Source: Gloeocapsopsis dulcis (lineage in GTDB: Bacteria; Cyanobacteriota; Cyanobacteriia; Cyanobacteriales; Chroococcidiopsidaceae). Taken from it: 64,000 bases of DNA. Each line of letters starts with the position of its first letter. Positions within the stretch are counted from its first letter, which is position 1. The position numbers and the translations under genes are program-made. Shown here piece after piece: positions 1 to 64,000 of the stretch. The stretch is taken from assembly GCF_032163395.1 (NCBI RefSeq), contig NZ_CP119968.1, forward strand, positions 4,676,001 through 4,740,000, in the 5' to 3' direction. The notes under the pieces were generated by a model. The model was not told the origin of the DNA. It saw nothing but the letters and a program-made list of their open reading frames with translations, and made no database searches.

Positions 1-1
1 A

Positions 2-775
2 GAGTGCGGATATCATGTACGGGTAGACAGTAACGAACGCATCCGACAACTGATTGACGCAAATACCTGGCAACCGCTCGATGAGTCTCTCAGTCCTACT
101 GATCCGTTACAATTTCGCGATCGCAAAGCTTATAGCGATCGCCTCCGCGAAACTCAGGAAAAAACTGGGTTAATCGATGCTGTGCAAACAGGTTTCGGAC
201 AACTTGAAAAACAGCCTGTCGCTTTGGGAGTGATGGACTTCCGGTTTATGGGCGGTAGTATGGGTTCTGTCGTTGGCGAAAAAATTACGCGCTTAATTGA
301 ACGCGCTACCCAAAAGCGCTATCCCGTCATTATTGTCTGTGCGTCTGGTGGGGCAAGAATGCAAGAAGGAATGCTGAGCCTGATGCAGATGGCAAAAATT
401 TCAGCTGCGTTAGAAGGCCATCGCGAAGCCCAACTCTTATACATTCCAGTTTTGACAAATCCCACAACAGGCGGAGTTACTGCTAGCTTTGCGATGTTGG
501 GAGATATCATCTTAGCCGAACCCAGGGCAACAATTGGTTTTGCAGGACGCCGCGTTATCGAACAAACGCTACGCGAAAAGTTGCCGGAAGAGTTTCAAAC
601 TGCAGAAGATTTATTGCAGCATGGCTTTGTCGATGCGATCGTGCCTAGAACTCAATTGAAAAAAACGCTAGCTCAGTTGATTAGCCTACACCAACCTGAT
701 ACTCCTACCCACCACCAGCTATTGCAATTAGAAGCGATCGCTTTAACATCCAGCATTGTTGATCCTGGAAAATAA
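2..775 (+). CDS. accD: Acetyl-CoA carboxylase carboxyltransferase beta subunit (5' truncated by window edge)
   Basis: Beta subunit of the carboxyltransferase half of acetyl-CoA carboxylase, which moves the carboxyl group from carboxybiotin to acetyl-CoA to make malonyl-CoA for fatty acid synthesis in the cytoplasm. The frame is open from base 2 to the stop, 257 residues. The first visible residues, ECGYH, look like the last cysteine of the N-terminal zinc ribbon, so only the very start of the protein is missing. The crotonase-fold core is clear: [37 protein letters not shown] and the oxyanion-type stretch [19 protein letters not shown] at 182 lies in frame but is internal; it cuts into conserved sequence and should not be used as the start. 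The partner accA is not in the window. Confidence 0.96.
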
Positions 776-958
776 ATGACCAAAAAGGGATGAGGGGCTA
801 GGCGCGGTTAGTGATTGGTTGCATAACACAGAATGAGCCAATTCTAATTCTTTGCTGATCAGCGTTTGAAAAGTAGAATTCCGAGCCAATGTGTGCTAAT
901 ACAACTAATCACTTATTCCTCAACGCCAGTTGCTAAAACAATAAAATTTCTCTTTCTG

Positions 959-3250
959 CTATCTTCTTAAAGCTTCTGCTGTTTTCTCTCGATTTAGTTT
1001 CAAAATAAGTACACCCAAGGGTGGTAGACATAAGTCAATTGAGTAGGGGTGATTATGGTAAGACCATTCCTCAGACCATTTACCACCTAGATTACCCATG
1101 TTACTACCACCATACTCACGAGCATCACTGTTAAAGACTTCTGTGTAAAATCCAAACTCAGGAACACCAATGCGGTAATGCGAATGTGGCTGAGGTGTGA
1201 AATTACAAACAGCGATCGCAAAATCTTCCGGTTCTTTGCCGTGACGAATGAATGAAACCACACTATGGCGATTATCGCTACAGTCAATCCACTCAAAGCC
1301 CGCTTGCCCAAAATCTTGTGTATATAAAGCAGGTTCAGTGCAGTAGAGATGATTAAGGTCTTTCATAAATCGTTTTAGCTGTTGGTGCGGCTCATACTGC
1401 AACAATTGCCACTCTAAATCGCCCCAAACATTCCACTCACTCCACTGTCCAAACTCCATCCCCATAAACAGCGTTTTCTTACCAGGATGGGCGAACATAT
1501 AGGCAAACAAACAGCGTACGTTTGCGAACTTCTGCCAGCGATCGCCTGGCATTTTACCAATTATATTGCTCTTGCCATGTACCACTTCATCGTGAGACAG
1601 GGCCAGCATAAAGTTTTCGCTGTGGTGATACCATATGCTGAACGTGATGTTATTTTGATGAAACTGACGAAACCACGGGTCCATGCTGAAATAGTCCAGC
1701 ATATCGTGCATCCAACCCATGTTCCACTTTAAGTTAAAACCTAATCCACCCGTATATGTGGGCCACGATACCATAGGCCAGTCGGTAGACTCTTCCGCAA
1801 TGGAAAGAATACCAGGAAAGTAGCTGAAAATGACATGATTTGTTTGTCGCAGAAACTCAGCAGCTTCAATATTTTCTCGCCCACCATACTGGTTAGGAAG
1901 CCATTCACCTGGTTTACGGCAATAATCGAGGTACAGCATCGAAGCAACGGCATCAACCCGCATGCCATCAATGTGATACTTATCAAACCAGAATAAAGCG
2001 TTGGCAACTAAAAAGTTTCTAACTTCGTGGCGACTGTAGTTAAAGACTAAAGTTCCCCATTCTTTGTGTTCGCCTTTGCGGGGATCTGCGTGTTCGTAGA
2101 GATGAGTACCATCAAAGAAAGCTAAACCATGACCATCTTTAGGAAAGTGTCCAGGAACCCAATCAATAATGACACCAATACCGTTTTGATGACATTGGTC
2201 GATAAAGTACATCAAATCTTCCGGACTGCCATAGCGTGAGGTACAAGCATAATAACCAGTGACTTGATAACCCCACGAGCCATCAAAAGGATGTTCTGCA
2301 ATTGGCAGTAGTTCGATATGGGTGTAGCCCAAATCTTTAACGTAAGGAATCAGTTTAGCTGCAAGTTCGCGGTAAGTCAGAAACCGTGCTCCTGGTTGGA
2401 GTTCGGAAACGGGAACGACAGGTTCAGTTGCTCTGTTAGGCAATATTGCGGGTTCTGCTGAACCAGCGTGTAACCAAGAACCTAAGTGAACTTCGTAAAC
2501 TGAAATCGGCTGCGTTAAAGCATCGGCGTGGCGTCGATGCTCCATCCATTGTGCATCGTTCCAGGAGTAAGCATTCAGATCGGCAACAATTGACGCGGTT
2601 TTGGGACGGACTTCTTGTTGAAAACCGTAAGGATCGGATTTTTCGTAAATGTGACCGTCAAAGTTTTTAATTTCGTATTTGTAGCAATCGCCTACTCCTA
2701 TTTCTGGAATAAACAATTCCCAAATTCCTGTAGAGCCTTTACGCATCTGATGCTTGCGCCCATCCCATTGATTAAAATCTCCCAAGATAGACACGTTACG
2801 CGCATTTGGTGCCCAAACTGCAAAATAAACTCCTTGAACGCCATCAATGTTTGTTGGATGCGCCCCTAGTTTTTCATAAATACGATGGTGATTGCCTTCA
2901 GAAAACAAATGCAGGTCAAAATCGGTTAACCGTGGCGAACGAAAAGCATAAGGATCGTAAATGACTCGTTCGCGATCGCCTTCTTTGATTTTTAACTGGT
3001 AGTTTGCTAATTGGGGAACCTCGATTGTACACTCAAAAAAATGGGGATGATGCACCGGATGCATTGAATATTCTATTCGTTCTTCAGGACGAATCACCCA
3101 GGCTGCACTGGCACTTGGTAAATAAGCTCGCACCACCCACATGGTTTTGCCATCTTGTTCTATAGGATGAGAACCAAGCACTTCAAACGGATCGTGATGC
3201 TGGTTCCAGACAATGCGCTCTACCTGTTCTGGGGCGATGGTTATAGACAT
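959..3250 (-). CDS. glgB: 1,4-alpha-glucan branching enzyme
   Basis: Makes the alpha-1,6 branches of glycogen, the cyanobacterial carbon store, in the cytoplasm. The product has 763 residues, the usual length for long GlgB proteins with two N-terminal beta-sandwich modules: roughly residues 1-115 and a CBM48-like module at 120-225 containing [14 protein letters not shown]. The GH13 barrel follows. The catalytic nucleophile is Asp433 in [13 protein letters not shown], the acid/base Glu is in SIAEESTDW (486/487), and the third acidic site is in [14 protein letters not shown]-terminal beta domain ends the protein. The start ATG at 3250 gives the expected [10 protein letters not shown]-terminus. 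It is transcribed alone, divergent from nothing obvious; no other glycogen gene is nearby. Identification is firm from motif order and length. Confidence 0.97.
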
Positions 3251-3412
3251 GAAACTACCTTACCTAAAACAAATTTGTTATTTCTATCGTCATACTTATA
3301 CATATTCTTTACATTTATTTGCAATCTTTTGCTGTCTCAGAATTAGCAACTGATAGCTCTGTAGTTCTGGACAACCGTACTCATCATAACTACAGCACAA
3401 TATTTTTTATAT

Positions 3413-3721
3413 TTAAATTGGTAAAAATGGAATTAAGGTCCGAATTAAGCGCCGCAGACGCAAAAGGGTAATCGCTTCTCTCACTTGAGGTGAAAGCGGG
3501 GGAGTCACTGGGCGGTTTTGTAACTGAGCTTGTAAATCTGCATATTCCGCAGCTGTAAGTGGTTTACCGTCAATAGGCGATCGCGCATCCGTAATAATTT
3601 CTGTACGAAGCACCTCTTCTGGTATGTCTTCTGGAGGTGGTAATGCTAATACTACAGCTTGCCATCCCAGCACAAGACCCGCGCTAGTACTCAGACTGAA
3701 TTTACTAATAATTTTGAGCAT
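3413..3721 (-). CDS. Small secreted protein of unknown function
   Basis: A 102-residue protein I do not recognise by function. The first 27 residues look like a signal peptide: positively charged MLKIISK, then a hydrophobic stretch SAGLVLGWQAVVLA and a likely cleavage site near LALPPPE. The mature part is short, proline-rich and acidic at first (PPPEDIPEEVLRTEIIT), then has SPIDGKPLTAAEYADLQAQL, a helix-forming stretch, and a basic leucine-rich C-terminus (LLRLRRLIRTLIPFLPI). The arrangement resembles small periplasmic or thylakoid-lumen proteins common in cyanobacteria, but that is inference. The reading frame uses normal codons and ends about 160 bp after the glgB start, on the same strand as glgB, so co-transcription with glgB is possible but unproven. 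Confidence 0.7.
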   Translation of the reverse strand: MLKIISKFSLSTSAGLVLGWQAVVLALPPPEDIPEEVLRTEIITDARSPIDGKPLTAAEYADLQAQLQNRPVTPPLSPQVREAITLLRLRRLIRTLIPFLPI

Positions 3722-3992
3722 AACCCGTTAACTCTTTGCAGGATGATGCACCTCCCGCTGACTTGCTTTTCTCATTGTCAATAATATGAGGAAACTTAGC
3801 AAAACAGATTCAGTAAAATTGTAGTTTTTTTTATCGTATTTCAATTTTCAGATGTTCGCGGCGTCACTCATGGAGTATAGTTCACAATTAATAACTTTTT
3901 CTATTAGAAGCCGCTTAATTGTTTGTTTTTATTAATCAAAAGAAATTTAGTCAGAATTGTTTTTTCTCCTAGCTGACAGCACCCAAAAAATA

Positions 3993-4078
3993 CTCTCCTG
4001 CAGAGAAGCCGTGTTATTTGGTGCAGGCAGTAAAAAGCGCACTGCTACCGGAAACAGACTTTTAACTTTGCAGGAGAG
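3993..4078 (+). ncRNA. Candidate structured RNA (possible Yfr2-like small RNA)
   Basis: Two arms 64 bp apart can pair: CTCTCCTGCAGAG at 3993-4005 with CTTTGCAGGAGAG at 4066-4078. That is 13 pairs, one of them G-U if the plus strand is transcribed; the minus strand would have a C-A mismatch there, which favours plus. Inside is a second stem, GCAGT/ACTGC (4027-4031 with 4041-4045), followed by an unpaired GGAAACA at 4050-4056. From memory, GGAAACA in an unpaired stretch is the hallmark of the cyanobacterial Yfr2 small RNA family, which is of similar size. No clear promoter or terminator was seen on the plus strand; the minus strand has a T-run just past the stem. Treat as a candidate only. Confidence 0.35.
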
Positions 4079-4134
4079 AAAAAGAGCTATTTAAACAAAC
4101 CAAATGTGAGTCTCGTCAGCTATTCATTAAATAG

Positions 4135-4293
4135 CTAGGGAGATGGAGTCGCAGCAGGGTCTGTAGCAGGAGCCTGTGGGGCAGTTCCTGGTGCTGTCCC
4201 ATCTCCAGCGCCACCTGTACCACCTGTATCACAGGCTCCCAAGGTGGTGAGCAAGCCTAAAAGTAAAGCAAAACCAAGGATTTTTTTGTTCAT
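4135..4293 (-). CDS. Very small lipoprotein, 52 residues
   Basis: A short gene with strong translation and export signals. The start ATG at 4293 is preceded at close spacing by AGGAG. The peptide begins MNKKILGFALLLGLLTTLGAC: lysines, a hydrophobic core and the lipobox LGAC, so Cys21 should be lipidated. The mature part is a low-complexity glycine, threonine, alanine and proline tail (DTGGTGGAGDG, then APGTAPQAPATD) with no fold. It should be anchored at a membrane facing the periplasm. Similar tiny lipoproteins with proline/alanine tails are common in cyanobacteria; the role is unknown. It stands alone, downstream of a 440-bp gap and upstream of the RNA candidate at 3993-4078. Good ribosome site plus lipobox make a chance frame unlikely. 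Confidence 0.75.
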   Translation of the reverse strand: MNKKILGFALLLGLLTTLGACDTGGTGGAGDGTAPGTAPQAPATDPAATPSP

Positions 4294-4737
4294 AACTCCT
4301 CTTTCACCATTTACGGTAGAAATAATCCACTCGTTGATTACGATACCGCATTTGTTGACTTTTTTTACAAAAGTGCGATCGTGACTGTATTAGTTTGATA
4401 ACCTATCACATCAGCGATATGTCGTCTTCCGTCTTAAGGAATAGCTTTTTAGCCGATGCTACTTTCAGAAAATTGTTTGTGTCAATGAGGATGTTAATAT
4501 CCAACTACCAAACACGAACAAACCTGGAGTAGGAATTATGGTAAATGTTATCAATAATAGACATTTTTAGCTACTACACCGCCTCTATCTTTGAGAAAAG
4601 TTGAAGACTGAAAGCTATCTAGGTGATAGGATAAGGGCGATATTTCTGCTATTAGTCGCTAGCACTACTTAGTTGCTAGCCACGTACATAATCGGCTAAG
4701 TTGATATTCCAAATAGCTCCACTAAGCAATAAAGTCT
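4294..4737. other. Intergenic region upstream of the FtsL-like gene
   Basis: No convincing gene. It carries the divergent upstream regions of the small lipoprotein gene (minus) and the membrane protein gene at 4738 (plus). A short inverted repeat, GCTAGC either side of 11 bp, lies near 4659-4681. A start with good AGTAGGA spacing near 4538 opens a frame of only ten codons, so I do not call it. Confidence 0.5.
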
Positions 4738-5280
4738 ATGAGTGTTGCTTATAAACCTAGTGTGACCAACTATCAGCGGAAAGACGCTTTGAAATCAACA
4801 TATACTGTACCTGCAAGTTATCCTGACAGACGAGTGAAGCAAAAGAGATTATCTCAAGAAACTAAAACTCGCAACGACAACGTACCAATTTTACCCAGTG
4901 CTAGAAAACCTTTGTGGTTGCTCCGCTTGAGTCTTTTGCAACGGAGTTCCAGTGTCCTAATTTTCTGTTTACTAACAGTAGCACTGGGACTTTACAGTGG
5001 AACAGTTTATGCTCAACGGGCATGGAACCAAGCTTATCGTCAACTAGAAAGTTTACAACGTCAAGAAAGGCAGCTCACAACAGCAAGTGAAGTGCTAAAA
5101 AATAAAATTGCCCAGCAAGCTGAACAACCTGAAACAGGCTTATCTCCTGCCGATCCCACGCAAGCGATTTTCCTTAAGCCAGCACCCCAACGTCCAGCCC
5201 GCCCAGCCGAAACAATTGCTTCGGCAACATCTATGGCTCATAAAAATTCTCAGTCTGATACGATCCCTCTAGGTTATTGA
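4738..5280 (+). CDS. Single-pass membrane protein with FtsL-like layout, upstream of ftsI
   Basis: A 180-residue protein not identified by sequence alone. It has a basic, disordered N-terminus of about 75 residues, one membrane span (about residues 79-100, SVLIFCLLTVALGLYSGTVYA), then a helical stretch likely to form a coiled coil (AYRQLESLQRQERQLTTASEVLKNKIAQQAE) and a proline/alanine-rich tail. Short cytoplasmic end, one span and a periplasmic coiled coil is the FtsL/FtsB plan, and the gene lies 86 bp before ftsI on the same strand, where ftsL sits in many bacteria. I infer a division-complex partner of FtsI. The N-terminus is longer than in classical FtsL and the sequence similarity is too weak to assign the symbol. 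Confidence 0.6.
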   Translation: MSVAYKPSVTNYQRKDALKSTYTVPASYPDRRVKQKRLSQETKTRNDNVPILPSARKPLWLLRLSLLQRSSSVLIFCLLTVALGLYSGTVYAQRAWNQAYRQLESLQRQERQLTTASEVLKNKIAQQAEQPETGLSPADPTQAIFLKPAPQRPARPAETIASATSMAHKNSQSDTIPLGY

Positions 5281-5366
5281 ATAGGAGTCATAGCATTTCC
5301 CTTGGTTTCCTCAGTTTTCTCTCTGCTTCTATTTGACTACAATTGACAACTTGAGAATCTTGCCAT

Positions 5367-7220
5367 ATGCCTACTTTCCCTCCTGGTAGCTTTGACCGCA
5401 GGCGTCGTACAGTAGTACCAATGGACACTCAGCGCACAAAACCTCGAAAAAAAGCCAGGAAGACGCTGAATAAACCCCTAAAACGGACTACGATACCTTA
5501 CTGTCGGTTGATACTCGTGTGGGGTGTATTGTTTGTTAGTAGTTTGATACTTGCGGGCAACTTGTATCATCTCCAAGTTGTACATTCATCAGATTTGCTG
5601 AGAAGGGCGCGGCAGCAACAGACTACCTATGTAAATCCCTATATTCCTCGCCGCCAAGTTGTCGATCGCAACGAAAACGTCTTGGCGATTGATCGTCAGG
5701 TATACACGCTATACGTTCATCCGAATCAGTTTAAAAGTGATTCAGAAGCAGAAACTGTCGCCACTAATGTCGCGAAAGTTTTGGCTCGTCCGACGGCGGA
5801 TCTCACGGATTTGTTCATTGATGGATTTAAGAATAAGAAAAGTGGTATTCGGCTAGCGCCAGCTTTGTCAGAAGAAATTGCAGATAAGCTCAAAAAGCTG
5901 CAAGCAAATGGCTTAGATTTAGTTCGAGAGTACTCGCGTTTGTATCCTCAAGAGAATGTCGTTGCAGATGTTGTTGGCTATGTTAATATCGACCGTCGCG
6001 GTCAGGCAGGAATAGAGTATAGTCAGGAGAAATTACTTGAGCGCTCAGCACAAACAGTCAAGTTTAGAAAAACTGGTAACGGGGCATTACTCAGCGATCT
6101 CATTCCTGAGGGCTTTGTACATCGTGATGATTGGAAACTGCAACTCACCCTTGACACCCGATTACAGCGTGCTGCACGGGTTGCGTTGAGAGAACAAATG
6201 CAAAAATTTAGTGCCAAGCGTGGTGGCGTGATTGTGATGGATGTTCAGGATGGTTCGATCCTGAGTTTAGTTTCTGAGCCTTCTTACAATCCCAATGAGT
6301 ATTTCAACTCTGACGTAAACTTTTTTAGAAATTGGTTACTTGCAGATCTTTACGAACCTGGCTCTACTTTTAAGCCAATAAATATCGCGATCGCCCTAGA
6401 AGAGCAAATCATTCAACCCAATGATGTCTTCCCCGATCCCGACGTTATCAAAGTTGGTGGCTGGTCAATCCGCAATGCAGAAAAAGAGAACAACGTCGCC
6501 CTATCTATTACCGGAATCTTGCAACACTCCAGCAACGTCGGCATGGTGCAAGTTATGCAACGCCTCAAGCCCGATGTGTACTATAGTTGGCTGCAAAAGC
6601 TGGGGATAGGGAAAACTGTAGGTATAGATCTTCCCTTTGAAGCACGAGGTCAGTTAAAAAATAAAGCGAAATTTGTTTCTTCTCCAATTGAACCGGCAAC
6701 TGCTTCTTTCGGTCAAGGATTTTCACTCACACCAATTCAGCTTGTCCAACTTCATGCTGCTTTAGCTAATGGCGGTAAGTTAGTCACACCTCATGTTGTA
6801 CGGGGACTAATAGACAGCCAGGGTCAGCTTCAAGAGCAACCTAGTCTACCGCAACTTAGAACAGTTTTCTCACCAAAAACGACAAAAACTCTGGTTGAGA
6901 TGTTAGAAGCCGTGGTGCTTCAAGGCAGCGGTAAAGCATCGCAAGTGCCAGGATACCGAATTGGTGGCAAAACTGGTACAGCGCAAAAAGCTTACGCAAA
7001 CAGTCGCGGCTATCGCAGTGGTGCTGTTATTACAAGTTTTGTGGGTATGATGCCGATAGAAGCTCCGCGTTACGTCGTCCTAGCAATTGTGGACGAACCC
7101 AAAGGAATTGCCTACGGTTCGACGGTTGCAGCTCCTATTGTTAAGTCAGTTATGGACTCACTAATTTCTATCGAACGCATTCCCCCAAAACCAACACCTC
7201 AAGTATCCCCTAGTCCGTAA
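5367..7220 (+). CDS. ftsI: Peptidoglycan D,D-transpeptidase (class B penicillin-binding protein)
   Basis: Crosslinks septal peptidoglycan during division. The 617-residue product has a long basic cytoplasmic tail, one membrane span at about residues 47-68, a PBP dimer (pedestal) domain, and a C-terminal transpeptidase domain. All three penicillin-binding motifs are present: Ser333-Thr-Phe-Lys336 in YEPGSTFKP, Ser388-Ser-Asn390 in LQHSSNVGM, and Lys535-Thr-Gly537 in GGKTGTAQ. The context QAGIEYSQEKLL before the catalytic domain is typical of FtsI/PBP2 proteins. No PASTA repeats follow. It probably forms an operon with the small FtsL-like gene upstream. The paralogue MrdA (elongation PBP2) is the main alternative; the neighbour and the short spacing favour FtsI. 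Confidence 0.92.
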   Translation: MPTFPPGSFDRRRRTVVPMDTQRTKPRKKARKTLNKPLKRTTIPYCRLILVWGVLFVSSLILAGNLYHLQVVHSSDLLRRARQQQTTYVNPYIPRRQVVDRNENVLAIDRQVYTLYVHPNQFKSDSEAETVATNVAKVLARPTADLTDLFIDGFKNKKSGIRLAPALSEEIADKLKKLQANGLDLVREYSRLYPQENVVADVVGYVNIDRRGQAGIEYSQEKLLERSAQTVKFRKTGNGALLSDLIPEGFVHRDDWKLQLTLDTRLQRAARVALREQMQKFSAKRGGVIVMDVQDGSILSLVSEPSYNPNEYFNSDVNFFRNWLLADLYEPGSTFKPINIAIALEEQIIQPNDVFPDPDVIKVGGWSIRNAEKENNVALSITGILQHSSNVGMVQVMQRLKPDVYYSWLQKLGIGKTVGIDLPFEARGQLKNKAKFVSSPIEPATASFGQGFSLTPIQLVQLHAALANGGKLVTPHVVRGLIDSQGQLQEQPSLPQLRTVFSPKTTKTLVEMLEAVVLQGSGKASQVPGYRIGGKTGTAQKAYANSRGYRSGAVITSFVGMMPIEAPRYVVLAIVDEPKGIAYGSTVAAPIVKSVMDSLISIERIPPKPTPQVSPSP

Positions 7221-7254
7221 TTAAGAAACGACTAACCACTAACCACTCTTTCAC

Positions 7255-7290
7255 TCGCCCCTCGCCCCTCACCCCTCACCCCTCACCCCT
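7255..7290. repeat. Heptameric tandem repeat (STRR type)
   Basis: Five 7-bp units in a row, two TCGCCCC then three TCACCCC, followed by a partial unit. Short tandemly repeated heptamers between genes are known from filamentous and related cyanobacteria. The repeat runs into the 3' end of the YyaL-like gene on the minus strand and supplies its last codons and stop. Confidence 0.9.
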
Positions 7291-9345
7291 AACTTGACTT
7301 TGCCAAACTTGCTCTAATAGTTCAGTTTGACTGGAGGTGGGAGGTAAACAAGATAATCCTTGACAGACTAATGCCAAAGCATTGGCTGGTAAATCTATTA
7401 CTGCGGTAAGGACACTTGTTGGTAAATACTCGCCCAGAAGACTCTCTAACTGTTTTGGAATACTGCGAATGAGAGTACAGTTACGATACCAATCTAAAGC
7501 TGAAAATAAACTTGGGCAGGCTTGAGGAGCAGAGTCCATGATACTACTAAAAGCTTGCAACCCTTGCTCAGCTTTATCAAGATAACTCAGGTCTTCGGTT
7601 AATAAGGCTAACCGCACTAAGTTGGCGATCGCTACTCCGTTAGCTGCTGGAGTTGCGTTATCAGCATAGCTCCGTTCGCGGACAATCAGATCGCGACTGG
7701 CATCACTCGCGGTGTTGTAGTACCCCCCTAATTCTAAACTCCACAGATACTCATCAAATTCGGCTTGCAGTGCGATCGCCTTCTCTAACCAGAATCGCCA
7801 AGCAGTTGGTTCGTCTTCTTCCTGCGTGACTTGGTGCAAATCTAGCAAAGCTTTAATAAACAAAGCATAATCCTCAGATTGAGCGATCGTACTTGTTTGA
7901 CCCTCGTAATTCAGGCGGTGAAAGCGTCCATTCACATGCTGATGATTCAAAATAAAGTGAGCCGCTTTCAGCGCAACCTCTAGATACTCCGATTTTTTGA
8001 AGACTCCATAAGCTCTTGCTAGCCCAGAAATCATTAAGCTATTCCAAGCAACAATCATTTTTGTGTCTGTCACTATAGGAATACGACCAGACCAGTTTTG
8101 AGTTTTTGCTTCTTGATTATTCCGCGCTGGTGGGAACACGTTTAACGATGGTGCTGCACCGTAGCGTACCGTAAAGAGCTTTGATAACGCCTGTTCTAAG
8201 CTTTCACTTAACTGATCGGAGTGTCGCCGCTGTAAGACATTTTGCCCTTCAAAATTGCCTTGAGGGGTTACGGTAAATTGTTGCTCAAGTTCCGCTAGTT
8301 CTGCTGGCGAGAGGATCTGCTGTAATTCACTGTAGCTCCAAACATAGAAAGCTCCTTCTTCGGGTTCAGTTTCATTTGGGTGCGTGAAACTATCTGCATC
8401 TTGTGCTGCATAGAAGTAACCTTCAGGCGCTGTCATTTCCTGCTTGAGCCATTGAACTGTTAGAGCGATCGCTCTCTCAATTGCTGGTTCTTGGACTCCA
8501 GCACTCCATAAATTCGCGAGATACTCCACAATTTGACCATTGTCGTAGAGCATTTTTTCAAAATGCGGCACTGTCCACGTCGGATCAACGGTGTAACGAT
8601 GAAATCCACCACCAACATGATCGTAAATTCCGCCCGTGGCTAAATCCAAGCCACGCTCTTGACACACTTGTTTAATGTCATAGCGCCCAGAATAATTAAA
8701 CCGAGTACCACGTAGCGCTAACTCGGCATAGGGAATCATCGGAAATTGCGTGCCATAATCATGTGGTGTAATGACGCCAGTGTTGGTTTCTATTCCTTTG
8801 CGCAGGAGATCTTCAGCAGATTCTTGAGTTTTAGGTAAGACTGCACTTTTTTGAATTGCTTCCAAAATGGCAGCTTTACGCGCGAGCAAGTCTTGTTTTT
8901 CGGTGTCGTAGTAACGGCGAATTGCTTGTAATATTTGTAAAAAACCTGGACGCCCATAGCGTGGTTCTACAGGAAAGTAAGTCCCCCCATAAAACGGAAC
9001 TAAATCATCAGGAGCAATAAAAATATTTAATGGCCATCCCCCTTGACCTACCATCATTTGTAAAGCTTGCATATAGATGCTATCCAGGTCAGGTCGTTCT
9101 TCGCGATCTACTTTTATGGGGACAAAGTGAGCATTCATATACTCTGCGATCGCCGCATCTGAGAAGGCTTCCCCTTCCATGACAGTACACCAGTGGCAAC
9201 TCGAATAGCCTATGGAAAGAAAAATAGGCTTATTTTCTGCTTTTGCCTTTTCCAAGGCTTCATCACACCAATTCCACCAGTCAATTGGATTTTCTGCGTG
9301 TTTACGTAAATAGAGGCTTTGAGCTTGGGCAAGGCGATTAGTCAT
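7276..9345 (-). CDS. Thioredoxin-domain protein of the YyaL/SPATA20 (DUF255) family
   Basis: A 689-residue cytoplasmic protein. The first ~165 residues are a thioredoxin-like DUF255 domain with the family motif [14 protein letters not shown] (CHWC) and the cis-Pro region [12 protein letters not shown]. The rest is an (alpha/alpha) barrel like those of N-acylglucosamine epimerases and glycoside hydrolases, with [23 protein letters not shown] and [15 protein letters not shown] as family landmarks. The biochemical role is not settled in any organism; a redox-linked sugar-processing function has been guessed. The last residues, RGEG, and the stop come from the heptamer repeat at 7255-7290, so the C-terminus has probably been replaced by repeat sequence. 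The start ATG at 9345 gives the usual [23 protein letters not shown] opening. Confidence 0.92.
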
Positions 9346-9676
9346 AACTCAATTTAGATTTGCCATCTTTGCTTAGTCTAGCGGAGAGGAGTGAATAGTT
9401 TTGAATTTTGAGTTTTGAGTTTTGAATTAAAAGAGTGTTGAGTTTTGGAAAGCGCAACGTGCCGGAGGCATTTATTTTAAGTTTTGAATTTTGAATTTTG
9501 AGTTTTGAATTAAAAGAATTTTCATAACTCATAACTCAACACTCATAACTTTCTTATGCTCAACACTACACGACTCATAACTCCTCCAGTTTCCTCTGCT
9601 CTGTTTCTCTCAAACCACCAAACTAGACATCTTCTGGATAAAATTAAGAAAAGCTAAGACAACGAGCAAATTTAGA
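9346..9676. repeat. Intergenic region made of dispersed short repeats
   Basis: Filled by two kinds of repeat. One is A/T-rich: many tandem variants of GAGTTTTGAATT and CATAACTCAACACTC. The other is a core, GCGCAACGTGCCGGAGGCAT at 9452-9471, found again at 27810-27829 and inverted near 35080-35095. The frame that runs through it on the minus strand (9338-9532) is made of repeat and is not a gene. The clpP promoter must lie at the right end; I see no clear -35/-10 pair. Confidence 0.85.
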
Positions 9677-10285
9677 ATGATTCCTATTGTTATTGAACAA
9701 TCAGGTCGCGGTGAACGTGCCTTCGATATTTACTCTCGATTGTTGCGCGAGCGGATTATTTTTTTAGGACAACAAATCGATGCCAATTTGGCAAACTTGA
9801 TTGTTGCCCAGCTCTTATTTCTTGATGCAGAGGACTCAGAAAAAGACATTTATCTGTACATCAACTCTCCTGGCGGTTCTGTGTCAGCAGGAATGGGAAT
9901 TTTTGATACGATGAACCACATTCGACCGGAGGTTTGTACAATTTGTACCGGACTCGCGGCAAGTATGGGGGCTTTTCTGCTCAGTGCTGGTGCTAAAGGC
10001 AAGCGCATGAGTTTACCAAATGCTCGCATCATGATTCACCAACCTTTGGGAGGCGCGCAAGGACAAGCAACCGATATTGAAATTCAAGCCAAGGAGATTT
10101 TGTACCACAAGCGTCGTCTTAATGAGTATTTGGCAGCGCACACAGGTCAACCAATGGAACGGATCGAGCTAGATACAGAACGGGACTTTTTTATGTCTCC
10201 AGACGAGGCTCAAAGCTACGGACTGATCGATCAGGTTATTAAGCGTACCTCAGTTAGTAATCGTCCTGTAGCAGTTGCGAACTAG
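9677..10285 (+). CDS. clpP: ATP-dependent Clp protease proteolytic subunit
   Basis: Serine peptidase subunit of the Clp protease, a barrel that degrades proteins fed by ClpC or ClpX in the cytoplasm. The 202-residue product carries the full catalytic triad: Ser96 in [10 protein letters not shown], His121 in IMIHQPLGG and Asp170 in DTERDFFM. Gly-rich [11 protein letters not shown] forms the oxyanion/substrate strand. The intact triad separates it from the inactive ClpR subunit that cyanobacteria also make. The N-terminus [20 protein letters not shown] resembles ClpP1 of Synechococcus from memory; cyanobacteria carry several paralogues, so I do not number it. It stands alone; clpX or clpR is not adjacent. 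Its last four bases overlap the convergent gene on the other strand. Confidence 0.96.
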
Positions 10286-11124
10286 TATTCAGTGACAGAC
10301 TCTTGAGGAGAAGGCTGGGATTCTAAATATTGCAGGAATTCCAGCAACTCTTGATGCGTTAATGAAGTCCGCTTGCGCTTGTTGTATGTTTGAAGTAAGT
10401 AATCTCTTCCTTTTTGCATACTCCACTTGAGGCGCTTCATTTCATCACCTGTTTTCGCCAGTAATTCTAAATAGTTTTGGAATTCTATGACTTCAGACTC
10501 TGTCAAGAATTGACGCGATCGCTTTTTGTAAGTTCTTTCTAAATACTCGCTTTCGTGTTCTGCACTCCAGCCTAGGCGCTTCAGAAAAACATCGATATTT
10601 AACAGTGCGTCCGATAAATCAATTGGGGAACTGACCGGAGGTAAAGTAGTTTCTGTGTCATCCTGAAATTCCTGGCTACGCGATCGCAGCGGTGTAACAT
10701 TACTCCACACTCGATGCGTTTGATCGCTAGCAATGCTTGAATCACTCAATACATCTAGCTCTGATTCACTTATTGCGGTGATAGGTTCTAAAACGCGTTC
10801 AGCCTTGTACTGCGGTGGGCTTAATGAATTAGAGTTATCTAATTGAGCTTCTGGTTGATTTTCAGATGTCGTGTTTGTAAAGGTTTGCAGCAGACTAGGT
10901 TCTACTGGTGTCGCAGTAGCAGGTTGCATCAACACCAGTAAAGCTCTTTCGCGGGCTTGATCTTCCGCAAGCTCAATTGTTTCTGCGGCTGCCATACTTG
11001 TAATCCGAGTTGTGTCCTCTATTTGAACAGCTACTTGTACGATAAATTTTCCTTGATAAATCTCGACTAATTCAGATAGGAGATTGCCCGTGGGATAGCG
11101 AGCAAAAAATAATTGCGCCAACAT
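10282..11124 (-). CDS. Cyanobacterial protein of unknown function with two C-terminal helical repeats
   Basis: A 280-residue protein I cannot assign. Residues about 10-65 ([19 protein letters not shown], then [13 protein letters not shown]) have the strand-strand-strand-helix pattern of a double-stranded RNA-binding fold, but the match is by eye only. A variable, acidic linker of about 130 residues follows. The C-terminus has two copies of a ~45-residue unit: [39 protein letters not shown] and [36 protein letters not shown]. Each pairs a LGW/LKW turn, a Y..KR basic turn and an acidic helix, which suggests a small nucleic-acid or protein-binding module. It ends convergent with clpP and overlaps its stop by 4 bp. 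Confidence 0.65.
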
Positions 11125-11827
11125 AAGTATAATTAACTACTGCTTGAGGTAGGATTGTTTGACTTGTGAGAGTAAATTCATGCTTTGGAACTGAGTTTGA
11201 TCAAAAATTCCCTTGAAATACTATGTGTTTCTCTTTTAGCCTCATCCAAAGAGGCACGCATTACCTCATTTACTATTTTATTTTGGCGATCGCCAGAAAA
11301 ATCCTTTGCCTAAGGACATTTCTTATTTAAAATATAGTAGGGTTCACTCTTTTGGTGTCCGCTTGCTGCTGAAATTAGTGTTACCAATCCTACAAATAAG
11401 GTAACGATACTCGGCGGTAGTCTCATTACATTCATAACTACAGTCTAACGAACAGTGACTTCTAGGGAATCAAGCATCGCCAACTCACGTTGCAGTTAGT
11501 GTTGCTTGCTATCTGTCGATAGTTCATCTGTAGGTATTGAGGATGTGAATAACAGTTATATTGTTGTAGCATCCAATGTGTGGAGTACCTGCGGTTCCTC
11601 ACAAAGAGGAAGATATTGATATGGTAAGTCAATGCTACTCTGCCGCAAGCAAATCGAATAAAGGCAAAAGCTGCAGAAAGTAGGTAGAGAAACTGTATTT
11701 ATCAATTGGGTAAAGCAACTGCAGTTTGAGCTTGAGTTCTCTCAGCGCTGCTACAGTTATGTAGGCAACAACACACGGCACCAAAGGACAACACAAATAA
11801 TTTTTTGACCAAAGGTCGGTTTTCTCA
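11125..11827. other. 700-bp intergenic region upstream of zam
   Basis: No supported gene. A minus-strand frame at 11310-11435 would encode a 41-residue peptide with one hydrophobic stretch, and a plus frame at 11576-11683 a 35-residue one; neither has a ribosome site. A short stem, TTCCTC/GAGGAA with a five-base loop, lies near 11593-11610. The region probably holds the zam promoter and a long 5' leader, but I see no clear elements. Confidence 0.4.
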
Positions 11828-14212
11828 ATGGAATTTTCAATCGCTACACTACTTGCAAATTTTCATGATGATAAATTAGTCGCTGCCAAGGTACTAGAGA
11901 AAAAATTAGATTGTCTCGAAGAAACTAGCCTAACGAAGCTACACATTACCTTGGAAGTCCTCGAAAAAGTTGGCATCTTAATTAAGGAACGTGGTAAGTA
12001 TCGGCGGATACCTGAAGAAGGAGTCATTGAAGCCAAACTTCGCTGTTCAAGTAAGGGATTTTGCTTTGCAATTCAAGACGAAGAGGGTGCAGAAGATATC
12101 TATATCCGTGAAAGCCATTTAAGTACAGCCTGGAATGGCGATCGCGTCTTAGTGCGACTCACAAAAGAAGGTAGCCGCCGTCGCAGTCCTGAAGGAGAAG
12201 TGCGCCTAATTCTAGAACGTGCGAACCACAGCTTACTTGCCCGACTGAAGCAAACTGAAAAAGGCTTTCGTGCAGTTCCTTTAGATGACCGATTATTGTT
12301 TGAAATTGACTTACTACCAAGCGATATCAACTTAACCGAAGCAATCGAACACTTGATTCATGTCGAAATCTTACGCTATCCGTTAGGACAGTCACCGCCG
12401 CTGGGTCGAGTGGTACAAGTTCTGGGCGGAAGTGCAGAAGCAGCTGCGGATATTGACTTAGTTTGCTGTAAGCACGATCTGCCACGCGGTTTTAGTGAAA
12501 GCTTACTGGCTGCAGCTGCCAACTTGCCAAGTCAAATCACCAAAACAGAAACTAAACAGCGACTCGACTTGCGATCACTCCTCACAATAGCGATCGTCAC
12601 CCAGGAACGCGCCGATACTGCCTGCATTGAAAATGCTTTGACTTTAGAAAAAACTTCAGAGGGAAGATGGCGTTTGGGAATTCACATCACAGATGTTGCT
12701 CATTACATCTTGCCTGATTCACCTTTAGATAAAGAAGCGCTCAAACGAGGTAGCAGTGTTTACTTAAGAGACACAGTATTACCACTGTTCCCCGAAGCTG
12801 TTCAAGAACGCTGCTCGTTAGTAGCTGGTAGCGACAGATTAGCAATGTCTGTACTGCTTATTCTTGACTCTAACACTGGACAAATCGTCGAGTTTGAGCT
12901 TCAGCCTACAGTAATTGCGGTCGATCAACAGATTAGCGAACAACAAACACAAGCAATTATCAAAGCACAACAAGCAGCACTCAATGGTCAACAAGAACCT
13001 ACTGAGCAAACTTCTGATGAGTTACCAACCTCCATTGTGGAACTGATTCATCAGCTATCTGCGATCTTCCAAGCAGCACAAACCCAAAGGCATCAACGCG
13101 GTAGCTTTGAACTAAAACTACCTCAAGAAGATTACCCTTACTACGATGAGGGAACATTGGGAGTTGTTGTAGCAGATGATGCACCAGTGAAATCGTTATT
13201 AACTGAATTGCTGCTATTAGGAAATCAGGCGATCGCACAACATCTACAAACCCTAGCAATTCCTGCGATCTACCGCAGCCAACCTGCTCCTGATCCTGAA
13301 GACGTGCAAGAGATGATCAAGTTGGCAAGTAATTTAGGTGTAGAGCTGCAACCTGAGCAAGAAGACACTATTTCATCGGCTGACTTTCAAGCGTTTAGCG
13401 AGCAATTTGCGCAAGTACCTGACTCTGAGCAAGTACTGACATATCTTTTACAAGCGACACTCAAGCCAAGCGTTTACAGCGTTGCCCCCCAACCACACTT
13501 CGGTTTAGCACTACCAACTTACGCTCGGGGAAATTCGCCTTTGTGGCGTTATGCTGATTTACTGCTGCAGCGCGTGTTACACACCTTGTTTGATCAAGGG
13601 CGCGATCGCCGAACAACAAGAGCCAAAGAGCGGGTAAACTTGCGACATAGTTCTGCTCACGGTAACGTCACCTGGAATGTCTTACCGCCAGATATTGAGC
13701 AAGAATTAGAAACGGATCTCGCTAGACTTGTCGTGCAGCTTAACGATCGCGAAAAGGAAGTCCAAGAAGCCGAAGAAGATCTCGCTGGGCTACAAAAAGC
13801 GCAATTAATGAAACAGCGGACTGGAGAAGTTTTTCAAGGGCTGATCACTGGAGTTCAATCCTACGGCTTTTTTGTAGAAATTACGGTTCCAGATGCTAAT
13901 GGTAAGCAATTGCGCGTCGAAGGGTTAGTTCACGTTAGTTCGCTTAAAGATGATTGGTACGAGTATCGCGCCCGGCAACAAGCACTGTTTGGTCGTAAAA
14001 GCCGTACTGCTTACCGCTTAGGCGATCGCGTCGCTGTACAAGTGAAACATGTAGACTACTACCGTCAACAAATTGATTTAGTTACAGTCAATGGTGATGT
14101 TGAAGGCGATCTGCTTCAAGATGAGGGTTTGCTAGAAGATAACGACGACGATTTTAATTCTGATTTGGAAGATATCAATTCCGATTCTGATTTTTATCTT
14201 GATGAGGAGTAA
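11828..14212 (+). CDS. zam: Zam, RNase II/R-family protein with a degenerate active site
   Basis: Member of the RNB (RNase II/R) family; 794 residues. Order: N-terminal helical and cold-shock-like region, RNB domain from about 245 to 610, S1 RNA-binding domain at about 665-755, and an acidic tail (DEGLLEDNDDDF). In active RNB enzymes a TID...D.DDA motif holds four catalytic aspartates. Here the equivalent stretch (252-271) reads LTIAIVTQERADTACIENAL, so the first Asp is Ala and the last three are Cys, Glu and Asn. This loss is the published trait of cyanobacterial Zam proteins, linked to acetazolamide resistance and photosynthetic pigment balance and reported to be redox-controlled through conserved cysteines. 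Cys residues seen here include Cys213-Cys214 and Cys266. It overlaps the next gene, ubiX, by about 11 bp, so they are probably co-transcribed. Confidence 0.88.
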   Translation: MEFSIATLLANFHDDKLVAAKVLEKKLDCLEETSLTKLHITLEVLEKVGILIKERGKYRRIPEEGVIEAKLRCSSKGFCFAIQDEEGAEDIYIRESHLSTAWNGDRVLVRLTKEGSRRRSPEGEVRLILERANHSLLARLKQTEKGFRAVPLDDRLLFEIDLLPSDINLTEAIEHLIHVEILRYPLGQSPPLGRVVQVLGGSAEAAADIDLVCCKHDLPRGFSESLLAAAANLPSQITKTETKQRLDLRSLLTIAIVTQERADTACIENALTLEKTSEGRWRLGIHITDVAHYILPDSPLDKEALKRGSSVYLRDTVLPLFPEAVQERCSLVAGSDRLAMSVLLILDSNTGQIVEFELQPTVIAVDQQISEQQTQAIIKAQQAALNGQQEPTEQTSDELPTSIVELIHQLSAIFQAAQTQRHQRGSFELKLPQEDYPYYDEGTLGVVVADDAPVKSLLTELLLLGNQAIAQHLQTLAIPAIYRSQPAPDPEDVQEMIKLASNLGVELQPEQEDTISSADFQAFSEQFAQVPDSEQVLTYLLQATLKPSVYSVAPQPHFGLALPTYARGNSPLWRYADLLLQRVLHTLFDQGRDRRTTRAKERVNLRHSSAHGNVTWNVLPPDIEQELETDLARLVVQLNDREKEVQEAEEDLAGLQKAQLMKQRTGEVFQGLITGVQSYGFFVEITVPDANGKQLRVEGLVHVSSLKDDWYEYRARQQALFGRKSRTAYRLGDRVAVQVKHVDYYRQQIDLVTVNGDVEGDLLQDEGLLEDNDDDFNSDLEDINSDSDFYLDEE

Positions 14213-14873
14213 ACTCAATAATCTTGTGTCTAATCACCAGCAATCAATTCATCAAACCACGCCTAAATTGCCACTTATCTTAGGAGTTTCTGGAGCATCG
14301 GGGTTAATTTATGCCGTTCGTGCGCTCAAGTTTCTCTTAGCTGCTGAATACGCAGTCGAACTTGTTGCCTCTAAATCAACGTACATGGTTTGGCAAGCTG
14401 AGCAAAATATCCGAATGCCAGTGGAACCCTTGCAGCAAGAGCAGTTCTGGCGACAGCAAGCTGGTGTGGAAACACAAGGAAAACTCTACTGTCACCACTG
14501 GAGCAATGTAGGAGCCAATATTGCCAGCGGCTCCTACCGCACTCTTGGTATGGTTGTCATTCCCTGTAGTATGAGTACTGTAGCCAAACTTGCGGCTGGG
14601 CTGAGTTCAGACTTGCTTGAGCGGGCATCAGACGTACAACTAAAAGAAGGACGCAAACTGGTTATTGTGCCGCGTGAAACTCCTTTTAGCTTAATTCACT
14701 TAAGAAACTTAACGATGCTCGCTGAAGCTGGTGCAAGAATCGTTCCAGCAATTCCTGCTTGGTATCATAAACCACAAACAATTGAAGATTTAGTTGATTT
14801 TGTTGTTGCCCGTGCTTTGGATCAACTTGATATTGATTGTATTCCCATTCAGCGATGGCAGGGATGTGATTAA
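14202..14873 (+). CDS. ubiX: Flavin prenyltransferase
   Basis: Prenylates FMN to make the cofactor of UbiD-type decarboxylases. The 223-residue product has the family fold markers: LGVSGASGLIYAVRALKFLL (flavin binding), VASKSTYMVWQAEQ, VIPCSMSTVAKLAAGLSSDLLERASDV and VPRETPFSLIHLRNLTMLAEAGARIVPAIPAWYHKP. I choose the ATG at 14202; a TTG three bases earlier and a GTG at 14226 are alternatives. About 20 residues precede the conserved core, longer than in most UbiX proteins, so the GTG could be correct. It overlaps the end of zam, and the pair is likely one transcript. The partner decarboxylase is not in the window. Confidence 0.92.
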   Translation: MRSKLNNLVSNHQQSIHQTTPKLPLILGVSGASGLIYAVRALKFLLAAEYAVELVASKSTYMVWQAEQNIRMPVEPLQQEQFWRQQAGVETQGKLYCHHWSNVGANIASGSYRTLGMVVIPCSMSTVAKLAAGLSSDLLERASDVQLKEGRKLVIVPRETPFSLIHLRNLTMLAEAGARIVPAIPAWYHKPQTIEDLVDFVVARALDQLDIDCIPIQRWQGCD

Positions 14874-14970
14874 GAGGGGTCAAGATGAATATCAATGCCT
14901 TGCTTGTGCGCGATGCAGCAGGCTCCTTCTTCGGCGAAAATAGAAGGGTAATACCCTATCACCTAAAACT

Positions 14971-15663
14971 ATGCCTGTTTTGCGACTACTTTTGCTGTTG
15001 GTGGTGTTGGGAGGGCTAACTTTGTTACTGTTGCAAAACTGGTCCCCAGTCCTTCCACTTGTATTTTTGGGTGGGCGATCGCTAGCGCTACCCCTAGCTG
15101 CGTGGATTTTGCTCAGCATAACTGCTGGAGCTTTTTCTGCATTACTAATCGCGGGTTTATTTAAAACGTCGAATTACTTCGCCCAAAGCCAAGTCAAGCA
15201 GCGTAGTGTTGTTGGTCGTACGCCACCACGTCAAAATCAACGTACTGTCAAGCAAGAATATACAACAGCAGCAAGTGCCACATATTCATCAGCATCTACG
15301 TCATCTACAACGAGTGATACGACTGATGATTGGAATAGCGATAATTCCACAGATGATGATTGGGACTTTGAAGAAAACACAACACCACAAGGAAGCTTTC
15401 GCCCAGAAACAACTATCCAAGACTCTAAGACTTACGAAGTCAGCTCTAATCCAAGGAGCAATCAATCAAGTTCTGTTTACTCATATAGTTCTAATGAACC
15501 ACGAAACACTAATGTCGGTAAAACTGAATCAATCTATGATGCTGACTATCGTGTGATTACGCCACCTTATGGTAGTAGGACAAATACAACGGAGGAAGAC
15601 GAGGATTGGGGCTTTGAGGATGACGAGTTTGAGGATGAGGATGATAATTCACCCTTGAAATAA
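14971..15663 (+). CDS. Membrane protein with LapA-like N-terminus and acidic disordered tail
   Basis: A 230-residue protein. The first ~75 residues make two membrane spans (LRLLLLLVVLGGLTLLLLQN and LAAWILLSITAGAFSALLIAGLF) with the short LapA/DUF1049 pattern: a span, a polar turn with QN, a glycine-rich turn, a second span. The remaining 150 residues are disordered: serine/threonine-rich, then repeated acidic-tryptophan motifs (DDWNSD, DDDWDFEE, DEDWGFEDDEFEDEDD). Those DWxFE motifs look like short binding motifs presented to the cytoplasm or stroma side. The function of this family in cyanobacteria is not known to me. It lies ~100 bp after ubiX on the same strand. Start ATG at 14971 has no strong ribosome site. 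Confidence 0.75.
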   Translation: MPVLRLLLLLVVLGGLTLLLLQNWSPVLPLVFLGGRSLALPLAAWILLSITAGAFSALLIAGLFKTSNYFAQSQVKQRSVVGRTPPRQNQRTVKQEYTTAASATYSSASTSSTTSDTTDDWNSDNSTDDDWDFEENTTPQGSFRPETTIQDSKTYEVSSNPRSNQSSSVYSYSSNEPRNTNVGKTESIYDADYRVITPPYGSRTNTTEEDEDWGFEDDEFEDEDDNSPLK

Positions 15664-15721
15664 AATCTGCTGAGTCAGGCGCAATTAACCGTGTGACCAA
15701 TCACATTAATGCAGAAGCTCA

Positions 15722-15934
15722 CTAAGTAAATTGCTCAACTGCTGTGTACTGAAACCGCTCGCGTGATTCTTGCTTGACTTTACCTGTCATGGCAGCTTCC
15801 TGCAATGCCATAAAAGCATTGAGGTCTTCTAGGTCATATCGAGTTGTGAGTAATTGTCGCAGTTGTTCCTCTGCTTCAATAGTTAAGTAGCCAGTTTTTA
15901 GTGTCTTCTGCACTAGTTCACGAATCAAAGCCAT
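15722..15934 (-). CDS. Small conserved-looking cyanobacterial protein, 70 residues
   Basis: A small soluble helical protein of unknown function. The sequence starts MALIRELVQKTLKTGYLTIEAEEQLRQLL and continues with a short TRYDLEDLNAFMALQEAAMTGKV helix pair. A GAGG ribosome site precedes the ATG at 15934 at fair spacing. Amphipathic helices, normal codon usage and similarity from memory to small cyanobacterial hypothetical proteins with the LxxxGYLTxEAEExLRxL pattern support a real gene. It is convergent with the LapA-like gene. No membrane segment or cysteine is present. A regulator or adaptor role is possible but unsupported. Confidence 0.7.
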   Translation of the reverse strand: MALIRELVQKTLKTGYLTIEAEEQLRQLLTTRYDLEDLNAFMALQEAAMTGKVKQESRERFQYTAVEQFT

Positions 15935-16270
15935 GCTTTAAACCTCATCCATAACACCTGAAGGGTGGAACTACCTACGAACTAACAATGATTTGCATTC
16001 ATTGAGTGCTGGAGTTTAAGTTAGGTATAGTAGCGTTAGCAACACAAGTAATTAAAGTTAGACTTTGCTCAGCGCAAGCCAAACCCTATTATGTTGTGAC
16101 GTACAAGAATTAATAATGTTTCAATAATCAATTAAGCCAAAGATAACTAAGTTATTAAGTAATTTATCACCTAACATTCGTTATGTAAATCGTTAGCTTA
16201 ACGCTGTTAATAGTTTAATAACATCAACTACATTGTTCTTGTGTAGCAGCCAAAATTAAAAGTTAATGAA
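15935..16270. other. Intergenic region upstream of the STAND NTPase gene
   Basis: A/T-rich, no frame of note. It holds the divergent upstream regions of the 70-residue protein gene and the NB-ARC gene. Imperfect inverted repeats built on TTAA occur at about 16190-16225 (TTAGCTTAACGC, TGTTAATAGTTTAATAACA). They could be operator-like but are too A/T-rich to weigh. Confidence 0.4.
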
Positions 16271-17788
16271 ATGCACTCTAAAACAAAGCTAGTAGAGTCC
16301 CAATTTACCGCAGCAGAAGAACTCTGGAATTTAGAAAAGCTGTATATAGATTTAGCCAAGGCAAAGGAAAAGTCCTTAACGGCTGTGGAAAAATCATTAC
16401 TCAGAGGTTTACTTTGTGGCTATAGTCCAGCAGAGATAGCCAGGATTATTTATCAAAATCGTAGTAGCAGTACAGTCAGAGTTTATTTATCAAATGGATT
16501 ATATAAGTATATAGAAGAAATGTTGAGTTTTCAAACAGGAGACTTCGTTAAGATCCAAAATTGGAGTCGCGTAGTTCAACTACTAGAAAAAGCTGGATAT
16601 AGAAATTTGACTGCCAAGGCAAATTATGAATCTACCCCACTACCAAATCAACATTTAGAGACTGTCGTTACGACACCCAAACAAGATTGGGGCGAAGCAA
16701 TTGATGCTAAGATTTTTTACGGACGAAATCAAGAACTGCGATCGCTACAGCAATGGATTGTCGCCGATCAGTGTCGCGTCGTTGCCCTGCTAGGCATGGG
16801 TGGTGTTGGTAAAACGGCTTTATCTGTCAAAATTGCCGAACAAGTCCAAGAACATTTTCAGTATGTTATTTGGCGATCGCTGATCCATGCACCATGCATA
16901 GAAGATATTTTAGAGCAACTGCTGCAGTTTTTTGCGACTGAGTCAATTCACTCTGCTAAAGACACCCACGACAAGATTTCGCAACTTTTGCAATATCTGC
17001 GCACTTTTCGCTGTTTGATCGTACTCGATGGTTTTGAGGCAATTCTTGACACTGGCGATCGCTCTTTTAAATATATCGAAGGCTATCAAGGCTACGCCGA
17101 GTTAATTCGACGTCTTGGAGAATCGCCACATCAAAGCTGCTTAGTTTTTACAAGCCGAGAACAGCCTAGCGAGATTGCAGCTATCCAGGGGACAGCCCTA
17201 CCAGTGCGGGTATTAAAACTTACAGGACTTAGTATAACTGAGGTTGCTTCAATCTTAAAAGTTAAAGGACTTGTAAACTTCTCTGAAGAAGAATGCCACT
17301 TTCTTGTTGATTGCTACTCTGGTAATCCTTTATTTATTAAAATTGCTGCGACTGTAATTCAAGATGTATTTGCTAATAATATTGCTAAACTCAGAGCACA
17401 GGGTAATATTCTTTTTAGCGAGATGCGAGAAGTTATTGCTCAACAATTATCTCGGTTATCTGTGCTAGAAGAACAAGTCTTGTACTGGCTGACATTAAAT
17501 CCTCAGTCTAATTTAGTCTCAAATTTACAACGCGAAATACCACTCGACGCTTCAAACTTAGAAATTTTGGAGGCAATTGTTTTTTTGCAACGACGAAATA
17601 TTATCGATAGTCACCTATCTCAACTCGTTCAAAAAAAGTGCTTTGCAGCTTATATTACTGAATACCTAAGCGATCGCATTTATCAAAGCCTGAGAAATCA
17701 TCAAGATATCTCTATTTTTAGAAAGGGAGTTATTCAAAATTATTTGAGTACTGTAGTCAGTTTAAGTAACAAAACTGAAGTTGTATAG
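16271..17788 (+). CDS. NB-ARC STAND NTPase without C-terminal sensor repeats
   Basis: A 505-residue signal-transduction ATPase of the STAND class. Residues 1-110 form the helical HTH-like domain often found at the N-terminus of cyanobacterial NB-ARC/WD40 proteins (TAVEKSLLRGLLCGYSPAEIARIIY, SSTVRVYLSNGLYKYIEEML). The NB-ARC core follows: P-loop GMGGVGKTALS (Lys181), Walker B CLIVLDGFEAIL, the sensor-like CLVFTSREQP and the GNPLFIKIAATVI (GxP) motif. After about residue 380 there is only a winged-helix region; the WD40 or TPR sensor that normally follows is absent. The frame ends cleanly and the downstream 160 bp holds no continuation. It may be a naturally short form or a truncated copy. No effector, toxin or partner gene lies beside it, so a defence role is only a possibility. 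Confidence 0.85.
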   Translation: MHSKTKLVESQFTAAEELWNLEKLYIDLAKAKEKSLTAVEKSLLRGLLCGYSPAEIARIIYQNRSSSTVRVYLSNGLYKYIEEMLSFQTGDFVKIQNWSRVVQLLEKAGYRNLTAKANYESTPLPNQHLETVVTTPKQDWGEAIDAKIFYGRNQELRSLQQWIVADQCRVVALLGMGGVGKTALSVKIAEQVQEHFQYVIWRSLIHAPCIEDILEQLLQFFATESIHSAKDTHDKISQLLQYLRTFRCLIVLDGFEAILDTGDRSFKYIEGYQGYAELIRRLGESPHQSCLVFTSREQPSEIAAIQGTALPVRVLKLTGLSITEVASILKVKGLVNFSEEECHFLVDCYSGNPLFIKIAATVIQDVFANNIAKLRAQGNILFSEMREVIAQQLSRLSVLEEQVLYWLTLNPQSNLVSNLQREIPLDASNLEILEAIVFLQRRNIIDSHLSQLVQKKCFAAYITEYLSDRIYQSLRNHQDISIFRKGVIQNYLSTVVSLSNKTEVV

Positions 17789-17948
17789 ATAATAGTAAAG
17801 TTTTGTAGCAAGTTTATTTGAGTTAGAACTACTCTTTAACGAACCACGCTTCAGCACAGAGAAAAGAAAAGGAGAGGAATCTATTAAGTATTTAAGATTT
17901 TTGTATTACAGTTTTAATGTTAATAGTGAGTGACTGAACAATAGTATT

Positions 17949-18527
17949 GTGAACAAATCAAGTGGGCAAAGCAATTTATTGAAGGGAGTCAACTTGTACT
18001 TAGTTGGCATGATGGGTACTGGCAAAACAACCGTAGGGCGTACCTTAGCAACTAAACTCGGTTATAAATTTGTGGATACGGATGAGATTATTACTCAAGT
18101 AACACAGCAATCGATTAGCCAAGTGTTTGCGGCAAGTGGTGAATCAGCGTTTAGGCAGATAGAAACTCAAGTTTTAGCAAGAGTTTGTGCTTATACACAT
18201 TTAGCGATCGCCACAGGTGGTGGTATTGTCTTACGGCGCGAAAATTGGAGTTATTTGCACCACGGTTTAATTGTCTGGCTTGATGCACCAATAGAATTGC
18301 TCTACACCCGCTTAAATACTGATGAAACTCGACCATTACTCCAAGCAGGTGACTTACGCACCCAGCTAGAAACTATCTTGCAACAGCGACAGCCACTTTA
18401 TTCACAAGCTGATCTCCGAGTTGACGTGACCTTGGAAGAAACGCCAGAACAACTTGCTACACGAATATTAGAAGCAATTCCTCAAGTCTTGAAGAAGGCA
18501 GGCGAGATGCCTGCATCACAATTTTAA
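17949..18527 (+). CDS. aroK: Shikimate kinase
   Basis: Phosphorylates shikimate at the 3-hydroxyl in aromatic amino acid synthesis. The 192-residue product has the P-loop [12 protein letters not shown], the shikimate-binding DTDE of [19 protein letters not shown] with the substrate-binding Arg, the GGG loop ATGGGIVLR, and the lid arginine region DETRPLLQ. The start is a GTG at 17949; no ATG lies in frame nearby and the sequence before the P-loop is the expected length. The gene precedes argB by about 90 bp on the same strand. Another aromatic pathway gene, aroQ, lies 20 kb away in the window. Confidence 0.95.
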
Positions 18528-18613
18528 ACTTTAAATTGTTGCAATTGAGATTGTTGAGAAGCACGAATTCTTTTAAACTGCAGTGCATACTTTTTGCTTA
18601 TTCAAAGCTACTC

Positions 18614-19507
18614 ATGTTCAACGATAGCAATTACATTAGAGAAACCGAAGCTACCCGCGTCCGAGTGCTGAGCGAAGCACTACCTTATATTCAACAGTTT
18701 GCCGGAAGAACCGTTGTCGTAAAATACGGCGGTGCGGCGATGAAAGATAGTTTACTTAAAGATAAAGTTATTCGCGACATTGTATTTTTATCTTGTGTAG
18801 GACTACGACCAGTCGTTGTTCACGGTGGTGGACCAGAAATTAATAGCTGGTTAGATAAGTTGGGAATTGAGCCGCAGTTTAGAAATGGCTTGCGCGTCAC
18901 GGATGCTGCGACAATGGATGTTGTGGAGATGGTATTGGTTGGTCGCGTTAATAAAGAAATTGTTTCTCTGATTAACCGTGCTGGTGGTTCTGCGGTTGGA
19001 TTGTGCGGTAAAGATGGCAATTTAATCAAAGCACGTCCTCAAGGTCAAGAAGGTATTGGCTTTGTGGGGGAAGTCACTAGTATGGATGTGAACATTTTGG
19101 AGGCGCTAGTTAAAAACGGTTATATTCCTGTTGTGTCGAGTGTGGCAGCAGATGAAACAGGTCAAGCCTATAATATTAATGCCGATACTGCCGCCGGCGA
19201 ACTGGCTGCCGCATTAGGTGCAGAAAAATTAATTTTACTAACCGATACGCCAGGAATTTTAAAAGAGTATCAAGATCCTTCTAGCTTGCTGCACAAACTA
19301 GATATTCAACAAGCGCGGGAACTAATCGCGCAAGGCGTTGTGAGCGGTGGAATGATTCCGAAAGTTAATTGTTGCGTGCGATCGCTCGCGCAAGGAGTCC
19401 ATGCTGCCCATATTATCGATGGGAGAATTCCTCACGCTTTACTGCTAGAAATCTTTACCGACAGTGGTATTGGCTCAATGATTGTAGCCTCGGAGTTTAT
19501 GGGGTGA
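18614..19507 (+). CDS. argB: Acetylglutamate kinase
   Basis: Phosphorylates N-acetylglutamate in arginine synthesis; in cyanobacteria it is the target of PII signalling and of arginine feedback. I choose ATG 18614, giving 297 residues that start [29 protein letters not shown]. The frame stays open 78 bp further upstream, but those codons have no family match. The N-terminal helix [18 protein letters not shown] is the one found in arginine-sensitive, hexameric forms. Other markers: [10 protein letters not shown] (phosphate binding), [23 protein letters not shown] and GGMIPKV near the C-terminus. Spacing from aroK suggests a shared transcript. Confidence 0.96.
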
Positions 19508-19670
19508 AGAGGAATTAGTTATGAGTTATGAGTTATGAGTCCTAAAGAGTTTTGAATTTTGAATTAAAAGAATCTTCTTAACTCAACACTCAACACTCAA
19601 CACTTATAACTCTGTTAAGCTCAACACTCAAAATTCATCATTGATAACTCCCTGCACCTCTACTCTGCCT
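19508..19670. repeat. Dispersed A/T-rich repeats
   Basis: Copies of the same short words as at 9346-9676: AGTTATGAG twice, TTTTGAATTTTGAATTAAAAG, AACTCAACACTCAACACTC and CTTATAACTC. They read as a mirror-like array of imperfect inverted words. No terminator with a U-run is visible. Confidence 0.8.
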
Positions 19671-20087
19671 TCAAGGAACAATAATAAAGCCTGATGGTAC
19701 TCTGTTAAAACGCCGATACCCTGAATCGAGAATCACTGGATTAATTAACGTTGAATCTCGAATTGTGGGATTAACTAAAACAGGATTGACCAATGTAGAA
19801 TTGACGACTGTACCTGTTCTCTTTGTAGGAATAGAACTCCATGAATTTATTGGAGTACGGCGAACAGAAAATCCAGTTACGGGATCGACGGGCATAGGAG
19901 TAGGAATAGGACTACCGTAGATAAAGGAACCAACAATCTGCGGTTGACTGACGCCGTAGGGAACTTCTTGACTAAATACTACTGATTGCGCCGCGACTGG
20001 TGCTGATGGCATTGCGACAAGTACTGCACCAAAAACTAAAGGTGTTAAGGCACTAGTCGCACTCAATATTTTTTTGAATTGAATCAT
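19671..20087 (-). CDS. Secreted protein of unknown function with short internal repeats
   Basis: A 138-residue exported protein. It begins with a signal peptide: MIQFKKILSATSALTPLVFGAVLVAMPSAPVAAQS, cleavage likely after AAQ or AQS. The mature part contains degenerate repeats of the form ST-L-(V/I)-NPV-(L/I): STLVNPVLVNPTIRD and STLINPVILDS. These are beta-strand-like and asparagine-spaced, suggesting a small pentapeptide-like or solenoid surface. No catalytic motif is seen. The start ATG at 20087 is used because it gives the standard signal peptide charge and length. I do not recognise a named family. Confidence 0.65.
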   Translation of the reverse strand: MIQFKKILSATSALTPLVFGAVLVAMPSAPVAAQSVVFSQEVPYGVSQPQIVGSFIYGSPIPTPMPVDPVTGFSVRRTPINSWSSIPTKRTGTVVNSTLVNPVLVNPTIRDSTLINPVILDSGYRRFNRVPSGFIIVP

Positions 20088-20251
20088 AACGTTATTGCCA
20101 ATGAATTTTTATTAGGTTGTCGATATAGCCAACCCGTAGTAATGTCTAACTATATACCTCTATTAAAATTCTATCGGTTTTACCAACAAGATAGATAATG
20201 TAAAGCTTTAAGTTGATCTTATTCAAAATTCATAACTCCGCGTAGCGGTAA

Positions 20252-22747
20252 TTATGTCAAAATAGCGCCACCCATTAATTTTTGATAACGATATTCCAAC
20301 TCAGCTTTCATCAACCGCCAACGCTCTAAAGTTGCATCAAGTTCAATCACCTTTTCTGCTGCTATTCTTGCTAATTCTAAAACCTCTTGATCTTCTACAA
20401 GACTTGCTAAAGTAAAATCTGGTAAACCTGATTGTCGTGTCCCTAAAACCTCTCCAGGACCGCGAAAGCGCATATCCATCTCTGAGATGAAAAAGCCGTC
20501 TTGCGATTGTTCCAAGACTTTTAGCCGAGATATTGCCGTCTCTGCTTTAGAATTACTCATCAAAAGACAGTAAGATTTTGCTGCACCCCGACCAACACGA
20601 CCGCGTAATTGATGCAGTTGTGATAAACCAAAACGCTCGGCATTTTCAATCATCATCACAGTTGCATTGGGTACATCAACTCCTACTTCGATGACGGTTG
20701 TTGAAACTAAAATTTGTGTTTGATTGTCACGAAATTGATTGATGGCGGCGTCTTTATCTGCTGAACTCATCCGACCATGAAGTAAGCCTACTTGATATTG
20801 TGGAAAAATACTTTCTTGGAGTCGTTGATGTTCTTCAACAGCAGCGCGTACATCAAGCTTTTCTGATTCTTCTACTAAAGGTAAAACAATATAAGCTTGA
20901 CGCCCTTGGGCAATCTCGCGGTTAATTAAATCGTAGGTGTGAGTGCGTTCTTTTGCTGATAAAACTGTTGTCTGAATTTGTTGTCTTCCTGGTGGTAGTT
21001 CGTCAATTTGACTAACGTCTAAATCTCCATGCAGTGTTAGCGCGAGTGTACGGGGGATGGGAGTGGCTGTCATTGTCAAAACATGGGGAGATTCGCCCTT
21101 TTGCTGTAACTGCGCCCGCTGTCCCACTCCAAAGCGATGCTGTTCGTCAATCACAACTAAACCTAAACGCTGAAAGTTAACTTTTTCTTGAATCAAAGCA
21201 TGAGTACCGACTAAAAGCGGTAATTCGCCTGTTTCGAGTTGAGCATGAATTTGGCGGCGTTTTGCGGTTTTTGTTGAACCTGTTAACAGTTCTACGGGTA
21301 AATGCAACAGATTAAACCAACTCACTAACTTACGATAGTGTTGTTCTGCTAACACTTCTGTTGGAGCCATTAATGCTGCTTGATAGCCTGATTGAATCGC
21401 TGCCAGGATTGCTACGACAGCAACAACAGTTTTCCCCGAACCTACATCTCCTTGTACCAATCGATTCATCGGTACTGGCTTTTGTAAGTCGTCGAGAATA
21501 TCGTTAACAACTCGCGATTGAGCGTTAGTAAGTTGAAAAGGTAGGAGTTGGTAAAACGTTTCTATAAGTTGTCCGGTACGCGCTAAAACCGCACTATTTT
21601 GAATTTGACGTGCTTTGTACTGGCGTTGTAGTAAACCGAGTTGTAAATAGAAAAATTCATCAAACACAAGGCGACGCCGCGCAACTTCTAAGGAGGTGCT
21701 ATCTGAGGGAAAGTGAATATTGGCGATCGCTGCTTTCAACTCCATCAAACCATATTTATCGCGCAGACGAAATGGCAAGGGATCTTTGAGATGTACGCAC
21801 GCAGGTAAAGCTGCAGTAACCGCCTTGCGCACCATATCTGCGCCTACACCCTCAGTCAAAGCATATACTGGCACTACTCGACCGATTGTGAGCGAATCAA
21901 TTGTATCTCCTGGATGTGCCAAAACTTCGATTTCTGGATCTTCTAACGTTAAACCGTATTTGCTTTCTTTGACTAACCCTGAAGCAGCTACGACTGCACC
22001 CACAGGATAGCGACGTTTTTGCTGTTCTTGCCAACCACGATGACTATATCGCGCGCCTGCAAAAAAACGACTAATCCGAATTTGAGCAGTATTATCTTTG
22101 AGGACAAGTTCTAAGATCGTTAATTTAGGATTTCGCGGGCTATTGAAGCAGGTACAGCGCTTGACTGTTGCTAATAGTGTTACTGTTTCGCCTGCTTGCA
22201 GTTCTCGGATATTGACTTGTCGGGCATAATCGATGTGGTCGCGGGGGTAGTAAAACAAAATGTCGCGTACTGTATACAGCCCCAGTCTTGCTAAGTAACC
22301 AGCTCTTCTCACTCCTACTTCGGGTAAGCTTTTTAAGGGCTGCTCTAAGCTTGGCGCGATGCGGATTGCAGTTTCTGTCTGCACCGGTTGTACTAGAGGT
22401 GTTGTTGGCGGGAGTTTTGTTTTCGTTGAGTATGGTCGCTCTACTTGGCTTTGCTCAGTTGGCACATCTTCCCCATGCTGATATCTTTGTGTGTGATACA
22501 CGCATCTTCGTGCTTCAGCTACCAGGTGTTGTCGTTCTTCTAATGGCAATTCTGGATATTTGGCAAATTGTGCCGCTATTTCTTGCCACCGCTGACGCTC
22601 ATCTAACGGCAGAGTTACCGGAGGTTTACCAAAACTAAGACAGAGAAATTCACTAAAGCGATATTGCTTGCCTATTAAATCAGCAAAGCCGCGTTCTGCT
22701 TCTACTGCCAATGCTTTTTGCAATCGCCCTAAATCTAGTGATGTCAT
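20252..22747 (-). CDS. recG: ATP-dependent DNA helicase RecG
   Basis: Reverses stalled replication forks and branch-migrates Holliday junctions. The 831-residue product is longer than E. coli RecG because of a ~110-residue N-terminal extension typical of cyanobacteria and plants. The wedge/OB domain is at about 160-290 (DYARQVNIRELQAGETVTLLATVKR). The helicase core has Walker A in VQGDVGSGKTVVAVV, motif II DEQH in LVVIDEQHRFGVGQR (DEQH rather than DEAH is characteristic of RecG), motif III TMTATPIPRTLALT and the C-terminal QLHQLRGRVGRGAA. It is followed downstream on the same strand by nothing until the repeats near 20230. Confidence 0.96.
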   Translation of the reverse strand: MTSLDLGRLQKALAVEAERGFADLIGKQYRFSEFLCLSFGKPPVTLPLDERQRWQEIAAQFAKYPELPLEERQHLVAEARRCVYHTQRYQHGEDVPTEQSQVERPYSTKTKLPPTTPLVQPVQTETAIRIAPSLEQPLKSLPEVGVRRAGYLARLGLYTVRDILFYYPRDHIDYARQVNIRELQAGETVTLLATVKRCTCFNSPRNPKLTILELVLKDNTAQIRISRFFAGARYSHRGWQEQQKRRYPVGAVVAASGLVKESKYGLTLEDPEIEVLAHPGDTIDSLTIGRVVPVYALTEGVGADMVRKAVTAALPACVHLKDPLPFRLRDKYGLMELKAAIANIHFPSDSTSLEVARRRLVFDEFFYLQLGLLQRQYKARQIQNSAVLARTGQLIETFYQLLPFQLTNAQSRVVNDILDDLQKPVPMNRLVQGDVGSGKTVVAVVAILAAIQSGYQAALMAPTEVLAEQHYRKLVSWFNLLHLPVELLTGSTKTAKRRQIHAQLETGELPLLVGTHALIQEKVNFQRLGLVVIDEQHRFGVGQRAQLQQKGESPHVLTMTATPIPRTLALTLHGDLDVSQIDELPPGRQQIQTTVLSAKERTHTYDLINREIAQGRQAYIVLPLVEESEKLDVRAAVEEHQRLQESIFPQYQVGLLHGRMSSADKDAAINQFRDNQTQILVSTTVIEVGVDVPNATVMMIENAERFGLSQLHQLRGRVGRGAAKSYCLLMSNSKAETAISRLKVLEQSQDGFFISEMDMRFRGPGEVLGTRQSGLPDFTLASLVEDQEVLELARIAAEKVIELDATLERWRLMKAELEYRYQKLMGGAILT

Positions 22748-22811
22748 AAGTAGTTAGCAAGTCAGCCGCGAGCGATCGGTTCCCTCTACAACTTTAATAC
22801 GTAACACAATG

Positions 22812-23660
22812 CTAATCTTCAAACCAGCTAGCCCGCCACGCTGCTTCTGCTTCTGCAATGGCTTGCTCGCGCTGTTTCTTGTAATATTCTTTTAATAAAG
22901 TGCGGATGCGGGTTTCTAGATGACGAATTTGGTTACGCTTAGCTCTTAGTGTCGTATCAGCAAACTCAATTTCGCCCAGCCGTAAGTAAACAGCCACAAG
23001 CGTTGTGACGCTAGATTCTTCTTGATTGCTATTACTTTCTGCTTCGACTAATAAGTTTAATAAATTTGGCGGTCCAGCAGTCGCTTCGGCTGGAAGTTCA
23101 GGTGTGTTTAACGCTGCATCGAGTAAGGGAAAGGGGAGTTTCTCTGGTAAGATCTTTGCTTGCTGGAGTAGATAGTTAATTTCACGCGAAATCGTTTTCA
23201 GTTGCAGGGCGATCGCCTGCTCGATATTTTGCTGCCACTTGATCAAATCTATCGGATTTGCAGGAAATTTTAGCAGAGTGCTAGAACTTGATGGATGAGA
23301 ACTGACAGATTCCAATAATGCCTCTTCTGTGGCTTCTAGCTTGAGATCTTCTTTAATGTCTTCTTCTAAGTTCTCTTTTTCCTCAACCTGTGTTATTGCC
23401 AATAACTGCTCAATTGCTTTCCGTATTACCTTCCGGACATCTTGCTGCAATTGTTGCCGCTGGCTAAAAGATAAACTCAAAAATGCTTCTGGGTAGCCCT
23501 GCGTACACAAGTGATAAGTAGCTAAGATTGCTTGTTGTCGTACAGCTTGCCCTAAGGCTAGGAAATAATTAGTGTAAGCTGCGTAAAGTTCTTCTGCTAG
23601 AACACGACACGCTTCTTCTAAAGCTGCAATCTCCCGTTTAATTTGTTCAATCGTTGCCAT
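22812..23660 (-). CDS. Cyanobacterial helical protein of unknown function
   Basis: A 282-residue soluble protein with no recognised domain. It is almost all helix. The N-terminal half (MATIEQIKREIAALEEACRVLAEELYAAYTNYFLALG, RQQLQQDVRKVIRKAIEQLLAI) may form a coiled coil; a low-complexity acidic/serine linker occupies about residues 95-130; the C-terminal helices end in a basic coiled-coil stretch (LETRIRTLLKEYYKKQREQAIAEAEAAWRASWFED). The acidic WFED ending looks like a conserved terminal motif. It lies between tsf and recG on the same strand, downstream of a large inverted repeat that follows tsf, so it may be transcribed from the ribosomal operon. Confidence 0.65.
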   Translation of the reverse strand: MATIEQIKREIAALEEACRVLAEELYAAYTNYFLALGQAVRQQAILATYHLCTQGYPEAFLSLSFSQRQQLQQDVRKVIRKAIEQLLAITQVEEKENLEEDIKEDLKLEATEEALLESVSSHPSSSSTLLKFPANPIDLIKWQQNIEQAIALQLKTISREINYLLQQAKILPEKLPFPLLDAALNTPELPAEATAGPPNLLNLLVEAESNSNQEESSVTTLVAVYLRLGEIEFADTTLRAKRNQIRHLETRIRTLLKEYYKKQREQAIAEAEAAWRASWFED

Positions 23661-23672
23661 TGCCTCAAAAAC

Positions 23673-23766
23673 TAGGGGTCAGGACTCAGCGATCAGGGGT
23701 CAGGGGAGTTACTTGTAATCAGGGTTGAGCTTAAGAGAGTCGTGAAGTTCTGAGTCCTGACCCCTA
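23673..23766. repeat. 17-bp perfect inverted repeat just after tsf
   Basis: Left arm TAGGGGTCAGGACTCAG at 23673-23689 and its exact reverse complement at 23750-23766, 60 bp apart. The right arm starts 3 bp after the tsf stop on the minus strand. A further AGGGGTCAGGGG lies inside. As RNA it would form a strong hairpin between tsf and the next gene, with no U-run, so attenuation or processing is more likely than simple termination. Similar GGGGTCAG words occur at 34996. Confidence 0.85.
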
Positions 23767-23769
23767 ATT

Positions 23770-24429
23770 CTACTTACTGCCCATTTGCGCAGCAACTTCT
23801 TCTGCGAAATTGCTTTCTTGCTTATCGATACCTTCACCTAAGACAAAGCGGACAAAGCGACGCACTTGAATATTTTCACCCAATTGCGCGATCGCCTGTT
23901 TCACTAAATCTTCCACAGAAATGTTTTGGTCGCGAATATAGGGTTGATCCATCAAAGTCATTTCTTTCAGGCGTTTTTCAATACGACCTTGAACGATTTT
24001 TTCTTTGATGTTGTCTGGCTTTTTCGCCAAATCATCCCGTCCCATTTCGATTTCTTTTTCTTTCTGGGCGATATCGACTGGGATATCTTCTACTTTGACA
24101 TACTCGACATTCGGGCAAGCCGCAACTTGCATGGCGATATTCCGCACCAGCGTTTGAAATTCTTCACGACGAGCCACGAAGTCTGTCTCGCAGTTAACTT
24201 CTACTAACACACCAACTCTACCGCCAGTGTGGATATAGCTACCTACGAGTCCTTCTGCTGCTACGCGCCCAGCTTTTTTGTCAGCAGAGGTGATACCTTT
24301 TTGCCGCAGCCATTCAATGGCTTTGTCCATATCACCGTCGTTTTCTTTCAGCGCCTTTTTGCAGTCCATCATGCCAGCGCCGGTTCTTTCGCGTAGCTCT
24401 TTGACGACTTGTGCAGATATTTCCGCCAT
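23770..24429 (-). CDS. tsf: Elongation factor Ts
   Basis: Nucleotide exchange factor for EF-Tu. 219 residues, the short bacterial/cyanobacterial form lacking a second core subdomain. The N-terminal UBA-like helices carry the EF-Tu-binding [31 protein letters not shown]; the core has [18 protein letters not shown], both diagnostic. The C-terminus ends with the family-typical [20 protein letters not shown]. It follows rpsB by 61 bp on the same strand; rpsB-tsf is the standard order. A 17-bp inverted repeat immediately follows the stop. Confidence 0.97.
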
Positions 24430-24490
24430 CTTGCCTCAATTTCCTACTTAACTAAATTGGAGCTTTTAGGTAATTCCACAAAGCTATATT

Positions 24491-25297
24491 TTATTCTTCT
24501 GCGGTTTGTTCCTCGTCTTCATCTGGTAGCAATGAGTCAGTATACTCGATTTCGCTTTCGTCGTATTCGAGATCTTCCTCTGCACCTTCGTAATCGTATT
24601 CTTCTGCTTCTAGCTGACCGTGACGTCCTTCATAAATTGCGTCTGCTAATTTACCGACAATCAGCTTGATTGAGCGAATCGCGTCATCGTTGGCTGGGAT
24701 CGGAACATCAACAACGTCGGGATCGCAGTTGGTGTCTAGCATTGACACAATTTGAATCCCTAGTTTTTGACATTCTTGTACGGCATTGTACTCCCGACGT
24801 TGGTCTACAATCACGACTACATCAGGAATTTTCCGCATCGTTTTAATTCCACCCAAATACTTCTGTAGCTTTGCCATCTCGCGGCGCAGTACCGAAGCTT
24901 CTTTTTTTGGTAACAAATCTAACGCTCCGTTTTCTTCGCGGCGCTCCAATTCTTTTAACCGCTCTGCGCGCGTTTTGATTGTTGTCCAGTTAGTCAGCAT
25001 TCCGCCTAACCATCTTTGGTTGACGTAGTACGAACCACAACGTGCTGCTTCTTGGGCAATGATTCCTGCTGCTTGCCGCTTTGTACCGACAAAGAGAAAT
25101 TTCTTACCTTGTTCGGCAGCGGTGCGCGTATGTTGATACGCCTCATCCATTAACTGGGCAGTTTGCACCAGGTCAATGATATGCACTCCATTACGCGAGG
25201 TGTAGATATAAGGAGCCATTTTTGGATTCCACCGTCGGGTTTGATGCCCAAAGTGAACCCCTGCCTCCATCATTTGCGCCAATGAGACAACTGGCAT
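24491..25297 (-). CDS. rpsB: 30S ribosomal protein S2
   Basis: Component of the small ribosomal subunit. The 268-residue product begins [31 protein letters not shown] and shows [26 protein letters not shown] and [22 protein letters not shown], all standard S2 signatures. The last ~40 residues are an acidic extension ([21 protein letters not shown]) that cyanobacterial S2 proteins commonly have. It is the first gene of the rpsB-tsf operon. The ATG at 25297 has a clear AGGAG ten bases upstream. The ~90-bp leader is strongly structured (see 25298-25400). Confidence 0.98.
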
Positions 25298-25400
25298 GTG
25301 TTCTTCTCCTATTTCGGGTTAATCCTCCATCCAGGTGTATTTCCTTATCGGAAACACCCGAAAAAAACTGGATGTGCGATTTTGGTCAACTCTACTAGTG
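25298..25400 (-). promoter_or_regulatory. Structured 5' leader of rpsB, possible autoregulatory element
   Basis: Read on the minus strand the leader can form an outer stem CATCCAG/CTGGATG (plus coordinates 25368-25374 and 25328-25334) enclosing an inner stem GGTGTTTCC with GGAAATACACC. A second pairing competes: TTTCGGGT (25356-25363) is an exact complement of ACCCGAAA (25312-25319), which lies just before the AGGAG ribosome site. Its last bases overlap the inner stem, so the two structures are partly exclusive. A -10-like TACACT preceded by TG lies at about 25387-25395. S2 autoregulation through its leader is known in other bacteria; whether this leader is an S2 target is inference. Confidence 0.55.
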
Positions 25401-25416
25401 TATCACATCAAAAACC

Positions 25417-26385
25417 CTACTTGGCGCGGGAAGTAGACTGCATTTGAGCGTAAGCAGAATAAACACCTTGAACGTTGTACCAATTCAGAAAAATCCGCGC
25501 AATTTCGAGGGCTAATTGCGGTTTACCCTGATCGATTAACCACTGAAGTACGGGAGCCAAGCTACGTTCATTGAGATTGCCACCCAGTGAAAGCAATCCC
25601 CAAAGAAGACGGTGCAGCCAAGTCATTTGAATCATCATCCGCACTTCCCAAATTGGGTGTTTCTGATAAAATAAGACACCCATGCGCCCGCGTTGCACTT
25701 CTTTTTCTATCAAGTTAGGAATTTGCTTGAGGTTAAAGGGAGGATGCCAGTGATAGCCAACTGCGGCAGGACATTTTACAAGTTTTAAGCCTAGTTGTTT
25801 TAACCGCACTCCTAATTCCAAATCTTCCCAGCCATAGAGTTGAAATCGAGTATCAAATAGTCCTGCTTTTTCCAACCAGTGACGGGCGATCGCTACATTT
25901 CCCGTCGCAAAATAAGCCGCCGAAAAATCGGTAATTTTGTACGGTTCCGCTGTAGGTTCGGCAAAGTTGCAAGTATTGATTACAAGACCATAGGTAAAAA
26001 CGCGCTCGCTACCATAAGTTTGCTGTCCTTGCTGTAATCCGTCAGCATGCGCCTGGAGGAAATTTTCTGTCACAACGAGGTCGCTATCAATAAAAATAAT
26101 TGTATCGCCCTGGGCGTTTTCTACACCCAAATTGCGCGCTGCTGCTGGTCCTTGGTGATCTTGCATATGCGATCGCACATGTGGAAACTCAGCAGCATTG
26201 TCTTGCAACCACTCTAAAGTGCCATCTGTAGAACCATCGTCTACTAAAACAACTTCGTACCCTTCGATAGCACTATCATCTGCTAAATTTTGCTGTTCGA
26301 GAGCTTTTAAACATTTTGCTAAAATCGGCTGACGATTGTAAGTTGGAATCACAATACTAAAAAACACGCTTCCCCCTAGCACCAC
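25417..26385 (-). CDS. Family 2 glycosyltransferase
   Basis: A 322-residue GT-A-fold enzyme that adds a sugar from a nucleotide donor, probably for a surface polysaccharide. N-terminal markers: FSIVIPTYNRQPILAKCL, VVLVDDGSTDGTLEWL and GPAAARNLGVENAQGDTIIFIDSDLVV, with the metal-binding DSD. WEDLELGVRLKQLGLKL is the ED-type catalytic base region. A helical C-terminus of ~80 residues without membrane spans follows. The start used is a GTG at 26385; two in-frame GTG codons lie close together, and FFSIVIP begins within 10 residues of either. Upstream, rpsB is on the same strand but oriented away. Acceptor and donor cannot be told from sequence. Confidence 0.88.
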   Translation of the reverse strand: MVLGGSVFFSIVIPTYNRQPILAKCLKALEQQNLADDSAIEGYEVVLVDDGSTDGTLEWLQDNAAEFPHVRSHMQDHQGPAAARNLGVENAQGDTIIFIDSDLVVTENFLQAHADGLQQGQQTYGSERVFTYGLVINTCNFAEPTAEPYKITDFSAAYFATGNVAIARHWLEKAGLFDTRFQLYGWEDLELGVRLKQLGLKLVKCPAAVGYHWHPPFNLKQIPNLIEKEVQRGRMGVLFYQKHPIWEVRMMIQMTWLHRLLWGLLSLGGNLNERSLAPVLQWLIDQGKPQLALEIARIFLNWYNVQGVYSAYAQMQSTSRAK

Positions 26386-26560
26386 CTACAAAAGTCATCA
26401 TGAATTTTACCCATTAACGCTATTGCCGTAGATCCCTATCAATTCATAATGCATCATGGCTTATGACGGAATGATAAATAAATCTGTGCCATGGCTGACA
26501 AGAATGCGCATAAATTAGTTAGATAATAATCACTCGTTGTTTTGCCATATCGAGGAATCA

Positions 26561-27763
26561 ATGGGTCGTGCTACCAAAGTTGTCCTAGCATACTCCGGTG
26601 GAGTAGATACTTCCGTCTGTATTCCCTATCTTAAGAAAGAGTGGGGCGTTGCAGAAGTTATTACATTAGCTGCAGATTTAGGACAGGGAGATGAGTTAGA
26701 ACCAATTCAACAAAAAGCGCTGCAATCAGGTGCAAGTGAATCGCTTGTCATTAATGCGCAAGAAAGCTTTGTTAAAGATTATGCCTTTGCCGCAATTCAG
26801 GCAAACGCTTTGTATGAAAATCGCTACCCACTTTCGACGGCTTTGGCGCGTCCCTTGATTGCGAAGCTTTTGGTAGAAGCCGCAGAAAAGTACGGTGCAG
26901 ATGCAGTAGCGCATGGCTGCACAGGTAAAGGTAACGATCAAGTCCGGTTTGATGTCTCTATTGCTGCACTTAACCCAAATTTGAAAGTGCTAGCCCCAGC
27001 GCGCGAATGGGGAATGAGTCGTGAGGAAACAATTGCGTATGGAGAACGTTTTGGTATTCCAGCACCAGTCAAAAAATCTTCTCCTTACAGTATTGATCGT
27101 AATTTACTCGGTCGCAGCATCGAAGCTGGACCACTAGAAGATCCCCGCACTGAACCACTTGAAGAAATTTATTTGATGACAAAGGCGATCGCGGATACTC
27201 CCGATACGCCAGAATACGTTGAAATCAGCTTTGAGCAAGGTATTCCTACCAAACTCAATGGAGAAGCGATCGCACCTGTCGAACTAATCGCTCAACTCAA
27301 CCAAATTGCTGGTAATCACGGAGTTGGGCGTATTGACATGGTAGAAAACCGTTTAGTTGGGATCAAATCACGGGAAATCTATGAAACACCAGCACTGTTG
27401 GTTTTAATTCAAGCACACCGTGACTTAGAAAGTCTCACACTAACAGCAGATGTCGCACACTACAAGCGTGGTATTGAAGAAACTTACAGCCAAATGATTT
27501 ACAACGGTTTGTGGTACAGTCCCCTAAAAAGTGCACTTGATGCTTTTGTACAAAAAACTCAAGAGCGCGTATCTGGTACTGTACGCCTTAAATTCTTAAA
27601 AGGCAACGCAGCAATTGTTGGTCGCTGGTCTGATAATTCCCTTTATACTCCAGATTTAGCGACTTATGGTGCCGACGATCAATTCGATCACAAAGCAGCA
27701 GAAGGTTTTATCTACGTTTGGGGACTACCAACTCGAATTTGGTCAAAGCACGTTAGGGATTAG
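26561..27763 (+). CDS. argG: Argininosuccinate synthase
   Basis: Joins citrulline and aspartate in arginine synthesis. I use ATG 26561 (400 residues), preceded by GAGG at good spacing; the frame extends 24 bp upstream to a TTG that adds residues with no family match. Markers: [18 protein letters not shown] (PP-loop), [15 protein letters not shown] (citrulline/aspartate binding), [38 protein letters not shown] and a C-terminal helix. It stands alone, followed by repeats. Confidence 0.97.
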
Positions 27764-27940
27764 GAGTGAGGGGCGAGGAGTGAGGGGTGAGGGGTGAGTA
27801 GTTTTGTTCGCGCAGCGTGCCGGAGGCATTAGAATTTTCTCAACTCGCTTAAACTTATAACTCAACACTCAACACTCATTTTACTCCCCCAGCTTCCTCA
27901 GCTTTAAAACCCCGATCTCCGACTCCTGTCCCCCGATCCC
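27764..27940. repeat. Heptamer and dispersed repeats between argG and the DedA gene
   Basis: Starts with GAGGGGT-type heptamers (reverse orientation of those at 7255-7290), then the core GCGCAGCGTGCCGGAGGCAT at 27810-27829, then AACTCAACACTCAACACTC words. Same mixture as at 9346-9676 and 34992-35231. Confidence 0.85.
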
Positions 27941-28573
27941 TTAGTCTTCACTTGCGATCTTCTTAACTTGGCGAGACTCCCACCACAAGGGAACAACAAT
28001 CCAGCCAATGGCAATAACTAAGGCTAAAATGGCAAATTCACCCACCCAAGACACCAACTGGTCTAAAGACACAATCTGTCCTACAAAGAAAGCTAAAGTA
28101 ACCATTACGGATGCCCAAACGGCTGCGCCACCTAAGTTGTATACAAAAAACTTGCCAAAAGACATCCCAGCTATGCCAGCTAACAATCCCGAAAAGATGC
28201 GTAATAAAGCAATAAACCGACCAAAGAATACAGCTTTAGTTGCATTTTGACTAAATTTGTCTTTCAGTTCCTCCAATCGCACTGCGGGGAGCCGAAAAAA
28301 GCCAGCAACATGAAGGATAAATTCCCAACTAGTATATCTGCCAATCCAATATCCGCAAGTGCCACCAACAGCAGCGCCTAAAATTGCACTACCTAGAACA
28401 AACCAATAATTGAGTTCTTGACTACCAGCTAGAAAACCTCCAATCAAGGTTACAGTTTCTCCTGGGATGGGAATTCCCAAGTTTTCTAACAAAATACCGA
28501 TAAATATTGCCCAGTAGCCATAATGATGCGCAAACTCCTGGATCTTCTCCAGTGATACAAACTCCAGAGACAT
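27941..28573 (-). CDS. DedA-family membrane protein
   Basis: A 210-residue integral membrane protein of the DedA/SNARE-associated (VTT) family, whose members help flip or recycle undecaprenyl phosphate or phospholipids. It has N-terminal helix, reentrant and transmembrane stretches: YWAIFIGILLENLGIPIPGETVTLIGGFLAGS carries the family E and the glycine-rich loop; GTCGYWIGRYTSW and FFGRFIALLRIFSGLLAGIAGMSFGKFFVYN hold the [FxxRxxPxxR-like] basic motif FGRFIALLR. Two more spans end the protein, then a short basic tail. The start at 28573 gives MSLEFVSLEKIQEFAHHYGYW, the usual amphipathic start. Confidence 0.92.
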   Translation of the reverse strand: MSLEFVSLEKIQEFAHHYGYWAIFIGILLENLGIPIPGETVTLIGGFLAGSQELNYWFVLGSAILGAAVGGTCGYWIGRYTSWEFILHVAGFFRLPAVRLEELKDKFSQNATKAVFFGRFIALLRIFSGLLAGIAGMSFGKFFVYNLGGAAVWASVMVTLAFFVGQIVSLDQLVSWVGEFAILALVIAIGWIVVPLWWESRQVKKIASED

Positions 28574-29351
28574 TCCCGCAGCCTTTACAAAGATTTATGT
28601 TTTCTCCATCTTGGCGTGGTTCTGCTAGGACTGTCAAATAGAAAATACGGTTTTAAGGTTCTGTTTAATTAATCCGTCTTAAGTTACATTGACTGGGTGG
28701 ATGCAGAACCTGAAAGTGGCTAGCTGGCAATTAAGGACTTGTAGCTGGGTAAACCAGTGAAAAGCACAACTTTTCATTATCGTTGAATTGTTCTACTTTT
28801 TGTTTCTACTTCACAAAAACTTTAAACAAGCAGGTTGACCTAATAAAGATTCCGTAAAGCTCTCAAAACGTACTGAGATCATTATGTGTCAGTGTTTTAT
28901 AGTGGGGGGATTAAAACGTAGAGCTGTAGGGTTGCAATTTATTCACAAACATGAGCTATGAACAAAAATCAATGTGTTCAATAATTAAAAGCAACGATTG
29001 AAGTAATGTGACGAGAATAACAACTTAATAGAGTTTTTAGTGGCATACTTCCTTTCATACATCTAACCTGAACAAACTCTAGTACTTTTCGGTTCAGTTA
29101 AGATAACTGGATAGAAAAATACATAACTAGGACAACCGTACCTTAAAAGTTTTTAAGGTAGCTCAGTTATTGAATTAATCAAAAAGTTTGTCTTCTCTAT
29201 TTAGATAAATAAACGTAATTACCAGTTTCATCTGAAGATTGCATAAGTGTAAATAGACCCATATTTGTGGGTAGTTCTACAAGTTGCTTTTCCAGAAGAT
29301 GAAATTTTCTATTTTTGTATTTTGATCATCTCAACTACACACGCAAAGTAT
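28574..29351. other. Intergenic region upstream of the STAS gene
   Basis: A/T-rich, no gene called. It holds an inverted repeat AGGTTCTG/CAGAACCT (28656-28663 and 28704-28711, 40-bp spacer) and the perfect palindrome at 29139-29160. The coding frame of the STAS gene stays open back to 29265, but nothing before 29352 looks like the family. The upstream regions of the divergent DedA and STAS genes must both be here. Confidence 0.5.
29139..29160. promoter_or_regulatory. Perfect 10-bp-arm palindrome, candidate operator
   Basis: TACCTTAAAA, two bases, TTTTAAGGTA: a 22-bp exact inverted repeat with a 2-bp spacer, about 190 bp before the STAS start. The tight spacer fits a protein-binding site better than an RNA hairpin. 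The binding protein is unknown. Confidence 0.5.
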
Positions 29352-29702
29352 ATGACGATTACAAACGAAAATTGCCAAATGCTCGTACTTCAACCTCAAG
29401 GAAGATTAGATTGTGATAGTAGCAAGCTTTTAGAAGCTCAGTTTACCAGGTTAATGCTACAACGCGGTACTCTTTGGGTAATCGATCTTGCACAAGTTGA
29501 TTTTATGGATAGCTCAGGTTTAGTAGCTTTAATTACAGGTTTAAAAGCTGCGCGAGCAAGTAATTGTCGCTTAGTGTTATGTAATTTACCTGAGCCTGTC
29601 AAGTTAATTGTAGAACTGACTCAACTTGATTCGGTCTTTGAGATCTATGAAAGTTATGATGCTGTTTTGACTTCAACTGAGCCTTCCGTCTTAGCAGCTT
29701 AG
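29352..29702 (+). CDS. STAS-domain protein, anti-sigma factor antagonist type
   Basis: A single STAS domain of 116 residues, as in SpoIIAA/RsbV-type proteins that switch partners by serine phosphorylation. The fold signatures are LQPQGRLDCDSSKLLEAQF, WVIDLAQVDFMDSSGLVALITGL (DSSGL holds the phosphorylatable serine pair) and CRLVLCNLPEPVKLIVELTQLDSVFEIYES. I start at ATG 29352 because earlier codons (from 29265) have no family match. No kinase or phosphatase lies beside it. The next gene is a TnpB whose start lies 75 bp after the stop, so an insertion element abuts its 3' end. Confidence 0.9.
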   Translation: MTITNENCQMLVLQPQGRLDCDSSKLLEAQFTRLMLQRGTLWVIDLAQVDFMDSSGLVALITGLKAARASNCRLVLCNLPEPVKLIVELTQLDSVFEIYESYDAVLTSTEPSVLAA

Positions 29703-29777
29703 AAACAAACCTTAGTCCAGAGCGAGAGATGGTTGAGGACATCTTGGCAATCCTTTACTGCTTCTCCTCTCGACTCT

Positions 29778-30926
29778 ATGGGTTGCGAAAATATAAATCT
29801 CAAATCAAGGAAGATTCGGATTTACCCCAACCCGGAGCTAAATAAAGTCTGGCGCAGGTGGTTAGCCGCTTGTCGTTATTGTTTCAATCAAGCAATTGAT
29901 TATCAGCGTAAGAATGGACGCATTGGTAAGCGCAAACTGCGTAACGTCATTATGCAATCTAACTTACCACAATGGGTCAAAGACTCCCCTTGTCACATTC
30001 GACAGAACGCGATTTTTGACGCACATCAAGCATTTTCCGCTAGTCGGGATGCCAAGTTTAGAAGCTGTCGAGATCGTCAACAGCCGATTAAGTTCAATGA
30101 CTGTAATTTCAGCCAGGGAATGTGGTATCCGAAATTAGTTAAAGGTTTGAAATTTATTGCTTCAGAACTAATCCCCACCAGTTGCGAATATTGTACACAA
30201 CTGACTTTCAGCAAGGGACAATGGTTTGCCATATTTCCTATTCATACTGAAACAACTAAACTCGATTTAGATGGCGTAATTGCCCTTGACCCAGGCGTAC
30301 GAACGTTTCTAACTGGGTTTGACGGACATCGATTTATTGAGTTCGGGCGGGGTGACATTGGGCGGATTACTCGCTTGTGCCAACACCTAGACGACTTGAT
30401 TAGTCGTGTTCGTCTTGCTCTATCCCGACAGCGCAAGCGGATGAGGCAAGCTGCCAATCGATTAAGACTGAAAATTAGAAACTTAATTGATGAAGCTCAT
30501 TGGCAAATTGCCCACTACCTAACCCACAACTATCGAATTATTTTTCTGCCAACCTTTGAGACTAGCCAGATGGTAAGCCGAGCTAGGCGGAAGATTCGTT
30601 CAAAGACGGTGAGGGCAATATTAGGGTGGGCGCATTATCGATTCGAGTTATTTCTCGACCATCAAGCACGGACTACTGGTTCGACGGTGATTAAAGGTTC
30701 GGAAGCCTACAGTAGTAAGACCTGCACTCATTGCGGTCACATCCATCAATCCTTGGGCGGTTCCAAGATATTTAAGTGTAAATCCTGTGGCAACACGTTA
30801 CCTAGAGATTTTAACGGTGCTTTGGGCTTCATGCTCAGGGCTTTGAGGGATTCCTCCTTCACTGTCAGTGATGATGGTGTTGCTATCGCTGCATTGTCCA
30901 GTGATTATCCGTATTGTGTCGCGTAA
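29778..30926 (+). mobile_element. tnpB: TnpB-type RNA-guided nuclease gene, no TnpA partner
   Basis: IS200/IS605-family TnpB of 382 residues, starting at ATG 29778; the frame is open from TTG 29733 but those residues do not match the family. The N-terminal domain starts RKIRIYPNPELNKVWRRWLAACRYCFNQAI. The RuvC nuclease residues are intact: Asp in ALDPGVRTF, Glu in LPTFETSQM and the last Asp in LPRDFNGA. A four-cysteine zinc finger, CTHCGHIHQ and CKSCG, is complete. No TnpA lies within several kilobases, so it is a lone accessory element that cannot move by itself. Its downstream flank lacks the GAATCCC/GTGTCAA-type right end that is seen at 38.0 kb; a stem at 30961-30989 is the only local candidate for the guide-RNA 3' region. 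Confidence 0.88.
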
Positions 30927-30960
30927 ATGAATCAAAATCCGTTAACTTATTAATCTACTA

Positions 30961-30989
30961 TGACTGCGCATTGACACGTAGTGCAGTTA
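30961..30989 (+). other. Stem-loop downstream of tnpB
   Basis: TGACTGCGC, 11-base loop, GTGCAGTTA: nine pairs with two G-U wobbles when read as plus-strand RNA (the minus strand would have mismatches). It sits 35 bp after the tnpB stop and may be part of the element's right end or guide RNA, or just a terminator without a U-run. Confidence 0.4.
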
Positions 30990-31088
30990 ATGAGTCTAGA
31001 AAATCTTCCGTTAAGCTATTGACAAAAGATTACTCATGAACTAAAAAAAATGGCTGTTGGCATGGCGCGATCGCAAATGTAAATATCT

Positions 31089-31130
31089 AAAAAAGAATCC
31101 TCAAGCCCACAGACTGATGAGGCTTGAGAA
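31089..31130 (-). terminator. Intrinsic terminator of rpsF
   Basis: On the minus strand CTCAAGCC, a 13-base loop, GGCTTGAG, then GATTCTTTTTT. The eight-pair stem and U-run come about 95 bp after the rpsF stop. A second small stem, AAACCAC/GTGGTTT with a four-base loop, lies at 31159-31176 and could also act. Confidence 0.75.
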
Positions 31131-31224
31131 ACAAACTGCACGAGGAATCTTAGCAATTAAACCACAGAGGTGGTTTTGGTCTGATTAGCTGTGACGTCAG
31201 TCGCTCAGCGTTCTTAGTTAGATC

Positions 31225-31566
31225 CTAACTAACAACTGCTTCTTCCGCTAGAGACTGCTGTGCATCTACAGTTTCCATAACTTCTTGCTTAATAGTTAGA
31301 TAGCGAATGACCTCCTCACTCAATCGCATTGCTCGTTCTAGCTGTGCAATGACACTTCCAGGAGCTTGGTAGTTCATTTGAACGTAAATACCTTCACGAT
31401 ACCTGGCGATTTCATAAGCAAGACGACGTTTACCACGATTTTGAACTTCAAGCTGTGTTGCCCCTTGTTCTTGAAGCATATTTTGGTATTTTGTCACAAC
31501 TTGTGCTAACTGATCTTCTCCCAGATCAGGACGCAAAATGTACATTGTTTCGTAATTGTGAGCCAT
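31225..31566 (-). CDS. rpsF: 30S ribosomal protein S6
   Basis: Small-subunit ribosomal protein. I start at ATG 31566 (113 residues), the family-typical [19 protein letters not shown]; the frame runs 24 bp further to a TTG but GGAAG lies before the ATG at good spacing. Markers: [45 protein letters not shown]. The partners rpsR and ssb are not adjacent. It is a single-gene unit ending at the terminator at 31089-31130. Confidence 0.95.
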
Positions 31567-31862
31567 AGCGATAGTCTTCCTTCTGGACAATACGGCTGCT
31601 TGAGTGCCTTTTTGTGGTTTGTATCACCTTTGAGCAATTTTCCAAGCAACAAGGAATTATAATTCTAGCAAAGTTAGTCATTTATGCCATAACCTATGTA
31701 GTAACTGATCGCTGCCAGTATAAAAGATCAAGTTAACTGCAGATGATGATATCTTACAAATTTAATAACCTATGCAATGTATGCTGAGGTGTGATTAATA
31801 GATTGCGATTTGCCTCAATAGTTGGCAGTCATTAAGCTCAAAACCTAGAATAACGGCACTTT

Positions 31863-32669
31863 ATGGCGCAGCGCTACATCCGAGTTCAAAATCAAGAGGG
31901 ACGGATTTACTACGGGTTACTCAAACCTAGCCAAAGCGTTCAGGTGCTTGATGCTCCTCCGTGGTTGCAAGGTCAGCCGACAGAGTTGCATTTAGAACCA
32001 GATAGCTACCAAATTCTAGCTCCATGTGCTCCCTCTAAAATTGTTGCAGTGGGAAAAAATTATGCCGATCATGCTGTAGAAATGGGGACAGAAGTCCCCC
32101 AAGAGCCATTGTTATTCCTCAAACCATCAACAGCAATTATCCCAACTAGCGGTGAAATTATTTATCCATCCCAGGCGCAACGGGTAGACTACGAAGGAGA
32201 ATTAGCATTAGTTATTGGCGATCGCACTTTCGGTTGTACAGCCGCGCAAGCGCAGAACAAAATTTGGGGCTATACCATTGCCAATGATGTTACTGCACGC
32301 GATTTACAGCAACGCGATGGTCAATGGACACGCGCCAAAGGATTTGATACGTTTTGCCCATTGGGACCTTGGATTGTCCGAGAACTCAGTCCTGGAGCGC
32401 GGTTACAAACGTTTATCAATGAACAAGCGCAGCCAGTACAATCTGCAAGTATTGACCAAATGGTATTTTCACCAGATGTTCTGGTGTCGTATATTAGTCA
32501 AATAATGACACTTCTTCCTGGTGATGTTGTGCTTACAGGAACACCTGTCGGTGTAGGATCGCTGCAATTAGGCGATCTTGTTGTCGTAGAAATTGAGGGA
32601 ATTGGTCGATTGGAAAATACAGTGATTTCCAGAGAATACACTGTGGTGCAAACATTCGGGAAATCTTAG
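31863..32669 (+). CDS. Fumarylacetoacetate hydrolase (FAH) family protein
   Basis: A 268-residue metal-dependent C-C bond hydrolase/decarboxylase-fold enzyme. The catalytic core is standard: VAVGKNYADHAVEMG, LFLKPSTAIIPTSGEI, VDYEGELALVIGDR with the metal-ligating Glu pair, IANDVTARDLQQRDGQWTRAKGFDTFCPLGPW and LPGDVVLTGTPVGVG. An N-terminal ~60-residue extension precedes it. Substrate cannot be read from sequence; members include oxaloacetate decarboxylases, 2-hydroxyhepta-2,4-diene-1,7-dioate isomerases and acylpyruvases. No catabolic operon surrounds it. Its end overlaps the convergent Tic20 gene by 4 bp. Confidence 0.92.
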   Translation: MAQRYIRVQNQEGRIYYGLLKPSQSVQVLDAPPWLQGQPTELHLEPDSYQILAPCAPSKIVAVGKNYADHAVEMGTEVPQEPLLFLKPSTAIIPTSGEIIYPSQAQRVDYEGELALVIGDRTFGCTAAQAQNKIWGYTIANDVTARDLQQRDGQWTRAKGFDTFCPLGPWIVRELSPGARLQTFINEQAQPVQSASIDQMVFSPDVLVSYISQIMTLLPGDVVLTGTPVGVGSLQLGDLVVVEIEGIGRLENTVISREYTVVQTFGKS

Positions 32670-33160
32670 CGGACTTGCATATAAACTGCATCAGAGAGAG
32701 CAGGAATTTCTGCGTAACGACCAAGCAAAGACTGCACAACCGCATAAGCAGCCGCTATAAATACACCCAAAAAGATAGTGTTGGCGATCGTTGCCACTGC
32801 AAAAGTCGTACCAGGTACTGGTGCTAATATTTGCACTAAAATACTGCACAAAAACAATGCGATTGTGATTAATATTGCCTGCATTGTGTTAAAGCGGATA
32901 AAGTGACTGACTCGTTCATTTCTGACAACGAGTAAGAATAAGACAAAAAAGACAATGAGTCCTATAAAAGGTATACCAAAGTAAATTTGTACCAAAGGTA
33001 GCAAAGGTACTAAAACAACTCTTAGGGCAGGAAATTCTCCAAAAATAGTATTTTGTAGACCTACACGCAGCAGAAGCCCAACAACATCGACTAATGGTAA
33101 TAAATAAGCAAGGCTAGCAAAAATTCTATCCCAAACACTAGTTGACCCGCGCCAAGCCAT
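32666..33160 (-). CDS. Tic20-family membrane protein
   Basis: A 164-residue membrane protein of the Tic20/HOTDOG-TM family, the cyanobacterial relative of the chloroplast inner-envelope translocon component. Four predicted spans: LAYLLPLVDVVGLLLRVG, GLIVFFVLFLLVV, AILITIALFLCSILVQIL and ANTIFLGVFIAAAYAVVQSLL. The family RFNTMQAI motif is present (SHFIRFNTMQAILI). The opening MAWRGSTSVWDRIFASLAYLLP is as expected. In cyanobacteria its function is not established. It converges with the FAH gene and is followed, upstream on its strand, by the small Cys-containing protein gene. Confidence 0.93.
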   Translation of the reverse strand: MAWRGSTSVWDRIFASLAYLLPLVDVVGLLLRVGLQNTIFGEFPALRVVLVPLLPLVQIYFGIPFIGLIVFFVLFLLVVRNERVSHFIRFNTMQAILITIALFLCSILVQILAPVPGTTFAVATIANTIFLGVFIAAAYAVVQSLLGRYAEIPALSDAVYMQVR

Positions 33161-33278
33161 TAGTTTCCTCCCAATTTTGTGCTATCACTAAGCTACAGGA
33201 TAACGCAGGTTTATAGTCCTCTTAAAACTACTGACATCAACTTGAACGGCAAGATTTATATCTTACAAGGTTGATAGG

Positions 33279-33476
33279 TTATTCAATATTGGCAATCCGG
33301 AAGCCCATCATACATTGATACTGGTCTGGCTGACTTGCTGCCAGTTTATGAAGTGCTTGACCGCAGCGTAGTTGACCTTGACGCCAGCGGGGTTGACCAC
33401 TTTGATCTGCAAGCAAACAGCTTTGACAAACCTGATGCGGGGCAAGGATTTGATCTTCTATCAAAACCACTAACAT
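33279..33476 (-). CDS. Small cysteine-containing protein, 65 residues
   Basis: A small protein I recognise only as a recurrent cyanobacterial hypothetical. It opens MLVVLIEDQILAPHQVCQSC and has four cysteines besides (Cys17, Cys20, Cys38, Cys55 by my count), with a CxxC pair at HQVCQSCLLADQSG. The pattern C..C, then C in LRCGQALHKL, then C in YQCMMGFRIANIE suggests zinc or iron-sulfur binding. It ends with the terminal motif GFRIANIE. It is transcribed with or near Tic20 on the same strand. I see no named domain. Confidence 0.72.
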   Translation of the reverse strand: MLVVLIEDQILAPHQVCQSCLLADQSGQPRWRQGQLRCGQALHKLAASQPDQYQCMMGFRIANIE

Positions 33477-33707
33477 CCGCTGCCTCCTTTATAACCCCCA
33501 ATTGACTTAATTCCATTTTATGATAGGCAATCAGAAATACTGTGAGAATTCATACACAGCTTAATATACAGACTGTACTTAAGTTCAGAAGAACAAAGTC
33601 AGAGGAAAAAACAGTACAAGTGCAATCAACGCTAAAATTAGCTAGCAAAATCTATTGATAACGGTAGATAACAACTGTTCTAAAATTATTGTTAAGGATA
33701 TCAACCA

Positions 33708-34991
33708 GTGACTCGCACTAACTTAGACTTTCTTACACAAACAGATCCCGCTATTGCAGATTTAATTAGCTCAGAACTCCAGCGCCAACGGGATCATTTA
33801 GAGTTAATTGCCAGCGAAAACTTTACTTCCGCAGCAGTTTTAGCCGCACAAGGCTCAGTATTGACCAACAAATACGCCGAAGGCTTACCAGGAAAGCGTT
33901 ATTACGGCGGTTGTGAATACATCGATGGAATTGAGCAACTCGCAATAGAGCGCGCTAAGCAACTTTTTGGTGCGGCGCATGCCAACGTTCAACCGCATTC
34001 TGGAGCACAAGCTAATTTTGCTGTGTTTCTGACATTGCTGGAACCTGGAGACACCATTATGGGAATGGATTTATCCCACGGAGGACACTTGACGCATGGT
34101 TCCTCCGTTAATGTCTCTGGGAAGTGGTTTAAGGTTTGTCATTATGGTGTCAACAAAGAAACTGAGCAACTTGATTACGACCAAATTCGCGAACTAGCTC
34201 GACAACACCGTCCTAAGTTATTGATTTGTGGTTATTCGGCATATCCACGAATTATTGACTTTGAGAAATTTAGAAGTATTGCCGATGAAATTGGTGCTTA
34301 CTTATTGGCTGATATCGCCCACATTGCCGGTTTAGTAGCGACTGGCTTGCATCCTAGCCCAATTCCTTATTGCGATGTTGTAACTACAACGACGCACAAG
34401 ACGCTACGCGGTCCTCGCGGTGGATTGATTCTCACCCACGACGCAGAACTAGGAAAAAAGTTAGACAAAGCAGTGTTTCCTGGCAGTCAAGGAGGACCGT
34501 TAGAACACGTCATTGCAGGTAAGGCAGTTGCTTTCGGAGAAGCACTTAAGCCAGAATTTAAGGCTTATAGCATGCAAGTTATCGAAAACGCCAGCACTTT
34601 GGCAACGCAGCTACAATCTAGAGGCTTTAAGATTGTTTCTGATGGTACAGATAATCATTTGATGCTTGTTGATTTGCGCAGCATTGGCATGACAGGGAAG
34701 CAGGCAGATCAGTTAGTCAGCGGTGTGAACATCACTGCCAATAAAAATACAGTTCCCTTCGACCCAGAGTCACCGTTTGTGACGAGTGGCTTACGCCTTG
34801 GTTCGCCAGCTATGACGACACGGGGTATGGGAGTTGCTGAATTTACTGAAATTGGCAATGTTATTGCCGATCGCCTGCTGCATCCAGAAGATGACGCAGT
34901 CGCACAAACTTGTCGGCAACGAGTAGCGCAGTTGTGCGATCACTTTCCACTCTATCCACATCTTAATATTCCAGTAGCAGCACTAGCTTAA
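33708..34991 (+). CDS. glyA: Serine hydroxymethyltransferase
   Basis: Interconverts serine and glycine with tetrahydrofolate; supplies one-carbon units. The 427-residue product starts with a GTG at 33708, no in-frame ATG lies nearby. Markers: [61 protein letters not shown] and the PLP lysine in [14 protein letters not shown]. The C-terminal [19 protein letters not shown] is typical. It stands alone and is followed by repeats. Confidence 0.97.
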
Positions 34992-35231
34992 TTAAGGGGT
35001 CAGAGGTCAGGGGGAGACGGGAGTCGTGAAATGTTGAGTTATGAGTTTAAGAGAGTTGAGAAAAATCTTTCATAACTACCTCCGGCACGCTGCGCTTTCC
35101 AAAACTCAAAACTTAAAACTAGCTACTCATCCCTCACCCCTATTCGACTTTTCTCTGCTGAATGTAGATACAAATAGAGCAAATGCGGGTAAACTTTGGC
35201 TGAGACCTGTCTTGCAACTGAGTAACTGCAG
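34992..35231. repeat. Dispersed repeats between glyA and the WecA-like gene
   Basis: Holds GGGGTCAGAGGTCAG words at 34996 (similar to those after tsf), ATGAGTTATGAG-type words, and the core CTCCGGCACGCTGCGC at 35080-35095, the inverse of the cores at 9452 and 27810. A frame across it (35041-35256) is repeat-derived. The gene at 35232 starts at the right edge. Confidence 0.8.
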
Positions 35232-36275
35232 ATGCCTATTCAGCTATACCATCTAATTGCCTTTCTCTCCTCTGCCGTAGTCGTCCTTTGGATGACTCCT
35301 GTTGTTAAGACTTTTGGAATCAAAAGTGGGCAAGTTGATCAACCCAACGAGCGTAAAGTGCATCAGCGTCCTATGGTACGCCTAGGAGGAGTTGCCATTT
35401 TTACGGGGACGATTTTGGCTTTATTAATTGTTTGGGCGCTTGGTGGCTTTGGAATCTTACCGCCAACAAAAGAGTGGGAAGTGTGGGGTGTCACCCTTGG
35501 CGGTATCGCATTCTTCTTGATTGGTTTAGCAGATGACTTGTTTAGCTTATCGCCTTTCTTACGCCTCCTGATGCAAGTCATTGTTGCGGGAGTTGTTTGG
35601 CAGATGGGCGTACACATCGATTTCTTAAGTATTCCTTTTGTTGGACTAATTCAACTTGGCTGGCTGAGTTTACCTTTTACGGTAATTTGGCTAGTTGGTA
35701 TGGTAAATGCAATTAATTGGATTGATGGACTTGATGGCTTAGCTGCCGGAGTTTCAGGAATTGCTGCCACTGTCATGCTATTTGTAACGCTGTTTATGGA
35801 ACAACCAGCAGCAGCTTTGATTGCAGCTGCTCTTGCCGGTGGTGCGTTAGGGTTTCTCCGCTATAACTTTAATCCAGCTCAAATCTTTATGGGAGATGGT
35901 GGAGCTTATTTTATAGGTTTTACGTTAGCTGGTGTGGGTGTGATTGGACTTGCCAAAACTACAGCCGTTACTGCTGTAGTACTACCTTACCTGATTTTGG
36001 CAGTACCAATTGTGGATATGTCTGCAGTCATTTTGGCACGCCTCCGGCAGGGGAAATCGCCTTTTAATGCAGACAAGCTTCACTTACATCACAGGTTATT
36101 GCGTGCTGGGCTGTCACACAGATTAGCAGTTTTGTTTATTTACTCATTAACTCTCTGGGTTGGAACTTTAGCTCTAGCTTTCGCAGGTATACCCAGTGGT
36201 ATTGCTTACGCCTGTGCTGCCACCTCACTTTTGAGTTACACCAGCTGGCAAGTCTGGAAGCACGCTCGACAATAA
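35232..36275 (+). CDS. Undecaprenyl-phosphate N-acetylglucosamine-1-phosphate transferase-like (WecA/TagO family)
   Basis: A 347-residue polytopic membrane enzyme of the PNPT superfamily that starts polysaccharide or lipid-linked synthesis by moving a sugar-1-phosphate to undecaprenyl phosphate. Motifs: GLADDLFSLSP (DD, Mg binding), MVNAINWIDGLDGLAAGVSG (NxxN/DGxDG), IFMGDGGAYFIGF (DGG) and the His motif DKLHLHHRLLRAGLSH. About ten spans. The PNPT family also includes MraY; absence of MraY-specific motifs and presence of HHRLL favour the WecA/TagO branch. It is isolated from the polysaccharide genes at 56-62 kb. Confidence 0.9.
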   Translation: MPIQLYHLIAFLSSAVVVLWMTPVVKTFGIKSGQVDQPNERKVHQRPMVRLGGVAIFTGTILALLIVWALGGFGILPPTKEWEVWGVTLGGIAFFLIGLADDLFSLSPFLRLLMQVIVAGVVWQMGVHIDFLSIPFVGLIQLGWLSLPFTVIWLVGMVNAINWIDGLDGLAAGVSGIAATVMLFVTLFMEQPAAALIAAALAGGALGFLRYNFNPAQIFMGDGGAYFIGFTLAGVGVIGLAKTTAVTAVVLPYLILAVPIVDMSAVILARLRQGKSPFNADKLHLHHRLLRAGLSHRLAVLFIYSLTLWVGTLALAFAGIPSGIAYACAATSLLSYTSWQVWKHARQ

Positions 36276-36331
36276 GCGTAACCTGTAGACTGTAAAAACT
36301 TATTCAAAGCTAATCGCTAAAAGCTCATCAT

Positions 36332-37585
36332 ATGACTGCTGAAATTATTTGTGTTGGCACCGAGTTACTCTTAGGCGATATTTTGAACAAAAATGCCCAA
36401 TACCTAGCACAGCAACTCGCGAGTCTAGGAATTTCTCATTACTATCAAACTGTTGTTGGAGATAACATAGAGCGCCTTAAGCAGGTGATTAAAATTGCGA
36501 TCGCTCGCTCAGATATTCTCGTCTTCACTGGCGGTCTTGGTCCAACTCCTGATGATTTAACAACTGAAACACTCGCAGATTTTTTTGGTGTTCCTCTTGT
36601 CGAAAACTCAGAGATTTTAGAAGATATTGCTCAAAAATACGCTGTTCGCGGTCGTGTCATGACACTGAGTAACCGCAAGCAAGCATTAATTCCTCAAGGA
36701 GCTAAAGTTTTACCTAATTCTTCGGGAACCGCACCTGGTATCATCTGGTCACCAATTTCTAATTTGCATATCTTTACTTTCCCTGGCGTACCCTCAGAAA
36801 TGCAACGAATGTGGCAAGAAACTGCCGTACCCTACCTCAAAAGCTTAGGATTTGGTAAAGAAATTATCTACAGTCGAACGCTCAAGTTTTGGGGAATTGC
36901 TGAGTCTGCCTTGGCAGAAAAAGTGTCTGCGTTTCTTAGCCTACCAAATCCTACAGTTGCTCCCTATGCTAGCCGTGGAGAAGTCAAGTTGCGTGTCTCA
37001 GCTAAAGCTGGTTCGCAAACCGATGCAGAACAACTCATAGCTCCAATCGAACAACAACTCCAAGCAATTGCAGGACTAGATTATTACGGTCAAGATGAAG
37101 ATTCGTTAGCTTCTGTAGTAGGTCGATTGTTGCAATGTGAAAATGCTACGTTGAGCGTTGCTGAATCTTGTACTGGTGGGGGACTAGGACAAATGATGAC
37201 TGATGTTCCTGGCAGTTCGCGCTACTTTATGGGCGGAATTATCTCCTACGATAACCAAGTCAAAGTGTCTTTGTTAGGCGTCAATCCTCAAGATCTCAAC
37301 CAAGAAGGAGCCGTCAGTAGAACAGTCGCAGCTCAAATGGCAAAAGGCGTGCGATCGCGTCTAGGAACAACTTGGGGATTAAGTATCACTGGTATCGCTG
37401 GACCTGACGGCGGTACTCTTACTAAACCAGTTGGTCTTGTCTACATTGGGTTGGTTGAATCAAATGGAGAAGTGCAAGTGTTTGAACATCGCTATGGTCA
37501 AGATCGTTCTCGATCTCTTATTCGTTACTTAAGTGCTTGCACAGCTCTCGACTTACTACGGCGAAAGCTCCTTGAAACAAGATGA
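36332..37585 (+). CDS. cinA: CinA-family nicotinamide-nucleotide amidohydrolase
   Basis: A 417-residue two-domain protein. The N-terminal MoCF-like domain carries ICVGTELLLGDILNKNAQYLAQQL and FTGGLGPTPDDLTTETLA; the C-terminal PncC domain carries SVAESCTGGGLGQMMTDVPGSS and SITGIAGPDGG, the sequence of the nicotinamide mononucleotide deamidase active site. Known activities of this family are NMN deamidation and ADP-ribose pyrophosphatase action. It follows the WecA-like gene by 56 bp on the same strand and may be co-transcribed. Starts MTAEIICVGTELLLG at ATG 36332. Confidence 0.95.
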   Translation: MTAEIICVGTELLLGDILNKNAQYLAQQLASLGISHYYQTVVGDNIERLKQVIKIAIARSDILVFTGGLGPTPDDLTTETLADFFGVPLVENSEILEDIAQKYAVRGRVMTLSNRKQALIPQGAKVLPNSSGTAPGIIWSPISNLHIFTFPGVPSEMQRMWQETAVPYLKSLGFGKEIIYSRTLKFWGIAESALAEKVSAFLSLPNPTVAPYASRGEVKLRVSAKAGSQTDAEQLIAPIEQQLQAIAGLDYYGQDEDSLASVVGRLLQCENATLSVAESCTGGGLGQMMTDVPGSSRYFMGGIISYDNQVKVSLLGVNPQDLNQEGAVSRTVAAQMAKGVRSRLGTTWGLSITGIAGPDGGTLTKPVGLVYIGLVESNGEVQVFEHRYGQDRSRSLIRYLSACTALDLLRRKLLETR

Positions 37586-37738
37586 GTGTGAAGTAAACAA
37601 GCTAGAAGAATGTAATTGATGCTACTAATAAAGAAAAAATTAAGAGTTGCTATACGCTTACAGATTTTTATCTTTTTTTCGCCAGAATACCCTCAGTTTA
37701 CTGATGGGATGAATGGCGCTTTGTGTTAAAATCCACCT

Positions 37739-38072
37739 AGAGGTAAGGTAATCAACCTCTCTAAAAACCTAGTAACCTAAAAGGTTCACACTGTACCTTG
37801 ACAATTGAATCTATCGGGTTCTACTTTGTTGTTCTAGGAGTACATAAGTGCTGTGTACACCTGAAAGTAGGTAAAGGATTCACAGGAACTAGACGACCAG
37901 TATTGGCTTTGTGCCAGATCAAACAAACATTGTAGAAATACAACTACCGAGGGGCACTCGGAAAGTTACGCTTGGGGAAAGAACCACCTCTGCATCAGTA
38001 ACGCAAGGCGAAGACTGTAAGTGGACTTGTTGAACCAAGAATCCCCCGATTTATCGGTGGGAGTGTCAAGAT
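37739..38072 (+). mobile_element. IS200/IS605-type right end with omega-RNA-like sequence, no tnpA or tnpB
   Basis: The 3' end reads GAATCCCCC, a stem, then GGGAGTGTCAA. The stem CCCCCGAT/ATCGGTGGG (one bulged T, eight pairs) lies at about 38042-38060. That arrangement matches the right end of IS605-family elements, where the guide-RNA scaffold (omega RNA/reRNA) ends and the guide begins with the bases after TCAA. Upstream are GTTAC/GTAAC and CCGAG/CTCGG stems and GGACTTGTTGAACC, also scaffold-like. A stem AGAGGT/ACCTCT at 37739-37760 may mark the left end, giving an element of about 335 bp, but this boundary is weak. No coding frame lies inside. It looks like a non-autonomous copy or a relic that lost tnpB. 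The downstream bases GATAAATACTCCCCGTAC would be its guide. Confidence 0.65.
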
Positions 38073-38256
38073 AAATACTCCCCGTACTTGGCGTGTTTAG
38101 CAAGATATCTGTCTGTGGTGTCATGAGTTTGGCTTGAGCTGATATGATAAGTTTAATATTAAGTAAAAGTTACAAGCTCAAAATTTAGCTATAGACAAAA
38201 CTTCCTCGCTTAGGTCAGCGAAGCAATTCAGGTCGTATTTAGGAGCAATCGATTCA

Positions 38257-38397
38257 ATGGACTACTTAGAAAAAGTACTGGAAAAATTAAAGGAATGGGC
38301 ACGTAGGTTAATAGAAACTTTGTTGGGACCAGAGGCAGAACCAGAACCAGAACCAATTCCTATTCCAGTTGATGATAGACAACGTCGCTATCAGTAG
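38257..38397 (+). CDS. Small acidic protein, 46 residues
   Basis: ATG 38257 to the stop at 38395, with AGGAG eleven bases upstream. It starts MDYLEKVLEKLKEWARRLIE, an amphipathic helix, then a PE-rich tail (LLGPEAEPEPEPIPIP) and DDRQRRYQ. The helix-plus-tail layout and ribosome site support a real gene. From memory such small proteins occur near aroQ or elsewhere in cyanobacteria; the function is unknown. It precedes aroQ by 32 bp on the same strand and may be in one transcript with it. Confidence 0.65.
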   Translation: MDYLEKVLEKLKEWARRLIETLLGPEAEPEPEPIPIPVDDRQRRYQ

Positions 38398-38429
38398 TCC
38401 ATAACATAATAATTTTCAAGCTGTAGCAA

Positions 38430-38867
38430 TTGAGCAGTATTCTTGTACTACACGGACCCAATTTAAATCTCTTGGGACAACGCGAACCAGAGGTTTATGG
38501 CTATACTAACCTAGAAGATATTAATAGCCTCTTGAAAGAAGAAGCACAGAAGTTAGGTGTAGTGATTGCAGCCCTTCAGTCAAATCACGAAGGTGTTTTA
38601 GTAGATGCCATCCATACAGCTAAAAGTGAGCATCAAGGAATATTAATTAATGCAGGCGCATATACGCATACGAGTGTTGCTTTGCGCGATGCACTTGCCG
38701 CAGTTATGATACCAGCAGTAGAAGTTCATATCAGTAACATCTACCAAAGAGAAGCTTTCCGTCATCATTCTTATATAGCACCAGTAGTATTAGGGCAGAT
38801 TAGTGGTTTTGGAGCAAATAGCTATCGCTTGGGGCTACAGGCGTTAGTTAATTATCTGAAGAAATAA
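38430..38867 (+). CDS. aroQ: 3-dehydroquinate dehydratase, type II
   Basis: Third step of the shikimate pathway. 145 residues, typical for type II. Motifs: [21 protein letters not shown] (catalytic Tyr in the lid), [25 protein letters not shown] and [18 protein letters not shown] (catalytic His). The start is a TTG at 38430, the only start in frame near the expected N-terminus, giving [11 protein letters not shown]. It is preceded by the small protein gene and followed by the ADP-ribosylglycohydrolase-like gene 43 bp later. Confidence 0.95.
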
Positions 38868-38910
38868 TCCTCAAGCTTGTACTTGTTATCATCTTCAAAA
38901 AACTGCAGCA

Positions 38911-39816
38911 ATGCGTTACTCACTCTGTAGTCGATTTCGTGGTACTCTCTTAGGCGCGGCGGTTGGAGGTATGTTAACACATACAAGTCGAGATTTTTTC
39001 ACCGTCAACACCGAAATAGATGCAAATATCTCAAGCTCTACGACAGTGGATATTCCCTGGGAACGCCTGGGAACCGCAGTAGCACAAAGCTTGATTCAGA
39101 AAGAGATAGTTGATGTGGGTCCAGGTTATCCCTACTTCTCAAACACAAGTAGAACAATTAATCCAATTAAAGTTATTCTTGCGTCATTGCCAATCGCACT
39201 TTTCTATCACGATAACGAAACTCAGTTGCAATCCAATTTGCGGCAGTTTGTAGCATGGCAGCACGATCCGGAAATAGTTGCTGGAATTTTAGCTGTGGGA
39301 TATGCGATCGCATTGTCTTTGCAAGAAAAACTCCAGACAGCCAGCTTAATTCCGCTAGTCGTTCGTTTTATAGAAGCACCTCAATTACTACTGACTCAAC
39401 AGCTTATACAGGTAAAAAGTTTATTAGAACATCAAGCTAGCCTAGCAAAAGCTGTCGCCGTTTTAGGAGAACAACCCAGTAGTGCGATCGCTTTAGCGTT
39501 TTACTGTTTCTTAAGTAGCCGAGAAGACTTTCAGCTTTCCGTAAAACGTGCAGCAATTTGGAAACCGCACATCAGTTCAATTACTGGCGCTTTATCAGGT
39601 GCCTACAACGCTACTTATAGTATTCCTGTCAACTGGCGGCTAGCGTTGTCTTGTTCTCCTCATAAACCACTTGCTGTATGGGGTATGCACAGTGAAGCTG
39701 AAATGCTACGGTTATGTGATTCGTTGGTTGCAGTATGGTCAGGAGCTTATAACCATACTGGCACTATTGATGAGCCAATGGCGATCGCAGCTCCTCACGT
39801 TATTCGTCCGCGCTAA
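38911..39816 (+). CDS. ADP-ribosylglycohydrolase-fold protein lacking metal ligands
   Basis: A 301-residue helical protein resembling the DraG/ADP-ribosylglycohydrolase family. The N-terminal SRFRGTLLGAAVGGML corresponds to the family GDALG start, but the metal-binding Asp is absent. A TDDT motif is not found. The C-terminal KPHISSITGALSGAYNATYSIPVNW corresponds to the DTDTxAxIxGAL...G...IP..W stretch, with DTD replaced. Active enzymes bind two Mg ions through these aspartates, so this copy is probably inactive, acting perhaps as a binding protein. Related cyanobacterial proteins may share this loss. It follows aroQ closely on the same strand. Call moderate; the fold assignment rests on spacing and a few residues. 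Confidence 0.6.
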   Translation: MRYSLCSRFRGTLLGAAVGGMLTHTSRDFFTVNTEIDANISSSTTVDIPWERLGTAVAQSLIQKEIVDVGPGYPYFSNTSRTINPIKVILASLPIALFYHDNETQLQSNLRQFVAWQHDPEIVAGILAVGYAIALSLQEKLQTASLIPLVVRFIEAPQLLLTQQLIQVKSLLEHQASLAKAVAVLGEQPSSAIALAFYCFLSSREDFQLSVKRAAIWKPHISSITGALSGAYNATYSIPVNWRLALSCSPHKPLAVWGMHSEAEMLRLCDSLVAVWSGAYNHTGTIDEPMAIAAPHVIRPR

Positions 39817-39819
39817 CTC

Positions 39820-40683
39820 CTAACCTTTAACTCCACTGCCGGTTTCTGTTGGCACAATGTAGCGCTGCAGAAGTAAAAAGACTAATAACACAGGAGCAAT
39901 AGAAATCGCAGAACCCGCAGCAATTAGTCGCCAATCGAGAGAAAAAGTTCCTGCTAACGTTGCGACTCCCAAGGGTAAAGTATACAGTTCTGGCCGACTA
40001 ACAACAATTAAAGGCCACAAAAAATCACTCCAAGAGCCGATAAAAACAAAAATTGCTAAAGTCACCAGTGCTGGACGAATCGCGGGAAGCATCACAAACC
40101 ACCATAATCCTAATTCCGAACAGCCGTCAATTCTCGCTGCCTCTTCCATTTCTTTGGGAACGCCCTGAAAAGCTTGTCGCAGTAAAAAGATGCCAAATGC
40201 TGAGGCAAGTGCTGGAAAAATGATTCCTAGATAGCTGTTTGTTATGCCTAATTGGACAGTGAGAATATATAAGGGAATCATCACAATTTGAAAAGGAATC
40301 ATAATCGTCGCGACAATCGCAGTAAAAATTGAGTCTCTGCCTCGAAAGTCTAGTCTTGCCAACGGATATGCTGCTAGTGCACAGAACAGTAAGTTAAGCG
40401 TGACTGTCAAGATAGCAACTAAGGTACTGTTAAATAAATATTGTCCAAAAGGATTCGTCTGCCAAACCTGTACAAAATTCTCTACTGTAGGCTGACTGGG
40501 TAATAGCTGTGGCGGAAATTGAAATATGTTTTCGCTTGATGACTTGAAGGCAGTGCTAATTAGCCAGAGTAAGGGAAATAGCATAATAATTGCGATCGCC
40601 CCTAATAACCCATACATCAACAAATACTTTCCCGCTAATATGTGTTGATTCTCAACTCGTGCTGGGGTTTTAACTTTACTCAT
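39820..40683 (-). CDS. Carbohydrate ABC transporter permease (MalG type)
   Basis: A 287-residue inner-membrane permease with six predicted spans. The EAA loop that contacts the ATPase is clear: EEAARIDGCSELGLWWFVMLPAIRPALVTLAIFVFIGSWSDFLWP. The N-terminal span LLMYGLLGAIAIIMLFPLLWLISTAFK and the loop SENIFQFPPQLLPSQPTVENF are typical of the second permease (MalG/GgtD) of CUT1 systems. No MalF, binding protein or ATPase gene adjoins it, unusual for this class; it may work with dispersed partners. It converges with the ADP-ribosylglycohydrolase-like gene three bases away. Confidence 0.93.
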   Translation of the reverse strand: MSKVKTPARVENQHILAGKYLLMYGLLGAIAIIMLFPLLWLISTAFKSSSENIFQFPPQLLPSQPTVENFVQVWQTNPFGQYLFNSTLVAILTVTLNLLFCALAAYPLARLDFRGRDSIFTAIVATIMIPFQIVMIPLYILTVQLGITNSYLGIIFPALASAFGIFLLRQAFQGVPKEMEEAARIDGCSELGLWWFVMLPAIRPALVTLAIFVFIGSWSDFLWPLIVVSRPELYTLPLGVATLAGTFSLDWRLIAAGSAISIAPVLLVFLLLQRYIVPTETGSGVKG

Positions 40684-41139
40684 CTGCTGTCACAATCTGT
40701 AACGCCACTGACACATGAAAATAAAAATACCATCCTTTAGGTAAGGAAAGAAAAACTAGATTTTAGTATTGCTCTTAATCTAGTATTTCTGTGTATTATT
40801 CTTATCTATATAGCTTATCTACGCATTTAGGTGTTGCTATACAACATAGAGTTTATTTTTTTATGATTTAAATCTAATTTAAATTAAATAAAGCTCTGTA
40901 AATAACATCTCAATAATCTTGATTTTTATTGTTTTTTGATTCTCTCAATAAATCGTTTACTTGACTTATAATTTTGTTATAAAACACAATATTCTATTGA
41001 TTAATACTATTGACTTTGTATTTAAAATACCATATTATAGTAATTGTATTTTTCTAACTAAATACTTGTTTAAAAGTATGTAGTTGGAGCGCAGGGGACA
41101 ATGGTCCTCTGCGCTGGCATCATTAAATCAAAATAATTT
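40684..41139. other. A/T-rich intergenic region with one strong hairpin
   Basis: About 455 bp, mostly A/T. The only structure is an inverted repeat with 12-bp arms, AGCGCAGGGGAC at 41088-41099 and GTCCTCTGCGCT at 41104-41115. One pair is G-U if the plus strand is transcribed. It lies about 25 bp downstream of the cyclo-ligase stop (minus) and has no U-run on that strand, so it may act as a weak terminator or transcript end. Confidence 0.5.
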
Positions 41140-41706
41140 TTAATGCGTTGTTTTTAAGCCAGTTTCTGTACAAACCCCATTTAAAGGTATATCCCAATTC
41201 TCAATAGGTAATTGAGGTAAGTAAGCAAAGTCAAAAACAATTCCAATTGTAGGCTTTGAGTTCCATTCAACAGAACTTAGCAAGCGATCGTAAAACCCAC
41301 CTCCGTAACCTAAACGATATCCTCGAACATCACAAGCAACTGTAGGAACTAAAATTAAATCCACTTCGTTAGCTTTGATTAGTGGCGCACAAGGGTGAGG
41401 TTCTAGAATGCCATACGATCCAAGTTGGGTATCGTTTCCCGGTTGCCACAGATGCCAATTCAACGATTGATCGATACAACGTGGGAAGCCCCAAGATTTT
41501 TTAGCTGTGAATAACGCGCTCAACTCTGGTTCCTGACGAAAACTAAAATAGGTCAGAATAGTCTTTGCTTGAGTAAACAGTAATGAGGCTTGCAAGTGGA
41601 AGGAGATAAGATAACTTTTTTCCTGCCACTCTTTCAAGCTCATAGATTGTCGCTTGTGAAGCAGCAAACGGCGTAATTCTATTTTATTTGTTGGTTGACT
41701 AATCAC
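41140..41706 (-). CDS. 5-formyltetrahydrofolate cyclo-ligase
   Basis: Converts 5-formyl-THF to 5,10-methenyl-THF with ATP. 188 residues, the usual length. Markers: KIELRRLLLHKRQSMS (N-terminal helix with ATP-binding Arg/Lys), ILTYFSFRQEPE, LILVPTVACDVRGYRLGYGGGFYDRLL, the diagnostic GYGGGFYDR phosphate/folate site. Start ATG 41706 gives MISQPTNKIELRRLLL. No folate operon is near, though glyA of the same pathway is 6 kb away in the window. Confidence 0.93.
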   Translation of the reverse strand: MISQPTNKIELRRLLLHKRQSMSLKEWQEKSYLISFHLQASLLFTQAKTILTYFSFRQEPELSALFTAKKSWGFPRCIDQSLNWHLWQPGNDTQLGSYGILEPHPCAPLIKANEVDLILVPTVACDVRGYRLGYGGGFYDRLLSSVEWNSKPTIGIVFDFAYLPQLPIENWDIPLNGVCTETGLKTTH

Positions 41707-41898
41707 TATTAGTTTTGTATTTACAATTTGACCACAACAATAAATAATTCTTTATACTCAAATCATTTGATGAGCTTATAGTAAGTTAACTTAATTAAAT
41801 AGCTGATTCGGAGTTTTGTATGAGGTTGCGATCTAATAGATTAAATATTAGCAGGTTCAGCTAAATTGAAGTTTAATGAAAAAGTATTAGATACCCTA

Positions 41899-41929
41899 CA
41901 GAGGGTGAGTTTTCACCCTCTGGTTTTTT
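41899..41929 (+). terminator. Intrinsic terminator-like hairpin at the 3' end of fcl
   Basis: CAGAGGGTGA, loop GTTT, TCACCCTCTG, then G and TTTTTT: ten perfect pairs and a U-run on the plus strand. It sits right at the stop of the minus-strand fcl gene, so the strong plus-strand form would end antisense transcription entering from the left; on the minus strand the hairpin follows the fcl stop but has no U-run directly after it. Both uses are possible. Confidence 0.6.
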
Positions 41930-42869
41930 AGTTCGCGTGTTGCCTATACCAATCAATTGTATTTTTTAGTCCTTGTCTAAAATCAATTTGAGCAGTAAAG
42001 CCAAATTTTTTTGCTCGTTCTGTATCTAAACAACGACGTGGTTGACCATTCGGTTTATCAGTTTCATAGACAATTTCGCCATCAAACTCCATCAGTTCAC
42101 AAATTAAAGAAATCAAGTTACGGATGGAGATCTCAAAGCCCGTACCTAAGTTAACAGGCTCAGGATCGTTATAAGATAAAGTTCCCATAACTATGCCCCG
42201 TGCTGCATCTTCTGAATAGAGAAACTCACGAGTAGGACTGCCATCACCCCAGACTCGAATTTCCTTATCACCTTTTTGCTGGGCTTCGTAGACTTTACGA
42301 ATAAGGGCAGGAATCACGTGAGAACTTTGAGGATTAAAGTTGTCTTCTGGACCGTATAAGTTTACTGGTAGCAAATAAATACCATTGAAATCATATTGTT
42401 GCCTGTAGGCTTGCAGTTGTACTAAGAGGGCTTTTTTGGCTACGCCATAGGGGGCATTTGTTTCTTCTGGATATCCATTCCAGAGGTCATCCTCTTTAAA
42501 GGGTACTGGTGTGAATTTAGGATAAGCACAAATTGTGCCAACACAGACAAATTTTTCGACTCCAGCTTGATAGGCTGCATGAATTAACTGTGCACCCATC
42601 ATCAGATTGTCATAGAAAAGCTCAGCGGGTTTCACTTGATTCAAACCAATACCACCAACATGAGCCGCCAGGTGGATGACAATATCTTGCTGATCAACCG
42701 CGCGTTGACAATTATCTAAACTACGTAAGTCACACTCATGCGATCGCGGCACAGTAATTTTTTGCTGTTCGGCTCCTGCTAAACACAACTGTTCGATCAC
42801 TTGACGACCCAAGAACCCAGCCCCACCAGTGACAAGAATACGTTTGTCGTTTAAATCTAAGGCTGCCAT
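41928..42869 (-). CDS. fcl: GDP-L-fucose synthase
   Basis: Epimerises and reduces GDP-4-keto-6-deoxymannose to GDP-L-fucose with NADPH. 313 residues, Rossmann [23 protein letters not shown], the YGVAKKALL active site (YxxxK) in [11 protein letters not shown], and family-specific [22 protein letters not shown] and [13 protein letters not shown]. The gmd gene lies 25 bp upstream on the same strand, the standard pair for GDP-fucose. Start ATG at 42869. Confidence 0.95.
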
Positions 42870-42894
42870 CTGTTTAATTCCTTGTCAGTTTTGC

Positions 42895-43971
42895 CTAAAA
42901 GTGTAAACTACCCAGCTCTTGACGAATTGTAGCCAAATCATTTACTTGCGCACCGTTACCATTAGGTGACTCTTGACCCAGGGCTTTTAAATCAGCTTCC
43001 ACCATGAGTGCAACCAACTGCTCAAATGTAACTGACGGTTGCCAACCAAGTTTTTGCTTAGCTTTTGTAGGATCGCCAATCAATAACTCAACTTCTGCTG
43101 GGCGTAAATAACGCTCGTCAAATTCGACATAATCTTGCCAGTTAAGATTGACATAACTAAATGCCAATTCAAGAAATTCTTTTACCGAGTGCGTTTCTCC
43201 AGTTGCAATGACATAGTCCTCAGCTTCGGGTTGTTGTAGCATTAGCCACATAGCACGCACATAGTCCTTTGCGTAACCCCAGTCACGTTTGGCATCCAGA
43301 TTACCCATGTAGATATTCTTTTGTTTTCCTGCAACAATCCGCGCCACTGCCCGAGTGATTTTGCGTGTTACAAAGGTTTCTCCACGCCGTGGTGATTCGT
43401 GATTAAACAAGATACCATTACACGCAAACAAGTCATAAGATTCGCGATAGTTGAGTGTTTGCCAGTGCGCGTAGACCTTGGCACAAGCATACGGGCTGCG
43501 TGGATAAAATGGTGTAGTTTCTTTCTGGGGAACTTCTTGCACCAAGCCAAACATTTCTGACGAACCCGCTTGGTAGAAACGAACTTCAATACCAGTACGT
43601 TGTTGATAGTCGCGAATTGCTTCAAGTAGCCGTAATGTTCCCATTGCTACCGAATCTACAGTATATTCTGGTGAGTCAAAGCTAACACGTACGTGTGATT
43701 GTGCACCAAGGTTATAAATTTCTGTTGGCTGGGTTTCTTCTAAAATTCGACGCAGAGTTGTTCCATCGGTGAGATCGCCATAGTGTAACAATAATTTCAC
43801 CCCTTCTTTATGAGGGTCTTCGTAGATATGGTCAATCCGATCTGTGTTGAATGTTGATGTCCGCCGAATGATGCCATGAACTTCATAGCCTTGCTCTAGT
43901 AAAAACTCACTTAAATAGGAGCCGTCTTGACCAGTAATTCCTGTGATTAGCGCTCGTTTGCGTTGCGTCAT
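42895..43971 (-). CDS. gmd: GDP-mannose 4,6-dehydratase
   Basis: First step from GDP-mannose to GDP-fucose (also the gate to GDP-rhamnose/perosamine routes). 358 residues. Markers: [101 protein letters not shown] (catalytic YxxxK) and [13 protein letters not shown]. The downstream fcl gene completes the pathway. A 25-bp gap fits one operon. Start ATG 43971. Confidence 0.96.
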
Positions 43972-44106
43972 ACTCGGTGGTTTATAACCTGTTTCAAATT
44001 GGGTACAGTAAAACTGCTACAACTTAGCATAGGCAGCAGCGGTTCACCAAACAAGACTTGGTGTTGCTTGGTAGACACTAAATATAGTTAAAGGGAACCT
44101 CGATTA

Positions 44107-44312
44107 ATTGGTTAAAGATAATATTGACATCAACCTCTCACAAATTAATTACACGATAATCTTGCCTTACGCTTATTCCAGCAAGTTTTGATACAAATAT
44201 ACTCGGTATGTCTCATCATTAATTTTGAGAATGTTAATTAATATTGGGTAAGTCGGTAACTGATATTTCTCTTCTACTAAGACGGCATAGGCACGCATCC
44301 GATGTGGCATTT
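44107..44312 (-). pseudogene. Fragment of the Rpn-like gene at 44559-45404
   Basis: The plus-strand text of 44107-44312 matches, with scattered substitutions, the plus-strand text of about 44972-45190 inside the intact Rpn-like gene: AATATTGACATCAACCTC, AATTAATTAC.CGATAATCTTG, GTAAGT.GGTAA.TGATATTTCTC and GGCATTTG. It is a partial minus-strand copy without a start or stop of its own. It joins an AraC-tail fragment at about 44312 with a sharp junction, indicating duplication followed by deletion. Confidence 0.8.
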
Positions 44313-44405
44313 GGGCGGAAATTGTCCAGTGGGTATAGTGCAAGTCAGTTTTGCCATGCGTTTAAGCGGTACGTGGGTATGACACCAAACAATTGTTGCG
44401 ACATG
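44313..44405 (+). pseudogene. Fragment of an AraC-family regulator C-terminus (copy A)
   Basis: Matches the last ~30 codons of the AraC gene at 55293-56345: GCGGAAATTG, then AGTGCAAGTCAGTTTTG, CATGCGTTTAAGCGGTACG and GGGTATGAC. The encoded YSASQFCHAFKRYVGM corresponds to YASASQFCHAFKRYAGM in the intact gene. It lacks the rest of the gene. It lies directly against a reversed Rpn-gene fragment. Confidence 0.8.
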
Positions 44406-44558
44406 ATTTCACCCAGGCGATCTGCTTGCAGCAGCGCTTTGCGATCGCCTAGCCTCTCCAAAGGAGAATTGCCCTTCATGCACCTGTGAACTGCGATAAC
44501 TTGAAATTACCAGCTACTCATTACATCAATTACTGTCTAAGTTTTATCTAAAATTTGA

Positions 44559-45404
44559 CTACAAAACATCACGCACTTCTGTAATTGTACTTGCTACAAC
44601 TATGCTGCGTAAAATTGCTTGCAAGCGTTCTAAATCAGAAACTTGGTTAATTTGGAGCATTAATTCTAAGCCCTCAGTGCCAAATTTCACCTCTAAAATA
44701 GTTGCAATGTTAGATAAAATTTCCTCTCTTCGTCCGCGTTCTACGCCACGCTGCTCAATTTCCTGATACCAAGGTGACTCGCGTAATACAGCCATATCCC
44801 ACCTCATAATCTCTTGGACTAACGTACTCTCTAGCACAAATGTCGCAAAAAATGCCAGTACTGTCTCTAATTGATTTAACTGTTTGTCCGCACGTAACAT
44901 CTGCAATGCTGCTCTAATTGTAGACTTGTTCTCCCCTCCTTGGAGAATCGGCACAAAGGGTAATAACGAGGGTAACGGTTGGTTAAAGACAATATTGACA
45001 TCAACCTCCCACAAATTAATTACGCGATAATCTTGATGTGCTTGCAACCCAGCTATGTTTGAAGTAAATCGACTTGGTATTTGCTCATCACTTATCTTAA
45101 GAATGTTGATTAATACTGGGTAAGTTGGTAAGTGATATTTCTCTTCTGCTAAGGCGGCATAAGCACGCATCCAACGCGGCATTTGCGATGAAGGACGCAG
45201 TTGTAATTCGTTGAGAACTAGAAATTCACCATATTGTTGGCTGTCAACACGGATTAACACATCACTTTCGCGGCTAATCCACTGAAATTCAGAATTGAGA
45301 ATTTCTCCGGCTGTGATGTCGGGGAGTTGTGTGACCCATTTTACCCAGTTGTCGGGTGCGAGACTAATTAACTTTTTGGTACTGACATCGGCGCGTTTGA
45401 CCAT
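44559..45404 (-). CDS. Rpn-like protein with PD-(D/E)XK-type N-terminal half and DUF4351-like C-terminus
   Basis: A 281-residue protein of the large cyanobacterial Rpn/DUF4351 group of putative nucleases and transposase-like proteins. The N-terminal half has WVKWVTQLPDITAGEILNSEFQWISRESDVLIRV and GEFLVLNELQLR. The D in SDVL and the E-x-Q of NELQ fit the PD-(D/E)XK nuclease pattern. The C-terminal ~60 residues (EEILSNIATILEVKFGTEGLELMLQINQVSDLERLQAILRSIV) match the DUF4351-like tail. Known members of the Rpn group promote recombination. A truncated reversed-neighbour copy lies at 44107-44312. Function here is unproven; codon use is not unlike neighbours. Confidence 0.75.
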   Translation of the reverse strand: MVKRADVSTKKLISLAPDNWVKWVTQLPDITAGEILNSEFQWISRESDVLIRVDSQQYGEFLVLNELQLRPSSQMPRWMRAYAALAEEKYHLPTYPVLINILKISDEQIPSRFTSNIAGLQAHQDYRVINLWEVDVNIVFNQPLPSLLPFVPILQGGENKSTIRAALQMLRADKQLNQLETVLAFFATFVLESTLVQEIMRWDMAVLRESPWYQEIEQRGVERGRREEILSNIATILEVKFGTEGLELMLQINQVSDLERLQAILRSIVVASTITEVRDVL

Positions 45405-45627
45405 CGTCTAGCTAAGTGGAGTAAATTACTCAATTCTCAACAAATTTCTAGATCACTCATCTTAATTTTGTTCTGGCTGAATCACAATGGCATCTGACTC
45501 CACTGAAAAAACCACGTCCTGTTTCAGGTTGACTGGTAAGTTGGGATAGCAGCGATAAGCCTGACGGTATGGCTACGCTTACCGCTTGTTTTTTGGTTTG
45601 GCTTGACTCTAGGCGATCGCTCTTTGA

Positions 45628-45735
45628 TTCTTGCCCAAACCCAGTGTGTGGGGTATACCGGCACAAGTTAGTTTTGCCGTGGGTTTAAGTGGTACGTGGG
45701 TATGACATCAAGCGATGGTTGAGACATGATTTTAC
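45628..45735 (+). pseudogene. Fragment of an AraC-family regulator C-terminus (copy B)
   Basis: Aligns by eye with the last ~30 codons of the AraC gene at 55293-56345 and with copy A: GGGGTATACCGGCACAAGTT, AGTTTTGCCGTGGGTTTAAG, GTGGTACGTGGGTATGACATC. It continues past the gene end with a shared tail (TTG.GACATGATTTYAC) also found in copy A. It is decayed; the encoded frame has lost the FCHAF core exactness. It sits 220 bp upstream (by minus-strand order, 5') of the intact Rpn-like gene and about 300 bp before the TonB receptor gene. Confidence 0.75.
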
Positions 45736-45825
45736 TTCACAATTCCGGCTGGTTTTGTCAGGATTTCCTAACAATGGCTGTTTTCACTGATGCCCCAAAC
45801 GCTTGTCAAATCGACTTTACTGAAA

Positions 45826-45867
45826 AAAATCCGTTTGCAACAATACAAAATCCGTTTGCAACAATAC
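45826..45867 (+). promoter_or_regulatory. Exact tandem duplication of a 21-bp word upstream of the receptor gene
   Basis: A 21-bp word with core CCGTTTGCAACAATAC occurs twice in immediate succession (45826-45846, 45847-45867), about 170 bp before the TonB-receptor start. Direct repeats spaced by two helical turns are the classic layout of AraC-family regulator sites. The only intact AraC-type gene in the island is at 55293. Operator function is inference. Confidence 0.6.
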
Positions 45868-45887
45868 CATTTTTTTAAAATCATGTA

Positions 45888-45906
45888 TTCTCAAATTTGT
45901 TGAGAA
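45888..45906. promoter_or_regulatory. 19-bp inverted repeat, candidate Fur-type operator
   Basis: TTCTCAA, five bases, TTGAGAA. It is as long as a Fur box but does not match the classical GATAATGATAATCATTATC consensus well. It follows the tandem repeat and precedes the receptor start by about 135 bp. Iron control is plausible from context only. Confidence 0.4.
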
Positions 45907-46038
45907 GGTTTCCTGGTTAGCCGTTAGCTCAATCAATTTGAAATTTAGGTCTGAGGAAATAAGTGTGCAGGGACGATTCACGCATGAATTGTCATTCTGC
46001 ATTATTTCCATAGTATTGCTAGATGTGTAGTGTATTCA

Positions 46039-48732
46039 ATGAAACCAAAGCATTTATCGCTAGTTTTATTACTAACAAGTTCTGTTTGGCTGTGGAGTGC
46101 CATAAGCGCAACGGCTCAAGAAGTACCAAAGTCAGAGTCTCAGAGTAAATCTATTACATCTGCATTACGGAAATCTCGGTTAATTAGAGAGATTCCCCAA
46201 ATTAGTGAAAGAGAGCGTCCTAGTACTAGCGCCAGAATGTTAGTGCAGTCGCCAGCACCAACTAACCCCCCTTCCGTCCCTTTTGACCAAGGACAGGGGA
46301 GTGTAATCGAAGTAACAGGAGTGCAAGCTAATCCCACTGAGAAAGGGGTGGAGGTGATATTACAGACAACTCAAGGCGAACAACTGCAAATCACTAATCG
46401 CAGTGCGGGGAATAATTTTATCGCTGATATCCCCAATGCTCAATTGCGTTTACCCAATGGCGATGCTTTCACATTCAGTTCCCAAAATCCAGTTGAGGGA
46501 ATTACTGAGATATCTGTTACAAACCTGGATGCCAATACTATTCGAGTGACAGTAGCGGGTGAGACGGAATTGCCGATAGTTGAGTTATTTGACAGTGATG
46601 AAGGATTGATTTTTGGTTTGACACCTGTTGCAACGGCAATGCAGCCCGAACCAGAACAGCCAACGAGTGAAACACCGCAGGAGACATCAACAGCACAGCA
46701 GAATGATCTAATTGAAATTTTAGTGACAGGACAACAAGATACAGGGTATCGCGTACCTGATGCAACGACTGGAACACGAACAGATACCCCACTTCGTGAC
46801 ATTCCCCAATCAATTCAAGTCATACCGCAGCAGGTAATTGAAGATCGACAACCAACAAACTTGATAGACGCACTCAGAAGTGTCCCTGGCATCTCCCAAG
46901 CAGATCAGGCATCTACATCAATTTACGAAAATCCAATCATTAGAGGGTTTAGTGCTTCGGGCAGTGGTGATGTTTTGAGGAATGGAGTTCGCACTCCATA
47001 TGGCGCAATCTCTAACTTCGAGCCTGCAACAGTGGAACGCATTGAGGTTTTGCGAGGACCTGCTTCCGTTTTATTTGGTCAGGGTTCACTGGGCGGTATT
47101 ATTAATGTGATTACAAAGCGACCCCTCAGTGAGCCTTACTACTCTGTAGAAGCCTCAGCAGGTAGCTTTGATTTTTATCGTGGCGCGATTGACTTATCTG
47201 GTCCATTAACCAACGATCAAACGCTGTTATACCGTTTGAACTTGGCAGCGAAAACCGGAGGATTTTTTGTTGACAACTTTGAGCGACGGCAGTTTACCGT
47301 TGCACCCGTAATTTCTTGGCAAGTTGGTGATCGCACAAACCTAAATCTCTCAGCAGAGTACATCAATATTGCTGGTTCTTACGGGCAGTTTGGACTTCCA
47401 GCCAGAGGAACTTTCTTGCCCAACCCTAACGGCAATATTCCATTAAGTCGCAACTTAAGCGAACCTTTTGATCAAGATGATGTCGATTCAGTCCGAATCG
47501 GGTATGACCTGGAACATGAATTTAGTGACAACTGGCAACTACGCAGTATTTTTGAAGTGGCTTGGTTGGAGCAAGATAGAGTAATTGTGTTTCCTCGTGG
47601 ATTAGAAGAAGACAATCGGACTCTGGGACGAAATCTTGTTAGAAATCTATTAGATGTCAGAAATATTACCCTCGACAATTACGTCGTTGGTCAATTTGCT
47701 ACAGGCAATATTCAACATCAGTTACTTGCTGGATTCAATTACACTCGAAATGACCAAGAGAGTATGGAACCTCCTGGTAGAACACGTTTGAACTTAGCTC
47801 CCATAGATATTTTTAATCCTATCTATGGTCAGCCGTTAGGAGAGCCGTTTGGCGATCCTTTTCAAGGAGAATCCAGTTCAAATGCTTATGGTTTCTACAT
47901 CCAAGATCAAATTTCCCTGACAAATAATCTCAAAGTGCTTCTAGGAGGGCGATTTGACATTGCTAATCAGCGCGTTGTCAATACCTTCCCAACAGATAGT
48001 TTTGCCCAACAAGAGGTTTTTAGCCCCAGAGTTGGATTCGTCTATCAACCCATTCCGGCTATTTCTCTTTACGCCAGCTATGGAAGATCTTTTATACCAG
48101 CTGGTGGTGCTGGTAGTGTGTTTGGAGGTGATATACTCCCTTTGCCTGAGCGCGGCACATTATACGAAGTTGGAGTCAAAGCAGATTTAAACGAGAGAAT
48201 TTCTACAACGTTGGCACTGTACGATCAAACTCGTAGCAATATTTCAGCTACAGATCCAAACGATCCGCTACGAATTATTCAAATTGGAGAGCAGAACAGC
48301 CAAGGCGTTGAGTTCAACATTGCGGGTGAGATTTTACCAGGCTGGAGCATCGTTGCAGGCTATGCTTACACTGATGCTCGTATTAGCGAGGACAATGATT
48401 TGCCAGTAGGGAATCGCATTAATGGAGTCCCTGAAAACAGCTTTAATATATGGACGACTTACAGATTTACTGAAAGTAGTTTAAATGGATTGGGGTTTGG
48501 CTTGGGGCTATTTTACCAAGGTGAACGGCAAGGTGACTTGGCAAACACATTTCAACTCCCTAGTTACCTCCGCACAGATGCGGCTATCTTCTATGAACGC
48601 GATCAATTTCGGGCTGCACTCAATTTTAGGAACCTTTTCAATATTGAGTACTATGAATCTGCTTTTAATATTAATCGTGTTTTCCCTGGTGCTCCATTTG
48701 AGGTACAAGGAACTGTTTCTTGGGAGTTTTGA
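46039..48732 (+). CDS. TonB-dependent siderophore receptor with N-terminal AMIN domain
   Basis: An 897-residue outer-membrane beta-barrel for iron-siderophore uptake; I choose ATG 46039 (MKPKHLSLVLLLTSSVWLW, signal peptide) over the GTG three codons earlier. After the signal and a low-complexity stretch comes an AMIN-type beta domain at about residues 85-185 (VIEVTGVQANPTEKGVEVIL, TITRVTVAGETELPIVELF region), which cyanobacterial receptors often add. The plug begins near residue 240 (TDTPLRDIPQSIQVIPQQVIEDR, GFSASGSGDVLRNGVRTPYG, RIEVLRGPASVLFGQGSLGGIINVITK). The barrel runs to the terminal aromatic VSWEF. It heads the iron module and is preceded by candidate operators. The exact siderophore is unknown. 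Confidence 0.93.
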   Translation: MKPKHLSLVLLLTSSVWLWSAISATAQEVPKSESQSKSITSALRKSRLIREIPQISERERPSTSARMLVQSPAPTNPPSVPFDQGQGSVIEVTGVQANPTEKGVEVILQTTQGEQLQITNRSAGNNFIADIPNAQLRLPNGDAFTFSSQNPVEGITEISVTNLDANTIRVTVAGETELPIVELFDSDEGLIFGLTPVATAMQPEPEQPTSETPQETSTAQQNDLIEILVTGQQDTGYRVPDATTGTRTDTPLRDIPQSIQVIPQQVIEDRQPTNLIDALRSVPGISQADQASTSIYENPIIRGFSASGSGDVLRNGVRTPYGAISNFEPATVERIEVLRGPASVLFGQGSLGGIINVITKRPLSEPYYSVEASAGSFDFYRGAIDLSGPLTNDQTLLYRLNLAAKTGGFFVDNFERRQFTVAPVISWQVGDRTNLNLSAEYINIAGSYGQFGLPARGTFLPNPNGNIPLSRNLSEPFDQDDVDSVRIGYDLEHEFSDNWQLRSIFEVAWLEQDRVIVFPRGLEEDNRTLGRNLVRNLLDVRNITLDNYVVGQFATGNIQHQLLAGFNYTRNDQESMEPPGRTRLNLAPIDIFNPIYGQPLGEPFGDPFQGESSSNAYGFYIQDQISLTNNLKVLLGGRFDIANQRVVNTFPTDSFAQQEVFSPRVGFVYQPIPAISLYASYGRSFIPAGGAGSVFGGDILPLPERGTLYEVGVKADLNERISTTLALYDQTRSNISATDPNDPLRIIQIGEQNSQGVEFNIAGEILPGWSIVAGYAYTDARISEDNDLPVGNRINGVPENSFNIWTTYRFTESSLNGLGFGLGLFYQGERQGDLANTFQLPSYLRTDAAIFYERDQFRAALNFRNLFNIEYYESAFNINRVFPGAPFEVQGTVSWEF

Positions 48733-48755
48733 TTCAACTTTAGCCTAATTCCAAA

Positions 48756-48777
48756 CCTTGCCAAAACATTGGCAAGG
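48756..48777 (+). other. Perfect stem-loop between receptor and binding-protein genes
   Basis: CCTTGCCAA, loop AACA, TTGGCAAGG: nine perfect pairs, 24 bp after the receptor stop and 23 bp before the FecB-like start. No U-run follows, so an attenuator or mRNA stability element is more likely than a full terminator. Confidence 0.6.
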
Positions 48778-48799
48778 GATTTAGAAAACTATTCTTTCA

Positions 48800-49780
48800 A
48801 TGAGCAAGAGAATTGGTATTGCTATTGTATTGTTCCTATTTGTTGGTCTAACTATTATTCTGGTTAGAACTGGCGATGACCGATTTACAGATACTTCAAC
48901 CAATGTCAGCAGATTATCCTCTGCTACTGACTGTCGAATGATACAACATGCAATGGGCGAAACTTGTGTCCCAAAAAATCCTGAGCGTATTGCGACTATT
49001 GCTCCTGTCACATTAGGAAATGCATTGACTCTAGGTGTGAAACCGATCGCCACCGGTGTAATAGATGTACAGAATCCATTTCCTGAATACTTAAAAGATA
49101 AAATTGAGGGAATAGAAGTATTAGGTTCTCAATTTGAACCTAACTTAGAAAGAATATTGGTGCTTAAACCAGATTTAATTCTGGCTTGGGAAAATGTTCA
49201 AGCGATTTATCCACTTCTATCGCAAATTAGTCCTACCGTAATTGTCCCTTGGAATGGTCAAGCTGCTTGGCAAGAACAGTTTGAATTTGTCGCCAAAGCA
49301 TTAGGAAAGGAAGAAGAAGCGCAGCAAGCCTGGAAGCACTATTATCAGCGAATAGATGAACTGAAAGTAGCTCTAGGCAGTCGATATCAAGACAAAGAAA
49401 TATCCATTATTGGTCCCTCTATTCCTTGGGGATATTTTATTCTAGCGAAAAATTCTTTTGTTGGTTCTATTCTCAACGATCTGGGATTGCAGCGTCCAAA
49501 GTTGCAAGATGTCAATACCTCAACCGGCTACATCACCTTGAGATCTGAGGAGAACTTGGAGATGATGGACGGTGATATTCTGTTTGTTGCGACTCATGAA
49601 AATGAGCAAAGAGAAGCTTTTGAGAAAGTTCTACAAAAGCCTTTAGGGAAAAGGCTTAAAGCAGTTCAGCAGGGACATGTATATTTTGTAGATTCCCCTT
49701 TGACTTGGAATGGCTCAAACTTGCTGGCGGCTGATGCAGTGATTGATGATTTGTATGAATATTTAGTTAACGCACCTTAA
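48800..49780 (+). CDS. Iron-siderophore ABC transporter substrate-binding protein (FecB/FhuD type)
   Basis: A 326-residue periplasmic binding protein. N-terminal membrane anchor or signal: MSKRIGIAIVLFLFVGLTIILVRTG, no lipobox cysteine at the usual place. The two-lobe fold shows HAMGETCVPKNPERIATIAPVTLGNALTLGVKPIATG, LERILVLKPDLILAWEN, and a C-terminal lobe ending SNLLAADAVIDDLYEYL, the standard class III (FecB/BtuF) arrangement with a rigid backbone helix. It lies 67 bp after the receptor gene, sharing a stem-loop between. Its membrane permease partner is not in the window; the exporter-fold ABC pair at 51.7-55.2 kb may substitute. Confidence 0.93.
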   Translation: MSKRIGIAIVLFLFVGLTIILVRTGDDRFTDTSTNVSRLSSATDCRMIQHAMGETCVPKNPERIATIAPVTLGNALTLGVKPIATGVIDVQNPFPEYLKDKIEGIEVLGSQFEPNLERILVLKPDLILAWENVQAIYPLLSQISPTVIVPWNGQAAWQEQFEFVAKALGKEEEAQQAWKHYYQRIDELKVALGSRYQDKEISIIGPSIPWGYFILAKNSFVGSILNDLGLQRPKLQDVNTSTGYITLRSEENLEMMDGDILFVATHENEQREAFEKVLQKPLGKRLKAVQQGHVYFVDSPLTWNGSNLLAADAVIDDLYEYLVNAP

Positions 49781-49784
49781 ACCT

Positions 49785-49841
49785 ATGCTTAAACACATCT
49801 TTTTCGTCTACAAATTCTGCCACCCTTCCTCCAAAGACTAA
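49785..49841 (+). pseudogene. Truncated remnant of a DUF1636 gene
   Basis: ATG 49785 opens 18 codons (MLKHIFFVYKFCHPSSKD) ending in a stop. They match the start of the DUF1636 gene at 50876 (MPKHTLFICKSCHRSSEER) in order and codon pattern. The rest of the gene is missing. It begins 5 bp after the FecB-like stop, where DUF1636 genes lie in siderophore loci. Confidence 0.75.
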
Positions 49842-49901
49842 TCTGTTGAGAAAAGGTGAAGCGGTAGAGGAGTAAACAAAGAGGCGATGCAACCTCAATA
49901 C

Positions 49902-50792
49902 TCAGAGCAATCTTTCATCTAACCAAGCCTGTAAATCAGCCACACTCGTAAAATCCAGCAAAGCTTCACCCAACTCTTCCAACATTGGTAATGGCAAACC
50001 TGAAATTAAAGAACGCACTTCCTGGGAAAGTTCTCCAAACGTCTTAGTCAACTGTCGAGTAACAAAATTAACAGCTTCCTCCTGCCGTCCTTCTTCTCGT
50101 CCTTCTTGCCGTCCCTCTTCTCGTCCTTCTTGTCGTCCTTCCTCCTTAATTTCTCGGTAAACCCTAGTTTCTTTCAGCGTCATGTCTAACATTGCCTCTA
50201 CCTCCGCTCGACTCAACTGCTCAAACCGATACGCCATGATGGTAATGACTATTTCAATTATCGCACGACTGCCCGATGGCGATAATTCGGTACGAGTCCG
50301 ACTCAACAAGTATCGCGCTTCTTGGGGTGCTTCTTCCTCCTTGACAGTAGTTAACACCATCGCCGCTACCCACAACGGCACAGAGCGAATATCTCCCAAC
50401 TCATCCAAATATATTCGATGCACTTGCTCGCCGTTAAGTAACGTTCTATTAGGATGAATATCACTTTGTTCAATACTACGTGACGGATAAATAATCACTG
50501 CTTGCCAATCACTAAATCTGTCACGATTCCGGTAGAAATATAGATGTGATTCGGCAAACACCCTTTCATACAGCTTTTCGTCTTTTTGGAATTGGACTTC
50601 ACAGAAATACACCACACCTGGACTTTCCTGTTCTGGTGGTAGAAACACCCCATCGATTTCAAACTTAGGTTCTTTGACGGCGACTGAGTCAAACCGATAT
50701 GCTTCGGCATTTGCTGGCGGATTTGCCAAGAGTTCAAATAGTAAAGTCGGAGATTGTTGAAAGAGTTTGTAAAATATTGAATCGCGCCGCAT
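49902..50792 (-). CDS. DUF2887/Rpn-group putative nuclease with expanded charged repeat
   Basis: A 296-residue protein of the Rpn/DUF2887 group. The N-terminal half is a PD-(D/E)XK-like fold: RFDSVAVKEPKFEIDGVFLPP, PGVVYFCEVQFQKDEKLYERVFAESHLYFYR with E-x-Q, and WQAVIIYPSRSIEQ. The C-terminal half has DUF4351-like helices. Between them lies an in-frame tandem expansion of EGRQEGRE units (residues about 225-245), coded by near-identical 24-bp repeats at 50087-50150. The gene lies on the opposite strand to the iron genes, between two broken DUF1636 copies, and looks like an inserted passenger. Nuclease activity is inferred from family only. Confidence 0.75.
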   Translation of the reverse strand: MRRDSIFYKLFQQSPTLLFELLANPPANAEAYRFDSVAVKEPKFEIDGVFLPPEQESPGVVYFCEVQFQKDEKLYERVFAESHLYFYRNRDRFSDWQAVIIYPSRSIEQSDIHPNRTLLNGEQVHRIYLDELGDIRSVPLWVAAMVLTTVKEEEAPQEARYLLSRTRTELSPSGSRAIIEIVITIMAYRFEQLSRAEVEAMLDMTLKETRVYREIKEEGRQEGREEGRQEGREEGRQEEAVNFVTRQLTKTFGELSQEVRSLISGLPLPMLEELGEALLDFTSVADLQAWLDERLL

Positions 50793-50875
50793 GAAGCTTT
50801 CTAGTGAGACATTAATCCTATCAAATATCTAACCATAATTTTCCCTAGCATTACTATTTTATTACTGCTAAAACC

Positions 50876-51255
50876 ATGCCTAAACACACATTATTCATCT
50901 GCAAATCCTGCCACCGTTCCTCCGAAGAACGGCCCAAAAACCAACCTGCTGATGGCACTGTTTTACTCGAAAAATCAACACTTTACATAACGAAAATTTG
51001 ACCTCTAACGAACTTGAAATTAAACCCGTTGACTGCTTGTGGGCTTGCAGTCAAGGCTGTGTTGTATCTGTATTAAGCCGAGATAAATTCACCTATCTTT
51101 TCGTCAATCTTCCTCCAGAAGAAAGCCCAGCAGCGTTACTAGAATTCATGCAACTTTATATCAAAAATAGTAAAGGAAATGTAGTTTGGAAACAATTCCC
51201 TGAAATCTTACAATCTGCTATTTTCGCGCAAATTCCACCACCAAATAACACATAA
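50876..51255 (+). pseudogene. DUF1636 gene with a single-base frameshift
   Basis: ATG 50876 encodes MPKHTLFICKSCHRSSEERPKNQPADGTVLLEK and then a stop at 50999 in that frame. From 50975 the next frame reads INTLHNENLTSNELEIKPVDCLWACSQGCVVSVLSRDKFTYLFVNLPPEES to 51255, the normal continuation. One A missing from the A5 run at 50970-50974 explains the shift exactly. DUF1636 proteins resemble thioredoxin-like [2Fe-2S] ferredoxins; the CKSC and CLWACSQGC cysteines are all kept. It is a recent pseudogene, a programmed slip, or a sequencing error; the intact cysteine pattern favours a recent event or error. It sits in the siderophore island as in other cyanobacteria. Confidence 0.8.
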
Positions 51256-51269
51256 AGGTATTAACTTAT

Positions 51270-51524
51270 TCATGAATCTTGTCTGTACTTTTGCTGTAAA
51301 CGCATTGCAATCAGATCGCGGCGACGATCGCGATCTGATAAACCACCAACAGAAAGCATCTGTTTAGGTTCTCCCCCCATACGTTCCAGTACTGTTTTTT
51401 GCTCAACGGGCGACACAACTTCAGGCGATCGCTGCTGTAACACTTTTAGTAATTGCAAAAGCGCACAGACAAGATCATCAGGCGATCGCTCAATAGCTTG
51501 AATCAGTTCTTCTTTTGGGTTCAT
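51270..51524 (-). CDS. Small cyanobacterial protein of unknown function
   Basis: An 84-residue protein starting at ATG 51524 (MNPKEELIQAIERSPDDLVCALLQLLKVLQQRS); the frame runs five codons further to a GTG. The middle is variable and the C-terminus has a basic, glutamine-rich ERMGGEPKQMLSVGGLSDRDRRRDLIAMRLQQKYRQDS motif that looks conserved. From memory such proteins occur beside addiction-module genes. A broken antitoxin-like start lies just upstream at 51586-51639. No clear toxin is nearby, so a toxin-antitoxin role is only possible. Ribosome site weak. Confidence 0.5.
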   Translation of the reverse strand: MNPKEELIQAIERSPDDLVCALLQLLKVLQQRSPEVVSPVEQKTVLERMGGEPKQMLSVGGLSDRDRRRDLIAMRLQQKYRQDS

Positions 51525-51585
51525 TGTCTTTCTATCCACTCATTCCAATTGTTCAACAATCAACAAATTACTCATTAGAGAGGTA

Positions 51586-51639
51586 TTACTCACAATAATC
51601 ATGAGCAATACTGTCTGGGATATCAATCGTGATTTTCAT
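51586..51639 (-). pseudogene. 5' remnant of an antitoxin-like gene
   Basis: A strong GAGGAG precedes ATG 51639, which opens MKITIDIPDSIAHDYCE and stops after 17 codons. The MKITIDIPDS opening is the usual start of ribbon-helix-helix or UPF0175-type antitoxin-like proteins of 70-90 residues. The rest is missing, so this is a truncated copy with its translation start intact. Confidence 0.55.
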
Positions 51640-51663
51640 TATTTCTCCTCATGATTTAGAACT

Positions 51664-53433
51664 ATGCAAATCTCCCGCAATTACTATATTTCCACATTAC
51701 TCAAATATCTCAAACCCTTATGGCATCAGTCACTTTTACTCTTAATTCTGTTACTAATTGGGATTGGCTTACGGTTACTCAATCCTCAGATATTAGCAGC
51801 ATTTATTAATACAGCCACCGCTGGGGCAAACTCGCAACTCATCCAACTAGCCCTACTGTTTTTAGGAATCGCCCTGACAACGCAACTCATATCCTTACTA
51901 GAAACCTATCTCGCCGCAGACATCGGCTTACGCACCACAAACCAACTGCGGGCAGATCTGACGCTGCACTGCTTAGAGCTAGATATGTCGTTTCACAACC
52001 AGCAAACACCAGGCGCTTTAATCGAACGCATAGATGGCGACATCAGCCAGTTGAATTACTTCTTCGCTCGCTTCGCGATTGACTTTTTAGGCAACAGTAT
52101 CTTTGCAGTTGGTGTTTTAATTGCCCTATTTTCTATTGACTGGCGCATCGGACTAACCGCGATCGCCTTCGTTATTATCCTCTTATTTACTTTTAACCAA
52201 TTCAATTATAGAGTCATTCCTTATTTTCAAGCCGAACGAGCCTCCAGTGCCGCTTTATTTGGTTTTTTAGCAGAGCGACTTTCGGGAACAGAAGATGTGC
52301 GTTCTTCTGGTGCAACCGCCTATGTCATGCATCGGTTCTACGAGCGATCGCGGGATTTGTTTCCCAAATTGGTAAAGGCACAGACGTTTGGTTCAGGAGT
52401 CTTTAGCACCTGGAGTGTTTTCTTCACCCTAGGAAAAGCCGTAATTTTAGGCATCAGTATCGTGCTATTTTTCAATAACGCCTTTGCGATCGGCACAGTT
52501 TATCTAATCTATCGCTACATCGAGTTATTAGAACAACCAATTCAACAATTTGGTCGCCAAGTTCAAGATTTACAACAAGCTGGCGCTGCCCTAATTCGGG
52601 TGCGAGAATTACTCACAACCCAAAGTCGTCTTCGAGATCTCGGTCAAACAACTCTTCCCCATCAAGCATTAAGCGTGAGTTTCGAGAACGTTGACTTTCG
52701 TTATCCTACACCTGAACAAGATGCCAACGCCACACCCCCCGATTTAGTCCTGCGCGATATCTCATTTTCCTTATCACCAACAAGTATTCTCGGTCTCTTA
52801 GGTCGTACAGGGAGTGGTAAGACAACCATCACCCGTCTACTGCTGCGACTTTACGACCCCACACGCGGCACAATTCGTTTAAGTGGAGTCAACCTACCCG
52901 ATATACCTATAGCAGCACTGCGCGAACACATCGGCATGGTTACGCAAGAAATTCAACTATTCCACGCCAGCGTCCGCGATAATCTCACTTTGTTTGAGCC
53001 ATCAATCCCCGATGCACGGATTGAAGAAGTGATTCAGGAAGTCGGCTTGTGGGACTGGTATGCATCTCTGCCTAGTGGTTTAGACACTCTCCTCGCACCT
53101 GGTGGCAGCGGACTATCAGCCGGACAGGCGCAGTTATTGGCATTTGTGCGAGTATTTCTCAAAAACCCTGGTTTGATCATTCTAGACGAAGCCTCATCCC
53201 GCCTCGACCCAGTGACAGAGCAACTGTTAGAAAAAGCGATCGCTCGCCTACTCGTAGGGCGAACTGCGATCATTATTGCGCATCGTTTGGCAACATTAAA
53301 ACGCGCTGATCAAATCATGATTTTGGAAGACGGTGATTGTATCGAGTCCGGTTCACGCGAGGAATTAGCTACTAACCCTGACTCGCGCTTTGCCCAATTA
53401 CTGCAAATCGGGTTAGAGGAGGCTTTGGCATGA
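51664..53433 (+). CDS. ABC half-transporter, exporter fold (subunit 1 of a heterodimer)
   Basis: 589 residues: six-span membrane domain (about 20-310) and a nucleotide-binding domain. Walker A GLLGRTGSGKTTITR, Q-loop VTQEIQLFH, signature GGSGLSAGQAQ (LSAGQ, a variant of LSGGQ), Walker B LIILDEASSRLD with the catalytic Glu, and switch His in IIIAHRLATLK. Its stop overlaps the next gene's start by 4 bp, so the two are made together. In the siderophore island the pair could be an exporter of the siderophore or, like IrtAB/YbtPQ, an importer built on the exporter fold; sequence alone cannot decide. Start ATG 51664 follows the stretch TTTAGAACT with no strong ribosome site. Confidence 0.9.
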   Translation: MQISRNYYISTLLKYLKPLWHQSLLLLILLLIGIGLRLLNPQILAAFINTATAGANSQLIQLALLFLGIALTTQLISLLETYLAADIGLRTTNQLRADLTLHCLELDMSFHNQQTPGALIERIDGDISQLNYFFARFAIDFLGNSIFAVGVLIALFSIDWRIGLTAIAFVIILLFTFNQFNYRVIPYFQAERASSAALFGFLAERLSGTEDVRSSGATAYVMHRFYERSRDLFPKLVKAQTFGSGVFSTWSVFFTLGKAVILGISIVLFFNNAFAIGTVYLIYRYIELLEQPIQQFGRQVQDLQQAGAALIRVRELLTTQSRLRDLGQTTLPHQALSVSFENVDFRYPTPEQDANATPPDLVLRDISFSLSPTSILGLLGRTGSGKTTITRLLLRLYDPTRGTIRLSGVNLPDIPIAALREHIGMVTQEIQLFHASVRDNLTLFEPSIPDARIEEVIQEVGLWDWYASLPSGLDTLLAPGGSGLSAGQAQLLAFVRVFLKNPGLIILDEASSRLDPVTEQLLEKAIARLLVGRTAIIIAHRLATLKRADQIMILEDGDCIESGSREELATNPDSRFAQLLQIGLEEALA

Positions 53434-55220
53434 CAACGAAATCTGCGTCTTCTCTCCCCACTTGGCGGTACTTACTTGAGTTAATTCGCTACAAACCTGT
53501 GTTTTACCTTGCCAACGGGTTGTTAGCGAGTGGTTTATACTATTTCTTTCTTTTAATACCTGGACTGATTGTCCGCGAGGTTTTCGATACCATCACACTC
53601 CAAACAACCGCAGGGTTAAATGTCTGGACATTGCTGGCTTTGTTAGTGGGAAATATAGTTGCGCAGCAAACATTCATGTTGATTGGTGTCACTGCTGATG
53701 GCGTGTTTAGGATGTACGTTGCAACTCTACTGCGCAAGCATTTACTCGCTCGTATCTGGAAACGACCAGGCGCACAAGCATTACCAGGCTCATCTGGAGA
53801 AGCGATCTCCCGTTTTCGGGATGATATTGAGGCAATCCTCAATTTTTTAACGTATTCCTTCGACCCTGTGGCTCAAAGTTTAGCAATTGTCATTGGCTTA
53901 ATTATCCTAGCTCGGATTAACTTCTGGTTGTCGCTGTTGGTGTTTGCGCCTTTGGTGGTGACAGTTGCGACGATCAACATCGCCAGCAAGCGCATCCGCA
54001 ACTACCGACAAGCAAATCAGGAAGCGATCGGGGGAGTGACAGGGTTATTAGGCGAGATATTCGCAGCAGTACAAGCAATTCAGGTGGCTGGTACCCAAAA
54101 GCGGGTTGTGGAATATTTTGAGCGAGTCAATGAAGTGCGCCGTCAAGCTGCTCTCAAAGATTTGTTACTCGGACAGATACTGAATTCATTTTTGACCAAT
54201 CTAGCAAATTTGGGTACAGCTATTTTGCTGTTGGCAGCGGCTGGGATGATGCAGAATACGGCAGGAAATACTTTAACCGTCGGTGATTTTACGTTATTTG
54301 TTTCCTATCTGGGGGAGTTTACAGTAATTGCCGGCTTTTTTGGTTCCTCTTTAACTCTTTACTTTCAAACTGAGGTTTCGCTATTGCGACTGATTGAATT
54401 GATACCTGGCGTGCCGCCTTTAAGTTTAGTTCAACACGACAAAGTTTATCTTCAAGGTCAGTTACCTCCATTGCCCAATCCTCCCCAGATAGTAAATCCT
54501 TTGGCAACGCTGAATATGAGGAACTTAAGCTATTGCTACCCTGGGACAACGTGCGGTATTGCGCAGGTGAATTTGATTTTGAAAAAAGGGACTTTGACGG
54601 TAGTCACTGGGCGGATTGGTTCGGGTAAGAGTACTTTATTGCGGGTGCTGTTGGGGTTGTTACCCAAACAGACAGGGGAAATTTTCTGGAATCATCAGCA
54701 AGTTGTAGACCCAGCGGCTTTTTTTATGCCACCGCGTTGTGCTTATACTGCCCAAGTGCCGCAACTGTTTAGCGAAACGTTACGCGATAATATTTTGCTG
54801 GGACTGCCGGAGAATCAAGTCGATTTGGCAGGTGCGATTCATTCGGCGGTGATGGAACCCGATGTTGCTAATTTAGAACATGGCTTAGATACTATGATCG
54901 GGCCTAGGGGCACTAAGCTTTCTGGGGGTCAGGTTCAGCGAACAGCGGCGGCACGGATGTTTGTCCGCCAGCCTGAGTTATTGGTGTTTGACGATCTCTC
55001 TAGTGCTTTGGATGTGGAAACCGAACGCAGTTTATGGCAGCGCCTGTTGGCAACCGACAAGTTTACTTGTTTGGCTGTCTCGCATCGTCAGGTTGCTTTA
55101 CGTCACGCTGACCATATTATTGTTCTTAAGGATGGTCGCGTTGAAGCTAGCGGGAAACTGGAACAGTTGCTGGCAACCTGTGCAGAAATGCAGCGTCTCT
55201 GGTCTGAAGATTTAGGGTAA
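53430..55220 (+). CDS. ABC half-transporter, exporter fold (subunit 2, degenerate catalytic Glu)
   Basis: 596 residues, same plan as subunit 1. Walker A VVTGRIGSGKSTLLRVLLGL, signature GTKLSGGQVQRTAAARM (canonical), Walker B LLVFDDLSSALD in which Asp replaces the catalytic Glu, and switch His in CLAVSHRQVALRHAD. Each ATP site uses Walker A/B of one subunit and the signature of the other. The canonical site therefore pairs subunit 1 Walker residues with LSGGQ here; the degenerate site pairs this DD Walker B with LSAGQ of subunit 1. Such asymmetry is known for heterodimeric exporters. The N-terminal AYTNLGLL-type span region holds the substrate path but gives no substrate. Confidence 0.9.
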   Translation: MTTKSASSLPTWRYLLELIRYKPVFYLANGLLASGLYYFFLLIPGLIVREVFDTITLQTTAGLNVWTLLALLVGNIVAQQTFMLIGVTADGVFRMYVATLLRKHLLARIWKRPGAQALPGSSGEAISRFRDDIEAILNFLTYSFDPVAQSLAIVIGLIILARINFWLSLLVFAPLVVTVATINIASKRIRNYRQANQEAIGGVTGLLGEIFAAVQAIQVAGTQKRVVEYFERVNEVRRQAALKDLLLGQILNSFLTNLANLGTAILLLAAAGMMQNTAGNTLTVGDFTLFVSYLGEFTVIAGFFGSSLTLYFQTEVSLLRLIELIPGVPPLSLVQHDKVYLQGQLPPLPNPPQIVNPLATLNMRNLSYCYPGTTCGIAQVNLILKKGTLTVVTGRIGSGKSTLLRVLLGLLPKQTGEIFWNHQQVVDPAAFFMPPRCAYTAQVPQLFSETLRDNILLGLPENQVDLAGAIHSAVMEPDVANLEHGLDTMIGPRGTKLSGGQVQRTAAARMFVRQPELLVFDDLSSALDVETERSLWQRLLATDKFTCLAVSHRQVALRHADHIIVLKDGRVEASGKLEQLLATCAEMQRLWSEDLG

Positions 55221-55292
55221 CCACCTAAAGTATCAGTACAGCGCAATCTCCTTATTGCAAAAGATTCTTAAAAACTTTATAATTCAGCTTGA

Positions 55293-56345
55293 TTGATTTT
55301 CTGTTGCCCAGCAGAGATTGGAACCGTGCCACTAAACACAGCAAGGACAATCAATACGACAGAATATGATGCGCTTTGGCAAGAAGCCTTTGAATGTGGT
55401 GAAGTCTCTTGGCAGTGGAATGATTTTGAGCGACGACAGAGTATACCAAAGCAGTTGGGGCAAGGGGAAGTCAGAGTAATTGAGCTATACTCGGGACTCA
55501 GTATCAACATTATCACGTATCAATTTTGGCGTCCTCTGCTGCTGGACTATCATTATATTGGCAAGGAGGGAATGCTGTTATCCAATTTCTACTTAGCAGG
55601 AAATCGCCACATCATCAACCCAGGGATTCAGTTGGAAGAAGATCGAGCAGAAACTCCTGGTGAAAACTGCTTGTGCTACATCAAAGAAGCACGATCAATT
55701 GAGTATTTCCCCGCCGAACAACCCCTCAAGAGCTTGGGAATTGAAGTAGATTTAGATCGGTTGCGGTCGTTTGGCATCGCGTGGGATAATGCCCCATCCC
55801 CACTGCGATTGTTGATGGAGGGAAAGTGTGCAAACAGCTTTCATCAAACTCTCAATCAAAGTACACCCGTGATGCAACAGGTACTCCAGCAAATTATTCA
55901 CTGTCCCTATCAAGGGGCGCTCAAGCGGATGTATCTGGAAAGTAAAGTATTAGAACTACTAGTGTTGCAGTTTCATCAATTGCTAGGGAAGCAGAAACTA
56001 TCCTCTTCAACCTTGAGCTTTCACTCTACAGATATTGAGAGACTGCATTTAGCAAAAGCGATTCTTCAACAAGAAATGAAACATCCTCCTGCATTACTTG
56101 ACTTGGCTAAACTTGTGGGGCTGAATGATTTTAAGCTCAAGCAGGGTTTTCGACACTTGTTTGGGACTACAGTGTTTGGCTATTTGCAGACCTGTCGGAT
56201 GGAACAAGCCCAGCAGTTGTTGAGCGATCGCTCCTTAAGTATTGCGGAAATTGCCCAACGCGTAGGGTATGCCAGTGCAAGTCAGTTTTGTCATGCGTTT
56301 AAGCGGTACGCGGGCATGAAGCCAAGCGATTACCGCCGCTATTAG
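55293..56345 (+). CDS. AraC-family transcriptional regulator
   Basis: A 350-residue regulator; C-terminal AraC DNA-binding domain with two HTH motifs: HPPALLDLAKLVGLNDFKLKQGFRHLFG and LSIAEIAQRVGYASASQFCHAFKRYAGMKPSDYRRY. The N-terminal domain is a long ligand or partner-sensing part (about 240 residues). The start is uncertain: TTG 55293 or GTG 55326; either gives a similar fold. It is the only intact AraC gene in the island and lies 70 bp after the ABC pair on the same strand. Siderophore-responsive AraC regulators (PchR type) beside receptors are common in cyanobacteria; direct control here is inference. Its 3' end matches two decayed fragments at 44313-44405 and 45628-45735. Confidence 0.9.
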   Translation: MIFCCPAEIGTVPLNTARTINTTEYDALWQEAFECGEVSWQWNDFERRQSIPKQLGQGEVRVIELYSGLSINIITYQFWRPLLLDYHYIGKEGMLLSNFYLAGNRHIINPGIQLEEDRAETPGENCLCYIKEARSIEYFPAEQPLKSLGIEVDLDRLRSFGIAWDNAPSPLRLLMEGKCANSFHQTLNQSTPVMQQVLQQIIHCPYQGALKRMYLESKVLELLVLQFHQLLGKQKLSSSTLSFHSTDIERLHLAKAILQQEMKHPPALLDLAKLVGLNDFKLKQGFRHLFGTTVFGYLQTCRMEQAQQLLSDRSLSIAEIAQRVGYASASQFCHAFKRYAGMKPSDYRRY

Positions 56346-56393
56346 ACTTGTGAAACTTAAAAGGGTTCGAGGGTCAGGGAATTCCCAATGTGT

Positions 56394-57170
56394 TCAGTAA
56401 GCACCATTATTCTTTGGTGCAATAACAACTCCGATTGTTTTCACAATTACCCATAAGTCAAGCCAAAAGTTGTGAAACTTAACATAGTAAAGATCTATCT
56501 GAATCCTCCGGTTATAAGGAATATCGTTGCGTCCTGATACCTGCCACAATCCGGTAATTCCTGGTTTAATCGTCAAAACTTTGTCGATATGAGAACCATA
56601 CATATGCAATTCCTGAGCTACCAAAGGGCGAGGACCAACAACACTCATATCTCCTTTAAGGACATTCCAAAATTGGGGGAACTCATCAAGGCTAGTTAAT
56701 CGTAAAAAGCGACCTATTTTTGTAATTCTTGGGTCTTGTTTTAGCTTAAAATTGTCTGCAAATTCTTGCCGCAGATGAGGCGATGTTGCCATGAGTTCTA
56801 ATAACATCTCATCAGCGTTCGTTACCATTGTCCGGAATTTGATACATCCAAATGACTTGTAGTTTTTTCCAACTCGCTCCTGGATGTAAAACACTGGTCC
56901 TTCTGAACTATAAGCAATGATTAATGCTAACAGCAGATAAACCGGAGAAAATAAAATCAGAACCGACAGAGAGAAGATCACGTCAAATAGTCTTTTAACA
57001 AACTCTCGACTGACAAAATCAAGCGATGTTGTGACGAACAGCTTTTTAGCAGATGAGAAGAAGAGGGGTCGAAACAACGTTCTACTTTTATCGCTAGGCG
57101 ATCGCTTCTGAAGACCAGATTGCACGAAAGCCCGTAATCTTTTGCCTGAGAGGAGCGAATGGGCAGTCAT
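56394..57170 (-). CDS. Bacterial sugar transferase (WbaP/CpsA type), polysaccharide initiation
   Basis: Transfers a sugar-1-phosphate to undecaprenyl phosphate to start an exopolysaccharide or O-antigen unit. I start at ATG 57170 (258 residues), after AAGGAG at good spacing; the frame opens 27 bp earlier. One N-terminal span (DVIFSLSVLILFSPVYLLLALIIAY) precedes the catalytic domain: VFYIQERVGKNYKSFGCIKFRTM, DPRITKIGRFLRLTSLDEFPQFWNVLKGDMSVVGPRP and GITGLWQVSGRNDIPYNRRI, the standard order. The long N-terminal part lacks the four extra spans of full-length WbaP. A GT4 gene lies upstream on the same strand; a second enzyme of this family is at 60334. Substrate unknown. Confidence 0.92.
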   Translation of the reverse strand: MTAHSLLSGKRLRAFVQSGLQKRSPSDKSRTLFRPLFFSSAKKLFVTTSLDFVSREFVKRLFDVIFSLSVLILFSPVYLLLALIIAYSSEGPVFYIQERVGKNYKSFGCIKFRTMVTNADEMLLELMATSPHLRQEFADNFKLKQDPRITKIGRFLRLTSLDEFPQFWNVLKGDMSVVGPRPLVAQELHMYGSHIDKVLTIKPGITGLWQVSGRNDIPYNRRIQIDLYYVKFHNFWLDLWVIVKTIGVVIAPKNNGAY

Positions 57171-57305
57171 TTTACTCCTTAACAATCCACACCACACCTA
57201 GTCATGATTTTAAAGCCTGATAATGCAAGATAGCTCGGATGCAATCCCAACAATCCTAAAATAGGAATTAGAGATTAGGGAAGAACCAAGAGCGAGCACA
57301 GTACT

Positions 57306-58463
57306 TTAATCTGAACAACTTTGGTTTTTTGTCAAGCGATCTTGCCACGAGTTGTGTAAAAACGCAAGGAACTTCTCACTAAACACATCAGCAGCGAACT
57401 GAGTAGCGTGAGTACGAATCCACTCAGGCTGAAATGCTTTCTGATAGACTTCAAACTTTTCGATCGCTTCCATTAAAGCTGCTTCTGTTTGGGTTGAAAA
57501 GAATATACCAGTTCCTGTGTCTGGATGTTGCCAAATTGAGCGTACAGTTTCTAATGCTCCTCCTGCTCCATAAGCAATGATTGGAGTACCACAAGCTTGT
57601 GCTTCTACAAGGGCAATGCCAAAATCTTCACAAGCTGCATAAACAAATGCTTTAGCCGCAGCCATATACTGCTCAACGACTTCATTTGGCTGTGCTCCTA
57701 GTACTTGAACATTCGATTGTGCTAGATTGCGAATTTGTGCGAGTTCTGGTCCAGTACCAATAACGACTAAAGGTTTTTTGAGCTGGTTAAAAGCACGCAC
57801 AATCAAAGATACTTGTTTGTAACTGACTAAGCGGGAAACGGTTAAATAAAAGTCTTGTTTCTCACTGACAAAGGGAAACCGTTCGATGTCTACTGGTGGG
57901 TAAATCACGGTTGCAGGACGGCGATAGCATCGCCAAATGCGACGTGCAGTATTTTGTGAGTTGGCAACGAAGTAATCGACTCGATTTGCACTCAATGCAT
58001 CCCATTGGCGCATTTGGTGGAGTAAGTACCGTGTTAACACTCCTGGCAATCCCTGACCGATACGGTTACTGCGTAAATAATCAAAAGTCAGTTCCCAAGC
58101 AAACCGCATTGGAGTATGACAGTAGCAAATATGCATCTGTTCTGGGCTAGTTAAAACTCCTTTGGCAACGGTGTGGGAAGAGGAAATGATCGCATCATAA
58201 GCACGTAAATCTAACTGTTCGATCGCTAGTGGTAACAACGGTAGATATTTCTGTACGCCATTGCGCGCAAAAGGCAGGTGCTGCAAAAATGTCGTTCCAA
58301 TCGCACGTTGAAATAAATAGCTGTCGGGATTAGTTGATTCAAAGTCAATCAAGGCATACAAATCCGCATCAATGTGCTTGAGGATTTCTTGGACTACGAG
58401 TTCTGAACCACCAGTCGCCTTGGGTGTTAACCACTCATGGACAAGTGCATATTGTAAAGGCAT
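57306..58463 (-). CDS. Family 4 glycosyltransferase
   Basis: A 385-residue GT-B-fold retaining glycosyltransferase for polysaccharide assembly. N-terminal HEWLTPKATGGSELVVQEIL, the acceptor region FLQHLPFARNGVQKYLPLLPLAIEQLDL, then the donor-binding C-terminal lobe VSRLVSYKQVSLIVRAFNQLKKPLVVIGTGPEL and the E-x7-E region AACEDFGIALVEAQACGTPIIAYGAGGALETV. The donor and product cannot be read. It lies 135 bp upstream of the sugar transferase gene on the same strand and may be in one unit with it. Start ATG 58463 gives MPLQYALVHEWLTPKATGG. Confidence 0.92.
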   Translation of the reverse strand: MPLQYALVHEWLTPKATGGSELVVQEILKHIDADLYALIDFESTNPDSYLFQRAIGTTFLQHLPFARNGVQKYLPLLPLAIEQLDLRAYDAIISSSHTVAKGVLTSPEQMHICYCHTPMRFAWELTFDYLRSNRIGQGLPGVLTRYLLHQMRQWDALSANRVDYFVANSQNTARRIWRCYRRPATVIYPPVDIERFPFVSEKQDFYLTVSRLVSYKQVSLIVRAFNQLKKPLVVIGTGPELAQIRNLAQSNVQVLGAQPNEVVEQYMAAAKAFVYAACEDFGIALVEAQACGTPIIAYGAGGALETVRSIWQHPDTGTGIFFSTQTEAALMEAIEKFEVYQKAFQPEWIRTHATQFAADVFSEKFLAFLHNSWQDRLTKNQSCSD

Positions 58464-58617
58464 TAATAACTAAGATTTGGAGAATACAGGAGCTTTTCTG
58501 CTTTGTATTGAGTAATCGAGGGCATGACGTTTTCACTCAAAAATAAGTTCCAAGCAAATGACGCAACCTGATAATCTCATAGAAAATGACTCTAGAAGCA
58601 CAAGGAACCAAATAAAA

Positions 58618-59562
58618 ATGCGAATTTTAATTATGGGTGGTACGCGGTTTATTGGTGTGTACCTCACACGGCTACTTGTCGCCCAAGGACATGAGGTTGT
58701 ATTGTTTAATCGCGGTAATCGACCAGCACCAGTTGCCGGAATTGCACAAATTACGGGCGATCGCACAAACCCTAATAACCTCAAGGAAAAACTAGCCCAA
58801 GAACATTTTGATGCCATTTTTGATAATAATGGGCGAGAACTCAGCGATACCCAACCCTTGGCAGAGATCTTTCAAAACCGAGTCCAGCATTTTATCTATA
58901 TGAGTTCAGCAGGGGTTTATTTGCCTTCTGACCAAATGCCGCATCAAGAAGGTGATGCTGTCGATCCCAAAAGCCGCCATCGGGGTAAGCACGAGACAGA
59001 AGCTTTTATTGCCAAGCTGGGTTTACCTTTTACTGCAATTCGTCCAACTTATATTTATGGTCCGCAAAACTACAACGACTTAGAGAACTGGTTTTTTGAT
59101 CGCATCGTTCGCGATCGCCCGATTCCCATTCCTGGAAATGGATTACACATAACTCAATTTGGTCATGTCTCCGATTTAGCACAAGCGATGTGTCAAATTT
59201 TAGGTTCCACGCAAGCCATTGGTGAAATTTACAATGTATCAGGCGATCGCTATGTGACTTTTGATGGGCTGGCACGGGCGTGTGCTGTGGCAGCTGGCAA
59301 ATCAAGTGAAGCATTACAAATTGTGCATTACGATCCGAAAAAGTTCGATTTTGGTAAGCGAAAAGCTTTTCCGATGCGCTTACAGCACTTTTTTACTGCA
59401 GTAGATAAAGCAAAAGCTCAGCTTAACTGGCAGCCAAAATACGATTTGATTTCCGGTTTAAAAGATTCGTTTCACAATGATTATCTCACTTCAGGTGGGG
59501 ATACCGCAGAAGTCGATTTTTCGGTTGATGATGAAATTTTGTCTGTTGCAGGTAATAAGTAA
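58618..59562 (+). CDS. NAD-dependent epimerase/dehydratase, CSP41-like
   Basis: A 314-residue SDR-fold protein; I start at ATG 58618 (MRILIMGGTRFIGVYLTRLL), since 20 residues before it do not match the family. The Gly motif GGTRFIG and the SSAGVY, YGPQNY and W-rich C-terminal region are those of the CSP41b/atypical SDR branch, whose plant members bind RNA and act in chloroplast stability and transcription; cyanobacterial homologues are widespread. The catalytic YxxxK is not in the usual form, in line with an RNA- or protein-binding rather than enzymatic role. Its last 82 bp overlap the convergent pgsA gene. Confidence 0.88.
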   Translation: MRILIMGGTRFIGVYLTRLLVAQGHEVVLFNRGNRPAPVAGIAQITGDRTNPNNLKEKLAQEHFDAIFDNNGRELSDTQPLAEIFQNRVQHFIYMSSAGVYLPSDQMPHQEGDAVDPKSRHRGKHETEAFIAKLGLPFTAIRPTYIYGPQNYNDLENWFFDRIVRDRPIPIPGNGLHITQFGHVSDLAQAMCQILGSTQAIGEIYNVSGDRYVTFDGLARACAVAAGKSSEALQIVHYDPKKFDFGKRKAFPMRLQHFFTAVDKAKAQLNWQPKYDLISGLKDSFHNDYLTSGGDTAEVDFSVDDEILSVAGNK

Positions 59563-60059
59563 ATAACACCAGAAATCAGTGTCAGGGCAACTGCAACCCA
59601 GAAGGCAATTAGGGGAAATTGCCAGTCCACAGGTAAGGGCGCGATCAAAAGTGCGATCGCCGCTATTTGGCTAACCGTTTTCAGTTTGCCCCAGAAGTTG
59701 GCTCCAGCGATCGCGGTGTTACCAGTCAAACTAGGAGTTACTCGCCAACCTGCTATAGTTAACTCCCGTGCCAAAATCAGAAATACTCCCCATGTGGGAA
59801 CTTGTCCTAGTTTATTCAAAGCTAGCAAAGGTGCAAGTATCAGTAGTTTATCGACTAAGGGGTCGAGAAATTTTCCCAGTTCCGTAATTTGATTCAGTCG
59901 GCGGGCAAGGTAGCCATCAACCCAATCAGTCAGCGCCGCAATCAGAAAAATGACTACACTCAGCCAACGAGTTTCTGGTGTAGGATTTTCCAAGTAGTAC
60001 AGTAATATTGGTAACACTAATAGACGGGACAGTGTCACCCAAGTAGGCAAAGTAATCAC
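59481..60059 (-). CDS. pgsA: CDP-diacylglycerol--glycerol-3-phosphate 3-phosphatidyltransferase
   Basis: Makes phosphatidylglycerol phosphate, precursor of the phosphatidylglycerol needed in thylakoids. A 192-residue membrane enzyme with the CDP-alcohol phosphatidyltransferase signature DGYLARRLNQITELGKFLDPLVDKL (DG..AR........G...D...D) and several spans. The C-terminal tail STEKSTSAVSPPEVR is read antisense to the last ~27 codons of the CSP41-like gene: an 82-bp coding overlap of two convergent genes. Both ends look natural, though the pgsA tail beyond the last span is longer than needed. Start ATG 60059. Confidence 0.93.
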   Translation of the reverse strand: MITLPTWVTLSRLLVLPILLYYLENPTPETRWLSVVIFLIAALTDWVDGYLARRLNQITELGKFLDPLVDKLLILAPLLALNKLGQVPTWGVFLILARELTIAGWRVTPSLTGNTAIAGANFWGKLKTVSQIAAIALLIAPLPVDWQFPLIAFWVAVALTLISGVIYLLPATDKISSSTEKSTSAVSPPEVR

Positions 60060-60333
60060 AGAGGTTAAGAATTAGAGGTCAAGGGTTAGGGTATTATAAG
60101 ATGCTTGCCTAAAGGTCAAAAAATATAATTTTTCTATCTTGTGTACTTTGTCTTTTTAAAAGCAATAATCTTAGTGCGCTTCATGCAAAGTTTATACTAA
60201 GTGAATTTACCTGACTAATTAATGAAGATTCACCAAAGCCTTACTCAAAAGATTAGCAGAGTAGATTTGAGCAACTATATTTAAAAGTAGCTTACGTAAT
60301 TCTACTGAATTGGAGTGCAAAGTAGTTGTGACA

Positions 60334-61005
60334 ATGTACCAAGCCCAATCTCCAACAGCTTGTCAACCGCCAACACCCAAACTGTTGGTACAGGAAATTC
60401 ACCCCTCTGTTGACTCAGTTTTTAAGCGTTCCTTAGATATTATCGGCAGTGTCGTTGGGCTGCTAATTTTAGCCATTGTGTTTGTCCCAGTGGCGATCGC
60501 CATTAAGTTGGACAGCCCAGGACCTATTTTTTTCCGCCAAGAACGCTACGGACTCCACGGACGTAAGTTCTATATCCGTAAATTTCGCTCGATGGTTGTG
60601 AATGCTGAGCAGTTAAAATCACTTGTGAGTAACGAGGCTTCAGGTCTCATCTTTAAAAACCAACGCGATCCAAGAATCACGCAGGTGGGACGTTTCTTAA
60701 GAAGCTCTAGTTTAGATGAATTACCTCAATTCTGGAATGTCTTAGTAGGCGAAATGAGTTTAGTAGGAACTCGACCGCCAACAGGTGATGAGGTAGCTCA
60801 ATACAACGAACGTCACTGGCAAAGGTTAAATGTCAAACCAGGCTTAACTGGCGAATGGCAAGTTAGTGGTCGTTCTAGCGTTAAAGATTTTGAAGAAGTT
60901 GTCAACCTCGATCTGCGCTATCAACAACAATGGCATCCTTTATACGATTTAGTTATAATTGTCAAGACAATATATGTAATACTTGCTAAAATAGGAGCTT
61001 GTTAG
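60334..61005 (+). CDS. Bacterial sugar transferase (second copy of the family)
   Basis: A 223-residue enzyme of the same family as the one at 56394, with span IIGSVVGLLILAIVFVPVAIAIKL and motifs IFFRQERYGLHGRKFYIRKFRSMV, DPRITQVGRFLRSSSLDELPQFWNVLVGEMSLVGTRPPTGDEV and GLTGEWQVSGRSS. I choose ATG 60334; a TTG at 60310 precedes it. TRPPT here versus GPRPL in the other copy suggests different subfamilies; the TRPPT form resembles enzymes that start colanic-acid-like or EPS units. It is not adjacent to the other copy and has its own upstream region. Confidence 0.92.
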   Translation: MYQAQSPTACQPPTPKLLVQEIHPSVDSVFKRSLDIIGSVVGLLILAIVFVPVAIAIKLDSPGPIFFRQERYGLHGRKFYIRKFRSMVVNAEQLKSLVSNEASGLIFKNQRDPRITQVGRFLRSSSLDELPQFWNVLVGEMSLVGTRPPTGDEVAQYNERHWQRLNVKPGLTGEWQVSGRSSVKDFEEVVNLDLRYQQQWHPLYDLVIIVKTIYVILAKIGAC

Positions 61006-61117
61006 AAAAAGTTAAGAGCTGTAGCCTTAAATCTAAGGTAAATAACAACTATTATTCGTATTCGTTGCTTTGCCATTCAATTACTAGTCCCTAACTCCTC
61101 GCTCCTCGCTCCTTGTT

Positions 61118-62113
61118 CTAACCATGTCGCTGTTGATGCCAACGCCAAGCATGACTAATAATATCTTTTAAATCAGAATATTGTGGTTTCCAACCTAAAA
61201 CTTTTCTAGCTTTCTCGCTACTACCAACTAGAACTGGTGGATCTCCAGGACGGCGATCGCTACTTTCGACTTTGATAGGCTTACCTGTAACAGTTTTAGC
61301 AGTATCGATGACCTGTTTAACTGAAAAGCCATTGCCGTTCCCCAAATTAAATACTGTCGTATCTCCTCCTTGCATTAAATATTCCAAACCAAGAATATGT
61401 GCATCGGCAAGATCTGTTACATGGATATAGTCTCGGACACAAGTTCCATCAGGGGTAGGATAATCTGTACCATAAATTGACACGGACTCTCTTTGACCTA
61501 AAGCCGTTTGCAGAACTAGGGGAATTAAGTGTGTTTCTGGGTTATGATCTTCTCCCAGCAAACCATTAGGATCAGCACCAGCAGCATTGAAATAGCGAAA
61601 ACACACAGATTGCAAACCATATGCTGGACTAAAATCTTTCAGAATGCGTTCCACCATTAATTTAGTGGCACCATAGGGATTAATTGGATTTTGGGGGTGC
61701 TCTTCAGTAATAGGTATTTCATGAGGTACGCCGTAGGTAGCACAAGTAGAGGAAAACACAAACTTATCTACTGATGCTGCAACCATTGCCTCTAGTAGAG
61801 TCAAGGTACCAATTACATTATTGCGATAATACTTAGCAGGTTCTGTAACCGACTCTCCTACGTAAGCGTAAGCAGAAAAGTGCATGACCGCTGCGATTTT
61901 CTTGGTGGCAAACAGTTCGTCTAGTAGCGCTCTGTCGTTAGTATCCCCAACGATTAACTCTACTTGTAACTTCTCTACCAAGTCTCGATGCCCATACACC
62001 AAATTATCAAGAATGACGACTTCATATCCAGCACGTTGTAGTGCCATGACTGCGTGGGAGCCAATGTACCCCGCTCCTCCAGTAACTAAAATTGTTGGCT
62101 TGACTGGTAGCAT
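61118..62113 (-). CDS. galE: UDP-glucose 4-epimerase
   Basis: Interconverts UDP-glucose and UDP-galactose for surface polysaccharides. I start at ATG 62113 (331 residues, [20 protein letters not shown]) because the frame opens 54 bp earlier with no match. Markers: [40 protein letters not shown] with the catalytic Ser, PYGATKLMVERIL (Tyr-x3-Lys) and RYFNAAGADPNGLLGEDHNPETHLIPL. It lies downstream of the SET gene, all on the minus strand, and serves with the sugar transferases and GT4 gene in polysaccharide making. Confidence 0.95.
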   Translation of the reverse strand: MLPVKPTILVTGGAGYIGSHAVMALQRAGYEVVILDNLVYGHRDLVEKLQVELIVGDTNDRALLDELFATKKIAAVMHFSAYAYVGESVTEPAKYYRNNVIGTLTLLEAMVAASVDKFVFSSTCATYGVPHEIPITEEHPQNPINPYGATKLMVERILKDFSPAYGLQSVCFRYFNAAGADPNGLLGEDHNPETHLIPLVLQTALGQRESVSIYGTDYPTPDGTCVRDYIHVTDLADAHILGLEYLMQGGDTTVFNLGNGNGFSVKQVIDTAKTVTGKPIKVESSDRRPGDPPVLVGSSEKARKVLGWKPQYSDLKDIISHAWRWHQQRHG

Positions 62114-62256
62114 TAGTTTTTTTACTTGGCAATTACCTAATTTTGCTGATGGTGAGTATACCTGCAACAGTAATATTATTACACGTTACATTTTCAATAG
62201 CTCTCTGCAAATTGGTAAATACTTCAAAACTAGCTTGGCAGGAATCACTATAGCAT

Positions 62257-62784
62257 TTATTTTGAATAATTGACTTTAGCCTGGACTTGGTACTGAACAG
62301 CAATAAACTTTTGCACAATATTTAACTCTAAATACTTGCGTTTAACATGATAGGGTAAATGCTTAAAATCTTTAATAACTTTTCTGCAATTTATACTTCC
62401 ACAACCGCACTGCAGGCTCCAGTAATCCTCATCCATAGTTGTAGAATAGTCAAAATATATCTCTTCACCTACTTTGATATTTCTCAACGCCACTAATTGA
62501 ATATCATTTTTAATACCGGCATTAGGATCGCAAGAATGATTGACAAAACGACCAGGAGGTTCTAAGTTTACATAAATACTTTTACCAATTTGTAAAGCAT
62601 CACCTTCATATGGTGGCGCTTTTAGAACTGCTTGGTCAAAATCAATAATATCACCAGTAAATACTAAAATATTTTCTCCTAGTCTAATATTTTTTTTGGC
62701 AAACAAGCCCTGACCAAATTTACTGTTAGCTATATAGAATTTTTCAGTAGTTAACAAGTAATAAATCTCAGATGCTGCTAACAT
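62257..62784 (-). CDS. SET-domain protein, putative protein-lysine methyltransferase
   Basis: A 175-residue cytoplasmic protein made almost wholly of a SET domain. It has the start YIANSKFGQGLFAKKNIRLGENILVFTG, the AdoMet-binding NHSCDPN in GRFVNHSCDPNAGI, the catalytic-tyrosine motif GEEIYFDYS, and a post-SET zinc-type cluster CGCGSINCR. All the residues needed for methyl transfer in SET enzymes are in place. In bacteria such proteins methylate ribosomal, photosynthetic or stress proteins or have unknown targets; I cannot assign one. It lies beside galE on the same strand with ~140 bp between. Start ATG 62784 is the natural one. Confidence 0.88.
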   Translation of the reverse strand: MLAASEIYYLLTTEKFYIANSKFGQGLFAKKNIRLGENILVFTGDIIDFDQAVLKAPPYEGDALQIGKSIYVNLEPPGRFVNHSCDPNAGIKNDIQLVALRNIKVGEEIYFDYSTTMDEDYWSLQCGCGSINCRKVIKDFKHLPYHVKRKYLELNIVQKFIAVQYQVQAKVNYSK

Positions 62785-63456
62785 TTTTCCTCCATAAACA
62801 CTTTAATTTAAGCGTGTATCTTAACTTAGCAAAAAACTCTCTAGTTGTCTTGCGAGGCACTTTGTTTGCAAATTTTGTAGTTGTCAACGTTCTTCTTTGT
62901 TACGATTGTTCACTAACTAAAAAGCGTAAGTATAAATATTTTTACACTAAAAAAAGTTGGAAAGAACTGCACTTCAGCTTTAGCTAGGATGCTTTACAAA
63001 GTATTTTTGCTAAACAAGCTTAATTTAACGCTAACTTTACTGAAATGCTATGGTAGTTTTACTGATAGAGGTGAACTCAGTGTAAGCTCTGTTCAGTGTT
63101 TTTACCGTTGATTAATAAATATTTGTCTAATTTGCTGGGCAGAGTAATAATGTATAGGTGTTCGTACTTACTGCTTACATATAAGCTTGGGCAAACTATA
63201 GAGTAATGTTAATATCTAAATACTATCAAACATTCTTAGGCAAACAACTATAACAAACCATGTAGCGAAAGAAACAATCGTAATTCTAGGGGAATATGAT
63301 TAAGCTCAAATGCAAGCTCTAGAGAATTGTGGTGCATGTACGGTAGTAAAGATAAAGGTTTGATGGTTCTTTAAGTATTAGAAGTTTCAAACTACTTATA
63401 TTAAAAAACGAGGATATGTTTTACCAGCGTTTGATTTAACCCCTGAGATTGCACAC
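62785..63456. other. Intergenic region before the CHASE4 sensor gene
   Basis: About 670 bp, A/T-rich. A plus-strand frame (62772-62987) encodes low-complexity hydrophobic/basic sequence without a family match or ribosome site and is not called. The region must hold upstream signals of both the SET gene and the sensor gene. I see no clear structure. Confidence 0.4.
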
Positions 63457-64000
63457 ATGACACTGCGAAAGAAAACACTGTTACTAATCGGTCTCACTCT
63501 TATCAGTCTAATTGGGGTTATATACGCTACCTCATCAACTATTTTATTACGTAGTTTTTCAAAATTAGAGCAAGAAGATAGTCGTTACAATGTTAAAAGG
63601 GTTCATGATGCATTGTCTGATGAAGTTGATAAACTGAGTTTGACAACACGCGATTGGGCTGAATGGGACGAAACTTATTCGTTCGTGGAAAGTTCTAATC
63701 AGGAATACATCAATTCACATCTCAGTAATATCAGCATCAATCGATTAAAGCTAAATTTGATGCTTTACGTTCACGCTTCTGGAAAGATTGTTTTTGATAA
63801 AGGCTATGATTTAGAACGCGGACAAGAGCTTCCTATTTTACGCAACTTTCAAAAACATCTTACGGCTAAAACAATCTTACAGCACTCAAGTATAAAAAGC
63901 TCTATATCAGGTCTGGTAATGCTACCAGAAGGTCCAATGATGATTGCCTCAAGACCAATTCTCAATAGCGAGAGTCGCGGTCCAATTCGAGGAACCTTGA
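63457..64000 (+). CDS. CHASE4-domain sensor, 3' end outside the window
   Basis: Open from ATG 63457 through the window end (181 full codons). N-terminal membrane span MTLRKKTLLLIGLTLISLIGVIYATS, then a periplasmic or extracytoplasmic domain with the CHASE4 hallmarks DKLSLTTRDWAEWDETYSF and LKLNLMLYVHASGKIVFDKGYDLERGQ. The downstream kinase, GGDEF or HAMP part is cut off, so the output is not known; CHASE4 sensors are usually histidine kinases or diguanylate cyclases. It is the last gene of the window and probably monocistronic. Confidence 0.85.
   Translation, partial: MTLRKKTLLLIGLTLISLIGVIYATSSTILLRSFSKLEQEDSRYNVKRVHDALSDEVDKLSLTTRDWAEWDETYSFVESSNQEYINSHLSNISINRLKLNLMLYVHASGKIVFDKGYDLERGQELPILRNFQKHLTAKTILQHSSIKSSISGLVMLPEGPMMIASRPILNSESRGPIRGTL

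Follow-up and report, generated by a model that had tools for sequence, protein, structure and literature searches.

A family of small cyanobacterial IS200/IS605-type elements carrying a predicted TnpB-type guide RNA and seemingly no protein gene

Loci that specify a guide RNA without a nuclease are known from stand-alone, trans-acting IscB omega-RNAs and from HEARO elements. For TnpB, guide RNAs are described as the 3' portions of the nuclease's own transcript (PMC8612924, PMC10278001), and TnpB with a cis-encoded reRNA is described as cutting the empty donor site (PMC8612924, PMC11870625). A pseudoknot beside the guide is reported to be conserved among TnpB and Cas12 guides (PMC10097598), and RAGATH-18 RNA is identified as the reRNA of IS607 TnpBs, co-occurring only with these (PMC11061315). 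Type II MITEs of Anabaena sp. 90 are characterised as small, multi-copy and without matching IS ends, some of them interrupting ORFs (PMC3542288).

Here we describe a locus of Gloeocapsopsis dulcis lying in what we call the window, the whole stretch of 64,000 nucleotides that was analysed. It carries a complete non-autonomous IS200/IS605-type element of 398 bp (Table 1), which belongs to a family of tiny mobile elements of cyanobacteria that seem to contain a structured guide RNA alone and no protein gene. Judged from sequence, members of the family share IS605-type ends and a conserved -10-like box, are inserted 3' of TTAY and have spread in multiple copies; their predicted RNA combines a new pseudoknotted 5' domain with a TnpB omega-RNA scaffold running up to the guide boundary. 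We infer that this RNA is transcribed and is used by TnpB in trans.

Table 1. Positions of the element, its predicted RNA and its flanking sites in the window
Feature	Position	Strand	Basis or detail
TTAT target / predicted TAM	37668..37671	+	directly abuts the left end
Whole element	37672..38069	+	left end aligns with that of L038 (tnpB element, own genome); homology to congeners is back at 38070
Left-end imperfect palindrome, CGCCAGAATACCC..GGGATGAATGGCG	37680..37718	+	sequence; alignment with left end of L038
Extended -10-like box, TG-T-TAAAAT	37724..37732	+	motif counts in 89 copies
5' RNA domain with two pseudoknots	37738..37892	+	covariation; 155 nt
5'-terminal H-type pseudoknot	37739..37770	+	37739-37743/37756-37760 with 37746-37749/37767-37770
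Second pseudoknot	37806..37886	+	37806-37812/37876-37882 and 37822-37827/37864-37869, crossed by 37860-37863/37883-37886
TnpB-type omega-RNA scaffold (3' module)	37941..38069	+	model R2, 117.4 bits (R2 built partly from the window copy); last 129 nt of the RNA
Loop GGCA of guide-adjacent pseudoknot	37953..37956	+	pairs with TGTC, 38064-38067
Right end: GAAT, hairpin, TCAA	38039..38069	+	read from sequence
GAAT	38039-38042	+	right end
Right-end stem/hairpin	38043-38061	+	right end
GGGAGTGTCAA	last base 38069	+	after right-end stem
Predicted 16-nt guide = chromosomal flank	38070..38085	+	directly after right end

From left to right, the TTAT target is followed by the hairpin of the left end and an extended -10 box, then by the sequence of a predicted RNA, about 330 nt long, and by the hairpin of the right end with TCAA. 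Among the copies, homology extends upstream of the interval first annotated (37720-38080) into the left-end hairpin. Homology to the congeners G001 and G002, compared by eye, stops at the TTAT and resumes directly beyond the right end, and the left end (37672-37718) aligns with the left end of L038, a tnpB element in the same genome. A first-pass annotation of this DNA had proposed an orphan IS605-type right end; the GAAT, the stem and the terminal motif of that end were confirmed, as was the GGACTTG...GAACC stretch upstream of it, while the end itself, placed at 38072, proved to lie three bases earlier. It is not an orphan: the left end, the -10 box, the 5' RNA domain and the completeness of the element go beyond that annotation, which had not placed the locus in a mobile family. 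GAAT and TCAA correspond to the right-end guide and cleavage site of IS608. At the left end of the window copy GAATA precedes the hairpin, and the simple target/guide code considered below is unreadable there. The annotation was borne out in that no nuclease gene is present: no ORF of at least 60 aa was found between the end of cinA (37585) and the start of the type II dehydroquinase gene (38430). At the same ORF length the element encodes neither a Y1 TnpA nor a TnpB and is thereby not an autonomous IS200/IS605 element.

For the window copy, a search turned up no clean empty site. In G001 and G002 the two flanks are separated by 27 bp that are missing from the G. dulcis genome, and the end of these 27 bp (TTAAAATCC, CTAG) resembles the -10 region of the window; TTAAAATCC..CTAG (window 37726-37740) is present in element-free congeners too. 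The insertion could have been other than simple, the site could have been altered later, or part of 37726-37740 could be host-derived. A promoter-like stretch, GCTTGCCAYTATAATTAAAATC, lies between cinA and the dehydroquinase gene in five element-free relatives (G001, G002, G004, G010 and G014), where it is conserved; in the window it is not intact (at about 37672) and it may have been replaced by the element.

The stretch recurs widely. Its own genome holds three further copies, with identities of 80, 79 and 72%, together with shorter matches, several of which adjoin tnpB genes. Matches of some extent were found in 18 of 39 sampled relatives, seven of them (nearly) full length, and a search with a motif of 20 specified bases recovered at least 116 stretches in GTDB genomes; taken together, these recurrences lie far beyond chance. 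Among the matches listed, 78 of 80 titles are cyanobacterial and two are metagenome-assembled genomes labelled otherwise (L104, L126). Two plasmid records contain the motif, in partial form, and viral contigs gave no exact match to it. The collected loci comprise 117 distinct copies, of which 90 have their 3' end complete, 17 are truncated where the locus stops and 10 show no recognisable 3' end. A covariance model of the 5' domain, R1, matched in 21 of the 194 genomes that were sampled from the class, the own genome included, 14 of them at E <1e-9 (E-values of this model and of R2, the model of the 3' module, are rough). One genome has at least 16 R1 copies, per-genome counts being lower bounds because 16 candidates were scored in each.

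Several variants were also observed. In one genome (G020) five candidate copies showed a 5' part only, but C141, C201 and C499 run into contig ends and C485 begins at one; C167 is the fifth. A short stand-alone RNA of about 200-300 nt, found at L234 (G174), at L134 and L140 (both Gloeomargaritales) and at L096, retains the sequence of the 5' pseudoknot and lacks most of the second domain; G174 yielded seven weak R1 matches, five of them of equal score. There are also divergent relatives with a similar plan, two of which, L232 (G057) and L246 (G032), end in TGTCAC and not TGTCAA; G057 gave 14 weak R1 matches, one of them inspected here.

Mobility of the family is well supported. Anabaena azotica carries ten copies, near-identical by eye, each in different flanks; all ten end in TCAA, and TTAT stands at the left edge of all nine with that edge in view. 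At L097 one of these copies, 423 bp long, interrupts an ORF, the flanks of which join without target duplication to give 308 codons without a stop, and the joined product is identical to that of window ORF 44559-45404 at 157 of 293 aligned residues (54%) across the junction. Left ends were surveyed in the 140 distinct copies whose upstream sequence was long enough; 48 showed a readable GGGTnnAAA hairpin and 92, the window copy among them, were unreadable by this rule. TTAYC lies near the left edge in 45 of the 48, within a scanned stretch of up to 28 nt, compared with 4.9% of background 22-mers. Target and hairpin guide co-vary in these 48 left ends, which come from related copies and are not 48 independent events: TTAC is accompanied by AAAG in 26, TTAT by AAAA in 21 and GTAT by AAAA in one, with an edge rule slightly looser than that of the TTAYC count. 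We take this co-variation to be the code by which IS608 TnpA recognises its left cleavage site. The family shares with non-autonomous IS200/IS605 elements the near-terminal hairpins, insertion 3' of a tetranucleotide without target duplication, and complementarity between guide and cleavage site (AAAG with TTAC), and with PATEs and MITEs it shares mobility, a length too short for a transposase and ends like those of a known element.

Upstream of the RNA, TATAAT is matched at four or more positions in 88 of 89 copies (background 48%) and at five or more in 60 (background 8.8%). The extended motif TGnTAnnnT is present in 48 of the 89, its background being 2% of 25-mers. These counts point to a putative promoter of the element's own that would drive its RNA. 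For the RNA itself two alignments were made, A1 and A2, for which 39 and 40 sequences were picked by hand from 54 and 45, respectively, that had a suitable length. Structures came from the same alignments (RNAalifold plus covariation), towards which the percentages of paired cells lean, and shuffled and slid-structure controls were run. The 5' domain contains 26 pairs in five helices with 93.7% of cells paired, and its covariation of 0.380 compares with 0.157 after shuffling and at most 0.091 for slid structures. Helices 1 and 2, which form the H-type pseudoknot, are paired in 79.5% and 100% of cells; helix 1 is the weakest of the domain, and three of the four pairs of helix 2 never vary. The second pseudoknot (helices 3-5) has 13 pairs changed on both sides and figures among the top covariation pairs. 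Further pair types in the 5' domain showed no excess over shuffles (31 against 29.8). The window copy scores 137.2 bits with R1, like other copies, and R1 was found beside tnpB at none of 77 loci, 47 in the own genome and 30 in seven others; nor did the domain match any Rfam family.

In the 3' module 95.9% of cells are paired and covariation reaches 0.430, against 0.170 in shuffles and at most 0.108 in slid structures. The GGCA/TGTC pseudoknot is paired in 40 of 40 sequences, the last pair being A-U in 37 and a compensatory G-C in the three of the form GGCG/CGTC, and the other three pairs being invariant. In a wider set of 90 copies GGGCA is combined with TGTCAA in 69 and GGGCG with CGTCAA in three, while 14 have more than one loop motif and four have none. 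Covariation was also assessed on 58 non-redundant copies drawn from 73 of the main type, while 16 other complete copies out of the 90, which have ends TATGTCAA, were left aside, and strong pairs appeared in both halves of the RNA. Two hallmarks of TnpB omega-RNAs are present, a pseudoknot that pairs the bases just before the guide and a scaffold homologous to the RNA at the 3' end of tnpB, and the omega-RNA homology of the 3' module is well supported.

Comparison with Rfam returned nothing at gathering score in the whole window. With the limit relaxed to E 10, three matches to the element appeared, all below threshold: RAGATH-18 (RF03064; 37971-38041), whose 23.1 bits against a gathering score of 44.9 speak against membership; HPnc0580 (37932-38045; 19.8 bits against 37), which is an IS605-linked RNA; and Tombus_3_IV (37894-37946). 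The covariance-model search that the first-pass annotation had proposed as a check gave matches, none of which reached its gathering score. No intron model matched the element at E up to 10, and an intron reading was therefore dropped. Across 20 loci, comprising 14 stand-alone copies and six TnpB loci, the only hits were to tRNA and CRISPR-DR58, both at L229 and outside the element. The CRISPR-DR58 hit is a single repeat match (1903-1939; 42.8 bits, gathering score 38) a few hundred bases upstream of the stand-alone copy.

The G. dulcis genome (G000) has 48 matches to TnpB (PF07282), 47 of them over the cut-off, and five to Y1 transposase, two of these with an internal stop; TnpB is thus in strong excess over Y1 TnpA (48 versus 5). 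R2 had stand-alone copies as its only input and was searched against all 48 TnpB loci. At L191, the locus of the window TnpB and the element, both R1 and R2 match only the element, and the TnpB-like ORF 7-8 kb upstream (29733-30926) is of another kind with no R2-type RNA beside it, in agreement with its earlier attribution to a different element. Among the other 47 loci, R2 matched on the 3' side of tnpB in 26 at E up to 1 and in 12 below 1e-10. The scaffold annotated as omega-RNA-like is therefore of a kind found in cis beside tnpB genes, and the own genome does contain tnpB elements whose right end and scaffold match. A tree was made of 34 TnpB proteins, taken from this genome and from six further ones; nine of the ten full-length proteins with a strong cis R2 fall in one clade (100/100), and the tenth, L029, lies outside it. 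The tree carries a warning that long branches meet. Three TnpBs of the own genome (L022, L028, L189) have D-E-D motifs by pattern. A left end of the same type, by eye, is present at five of 13 R2-bearing tnpB loci (L035, L036, L038, L282, L294).

Stand-alone copies are rarely found near TnpB, since only three of 130 loci, nearly all with such copies, contain a stretch similar to own-genome TnpBs (21 queries at E 1e-8, by which distant TnpBs could be missed). In seven genomes with stand-alone copies that were searched for TnpB, a cis R2 accompanies TnpB in six, and four (G028, G033, G047, G196) have a member in the clade; in G126 no cis R2 was seen beside TnpB at the four places examined of 13. 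R2 matched in 34 of 36 hand-chosen genomes. All 19 that carry stand-alone copies are among them, but so are 15 of the 17 that lack such copies, and for this reason its co-occurrence is weak evidence of a TnpB partnership.

In its own genome the window guide has no other site at one mismatch and one at two, and its 28 sites at up to three mismatches show no clear excess over the 24 of a control, counts that would be expected for homing and not for regulation. Most guides differ between the collected copies. Guides shared by different records were seen for L081/L144 and L161/L181, and nearly so for L121/L127/L142; these are either retained orthologous insertions or conserved guides.

We consider it probable that the family consists of non-autonomous IS200/IS605 elements with a guide RNA as their sole recognisable cargo, which depend in trans on TnpA for movement and on TnpB for service. 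The element would be excised and inserted as single-stranded DNA by a Y1 TnpA whose gene lies elsewhere, and the element's own promoter would give an RNA reading into the flank, the sequence of which would serve as guide. Other elements in the cell would provide a TnpB of the matching clade, which would bind the 3' module, and TnpB with this RNA would cut the empty donor site (TTAY plus flank), whereupon repair from a sister copy would restore the element. The 5' domain would most likely protect or mature a transcript that no tnpB mRNA precedes, and this is the least certain step. Use of TnpB in trans is argued mainly because the interior structure persists although TnpA should not need it. 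The further proposition, that such guide-RNA-only transposons form a new selfish class which parasitises its relatives' TnpA for movement and their TnpB for guide-directed homing, with a dedicated RNA domain and promoter to yield guide RNA without a nuclease mRNA, seems to us evenly balanced.

Persistence of the interior also bears on whether these are ordinary MITE- or PATE-like deletion derivatives, in which TnpA would need nothing but the ends and the omega-RNA scaffold would be a functionless passenger. The ends alone should suffice for TnpA, and the interior has been lost or replaced in some copies (L180 (196 nt), L078, L100, L155, L171), but compensatory changes have kept the interior paired across many genera, the copies have a conserved -10-like box and the 5' domain occurs at no tnpB locus tested; we think this reading unlikely, although PATEs are such transposase-free IS605 derivatives (PMC3119063). 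A different, unrecognised protein acting in trans, with the 5' domain as its platform, might be the partner of the RNA in place of TnpB. Such a partner would accord with the absence of the domain beside tnpB at all 77 loci and with the unlinked position of the stand-alone copies, yet it is decidedly improbable given how closely the 3' module and its guide-adjacent pseudoknot match one TnpB clade.

The first-pass annotation had also entertained a relic, and a dead remnant of a formerly complete tnpB element would explain the missing nuclease gene between the ends. The left end is present, however, the same architecture recurs in dozens of copies, and the R1 and R2 scores (137.2 and 117.4 bits, the latter from a model built partly from this copy) are comparable to those of other copies; with compensatory pairing across many genera and near-identical copies in different flanks, a relic is very improbable. 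We give least credence to a host-domesticated regulator, whose guide would bring TnpB, or a relative that is nuclease-dead, to a different target in the chromosome. A few sets of copies from separate records do have a guide in common, but guides mostly differ from copy to copy and that of the window has no other site in its own genome beyond chance, so that this reading is extremely improbable.

If the favoured reading of a guide-RNA element served in trans is correct, an RNA-guided retention mechanism can itself be parasitised, and trans use of TnpB guides becomes directly testable. The element would also offer a new natural omega-RNA architecture, and TnpB guide repertoires would be underestimated where they are sought only beside tnpB. 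Among the titles, abstract openings and passages of the literature searched, we found no description of a stand-alone TnpB guide-RNA element; this, together with the lack of any Rfam match at gathering score, suggests novelty for a guide-RNA element of TnpB type that combines a promoter-like box of its own with an extra 5' domain.

The closest described systems each share part of this plan. IS200/IS605 elements of the IS608-like kind with tnpB have the same ends, TTAY target and GAAT/TCAA right end, and likewise an omega-RNA scaffold with guide-adjacent pseudoknot and the flank as guide; the family differs from them in lacking tnpA and tnpB and in possessing the promoter-like box and the extra pseudoknotted 5' domain. 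The stand-alone IscB omega-RNAs and HEARO elements, likewise guide-RNA loci without their nuclease, differ in that the family has a TnpB-type scaffold, transposon ends on both sides and the new 5' domain. RAGATH-18 and HPnc0580 resemble the scaffold below their Rfam gathering scores, and whereas RAGATH-18 is reported to co-occur with IS607 TnpBs only (PMC11061315), the ends of the family are of IS605 type. Type II MITEs of Anabaena sp. 90 are alike in being small multi-copy elements that sometimes interrupt ORFs (PMC3542288). The PATEs (palindrome-associated transposable elements) of Haloquadratum are similarly transposase-free and multi-copy, with near-terminal palindromes of IS605 type; no structured guide RNA is mentioned for them in the passages cited (PMC3119063), whereas the interior of the present family is a conserved RNA.
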